Shown here: positions 1-15,804 of the stretch, piece by piece | Position numbering within the stretch: position 1 is the first letter of the stretch | Layout: every line of letters begins with the position of its first letter | NCBI GenBank assembly: GCA_017461285.1 | Contig: JAFTYS010000148.1 | Coordinates: forward strand, 1 to 15,804 | DNA length: 15,804 nucleotides | Origin: Bacteroidales bacterium | GTDB lineage: Bacteria; Bacteroidota; Bacteroidia; Bacteroidales; UBA932 | Direction of reading: 5' to 3' | Position numbers and translations under genes: made by a program | Notes under the pieces: generated by a model | Databases searched by the model: none | Told to the model about the DNA's origin: nothing | What the model saw: only the letters and a program-made list of their open reading frames with translations

Positions 1-1055
1 ACAGCAAACTTGTGAACGTTGATTTTCATTGTAATGTGGACGATGTATTCTACCTCAAGCCGGGGTATCTGCGCAGCGGTGGTTCGGAAGAGTTGAGACA
101 GGAACTGATGAAACATCCGGAAATCATATCTGCCGGTATGATAGGATACTATAGTGAACTTCCATGTATCGGATCTGCGAGACCATATATGAAAGACCAG
201 ATGCTTTCATTCTTCTATACTCATCTGCAATGTGACGAGAATGCTTTCAACATCCTGGAATTCGAAGTTAAGGAACAGTTCGACAAAGACAGGATAACAG
301 GCCTCTGGCTAACTCCGGAAGCAGAAAAGGCTATTGCAGAGAATCCGGAATTCCTGCAGTGGCTTACCGATAAGCAATACATCCGACATTCAGATCCGGC
401 CGGAAGGATAGAGACCTACCCTGCAGATATTTTAGAAGGAACACATGGTCCTGCACACTCATTCGTTTTTGTTTCCCCTTCTTCAGAAATCGACTTTTTT
501 CCGCCTCTGCTGATCAAGACGATTCCTGACCATAACGCCGCAAGGAAAGTGATAGCTGAAGCCTATTCCAAAGTCTATCAGGTACCTGTCACCGACATAA
601 TGGACTTTGCAACTGAATCGAAATACATCAGAGAAATCCACAAGGAAAACCTGGCTCCTTTATACATCACCATCAGACTCATGAGGCTGGTACTGATCCT
701 GATAATCGCCATGACGATGATGGGTCTCACCGGCATGAGCGTCTATTATGCTTCGGAGCGTCGTCATGAAATCGCAGTCAGAAAGGTATTCGGCGGCACT
801 ACTGATTCGGAGACCTTCAGGAACGTATTGACCTACATCCGCATGACGCTGATTTCAGACATCCTTGCAATTCCTGTCGTGTACTTCCTGATTGACTTCC
901 TCAGAGAGACTCCATATGCAAACGCCATCGATACTTTCTGGTGGGTTTATGCGGCAGCCATTCTGTTTTCAATCGCAATCTCGCTCGTCTCAGTCCTCTG
1001 GCAGATTCTGCGGGCCGCCCGCACTAATCCTGCAGAGACGCTGAAGAAGGAGTAG
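1..1055 (+). CDS. ABC transporter permease, FtsX/MacB-like (5' end outside window)
   Basis: This is the C-terminal part of an inner-membrane permease of the FtsX/MacB type, which works with a separate ATPase and a periplasmic partner to move substrates out of the cell or drive periplasmic events. The frame is open to the left edge (codons start at base 3), and a GTG at 12 sits inside the periplasmic domain, so the real start lies upstream. After about 215 residues of soluble periplasmic domain come three hydrophobic segments, roughly residues 223-250, 281-300 and 313-336 counted from the GTG. The motif ERRHEIAVRKVFGGT after the first segment is the cytoplasmic coupling stretch typical of FtsX domains, where the permease touches its ATPase. 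Full-length Bacteroidales members are usually near 750-800 residues. The substrate cannot be read from the sequence. Such permeases are often next to sigma-54 two-component pairs in Bacteroidales, as here. Confidence 0.87.
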   Translation, partial: SKLVNVDFHCNVDDVFYLKPGYLRSGGSEELRQELMKHPEIISAGMIGYYSELPCIGSARPYMKDQMLSFFYTHLQCDENAFNILEFEVKEQFDKDRITGLWLTPEAEKAIAENPEFLQWLTDKQYIRHSDPAGRIETYPADILEGTHGPAHSFVFVSPSSEIDFFPPLLIKTIPDHNAARKVIAEAYSKVYQVPVTDIMDFATESKYIREIHKENLAPLYITIRLMRLVLILIIAMTMMGLTGMSVYYASERRHEIAVRKVFGGTTDSETFRNVLTYIRMTLISDILAIPVVYFLIDFLRETPYANAIDTFWWVYAAAILFSIAISLVSVLWQILRAARTNPAETLKKE

Positions 1056-1077
1056 ATGCCCGGTCGGTGCCGGGCAT
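1056..1077. repeat. GC-rich inverted repeat (hairpin) directly after the permease stop codon
   Basis: ATGCCCGG at 1056-1063 pairs perfectly with CCGGGCAT at 1070-1077 around a 6-base loop (8-bp stem). It begins on the base after the TAG stop at 1053-1055. No T-run follows, so it is a poor intrinsic terminator. It may instead protect the mRNA 3' end or be the remnant of a REP-like palindromic element. Its right arm merges into the tandem repeat that follows. Confidence 0.7.
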
Positions 1078-1144
1078 GACGTGAAAGAGGCCGGGCATGA
1101 CGGGAAAGAGGCTGGGCATGACGGGAAAGAGGCTGGGCATGACG
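1069..1144. repeat. 21-bp tandem repeat, about 3.6 copies
   Basis: Three full 21-base units lie at 1069-1089, 1090-1110 and 1111-1131, and a partial fourth runs from 1132 to about 1144. Unit 1 differs from unit 2 by one base (GTGAAAGAG versus GGGAAAGAG). Units 3 and 4 carry GCTGGGCATGAC where units 1 and 2 carry GCCGGGCATGAC. The block is bracketed by an 11-base direct repeat, AAGAAGGAGTA, at 1044-1054 (the end of the permease gene) and 1153-1163. This suggests that the permease tail was duplicated or that an element inserted there. There are no spacers, so it is not a CRISPR array. The unit length is a multiple of three, which creates a repetitive open frame on the - strand, but nothing supports that frame as a gene. 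Confidence 0.85.
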
Positions 1145-1165
1145 TCGGGGTTAAGAAGGAGTAAT

Positions 1166-1196
1166 TTTGATAAAACGGGCATAATTACTATATTTG
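1166..1196 (+). promoter_or_regulatory. Bacteroidales housekeeping promoter for the two-component/amylase cluster
   Basis: A -33 box TTTG (1166-1169) and a -7 box TATATTTG (1189-1196) are separated by exactly 19 bases, matching the Bacteroidota primary sigma factor consensus. Transcription would be expected to start around 1201-1204, only a few bases before the first ATG of the response regulator. It should drive the regulator, the kinase and probably the amylase. Confidence 0.72.
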
Positions 1197-1206
1197 AAGG
1201 TTCAAG

Positions 1207-2568
1207 ATGATACCTATGGCTAAAAGCAAGGCAAAGATATTGGTTGTGGATGACAACAGTGGAATAAGGGCGGCGCTTAAGGTGCTGCTGCCGATCCATT
1301 TCTCGCAGGTCGAAGTCATCCCGTCTCCAAACGAACTCATGAGCCGTCTGGCTGAATTCCGTCCTGACGTGGTTCTGCTGGACATGAATTTCCACACCGA
1401 CATAAATACTGGAAACGAAGGCCTGTTCTGGCTTTCTGAAATAAAGAAGCGCTGTCCGGATGTCGAAGTCGTTCTGTTTACCGCATATGCAGATATCGCC
1501 CTTGCGGTCGAAGGAATGAAGCGTGGGGCATTCGACTTCATCGTGAAGCCGTGGGACAATGAGAAGCTCGTCGATACATTGAAGGCGGCATACGACGGCC
1601 GCAACAAGGATTCGAAGGACGCGGCTTCAGTTCCGCCGTCGTCGGTAACCATGCTCTGGGGAAAGGGATCTGCGATGGCCTCAGTCCGCAAGACTGTCGA
1701 GAAGATCGCTCCGACCGACGCTACGGTGCTCATAACAGGAGAGAACGGTACGGGAAAGGATGTGCTTGCCGGCGAGATCCACCGCATGTCCGAACGTGCA
1801 TTCAGGCCTATGGTCTGCGTCGATGCCGGCGCACTGACGGAGACGCTTTTCGAGAGCGAGCTTTTCGGCCATGTCAAGGGCGCGTTCACTGATGCCCATG
1901 CCGACCATGTCGGCAAATTCGAGCAGGCGGACGGCACTACCCTCTTCCTCGACGAGATCGGCAACATCCCTCTTCATCTCCAGTCAAAGCTCCTGAGGGC
2001 CATCCAGAACAGATGCATCACCAGAGTCGGAGACACAAAGTGCATCCCTGTGGATATCAGGCTCATATGCGCTACCAATAAGAATCTGGACAAGATGGTT
2101 CGCGACGGAGAGTTCCGCGAAGACCTGTACTACAGGATAAACACGATGCACCTCCACCTCCCTGCCCTGCGGGAAAGGAAGGACGAAATAATCCCGCTTG
2201 CCGAGATGTTCATAAGGAAGCACGCGGAAAAGTACAGACGCCCGGTGATCGGACTGACGGAAGATGCGGCAGAAGTCCTGATGAACCATAATTGGGGCGG
2301 CAACATACGCGAACTGCAGAACTGCATCGAGAAGGCGGTCATACTCTCCGAAGGCTCGACCCTTTCCGCTTCGGACATCGAGCTCCCTTCGGGAGGAAAT
2401 GCGCCGGCCCCTCCGGGCACTGGCGCAGGCGACACCCTGGAGGAGACGGAAGAAAAGGCTATACGCGCAGCTATGGCAAGATACGGCGGCAATCTGTCGA
2501 TGGTGGCGAAGTCGCTGGAAATAAGCAGGCCGACCCTGTATGCCAAGTTGAAGAAGTATAACATATAG
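1207..2568 (+). CDS. Sigma-54-dependent response regulator, NtrC family
   Basis: This is a cytoplasmic transcription activator of sigma-54 (RpoN) promoters, controlled by phosphorylation. The N-terminal receiver domain (about residues 9-125) has the acidic pair D15/D16, the phospho-acceptor D59 (LLDMNF) and K114. The AAA+ domain (about 150-390) has Walker A GENGTGKD at 178-185, the sigma-54-contacting loop at 225-230 and Walker B LFLDEI with D249/E250. A Fis-type helix-turn-helix fills about residues 411-453. The loop reads GAFTDA instead of the textbook GAFTGA. The 453-residue length is normal for the family. The start is uncertain: ATG 1207 would leave a leader of only a few bases after the predicted promoter, whereas ATG 1216 gives MAKSKAKILVVDD and a more usual leader. 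The gene lies 7 bp upstream of its probable partner kinase. No sigma-54 promoter was found in this window, so its targets are probably elsewhere. Confidence 0.95.
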   Translation: MIPMAKSKAKILVVDDNSGIRAALKVLLPIHFSQVEVIPSPNELMSRLAEFRPDVVLLDMNFHTDINTGNEGLFWLSEIKKRCPDVEVVLFTAYADIALAVEGMKRGAFDFIVKPWDNEKLVDTLKAAYDGRNKDSKDAASVPPSSVTMLWGKGSAMASVRKTVEKIAPTDATVLITGENGTGKDVLAGEIHRMSERAFRPMVCVDAGALTETLFESELFGHVKGAFTDAHADHVGKFEQADGTTLFLDEIGNIPLHLQSKLLRAIQNRCITRVGDTKCIPVDIRLICATNKNLDKMVRDGEFREDLYYRINTMHLHLPALRERKDEIIPLAEMFIRKHAEKYRRPVIGLTEDAAEVLMNHNWGGNIRELQNCIEKAVILSEGSTLSASDIELPSGGNAPAPPGTGAGDTLEETEEKAIRAAMARYGGNLSMVAKSLEISRPTLYAKLKKYNI

Positions 2569-2575
2569 TAGAAGA

Positions 2576-3787
2576 ATGGCAGAAATCCATGTCATACTTA
2601 TCGTGATTGCGACAGTTTCAGCGACTGCCGCAATTGCTTCTTTAATCACCTCCCGCAGAATGCGCAAGAAAGTCGCATACATGCTGGATGCGCTTGAAGA
2701 CAAGGAATTGAATTTCCGCTTCGACGAGAGCCGGTTCTTAGGAAGAAGGTTCAACCGTACCCTGAACCGCTTGAGAGGCATCTTCGATAAGGAAAGGCAT
2801 GAGATCATCGAACAGGAGAAATATTTCGGACTGATGCTGGACCATGTCCGGACAGGCGTTGTCGTCGTCGAAGACAACGGACGCATCAACTACTGCAACA
2901 GCACAGCCCTGGCTATTCTGGGCATCGCTACCTTCGGCCACATACGTCAGCTCAGGACGGTGAGCCAGTCGCTTTATGAGGCCTTCCAGACCGTTACTGA
3001 CGGATCCCATGAGGAAAGGGCTAGCTACTACAATGAAAGCGGAAAAGTGACCATTTCACTTACCGCTTCAAATGCGAAGATCGGCAAAAGCAAGGTCAAG
3101 GTCGTCGCATTCAATGACATTAGTGATGAAATCGCAGAAAGCGAGCAGGAATCGTGGTCAAAGCTGATCAGAGTGCTGACGCATGAGATCATGAACACCG
3201 TCACCCCTATCGCTTCCTTGAGCGAGACCCTGCTTAAGTTTGACGGGGTAGACGGCGAGATAAGGAACGGCCTGGACACTATCTCACAGTCCTCGCGCAG
3301 CCTGATAAAGTTTGTCGACAGCTACAGGAATCTGACCAGGGTCGCTTCTCCGGTGAAGAAGGCGTTCTTCGTTCGCGAGCTGGCGGAGAGGGTGATAAAC
3401 CTGACAAAGGAGCAGGCGCTGATGGCGGGAGCCGTATGTACATATACTGAAAAATCGGAAGACATCCTGCTCTATGCCGACGAAGGACAGATCACGCAGA
3501 TACTTATCAATCTGGTAAAGAACGCGATCCAGGCAGGTGCGCGTAATGTAGGCATATCCGCAGACATAAACCTTTCCGAGCAGATAATCATAAACGTTGC
3601 CAACGACGGACGTCCCATCAGCAAGGAAAGCCAGGAAGAGATCTTCGTGCCTTTCTATACGACCAAACAGGAAGGTACGGGCATCGGTCTGAGCCTGTCT
3701 CGCCAGATCATGCGCATGCATAACGGCACCCTGACGCTCAACCGAAGCGACGAAAAAGGAACGATATTCACATTATTATTCAAATAG
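2576..3787 (+). CDS. PAS-containing sensor histidine kinase, NtrB-like
   Basis: This is the probable partner kinase of the preceding sigma-54 regulator. One hydrophobic segment at about residues 4-25 is followed at once by basic residues, so there is essentially no periplasmic sensor and the signal is probably read inside the cell or membrane. A linker leads to a PAS domain at about 84-185. The H-box RVLTHEIMNTVTP places the phosphorylated histidine at H203. The ATP-binding domain has the N-box LINLVKNAIQAG (N316), the G1 box NDGRP (D344) and the G2 box GTGIGLSLS starting at 367. All residues needed for activity appear present. It starts 7 bp after the regulator stop, so the two are almost certainly co-transcribed. 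The PAS ligand cannot be predicted. Confidence 0.94.
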   Translation: MAEIHVILIVIATVSATAAIASLITSRRMRKKVAYMLDALEDKELNFRFDESRFLGRRFNRTLNRLRGIFDKERHEIIEQEKYFGLMLDHVRTGVVVVEDNGRINYCNSTALAILGIATFGHIRQLRTVSQSLYEAFQTVTDGSHEERASYYNESGKVTISLTASNAKIGKSKVKVVAFNDISDEIAESEQESWSKLIRVLTHEIMNTVTPIASLSETLLKFDGVDGEIRNGLDTISQSSRSLIKFVDSYRNLTRVASPVKKAFFVRELAERVINLTKEQALMAGAVCTYTEKSEDILLYADEGQITQILINLVKNAIQAGARNVGISADINLSEQIIINVANDGRPISKESQEEIFVPFYTTKQEGTGIGLSLSRQIMRMHNGTLTLNRSDEKGTIFTLLFK

Positions 3788-3795
3788 ACATAAAC

Positions 3796-5232
3796 ATGAA
3801 AAAAACACTCTATCTGATTGCATGTCTGTGCATTGCAGCATGCGCACCGAAGCCGGAGGCAAAGCTTGTCGACCGCATGACACATGATCCGAATGCGACC
3901 AATACGGAGACCATCCTCCATGTATGGAGCTGGAACTTCCCTACCATCGCCGAGAACATGAAGACTATCGCTGACGCGGGATTCACCATGCTTCAGACTT
4001 CACCTGTCAATGCATGCTTCAGCCCGGAAGGTGCAAACATCAAGATTCTTGACGCGAAGGAAGGCAACTGGTACCACTATTATCAGCCTACCGACTGGAC
4101 CATCGGAAACAACATTCTTGGAACCGAAGAAGAGATGCAGGTAATGCTTGATTCGGCGAAGAAGTACAATATCCGTGTCCTCGTGGACGTTCTTCCTAAC
4201 CATACCGCATTCGACATCGACCTCGTTTCCGACGAGTTCTATGCTGCTGTAGGCGGAAGGGAGAAGATGTTCCATACAAACGGCCTCAAGGGCATCAGGG
4301 ACTATTCTGACCGTACACAGTGTACTCATCAGGGTGTAGGCGGACTTCCTGACGTAAACACAGAGAACCCTCATTTCCAGAAGTATTACATGGAGTTCGT
4401 GAACAAGCTCATCAAGATGGGAGTACGTGGCTTCCGTTATGATACTGCAAAGCATATCGGCGTTCATTCTGATCCTATTGATGTCGAGGCAGGCGTTACC
4501 GAAAACGACTTCTGGGACGTTGCTACAGGCCGCAAGGAAGTTCTCGGAGTTTCACTTGCGATCCCATACGACAGCCTTTTCGTATATGGTGAGGTTCTTC
4601 AGGGAAGAGGTGTTCCTGAAGCAGAATATGCAGGCTATTTCGGCCAGACAGCATCAAGCTACGGACATGTTCTCTGCAAGGTCATCGAGAACAGAAGCGC
4701 AAAGGACATCGACATCGTTTCATGGTACCACAGCGCGGCTCCGGAATATCTTACGACATGGGTCGAGAGTCACGACACCTACTGCAACGCAAACGAGACA
4801 GCAGACCTTACGGACGCACAGATCCGTACAGCATGGGTGTTCCTCACTGCCCGTCAGAACGGTACCCCTCTCTTCTTCAGCCGTCCTATGAACTCTACAC
4901 GTGACAACTTCTTCGGAGACAACCTTCTCGGAGCACGCGGAAACGATGAGTTCTTCCATCCTGAAGTAGTGGCTGTCAACAAGTTCCGTCAGGAAATGAA
5001 AGGACAGCTTGAAGATATCCAGATATCGGAAGACGGTAAGGTAGCTTCTGTAAACCGTGGAAACAAGGGTGTTGCGATCGTAAACTTCTCTCTTGACCAG
5101 ACTCCTGTAGACCTCCCTACCGGTCTTGCAGACGGCACATATACAGATGTCGTATACGGCAATACATTCACTGTCGAGAACGGCGTAATCAAGGGAACAG
5201 CACAGCCTGAATCAACATATATCATACGATAG
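3796..5232 (+). CDS. Alpha-amylase lipoprotein, GH13 family (AmyE-type, GH13_28-like)
   Basis: This is a secreted enzyme that cleaves internal alpha-1,4 bonds in starch or related glucans. The N-terminus is a lipoprotein signal with lipobox IAAC (lipidated C16), so the enzyme should be anchored to the outer or inner membrane. All GH13 signatures are present: region I VDVLPNH (D131, H136), region II GFRYDTAKH (nucleophile D216), region III VYGEVLQ (acid/base E266) and region IV WVESHDTY (D327). The stretches ILHVWSWNF, LQTSPVN, YQPTDW, YGEVLQ, WVESHDTY and TPLFFSRP follow Bacillus subtilis AmyE closely, as remembered. A small C-terminal beta domain fits 478 residues. It starts 8 bp after the kinase with no promoter in between, so it is probably in the same operon. 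It ends at a strong terminator. The family call is firm; the exact substrate (starch, glycogen or maltodextrin) is inference. Confidence 0.93.
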   Translation: MKKTLYLIACLCIAACAPKPEAKLVDRMTHDPNATNTETILHVWSWNFPTIAENMKTIADAGFTMLQTSPVNACFSPEGANIKILDAKEGNWYHYYQPTDWTIGNNILGTEEEMQVMLDSAKKYNIRVLVDVLPNHTAFDIDLVSDEFYAAVGGREKMFHTNGLKGIRDYSDRTQCTHQGVGGLPDVNTENPHFQKYYMEFVNKLIKMGVRGFRYDTAKHIGVHSDPIDVEAGVTENDFWDVATGRKEVLGVSLAIPYDSLFVYGEVLQGRGVPEAEYAGYFGQTASSYGHVLCKVIENRSAKDIDIVSWYHSAAPEYLTTWVESHDTYCNANETADLTDAQIRTAWVFLTARQNGTPLFFSRPMNSTRDNFFGDNLLGARGNDEFFHPEVVAVNKFRQEMKGQLEDIQISEDGKVASVNRGNKGVAIVNFSLDQTPVDLPTGLADGTYTDVVYGNTFTVENGVIKGTAQPESTYIIR

Positions 5233-5257
5233 TCATTCAGGATTTGTCTAGACGACA

Positions 5258-5284
5258 AAGGGTCCGCTGCTACAGCGGACCCTT
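5258..5284. terminator. Bidirectional intrinsic terminator between convergent genes
   Basis: AAGGGTCCGCTG (5258-5269) pairs perfectly with CAGCGGACCCTT (5273-5284) around the loop CTA, giving a 12-bp stem. On the + strand it is followed by TTATTTC, and on the - strand by TTTGTCG with a short T-run. It lies 25 bases after the amylase stop and 6 bases after the acyl-CoA synthetase stop on the other strand, so it can serve both. A weaker stem (TTGTC 5244-5248 with GACAA 5254-5258) precedes it. Confidence 0.85.
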
Positions 5285-5290
5285 ATTTCA

Positions 5291-7027
5291 TCAGTCGATT
5301 GTCTTGTCGATATTGAATCGTGTGATCTTTCTTGAGGTGTTCTTCTGGAATTCCGTGTCCCTCAGCTTAACCCTCTTTACTGCCTTGTATGGAGGCATCT
5401 TGGCATTAAGCATCTTCACCTGGTCCTCGAAATGCTTCTGGATGTCCGTGATTCCCTTATGGGCAAGAAGTTCTGCGTCAGGGAAGATTTCTGCAACGAT
5501 AGTGATCTTGTCTTTCTGCACTCGGCTTTCGCCTGCGTATACGACCACTTCAGTGACTCCTTCCACCTTCTGCAGTTCGGCCTCTATCTCTTCCGGATAT
5601 ACATTCTTTCCGTTTGAGAGGATGATAAGGTTCTTCTTGCGTCCGGTAATATAGATCCAGCCTTCTTCGTCGAGCTTTCCGTAGTCTCCTGTGTGGAAGA
5701 ATCCGTCCTTGTCGAATACCTCGGCTGTCGCTTCAGGGTTGTTGTAGTATCCGAGCATTACGTTTGGACCCTTCACGCAGATTTCGCCTTCACCGTTCTC
5801 GTCCGGATCGGCAATCTTTACCCTGCAGGCAAGGATCGGTGTTCCGACGCTTCCCGGCTTGCGGTATTCGTTTCTGTTTGCGGAAATCAGAGGCGAACAC
5901 TCTGTAATGCCGTAGCCGTTAAGGATGGTGATTCCTAATGAGTCGAATGTGCGGATGATCTCCTCGTCGAGCTTCGCACCTCCGCAGATGATGAGTTCAA
6001 GCTTTCCACCGAACGCGCTGAGTACGCTATAGAACAGCTTTCTTCTTACGTCAATTCCGACCTTGCGGAGCAGATCGCTGCACTTCATCATTACCTTAAG
6101 CAGTCCTTCCTTTCCGCTCTTTCTTGCTGTTGTCCAGATCTTTCTGTTCATTACCTCAAGGAATGCTGGAACAAGGATAAGATGGGTCGGCTGCTGTTCC
6201 CTTATCTCGTCGCTGACATGCTTTATGCCGCTTGATATATAGACCTCGCAGCCCTGTGCAAGATGACCTACATAGTTGACGGTAGAACCGAATGTGTGAT
6301 GAGGCGGAAGGACATGAAGAGTCTTGCGTGTAATGTCGAAGTTGTACATTCCGAGGGTCATGTCGAGGCCGATGTTAGCCTGCGAAAGCATGACGCCCTT
6401 GCCTTTGCCGGTCGTTCCGGAGGTGAAGACGATCGATGCTAGCCTGTTGACGTCGATCTTGTAGTCGTAGTATGAGTTGTCCCCTTCTGCGAAGAGTTTC
6501 GCTCCCTTGATCTGGAGTTCTGCGATTGAAGTCACTTTCTTTCCTTCTGTCTCCGCCGCTTCAAGTGAATTTTCCGGGGCGATGGAAATCAGCGTCTGAA
6601 CTGTCTTCAGGCCTCCGTTCTTCAGCATCTCCTTTATCTTCGCTTCAGATGTCTTTCCGAAGAAAACGGCCTTGCAGCCTGTTGTGGTGATGATTCCGTC
6701 GATGTCTTCTATCGGAAGTTCCTTGTCTACAGGAACTGTTACTGATCCGATGGCCATCACTCCGAAGAATGAGCAGCACCATCCGTATGAGTTCTCGCCG
6801 ATAATTGCTATCGTTTCTTCCCTAAAACCCTGCGATATCAAGGCTGTGCCTAGGTTTCGTACGTCATCGCGCCACTGTGAGAATGTCACACGCTGGACTT
6901 CCTTGTCCCAGTAATTCTCTTTATACGAAATTGCTATGCTTTCTGGGAAATTCTGTGCCGCCTCCTCTACAAGCGAACGCATGTCGTCGATGAAGGTGGT
7001 CTTGTAAATAGGATAATTCTTATTCAT
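5291..7027 (-). CDS. AMP-dependent acyl-CoA synthetase, FadD-like (long-chain fatty acid-CoA ligase)
   Basis: This enzyme activates a carboxylic acid with ATP to an acyl-adenylate and then transfers it to CoA, most likely a long-chain fatty acid. The ANL superfamily signatures are complete: the phosphate-binding loop FTSGTTGKGKG (201-211), GYGITECSP with E376, GDYGKL with the ribose-binding D448, the hinge stretch ITGRKKNLIILSNGKNVYP, and a C-terminal TSRKITRF whose lysine (about K567) fits the adenylation lysine. The length of 578 residues is usual for FadD-like enzymes. It is a single-gene unit on the - strand, divergent from the Hdr-like operon and convergent with the amylase. Its start is supported by a TATATTTG box about 38 bases upstream. 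The acyl chain length is not readable; a membrane-associated cytoplasmic enzyme feeding lipid synthesis or fatty-acid salvage is the most likely role. Confidence 0.92.
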   Translation of the reverse strand: MNKNYPIYKTTFIDDMRSLVEEAAQNFPESIAISYKENYWDKEVQRVTFSQWRDDVRNLGTALISQGFREETIAIIGENSYGWCCSFFGVMAIGSVTVPVDKELPIEDIDGIITTTGCKAVFFGKTSEAKIKEMLKNGGLKTVQTLISIAPENSLEAAETEGKKVTSIAELQIKGAKLFAEGDNSYYDYKIDVNRLASIVFTSGTTGKGKGVMLSQANIGLDMTLGMYNFDITRKTLHVLPPHHTFGSTVNYVGHLAQGCEVYISSGIKHVSDEIREQQPTHLILVPAFLEVMNRKIWTTARKSGKEGLLKVMMKCSDLLRKVGIDVRRKLFYSVLSAFGGKLELIICGGAKLDEEIIRTFDSLGITILNGYGITECSPLISANRNEYRKPGSVGTPILACRVKIADPDENGEGEICVKGPNVMLGYYNNPEATAEVFDKDGFFHTGDYGKLDEEGWIYITGRKKNLIILSNGKNVYPEEIEAELQKVEGVTEVVVYAGESRVQKDKITIVAEIFPDAELLAHKGITDIQKHFEDQVKMLNAKMPPYKAVKRVKLRDTEFQKNTSRKITRFNIDKTID

Positions 7028-7064
7028 CTTTTGGGTTTTAGTACTCGAATGGTTAAAAATCGTT

Positions 7065-7072
7065 CAAATATA
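7065..7072 (-). promoter_or_regulatory. -7 box of the acyl-CoA synthetase promoter
   Basis: Read on the - strand, this is TATATTTG, a perfect TAnnTTTG box. Transcription would start near 7058, giving a leader of about 30 bases before the ATG at 7027. No clear TTTG is present at the -33 position, so the call rests on the -7 box and its placement. Confidence 0.5.
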
Positions 7073-7095
7073 ACTTTATTTTTCATATATATTGC

Positions 7096-7103
7096 TAAAT
7101 TTG
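7096..7103 (+). promoter_or_regulatory. -7 box of the Hdr-like operon promoter
   Basis: TAAATTTG matches TAnnTTTG on the + strand in the AT-rich divergent region. Transcription would start around 7108-7111, giving a leader of about 47 bases before the ATG at 7157. The -33 box is weak. A perfect palindrome lies just downstream, where a repressor could block initiation. Confidence 0.5.
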
Positions 7104-7113
7104 CCCAATAATT

Positions 7114-7144
7114 GTAAACGCGTTTACTATATACGCATTTACTA
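7114..7144. promoter_or_regulatory. Probable operator: 14-bp perfect palindrome plus direct-repeat half-site
   Basis: GTAAACGCGTTTAC at 7114-7127 is a perfect 14-bp palindrome. Its right half continues as ACGCGTTTACTA (7118-7129) and recurs as ACGCATTTACTA (7133-7144), with 11 of 12 bases identical and a 15-bp offset. The site lies immediately after the predicted transcription start of the Hdr-like operon and before its first ATG, a usual place for a repressor-binding site. A TAAACG...CGTTTA core is reminiscent of LacI-family operators, but no such regulator is encoded in the window and the cognate protein is unknown. Confidence 0.5.
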
Positions 7145-7156
7145 AAACGACGGATA

Positions 7157-7855
7157 ATGGGAAAACTTTATGATCTGCTGAAGGAGGATTATCGTGTCAA
7201 GGAAGGTCTTAACACGTGCATAAACTGCGGTACATGTACTGCAATCTGTCCTGCTGCAGAGTTCTACAGATATGATCCGCGCAAGATTGTGGACACCGTC
7301 CAGCGCGGAGATGACGATGAGATCGAGGCTCTGCTCAAGAGCGATACGATCTGGTATTGCGGTGAATGTCTTTCCTGTCTGACCAGATGTCCGCGAAAGA
7401 ACGGTCCGGGTCTGGTAATAATGGCCCTGCGTAACCTTTCGGCAAAACTGGGATATTTCGTGGAGTCTGAGAAAGGAAGGCAGCTCTTCCCTCTTACAAG
7501 GATAATGACAGGAAACATCCTGAAATACGGCTACTGCATCCACCCCGATACCTTCAGCTGGGAAGACCATGTAGAGTCCGGACCTGTCTGGAAATGGCAC
7601 ACAGAGCATCTGGAAGACAGTTATGCAAGACAAGGGGCGAACTTCAGAGGCAAGGGTCCCGGCATCCTCAGGGAGATACCGAAAGAGTCTCTCGACGAGC
7701 TGCAGAGCATATTTGATGTGACTGGAGCGACTGAAAGGATCGAGACTATAGAAAAATGTTCCCAGGCGAAGGCGAAGGAGATGGGCATGACGATGGATGA
7801 ATATTACCGCTACACATTCGAATACAGTTCGGACGACCATTTTAACAATGACTGA
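7157..7855 (+). CDS. HdrC-like iron-sulfur subunit with two [4Fe-4S] clusters
   Basis: This is a small electron-transfer subunit of an Hdr-like complex, expected to relay electrons between the flavoprotein (HdrA-like) and the CCG-type subunit (HdrB-like). Two ferredoxin motifs are visible: CINCGTCTAICP with C21, C24, C27 and C31, and CGECLSCLTRCP with C68, C71, C74 and C78. The 37-residue interval between motifs is normal for HdrC. At 232 residues it is somewhat longer than typical HdrC (about 190), and the C-terminal 110 residues carry no further cysteine pattern except two isolated cysteines. There is no signal peptide or membrane helix, so it is cytoplasmic. It is the first gene of the operon, and its stop at 7853-7855 lies two bases before the next start. 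The family call is sure; the electron partner is inferred. Confidence 0.88.
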   Translation: MGKLYDLLKEDYRVKEGLNTCINCGTCTAICPAAEFYRYDPRKIVDTVQRGDDDEIEALLKSDTIWYCGECLSCLTRCPRKNGPGLVIMALRNLSAKLGYFVESEKGRQLFPLTRIMTGNILKYGYCIHPDTFSWEDHVESGPVWKWHTEHLEDSYARQGANFRGKGPGILREIPKESLDELQSIFDVTGATERIETIEKCSQAKAKEMGMTMDEYYRYTFEYSSDDHFNND

Positions 7856-7857
7856 CA

Positions 7858-8928
7858 ATGATCTATCAAGGCAAACAGAATATATGGAGTGATTATCAGA
7901 AGGAGATTCCTGACGATCACTGGTATTATGTAAGAAGCTGCATCAGGCAGAATTTCTTCCCTGCTTCGGAGAAGATGTTCATGGAGATATGCAGGAATGT
8001 CCTTGGAAAGGATATATATGAAAATGAGCATCATACGACATGCGGAGGCATTGCGTACCACTGCGATACGATTCCGCAGGAGACTGTGATGACCATTGTC
8101 GCGCGCCAGTTCGCACTGATGACGGAAGCCGGATATGAGAACTATGTCGCTTCCTGCATCACTTCATTCGGCAACTATACCGAGATCCTGGAGACATGGA
8201 ACGAGTATCCCGAGCTGGAGGCGAAGATCCGCGAACTGCTATGGAAGGCATGCCGCAAGGAATTCAGGAAACCGAAGCATCTTGCCCATTCCAGCGACCT
8301 GATATACAAATTCAGGAACGAGATTGCAGAAAAGGCGAAGTTCCGCCTTGTAAACAAGGAGACAGGCGAGCCATTGCGAGTCGTCGAGCATATCGGCTGC
8401 CATTATGCGAAGATGTTCCCTTCCAAAGGCGTCGGAGGTGCCGAGTATCCGTATGTGCTCGCAGGCATGATAGAGTCATGGGGCGGAAATGTCATCGACT
8501 ATCCGGAACGCCGCCATTGCTGCGGCTACGGTTTCCGCCAGTACCATGTGAAAGCCAACAGAGGCTATTCGATTTCCAACACCCACAAGAAGTTCGAATC
8601 CATGGAGCCGTACAAGCCTGACATGATCATAACGAACTGTCCCGGATGTCCTTATTTTCTCGACAGATGGCAGTACGTCATTGCCGAGATGGAAGGAAAG
8701 ACATACGGGGAGAACGGCTTCGGAATACCTGTGTTCACATATGAGGAAGTGGCCGGCATGGTGCTGGGATATGATCCTTGGGACCTCGGTCTGCAGCTCC
8801 ATCAGGTTGCGGTGGAACCACTTCTCGACAAGATAGGAATCGAATACAGTCCTGAAGACAAATATAAGGGACTCAACAGGAAAGACATAATGAAACCGGA
8901 ACTTCCATCCGGAATCAGATGCTTCTGA
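7858..8928 (+). CDS. HdrB-like subunit (CCG domains, the first degenerate)
   Basis: HdrB subunits hold noncubane [4Fe-4S] clusters through CCG motifs and form the disulfide/thiol-handling site of heterodisulfide reductases. The second CCG module is complete: C181, the C221/C222 pair in RHCCGYG, then C261 and C264 in TNCPGCP. The first is altered. C28 is followed by TTCGG (only C62, with T61 in place of the partner cysteine) and SCITSFG (C100, with a serine at +3 in place of cysteine), plus an extra C69. At most one standard noncubane cluster is therefore expected. The length of 356 residues exceeds typical HdrB (about 290-300). It is cytoplasmic and sits between the HdrC-like and HdrA-like genes. 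The natural substrate cannot be CoM-S-S-CoB in this organism and is unknown. Confidence 0.87.
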   Translation: MIYQGKQNIWSDYQKEIPDDHWYYVRSCIRQNFFPASEKMFMEICRNVLGKDIYENEHHTTCGGIAYHCDTIPQETVMTIVARQFALMTEAGYENYVASCITSFGNYTEILETWNEYPELEAKIRELLWKACRKEFRKPKHLAHSSDLIYKFRNEIAEKAKFRLVNKETGEPLRVVEHIGCHYAKMFPSKGVGGAEYPYVLAGMIESWGGNVIDYPERRHCCGYGFRQYHVKANRGYSISNTHKKFESMEPYKPDMIITNCPGCPYFLDRWQYVIAEMEGKTYGENGFGIPVFTYEEVAGMVLGYDPWDLGLQLHQVAVEPLLDKIGIEYSPEDKYKGLNRKDIMKPELPSGIRCF

Positions 8929-8942
8929 TAAAACCCGGACTT

Positions 8943-9962
8943 ATGAATGAGATCGTAGTTATAGTAGGTGGCGGAATCGCCGGAATGGAGGCTGCAGCCC
9001 AGCTTCTGAAGCTCGGCCACTCCCCTATCATCATAGAAAAAAGCGACCGCCTTGGCGGACATGTAGGCAAGTGGAACATGCTTTTCCCTGACCTTACTCC
9101 GGCTAAGCAGGTGGTCGACGAACTGGCCGATTCATGCCGCGACGCAAATATATTCCTCAACACGGAGATTTCGTCGATCAACCGCCTTAAGGACAGATAC
9201 AACCTCATGCTGTCCAACGGAATATCCATAAGCACGAAATATATTCTTTTCGCGACCGGTTTCAACATGTTCCCGGCACAGAAGAAGGAAGAATACGGCT
9301 ATGGTATTTATGATCATGTGATTACGAATGCCGACCTGGAGCATTGGATGAATGGAAATGCAGACAGGCGCATAGACTCGTCCGGTATGAAGACGATAGG
9401 ATTCGTGCATTGCGTAGGATCGCGCGATGAAAAATCGAGGAACCCGCAATGTTCAAAGGTATGCTGCATTACAGCCATCAAGCAGGCGATCGAACTCAAG
9501 AACATGTATCCTGATGCGCAGATCTACTGTTTCTATATGGACCTGCGCCTCTTCGGCAAGAAGTTCGAGGATTTCTATACAAAGGCGCAGCGCGACCATG
9601 GAATCCATTTCATCAGAGGACGCGTTTCGGAGGTTAGCGAAGCCATGGACGGACGTCTTGTCGTCAAGGCGGAAGACACTCTGATCGGCAAGCCGCTCAA
9701 GGTGTCGGTGGACCTGCTTGTGCTCATGGCGGGCATGGCATGCAACCCTGACAGCGAGAAGATTGCATCGCAGATAGCCCTTCCGATCGATACGGACGGT
9801 TTTCTCAAGAGCAGTGACAACATCATCCATATAACTTCATCCGCAAAGAAAGGGGTCTTCTATGCCGGTGCTTGCACCGGTCCGAAGACTGTTCCGGAAA
9901 CATTGGCAGAGGCACGTTCTGCAGCTCTGGACATCCACACTGCGATAATAAAGGAGAAATGA
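8943..9962 (+). CDS. HdrA-like FAD-dependent oxidoreductase (short form)
   Basis: This is the flavoprotein core of an Hdr-like complex, passing electrons between a soluble donor or acceptor and the iron-sulfur subunits. The chosen start (339 residues) opens directly into the FAD-binding Rossmann motif, with G9, G11 and G14 and the ribose-binding acid E32. An in-frame ATG at 8919 would add eight residues and overlap the previous gene by 10 bases. The HdrA signature FVHCVGSRDE, then CSKVCCITAIKQA, supplies C157, C170, C174 and C175, the likely ligands of the HdrA-type [4Fe-4S] cluster. The C-terminal GVFYAGACTGPKTVPETL is typical of HdrA. Methanogen HdrA is about 650 residues and has extra ferredoxin domains. 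These are absent here, as in QmoA and sHdrA, so classical ferredoxin-coupled bifurcation by this subunit alone is doubtful. Confidence 0.9.
   Translation: MNEIVVIVGGGIAGMEAAAQLLKLGHSPIIIEKSDRLGGHVGKWNMLFPDLTPAKQVVDELADSCRDANIFLNTEISSINRLKDRYNLMLSNGISISTKYILFATGFNMFPAQKKEEYGYGIYDHVITNADLEHWMNGNADRRIDSSGMKTIGFVHCVGSRDEKSRNPQCSKVCCITAIKQAIELKNMYPDAQIYCFYMDLRLFGKKFEDFYTKAQRDHGIHFIRGRVSEVSEAMDGRLVVKAEDTLIGKPLKVSVDLLVLMAGMACNPDSEKIASQIALPIDTDGFLKSSDNIIHITSSAKKGVFYAGACTGPKTVPETLAEARSAALDIHTAIIKEK
9951..9956 (+). promoter_or_regulatory. Ribosome binding site deciding the start of the second HdrC-like gene
   Basis: AAGGAG is a strong Shine-Dalgarno sequence, which is unusual in this window. It leaves 5 bases to the ATG at 9962 and only 2 bases to the ATG at 9959, so 9962 is preferred. 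The start overlaps the stop codon of the HdrA-like gene (TGA at 9960-9962), suggesting translational coupling. Confidence 0.6.
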
Positions 9963-10300
9963 TGAACATATTCGGATTCAGATTGTCGGCAAGTTCTGCC
10001 ATAGATATGGACAAGGTGGACAGGACCTTGTTCGATAAGCTGTGCGCAGAAGAGCCTGATGCAAGGCGCTGCATGTCCTGCGGTTCCTGCAGCGCGACCT
10101 GTCCTGCCGGAGAGTTCACAGGGATGAGCGTAAGAAAGGTTCTTCATAACCTTCAGAGAGGAAAGGAACGCGAAGCTCTGAAGATGGTTTCATCATGCAT
10201 GCTTTGCGGGAAATGCAATATGGTCTGCCCTAGAGGCATAAACACGAGACATCTGATCCTGTCAGTCTGCAGGATCTATAAAACGGAGGAAAGCCGATGA
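9962..10300 (+). CDS. Second HdrC-like protein, two [4Fe-4S] clusters
   Basis: This is a compact 112-residue electron-transfer protein, essentially just the HdrC core. The cluster motifs are CMSCGSCSATCP (C37, C40, C43, C47) and CMLCGKCNMVCP (C79, C82, C85, C89). An open frame extends back to 9872, but that part lies inside the HdrA-like gene, and the Shine-Dalgarno supports a start at 9962 (or 9959). It overlaps the previous stop by one base, and its own TGA overlaps the next ATG (ATGA at 10297-10300), so the three products are probably made in a fixed ratio. Being next to the membrane-bound HdrD-like fusion, it is the likely electron link between flavoprotein and membrane subunit, in the way that C2 pairs with B2 in sHdr systems. 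That pairing is inferred. Confidence 0.87.
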   Translation: MNIFGFRLSASSAIDMDKVDRTLFDKLCAEEPDARRCMSCGSCSATCPAGEFTGMSVRKVLHNLQRGKEREALKMVSSCMLCGKCNMVCPRGINTRHLILSVCRIYKTEESR

Positions 10301-12105
10301 GAGATCTATACCCGTCAGGATTCGACAGTTTCATCCTTCCGTTCATGATAGGAATGACCTTCGTGCTGTGCTGGTGCGGAATCGGTGCCGTACGCGTCAT
10401 TGCCGAGCTCGACCGTGAAGACAGAAAGAAGTTCTTCCTGTCATTCCTTAATCCGAAGATACTCGGCAAGAACATCAGGGACTGGTTCTGCGACTGTCTG
10501 TTCCATGTAAAGCTGTGGAAGAGGAACAAGCTGCTTGGATACATGCACTCCAGTATCGCTTTCGGATGGTTCATGATCATCGTCATTGGACATATAGAGG
10601 TATTCATATATACTCCCGAAAGGATACACAGGATGTGGTATCCGATCTTCTTCAGGTACTTTGTCGCTGTCACGGAGAGCACGATGAAGGGTTCGTTCTT
10701 CTTCTTCCTGATGGACTTCTTCCTTCTGATGATTCTCAGCGGCATCATCCTGGCCATGGTCAAACGTGTCCGTTCACGTCTTTTCGGCATGCGAAGGACT
10801 ACAAGAGCCAGTCTGACAGACCTGATAGGACTATACGCTTTGTGGTCAATTTTCCCTTTGAGGCTTCTTGCGGAAGGCTTTACCGCAGATATAAGCGGCG
10901 GCTCTTTCCTTACGAAGTCTCTTAATATGGTGCTCCATTCCTTCATGAGCGATTCCATGAACGCTCTGCCGGTATGGTGGGCATACTCCATCGCATTGGG
11001 TGTCTTCATGTGCATCCTGCCGTTCAGCAGATACATGCACATACCTGCTGAAATCCTCCTTATTCCTTTGAGAAACGCCGGAATCAAGCTCAAGCATGAG
11101 GACAAGGGTGTAGCCAGGGCAGAACTGTATTCCTGTCCGAGCTGCGGTGTCTGCATCGACACATGTCCGCTGAGCGCTGTGCCGGCGAATTCGAGGGATG
11201 CTACGGTATATCTTAACCGCCAGCTCAAACGTCACAATGAGAAGAGGATAGACCAGATAAGCGAGAAATGCATGCTTTGCGGCAAATGCAGCGTGGTATG
11301 TCCTGTCGGCGTGGAAGGTGACAAGATAAGGATCGCCCATCGCTCCAGAAAGAAATACAGCATTGCCCATGACTACTCTCTGATAGATGAAGGAAAGTTC
11401 ATCGGAAGCATGACGGAGAAAAGGCGCGTGCTGTACTTCATGGGATGTATGACCGCACTTACTCCTGCCATCAGAAAGGCCGTGACTGCAATCATGGACA
11501 AGGCGGGGGAAGATTATACGATAATGGACGGCGACGGCGGCATCTGCTGCGGAAGGCCGATGCTTGTCGCGGGAAGGAAGGATGCTGCTATGGAAATGAT
11601 AGAGAAGAACACGAAGATCATCAAGGCTTCCGGAGCATCAGTTCTGCTGGTGAACTGCCCTATCTGCTATAAGATATTCAAGGAAAACTATTCTCTTGAA
11701 GGTATAGAGATACTTCATCATACGGAGTATATAGACAGGCTCGTCAGTGAGGGCAGGATCGCCATCGACAGATCGGAGACGAAATATGTCTACCACGATC
11801 CGTGCGAACTTGGCAGAGGATGCGGCATATACGACCAGCCTCGTAATGTCATCGCTGCCGCGGGAACATTGGTTGAAGCCGATGTCAACGGCAAGGAAAG
11901 CATCTGCTGCGGCGGAAGCATCGGAAGTCTCAGCCTCGGATTCGATAAGCGCAAGGCGCTTACAGAAAACGCTCTGAAGCACCTTACCTGCAGTTCACCT
12001 GACGTGATAGTGACTGCCTGTCCTTTGTGCAAGACCACATTCAACCGTTATTCAGACCGTCCTGTGGCAGATATTGCAGAAGTTACTGCCGAAAGACTGA
12101 CTTAG
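10297..12105 (+). CDS. Membrane HdrE-HdrD fusion: diheme cytochrome b plus CCG catalytic domain
   Basis: This 602-residue protein appears to couple a CCG-type redox site to the membrane quinone pool. Residues 1 to about 255 hold five hydrophobic helices (about 12-34, 84-104, 131-157, 174-190 and 218-245) with histidines H84, H99, H214 and H248, suited to bind two b hemes as in NarI/HdrE/DsrM. Next come two [4Fe-4S] motifs, CPSCGVCIDTCP (C280-C290) and CMLCGKCSVVCP (C325-C335). Then come two complete CCG modules: C384, C417/C418, C454, C457 and C503, C537/C538, C575, C578. This is HdrE and HdrD (or DsrM and DsrK) in one chain, whereas most known systems use two proteins. The iron-sulfur part most likely faces the cytoplasm. 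It overlaps the preceding gene by 4 bases and ends the operon. The substrate is unknown; menaquinone as partner is inferred. Confidence 0.88.
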   Translation: MRDLYPSGFDSFILPFMIGMTFVLCWCGIGAVRVIAELDREDRKKFFLSFLNPKILGKNIRDWFCDCLFHVKLWKRNKLLGYMHSSIAFGWFMIIVIGHIEVFIYTPERIHRMWYPIFFRYFVAVTESTMKGSFFFFLMDFFLLMILSGIILAMVKRVRSRLFGMRRTTRASLTDLIGLYALWSIFPLRLLAEGFTADISGGSFLTKSLNMVLHSFMSDSMNALPVWWAYSIALGVFMCILPFSRYMHIPAEILLIPLRNAGIKLKHEDKGVARAELYSCPSCGVCIDTCPLSAVPANSRDATVYLNRQLKRHNEKRIDQISEKCMLCGKCSVVCPVGVEGDKIRIAHRSRKKYSIAHDYSLIDEGKFIGSMTEKRRVLYFMGCMTALTPAIRKAVTAIMDKAGEDYTIMDGDGGICCGRPMLVAGRKDAAMEMIEKNTKIIKASGASVLLVNCPICYKIFKENYSLEGIEILHHTEYIDRLVSEGRIAIDRSETKYVYHDPCELGRGCGIYDQPRNVIAAAGTLVEADVNGKESICCGGSIGSLSLGFDKRKALTENALKHLTCSSPDVIVTACPLCKTTFNRYSDRPVADIAEVTAERLT

Positions 12106-12106
12106 G

Positions 12107-12136
12107 TTTGACTTTTGCACAAAATTCATATCTTTG
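12107..12136 (+). promoter_or_regulatory. Promoter for the small secreted protein
   Basis: TTTG (12107-12110), an 18-base gap and TATCTTTG (12129-12136) fit the Bacteroidota promoter consensus. The -33 box begins one base after the stop of the membrane HdrD-like gene. Transcription would begin around 12141-12144, so the transcript would carry almost no leader before the ATG at 12146. Confidence 0.6.
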
Positions 12137-12145
12137 CATTCCAGA

Positions 12146-12526
12146 ATGAAAAAACTGTTGAAATATCTGTTTCCGTTGGTTTTGGCTCTTGCTTTCTTGA
12201 GCTTTGCGGAGAATCGCGGGTCCTTGGCTTCTGAGGAACCTGCAGCCGCATCAGTCCTCAACGAAGCGTCATGTCATGCAAATATTTCAGCATCCGATTC
12301 CCAGCTGTGCCTTCCACGCCAGATCACTTATGCAAACACCCAGACCGTACAGGGAACGGCAAGAAGGACAAACAGCGTCAACAGAAACAACATCGAATTC
12401 ATGAAGTCCGGCAAGGTTCTCAATGCCGGACTCATATATTTCATCCAGAGAAAATCCATAATCATACATTCGTCTCTTATAGAACCTGCGAACAAGCTTC
12501 TATATCTGGGACAGCTCCTCATTTAG
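12146..12526 (+). CDS. Small secreted protein of unknown function
   Basis: This 126-residue protein is not assigned to a family. It begins with a clear signal peptide (MKKLLKYLFPLVLALAFLSF, cleavage near residue 21), so it should be periplasmic or exported. The mature part has two cysteines (in ASCHAN and QLCLPRQ), which could form a disulfide. The C-terminal third is basic and hydrophobic, running from NIEFMKSGKV to LLYLGQLLI. There is no lipobox, repeat or catalytic motif. A TTG at 12134 could extend the frame but lies inside the predicted -7 box, so ATG 12146 is preferred. The dedicated promoter argues that it is a real gene and separate from the Hdr-like operon. Its link to the downstream membrane protein genes is unclear. 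Confidence 0.6.
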   Translation: MKKLLKYLFPLVLALAFLSFAENRGSLASEEPAAASVLNEASCHANISASDSQLCLPRQITYANTQTVQGTARRTNSVNRNNIEFMKSGKVLNAGLIYFIQRKSIIIHSSLIEPANKLLYLGQLLI

Positions 12527-12652
12527 CATCTGTAATGTTTGTTCATAGTTGCGACATTTCCCCATTCCGGGCAATGCCGCCTTTACCGCTGTTGCGATAT
12601 ACGCATCGGCTCATCACACATATTACAAAAACTAAATGATCATCAAACTATT

Positions 12653-13099
12653 ATGGAAAAGACATTCGTCAGAGTACGCTCTGCAAAAGATATCATATTA
12701 TTCGCATCACTCATCATCATCGGATCAGTTCTTGTCGCTTTGCCGACAGGAGCCGGCGTCAATATAGCAGGTTTCTTCATGATCTTTGCCGGACTGATCA
12801 TCGCACTTCTTGTCAAGACAGGATACAAGGACGCTGAAACCGGAGTAAAGTATCAGAAGACAGAACATTACTTCCAGCAGGCCATGAATTCAGTAATTTC
12901 GTCTGCACTTGAATCAAAGCCCGGATCGATTGACCTGAAGGAGGCTGACAAAGGAAATGCGGTCAAGCTTGACATCTACCACAGCAAGGCCTCAGGAAAG
13001 GCATACCTGCAGCTTTTCGAATACGTGCCATACACTTACGAGCCATGCTCAAGGATTTATGAGTATCAGATTACAGATGTAGAAAAGCTCATCAGGTAG
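12653..13099 (+). CDS. Small two-helix membrane protein of unknown function
   Basis: This 148-residue protein is of no recognised family. Two adjacent hydrophobic segments (about residues 12-29 and 34-52, separated by PTGAG) form a membrane hairpin, followed by a soluble domain of about 95 residues rich in tyrosine and lysine that ends in YEYQITDVEKLIR. The frame is open back to 12539, but the upstream part has no promoter-consistent start. ATG 12653, in an A-rich context and opening straight into MEKTFVRVRSAKD, is the better choice. It lies two bases upstream of the Ca2+/Na+ antiporter gene, so the two are co-transcribed and a role in ion or membrane homeostasis is possible, but that is guilt by association only. 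Bases 12527-12652 hold no recognisable gene or clear promoter. Confidence 0.68.
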   Translation: MEKTFVRVRSAKDIILFASLIIIGSVLVALPTGAGVNIAGFFMIFAGLIIALLVKTGYKDAETGVKYQKTEHYFQQAMNSVISSALESKPGSIDLKEADKGNAVKLDIYHSKASGKAYLQLFEYVPYTYEPCSRIYEYQITDVEKLIR

Positions 13100-13101
13100 G
13101 T

Positions 13102-14052
13102 ATGGAGTACATAATACTGTTGGTGACTCTGGCAGGAATAGTATACGGTGCGGATTTCCTCGTGACCGGGTCTGTTTCGCTTGCCAGAAGATTCAAGATC
13201 TCGGACTTTGTCATAGGAGCAGCGATAGTCGGCATAGGAACGTCGATGCCGGAATTTGTCGTGAGCTTCATAGGCGCGCTCAACGGCAATGCAGACGTGG
13301 CCATAGGAAATGTCGTAGGCTCGAACATATTCAACATTCTAGGCATATTGGGCTGTACGTCGATCCTTTTTCCTGTGTTCATAGACAAGAAGAACATGAG
13401 GTTTGAAATTCCTTTGTGCATAGGTCTGTCCATCCTGCTGGCGATCCTTGCATTCAACTTCTTCAACGGATCTGCAGCGAGGATAGGAAGATTGGACGGA
13501 CTCCTTCTTCTTGCAGTCTTTGCCGGTTTCATGTGGTATTCGTTTTATCGCGACAGGAAGAATGCCGTGGCTTCCGGAGACAAGACTCAGGAGGACAACA
13601 CTCCCCTATGGCTTGCGATAGTCAAGGTTGTGGGCGGACTTGCCCTGCTGGTCACAAGCTGCGACCTGTTTGTAAACAATGCCGTAGCTGTGGCAAAATC
13701 GTTCGGAGTCAATGATGCATTCATCTCGCTTACCCTTATCGCATGCGGTACTTCCCTGCCAGAACTTGCTGCGTCCATTACTGCCGCAGTGAAGAAGAAC
13801 AATCAGATGGCATTGGGTAACATAGTCGGTTCAAATATCTTCAACATAAGCCTGATACTCGGACTTTGCGCGCAGGTAAGGCCGCTTACATCTGCCGGCA
13901 TCACTATAGCCGATTATATCGTGATGATAGCAGCCGCAGTCCTTCTGATGCTTTTCGGAATCAAGGGAAAGATCGGAAGAGCCGGTGGCGTACTTATGGT
14001 CATAGGTTTTGTTGCCTACACATGGTATCTTGTAACAAATCAAATCGCATAA
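13102..14052 (+). CDS. Calcium/sodium antiporter, CaCA superfamily (YrbG-like)
   Basis: This is an inner-membrane exchanger that expels Ca2+ (or another cation) in return for Na+ or K+. The two inverted alpha repeats that define the family are obvious: GIGTSMPEFVVS followed by GNVVGSNIFNILGI (key acid E51), and CGTSLPELAASI followed by GNIVGSNIFNISLI (key acid E221). About ten hydrophobic helices fill the 316 residues, close to the roughly 325 of E. coli YrbG. A short hydrophilic loop (about residues 150-168) separates the halves. It follows the small membrane protein by two bases and precedes the phosphate transporter by three, so it is the middle gene of a three-gene operon. Ion specificity cannot be fixed from the sequence. 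Confidence 0.94.
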   Translation: MEYIILLVTLAGIVYGADFLVTGSVSLARRFKISDFVIGAAIVGIGTSMPEFVVSFIGALNGNADVAIGNVVGSNIFNILGILGCTSILFPVFIDKKNMRFEIPLCIGLSILLAILAFNFFNGSAARIGRLDGLLLLAVFAGFMWYSFYRDRKNAVASGDKTQEDNTPLWLAIVKVVGGLALLVTSCDLFVNNAVAVAKSFGVNDAFISLTLIACGTSLPELAASITAAVKKNNQMALGNIVGSNIFNISLILGLCAQVRPLTSAGITIADYIVMIAAAVLLMLFGIKGKIGRAGGVLMVIGFVAYTWYLVTNQIA

Positions 14053-14055
14053 ATA

Positions 14056-15789
14056 ATGGGAATACTTCAGATCTTTACATTATTGGGAGCATTGGGAATG
14101 TTCCTGTACGGAATGAACATGATGAGTTCCGGACTTCAGAAAGCAGCCGGTGACAGACTTCGCGGACTTCTTTCTGCAATGACGTCCAATCCTTTCAAAG
14201 GAGTCCTTACAGGTTTGGGAATTACGTCTATAATCCAGTCATCTTCAGCTACTACCGTGATGGTAGTGAGCTTTGTCAACGCCGGCCTCCTGACTCTAGC
14301 CCAGGCAATAGGAGTCATCATGGGAGCCAATATCGGTACGACCGTAACCGCATGGCTCGTTTCATGGCTCGGATTCAAGGCGGACATTTCGATCCTGGCA
14401 GTTCCATTGATGCTTCTTGGATTCCTGTTCTCGAATTCCAAGAAGAACCAGCGCCAGAACATAGGAGAACTGATAGTCGGATTCTGTCTCCTTTTCCTTG
14501 GTCTCTCGTTCATGAAGGAATCTGTTCCTGATCTCAACGAAACTCCGCAGGTCCTCGAGTTCGTCAAGACATGGTCCGGCCACGGCTTCGGTTCCGTGCT
14601 GATCTTCCTGGCTTTCGGTACTGCTCTTACTCTTGTACTTCAATCGTCATCTGCTACCATGGCCATAACCCTGATCATGCTCAGCATGGGATGGATTCCG
14701 TTCCCTATGGCATGCGCAATGGTTCTTGGTGAAAATATCGGTACCACCATCACTGCAAACATCGCGGCTGCTGTCGGAAACACACAGGCGAAGAGAGCAG
14801 CGATGTCGCATACGATATTCAATGTGTTCGGCGTCATCTGGGCTCTGATTTTCTTCAAGCCTTTTCTTGCCCTCGTCGGAAAGATCATCGCACTGTTCGG
14901 CCTTCCTGACCCCTCTGCAGAAGGTTTCGCAGTAATTGCTCCGGATTCTGCTCAGGGAACAGCTGCATTGTACGGACTCTCTATGCTCCATACCCTTTTC
15001 AATACTATCAATACATTGATACTGATATGGTTCACGAAGTATATCGAGAAGTGTGTGGTATGGATAATCAAGGCTCCGAAGAATCAGGAAAATGACTCTT
15101 TCCGTCTCAAGTATATTTCCGCTGGTCCTCTTGCGACACCGGAACTTGCAACTGAGCAGGCCTTTGACGAGATCATCCATTTTGCCGAAATTTCACGCAA
15201 CGGATTGCTGTATGCCCGTCAGGCCATACTTGAAACAGACAGGGACAAGTTTGAAGAGCTCCGTTCGAAGCTGGTCAAATATGAAGAGATATCAGACCGG
15301 ATAGAATATGAGATTGCAAGCTTCCTCAATGCTGTTTCTGCCGGTGATATCAGCGCTGAAACTTCGGCGCGGATCAAGGCCATGTACAGGATCATAGGCG
15401 AGCTCGAGTCTCTGGGAGATTCCGGAGAGTCTATCAGCCGCATACTGTCCCGAAAGAATATCCACAACAAGGCATTCGGACCTGAAACGGTCAGGAAACT
15501 TGAGGACATGACAGATGCAGTTGACGGTGCATACAAAGCCATGATCACAAACCTCAAGGCTGCACATAAGGGCGAGCTTGCGGAAATATCTAACGCATGC
15601 AATGCCGAAGACCGCATAAACAATCTCAGGAACTATCTCAGGGAGTCAGAGATTGAGGAGATTGAAAGCGGAAGGAAGAGTTATGAGGCAAGTGTCTACT
15701 TCATGGATATTGTCAGCGAACTTGAAAAGATGGGCGATTTCATGATCAATATATCTCAGACACTTGAAAGAACATTCATCAGAAGATAA
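14056..15789 (+). CDS. Na+/phosphate cotransporter family protein with PhoU-like C-terminal domain
   Basis: This is a membrane protein of the NptA/YjbB type, moving phosphate together with Na+. The family's inverted repeats are marked by QSSSATT (61-67) and QSSSATM (196-202), each followed by a GANIGTT or GENIGTT motif. Eight or more hydrophobic helices span residues 1-335. The last 220 residues (about 355-575) are helical and charged and match the PhoU-like domain that many bacterial members carry, thought to tune transport to phosphate state. The 577-residue length is normal. The gene is complete; 15 bases remain to the window edge and no terminator is visible. Together with the cation antiporter it suggests a phosphate/cation homeostasis unit. 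Import versus export is not readable; the YjbB type can export phosphate. Confidence 0.94.
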   Translation: MGILQIFTLLGALGMFLYGMNMMSSGLQKAAGDRLRGLLSAMTSNPFKGVLTGLGITSIIQSSSATTVMVVSFVNAGLLTLAQAIGVIMGANIGTTVTAWLVSWLGFKADISILAVPLMLLGFLFSNSKKNQRQNIGELIVGFCLLFLGLSFMKESVPDLNETPQVLEFVKTWSGHGFGSVLIFLAFGTALTLVLQSSSATMAITLIMLSMGWIPFPMACAMVLGENIGTTITANIAAAVGNTQAKRAAMSHTIFNVFGVIWALIFFKPFLALVGKIIALFGLPDPSAEGFAVIAPDSAQGTAALYGLSMLHTLFNTINTLILIWFTKYIEKCVVWIIKAPKNQENDSFRLKYISAGPLATPELATEQAFDEIIHFAEISRNGLLYARQAILETDRDKFEELRSKLVKYEEISDRIEYEIASFLNAVSAGDISAETSARIKAMYRIIGELESLGDSGESISRILSRKNIHNKAFGPETVRKLEDMTDAVDGAYKAMITNLKAAHKGELAEISNACNAEDRINNLRNYLRESEIEEIESGRKSYEASVYFMDIVSELEKMGDFMINISQTLERTFIRR

Positions 15790-15804
15790 CATTCTATAAA
15801 CAAC

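Follow-up and report, generated by a model that had tools for sequence, protein, structure and literature searches.

An Hdr-like operon of Bacteroidales linked to sulfonolipid genes and a possible route to sulfite for cysteate

Genes of the sulfonolipid (capnine) pathway adjoin or enclose an operon for heterodisulfide reductase (Hdr)-like proteins in Bacteroidales, or share the genome with it, a partner pathway that was overlooked in the original prediction for this DNA. We consider the link between Hdr and sulfonolipids well supported, and it leads to a specific hypothesis, to which we assign a probability of about one half: that the operon encodes a menaquinone-linked, sHdr-like complex whose oxidation of reduced sulfur yields the sulfite for making cysteate where Bacteroidales have no assimilatory sulfate reduction. 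We are slightly less confident in a bolder form of this proposal, in which the complex would be a biosynthetic, anaerobic counterpart of sHdr that converts sulfide or persulfide to sulfite without the lipoate-binding protein LbpA, letting gut Bacteroidales that do not assimilate sulfate make cysteate and sulfonolipids. The observations comprise the gene content and motifs of the operon, the fold of HdrD, shared operons, co-occurrence across genomes and a gap in sulfite supply. A full-text search for sulfonolipid together with heterodisulfide reductase found no description of an Hdr complex with this pathway.

The window, that is, the whole 15,804-nucleotide stretch analysed here, carries five open reading frames on its forward strand, at 7157-12105, encoding HdrC1, HdrB1, a short HdrA, HdrC2 and an HdrD with a membrane domain; the reading frames and the domain matches agree with the families originally assigned. 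HdrC1 and HdrB1 are separated by 2 bp, HdrB1 overlaps HdrA by 10 bp or lies 14 bp from it if HdrA starts at the ATG at 8943, HdrA and HdrC2 overlap by 1-4 bp depending on the HdrC2 start, and HdrC2 overlaps HdrD by 4 bp; a scan for promoters and terminators yielded nothing beyond chance level. The sHdr-like order noted at the outset, C1-B1-A-C2 followed by a B2-type subunit, holds in relatives as well: it is kept in all 73 complete loci among the 80 named Bacteroidales loci (the remaining 7 are interrupted by contig ends) and in 38 of the 46 loci with HdrD in a wider Bacteroidales set, the exceptions being loci that are rearranged, cut, or have C1 and B1 away from the rest. The expectation that the module is conserved in Bacteroidales is likewise borne out, with HdrD of this type present in 122 of the 393 sampled genomes.

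HdrC1 (7157-7855, 232 aa) contains two 4Fe-4S motifs (C21/24/27/31 and C68/71/74/78), with all eight cysteines invariant in 97 rows, and HdrC2 (9959-10300, starting at 9959 or 9962, 112-113 aa) contains two more, with eight cysteines invariant in 88 rows. HdrB1 (7858-8928, 356 aa) has two CCG domains, of which only the C-terminal one is intact (C181, C221, C222, C261 and C264; nt 8398-8649), the N-terminal one having just three cysteines (C28, C62 and C100; nt 7939-8157); the CCG cysteines of both domains are invariant in 98 rows. HdrC1 and HdrB1 match NF041779 (E 1.5e-23) and NF041780 (E 5.3e-38), respectively, both under the cut-offs. The short, HdrA2-like FAD protein (8919-9962, with the ATG at 8943 as an alternative start; 347 aa) lacks ferredoxin domains and carries C165, C178, C182 and C183 (nt 9411-9467; invariant in 117 rows) for one 4Fe-4S cluster, so that, as in sHdr, a single FAD domain is combined with one cysteine-bound cluster. 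Its residues 13-338 match the 349-aa chain of 6tjr, which we take to be sHdrA (E 2.4e-55), at a score similar to that for methanogen HdrA (191 and 206 bits, respectively).

HdrD (10297-12105, forward strand, 602 aa; Fer4 and two CCG domains) begins with five long helices (about nt 10297-11076), in line with the membrane-bound last subunit originally envisaged, followed by two 4Fe-4S motifs (about nt 11122-11313) and two CCG domains (about nt 11428-11673 and 11794-12036) that are intact in 125 of 125 rows. The diheme cytochrome b that had also been proposed is unsupported: all 125 of 125 HdrD rows keep His84 and His248, whereas just 13 of the 46 rows of the wider set have His at position 99, and this wider set overturned a diheme reading suggested by four His in 39 close rows. 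Judged by the conservation and position of the putative ligands, HdrD is likelier to hold one b heme than two. The best fold match across its whole length, in a fold list that lacks DsrMK, HdrDE and other families, is EtfD, and HdrD shares with EtfD the five membrane helices, the putative b-heme His pair, the two 4Fe-4S clusters and the two CCG domains. The available portion of PMC13083937 describes one b heme in EtfD, on His78/His241, and reduction of menaquinone by this protein.

From these features, we infer that the five proteins form a complex on the cytoplasmic face of the membrane, with HdrD as the anchor. The one intact CCG site of HdrB1, together with the HdrA FAD, would accept electrons from reduced sulfur, be it sulfide, persulfide or thiol-bound sulfane; HdrC1 and HdrC2 would carry them on to HdrD, where they would travel from the CCG clusters by way of two 4Fe-4S clusters and a single b heme to reach menaquinone. 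Sulfite would be the product of this oxidation; excerpts of PMC12423496 present sHdr, which has a similar subunit set, as proposed to release sulfite. Cysteate synthase would then convert O-phosphoserine and sulfite to cysteate, which would enter sulfonolipids via CFAT and then 3-ketocapnine reductase.

In relatives, the genes adjoining the Hdr operon belong, or probably belong, to the sulfonolipid families. The gene immediately 3' of HdrD encodes a cysteate synthase homologue in 59 of the 80 named loci, 4 more have one elsewhere in the locus, and the other 17 genomes encode the enzyme outside the locus stretch, with TIGR03844 above the cut-off in all 17 (15/15 and 2/2). Among the genomes of named loci searched whole, all 54 (15/15 and 39/39) score above this cut-off; the neighbouring proteins of L009 and L068 reach 443 and 454 bits, and the match in G001 reaches 431 bits, the cut-off being 324.9. 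In L014, L016 and L017, Hdr lies within a full sulfonolipid operon, in the single run VOC-CFAT-KCR-HdrC1-B1-A-C2-D-cysteate synthase. A second sulfonolipid-linked clade, which stands apart from the first in the HdrD tree, displays the arrangements Hdr5-CFAT-CysDiv (f24), CFAT-CysDiv-Hdr5 (f108) and CFAT-CysDiv-KCR-VOC-C1-C2-D-B1-A (f81), and in f2 only VOC adjoins C1-C2-D. One linked locus, in G306, lacks C1 and B1, and the single HdrB of that genome is on another contig, which counts against sulfite production by the complex. In near-identical kin of the window, the sulfonolipid genes and Hdr are on separate contigs. In the window itself, the operon is flanked by a divergent gene for an AMP-binding acyl-CoA/ACP ligase (PF00501; 5291-7027, reverse strand), a 29% relative of which adjoins KCR in a CysDiv/CFAT gene run of L184; as a possible supplier of activated fatty acid, the ligase provides a weak link.

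Cysteate synthase requires sulfite. Because the word "sulfite" is nevertheless absent from the sulfonolipid papers PMC9304779, PMC11211663 and PMC10191378, the source of sulfite in gut anaerobes looks open. CysH/CysD, scored as present when PF01507 matched at E <= 1e-20 (a domain that cannot tell CysD from CysH; some genomes scored positive have one copy only), are missing from 46 of the 50 genomes of named loci; 7 of the 50 pass the Pfam cut-off, 3 of these solely through weak matches in frames of 442-458 aa. None was found in the 13 genomes grouped as linked; in 9 of these the Hdr locus includes cysteate synthase, CysDiv or CFAT, and the others are linked more loosely. Among the 103 Bacteroidales with cysteate synthase, CysH/CysD are missing in 18 of 42 genomes with Hdr versus 5 of 61 without it (p=6e-5; Fisher p values here overstate the evidence because the genomes share ancestry). 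G019 and G035, with weak PF01507 matches (E 3e-6 and 8e-11), were scored as lacking these genes. The 24 of the 42 Hdr-bearing genomes with cysteate synthase that do carry CysH/CysD count against the sulfite hypothesis. In hand-picked controls without TIGR03844 above the cut-off, some of which hold the divergent CysDiv-like protein, a PF01507 match at E <= 1e-20 is missing in 7 of 24 genomes with Hdr versus 4 of 20 without (p 0.73), out of 67 and 210 available, the 20 being drawn from a random 60.

At the level of the order, HdrD and cysteate synthase co-occur weakly (42 genomes observed vs 32.0 expected, p 0.018), so that the idea of cysteate synthase accompanying the module everywhere was rejected. 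The 80 of 122 HdrD genomes without cysteate synthase above the cut-off count against a role in sulfite supply, and the role of the module may be broader, given that many Bacteroidales carry it with no cysteate synthase detected. HdrD is present in 16 of 18 genomes with a close CFAT versus 106 of the 375 others (p 3e-7). CFAT-like matches of 56-62%, the bulk of 278 genomes, are probably general paralogues and were left out as a sulfonolipid marker; the linked loci of G109 and G377 carry such copies. Also at odds with the proposed function are G222, G303 and G366, which combine close CFAT and Hdr with no TIGR03844 match, and G202 and G350 (f101), which have close CFAT and cysteate synthase with neither HdrD nor CysH/CysD.

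A less probable but serious alternative is that the complex is a general thiol/disulfide:menaquinone oxidoreductase for redox balance, co-regulated with sulfonolipid genes through membrane building and sulfur supply and making no sulfite. The wide distribution of HdrD, the lack of a sulfonolipid gene near most of the 46 wider loci and the strict conservation of both HdrD CCG domains favor this view, and the CCG sites of methanogen Hdr perform disulfide chemistry. It does not predict, however, that operon linkage recurs in two clades that are separate and differ in gene order, nor the complementarity with CysH/CysD. It seems improbable that the complex instead takes part in lipid tailoring, trading electrons with an acyl intermediate on the way to sulfonolipids in the manner of EtfD, which uses ETF to connect fatty-acid oxidation with menaquinone: the fold match to EtfD and the adjoining acyl ligase are consistent with such a role, but it fails to predict the missing CysH/CysD, and no acyl-CoA dehydrogenase or ETF (including etfAB) was recognised among the annotated neighbours of Hdr operons, whose flanks are annotated in part. 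Least probable, by a little, is an unrelated Hdr function with adjacency due to chance or shared inheritance, which would suit the many loci without a shared neighbour and the separate contigs in the window's own lineage; the recurrence of the same partners in two clades, the presence of cysteate synthase in the locus or genome for 80 of 80 named loci and the close-CFAT association count against it.

Known Hdr-type functions were also considered. None of 21 genomes has a sulfopyruvate decarboxylase (ComD) match above the cut-off (four matches are weaker, three of them in frames of 378-397 aa), in agreement with the original view that these bacteria do not make CoM, and the CoM/CoB heterodisulfide was rejected on this ground as a likely substrate. 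Scores against the methanogen HdrA, HdrB and HdrC equivalog models and against the DsrK and QmoC models are all far under the cut-offs. As regards sHdr proper, the accessible parts of PMC11582611 define type I by the core genes C1-B1-A-H-C2-B2 in one cluster, and those of PMC10332631 state that nearly all shdr genomes encode LbpA. The overlap of A and C2 in the window leaves no place for an H gene, and its final subunit carries a membrane domain. A GcvH-family search of 21 genomes at the Pfam threshold, below which a distant LbpA could fall, gave one clear match in 14, a marginal one in 1 and none in 6, with no clear match near Hdr, as had been anticipated for a lipoate-binding protein. Membership in sHdr proper was rejected on both LbpA and the H gene, and the fact that neither LbpA nor a sulfur carrier was identified counts against sulfite production.

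If sulfite supply is indeed the function, a dedicated Hdr complex would answer where the sulfite for gut sulfonolipids comes from, sHdr-type chemistry would have a biosynthetic use, and proteins commonly annotated as "CoB--CoM heterodisulfide reductase ... family protein" would gain a function. A host-active lipid class would be tied to sulfide and quinone-based respiration, with sulfide in and sulfonolipid out as the prediction; the available text of PMC9304779 reports that gut Bacteroidota sulfonolipids suppress inflammation in mice.

Among known systems, the complex resembles type I sHdr of Hyphomicrobium denitrificans in its C1, B1, short A, C2 and B2-type subunits and in the nearly full-length match of HdrA to 6tjr, but differs in lacking LbpA, in lacking shdrH between A and C2 and in the fusion of its last subunit with a membrane domain; sHdr oxidizes sulfur for energy, whereas the complex described here is linked to lipid biosynthesis. 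Compared with EtfD, the mycobacterial ETF:menaquinone oxidoreductase, for which ETF is the donor, HdrD would have HdrA, B1, C1 and C2 as partners. As in HdrDE, HmeCD, DsrMK and QmoABC, an Hdr-type Fe-S subunit is coupled to a membrane cytochrome. This cytochrome is a separate subunit in HdrDE, HmeCD and DsrMK and is fused to an HdrC-like part in QmoC, whereas in the Bacteroidales complex it is fused to HdrD.

The Hdr operon of the window (7157-12105, forward strand) encodes HdrC1, HdrB1, a short HdrA, HdrC2 and an HdrD-type protein of 232, 356, 347, 112-113 and 602 amino acids, respectively, the last of which combines a membrane domain with two 4Fe-4S motifs and two CCG domains. HdrC1, HdrB1 and HdrA match the methanogen Hdr models with E values of 1.5e-23, 5.3e-38 and 7.7e-73, all far under the model cut-offs, and therefore are relatives of methanogen Hdr rather than methanogen enzymes. 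The first CCG domain of HdrB1 (7939-8157) contains three invariant cysteines (C28, C62 and C100) versus the usual five and possibly holds an unusual cluster. Divergent from the operon is an acyl-CoA/ACP ligase gene (5291-7027), a relative of which (29%) adjoins the 3-ketocapnine reductase (KCR) gene in the sulfonolipid gene run of locus L184. A tandem sigma-54 activator-type response regulator and histidine kinase (1207-3787), labelled from reading the translations, lie upstream of an amylase-like lipoprotein gene. At 12539-15789, there are genes for an uncharacterised 186-aa protein, an Na/Ca antiporter and an Na/Pi cotransporter-PhoU protein, and relatives of these stand upstream of the Hdr operon elsewhere (e.g., L009, L012, L013 and L015).

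With HdrD as the query against named genomes, 105 loci were obtained and 80 retained, named as Bacteroidales, Bacteroidia, Bacteroidaceae, Muribaculum, and Candidatus genera such as Cryptobacteroides and Coprenecus. The order C1-B1-A-C2-D, which the original prediction proposed to seek in Bacteroidales, is kept in all 73 complete loci; the remaining 7 of the 80 end at contig edges, and the "not in order" score of the contig-cut L055 is an artefact, the C1 query having matched C2. The nearest kin of the window is L004, from the goat cecum MAG RGIG1649, with 97-100% identity across the five proteins; genome G001 is taken as the same assembly because the cysteate synthase coordinates agree. The same order occurs in 38 of 46 further Bacteroidales loci with HdrD, the others consisting of A-C2-D without C1 and B1 (L124, L131, L199), C1-C2-D-B1-A (L160, L201), C1-C2-D (L185, L187) and a short contig (L188). 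Because C1 and B1 stand apart from A-C2-D, or B1 and A are separated by other genes, in some families (L124, L131, L150), the Hdr module may be two units.

Clustering of the flanking ORFs revealed a ~429-aa protein directly after HdrD, which is cysteate synthase (443 and 454 bits for the two scanned, cut-off 324.9). Of the 80 loci, 59 have a homologue immediately 3' of HdrD and 4 have one at another place in the locus; in 15, none lies within the available stretch, and the other 2 are too short to assess. Whole-genome searches found cysteate synthase over the cut-off in all 17 of these remaining genomes (15/15, plus L030 and L042) and in 37/37 others; where the available stretch is short, a gene "outside the locus" may still be nearby. 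Three loci (L014, L016, L017) carry the run VOC - CFAT - KCR-like SDR - five Hdr genes - cysteate synthase, and in L005, VOC and CFAT are upstream of Hdr. The CFAT and KCR labels combine family type and gene company: in the NCBIfam scan, CFAT falls near serine palmitoyltransferase and BioF, below every cut-off, and the KCR-like SDR passes the cut-off of the general SDR model only. In the window's kin, VOC-CFAT-KCR-cysteate synthase occupy a separate contig (G001:C70, L164), so that, with the Hdr and sulfonolipid units split in this lineage, the window alone hides the link. Several families have a VOC (glyoxalase-type) protein of ~356 aa next to their Hdr or sulfonolipid genes (L014:3927-4997, L160:13169-14239, L185:7233-8303); it may be a partner that handles thiols or sulfur.

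Further linked loci make up a second group, with Hdr5-CFAT-CysDiv in family f24 (L203), CFAT-CysDiv-Hdr5 in f108 (L156), CFAT-CysDiv-KCR-VOC-C1-C2-D-B1-A in f81 (L160, L201) and VOC-C1-C2-D only in f2 (L185, L187). CysDiv, a divergent threonine-synthase-like PLP protein with 25% identity to the first-type cysteate synthase and below the cut-off of all families listed, could, judging from its gene company, be a second cysteate synthase; other families carry it in their CFAT operons in place of cysteate synthase (L156:13412-14641, L160:15450-16670). In a tree of 63 HdrD rows built by a quick method with SH-aLRT supports, where f2 is labelled linked via VOC alone and the window unlinked, the linked loci form two separate clades, with 7 label changes, at least 6 of them forced by well-supported branches. 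Across 393 Bacteroidales genomes, cysteate synthase passes the cut-off in 103, HdrD (E <= 1e-60) is found in 122, and both in 42, versus 32.0 expected (p 0.018), a weak overlap which implies that the Hdr module extends beyond the sulfonolipid pathway. Close CFAT homologues (73-93% identity) occur in 18 genomes from six families, 16 of which have HdrD (p 3e-7).

The substrates of cysteate synthase are O-phosphoserine and sulfite, and the usual source of sulfite is sulfate via CysD and CysH, both of which belong to PF01507. PMC11211663 and PMC10191378 give phosphoserine as a substrate, and the latter attributes a homologue of archaeal cysteate synthase to Alistipes and Odoribacter. None of the 13 genomes grouped as linked (f1, 5; f2, 3; f81, 3; f24; f108) has PF01507 over the cut-off, the matches in G342 and G109 being marginal; in 9 of them, the Hdr locus itself includes cysteate synthase, CysDiv or CFAT (G342 judged by positions only), and the looser members are G001 (units apart), G121 and G219 (VOC only) and G002 (none in its short locus). 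Among 50 of the 80 genomes behind the named loci, chosen for spread, 46 yielded no PF01507 match at E <= 1e-20; G404, G416, G425 and G442 each have one, and both a CysH-sized and a CysD-sized frame are seen only in G404 and G442. At the same threshold, among the 103 cysteate-synthase genomes, a match is missing from 18/42 with Hdr versus 5/61 without (odds ratio 8.4, p 6e-5, such p values overstating independence because genomes share ancestry). The other 56 of those 61 genomes have a CysH/CysD-family protein, and in one of the five exceptions (G252), HdrB is 2.2 kb from a contig start, so its HdrD may have escaped assembly. In a hand-picked control of genomes without cysteate synthase, there was no association between Hdr and PF01507 (no match in 7/24 with Hdr versus 4/20 without, p 0.73).

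Several observations count against the supply of sulfite to cysteate synthase by the Hdr complex. Cysteate synthase over the cut-off is lacking in 80 of the 122 HdrD genomes, and CysH/CysD is also present in 24 of the 42 Hdr-positive cysteate-synthase genomes. Close CFAT accompanies cysteate synthase in two genomes (G202, G350) that lack both Hdr and CysH/CysD, three others (G222, G303, G366) have close CFAT and Hdr with no TIGR03844 match, and the linked locus of G306 is without C1 and B1. All of these data are also compatible with a broader role of the Hdr module in which the supply of sulfite is one use among others.

LbpA, the lipoate-binding protein of the sulfur-oxidising sHdr complex, belongs to the GcvH family. 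The listing of conserved neighbours proposed in the original prediction yielded cysteate synthase directly 3' of HdrD (59/80) and no GcvH-family protein near Hdr in the 21 genomes searched, the latter a further point against the sulfite-supply reading and in agreement with the claim that no lipoate-binding protein accompanies the Hdr genes. In the Hdr-bearing G222, G303, G019, G230, G372 and G369, no GcvH-family protein was found; the copy in G306 has an in-frame TAA. The open-licence full-text literature gave no match for sulfonolipid and heterodisulfide reductase described together, or for capnine, sulfite and cysteate together. Thus, as far as these searches show, the association between Hdr and sulfonolipids has not been described, and the complex itself is of a kind already known.
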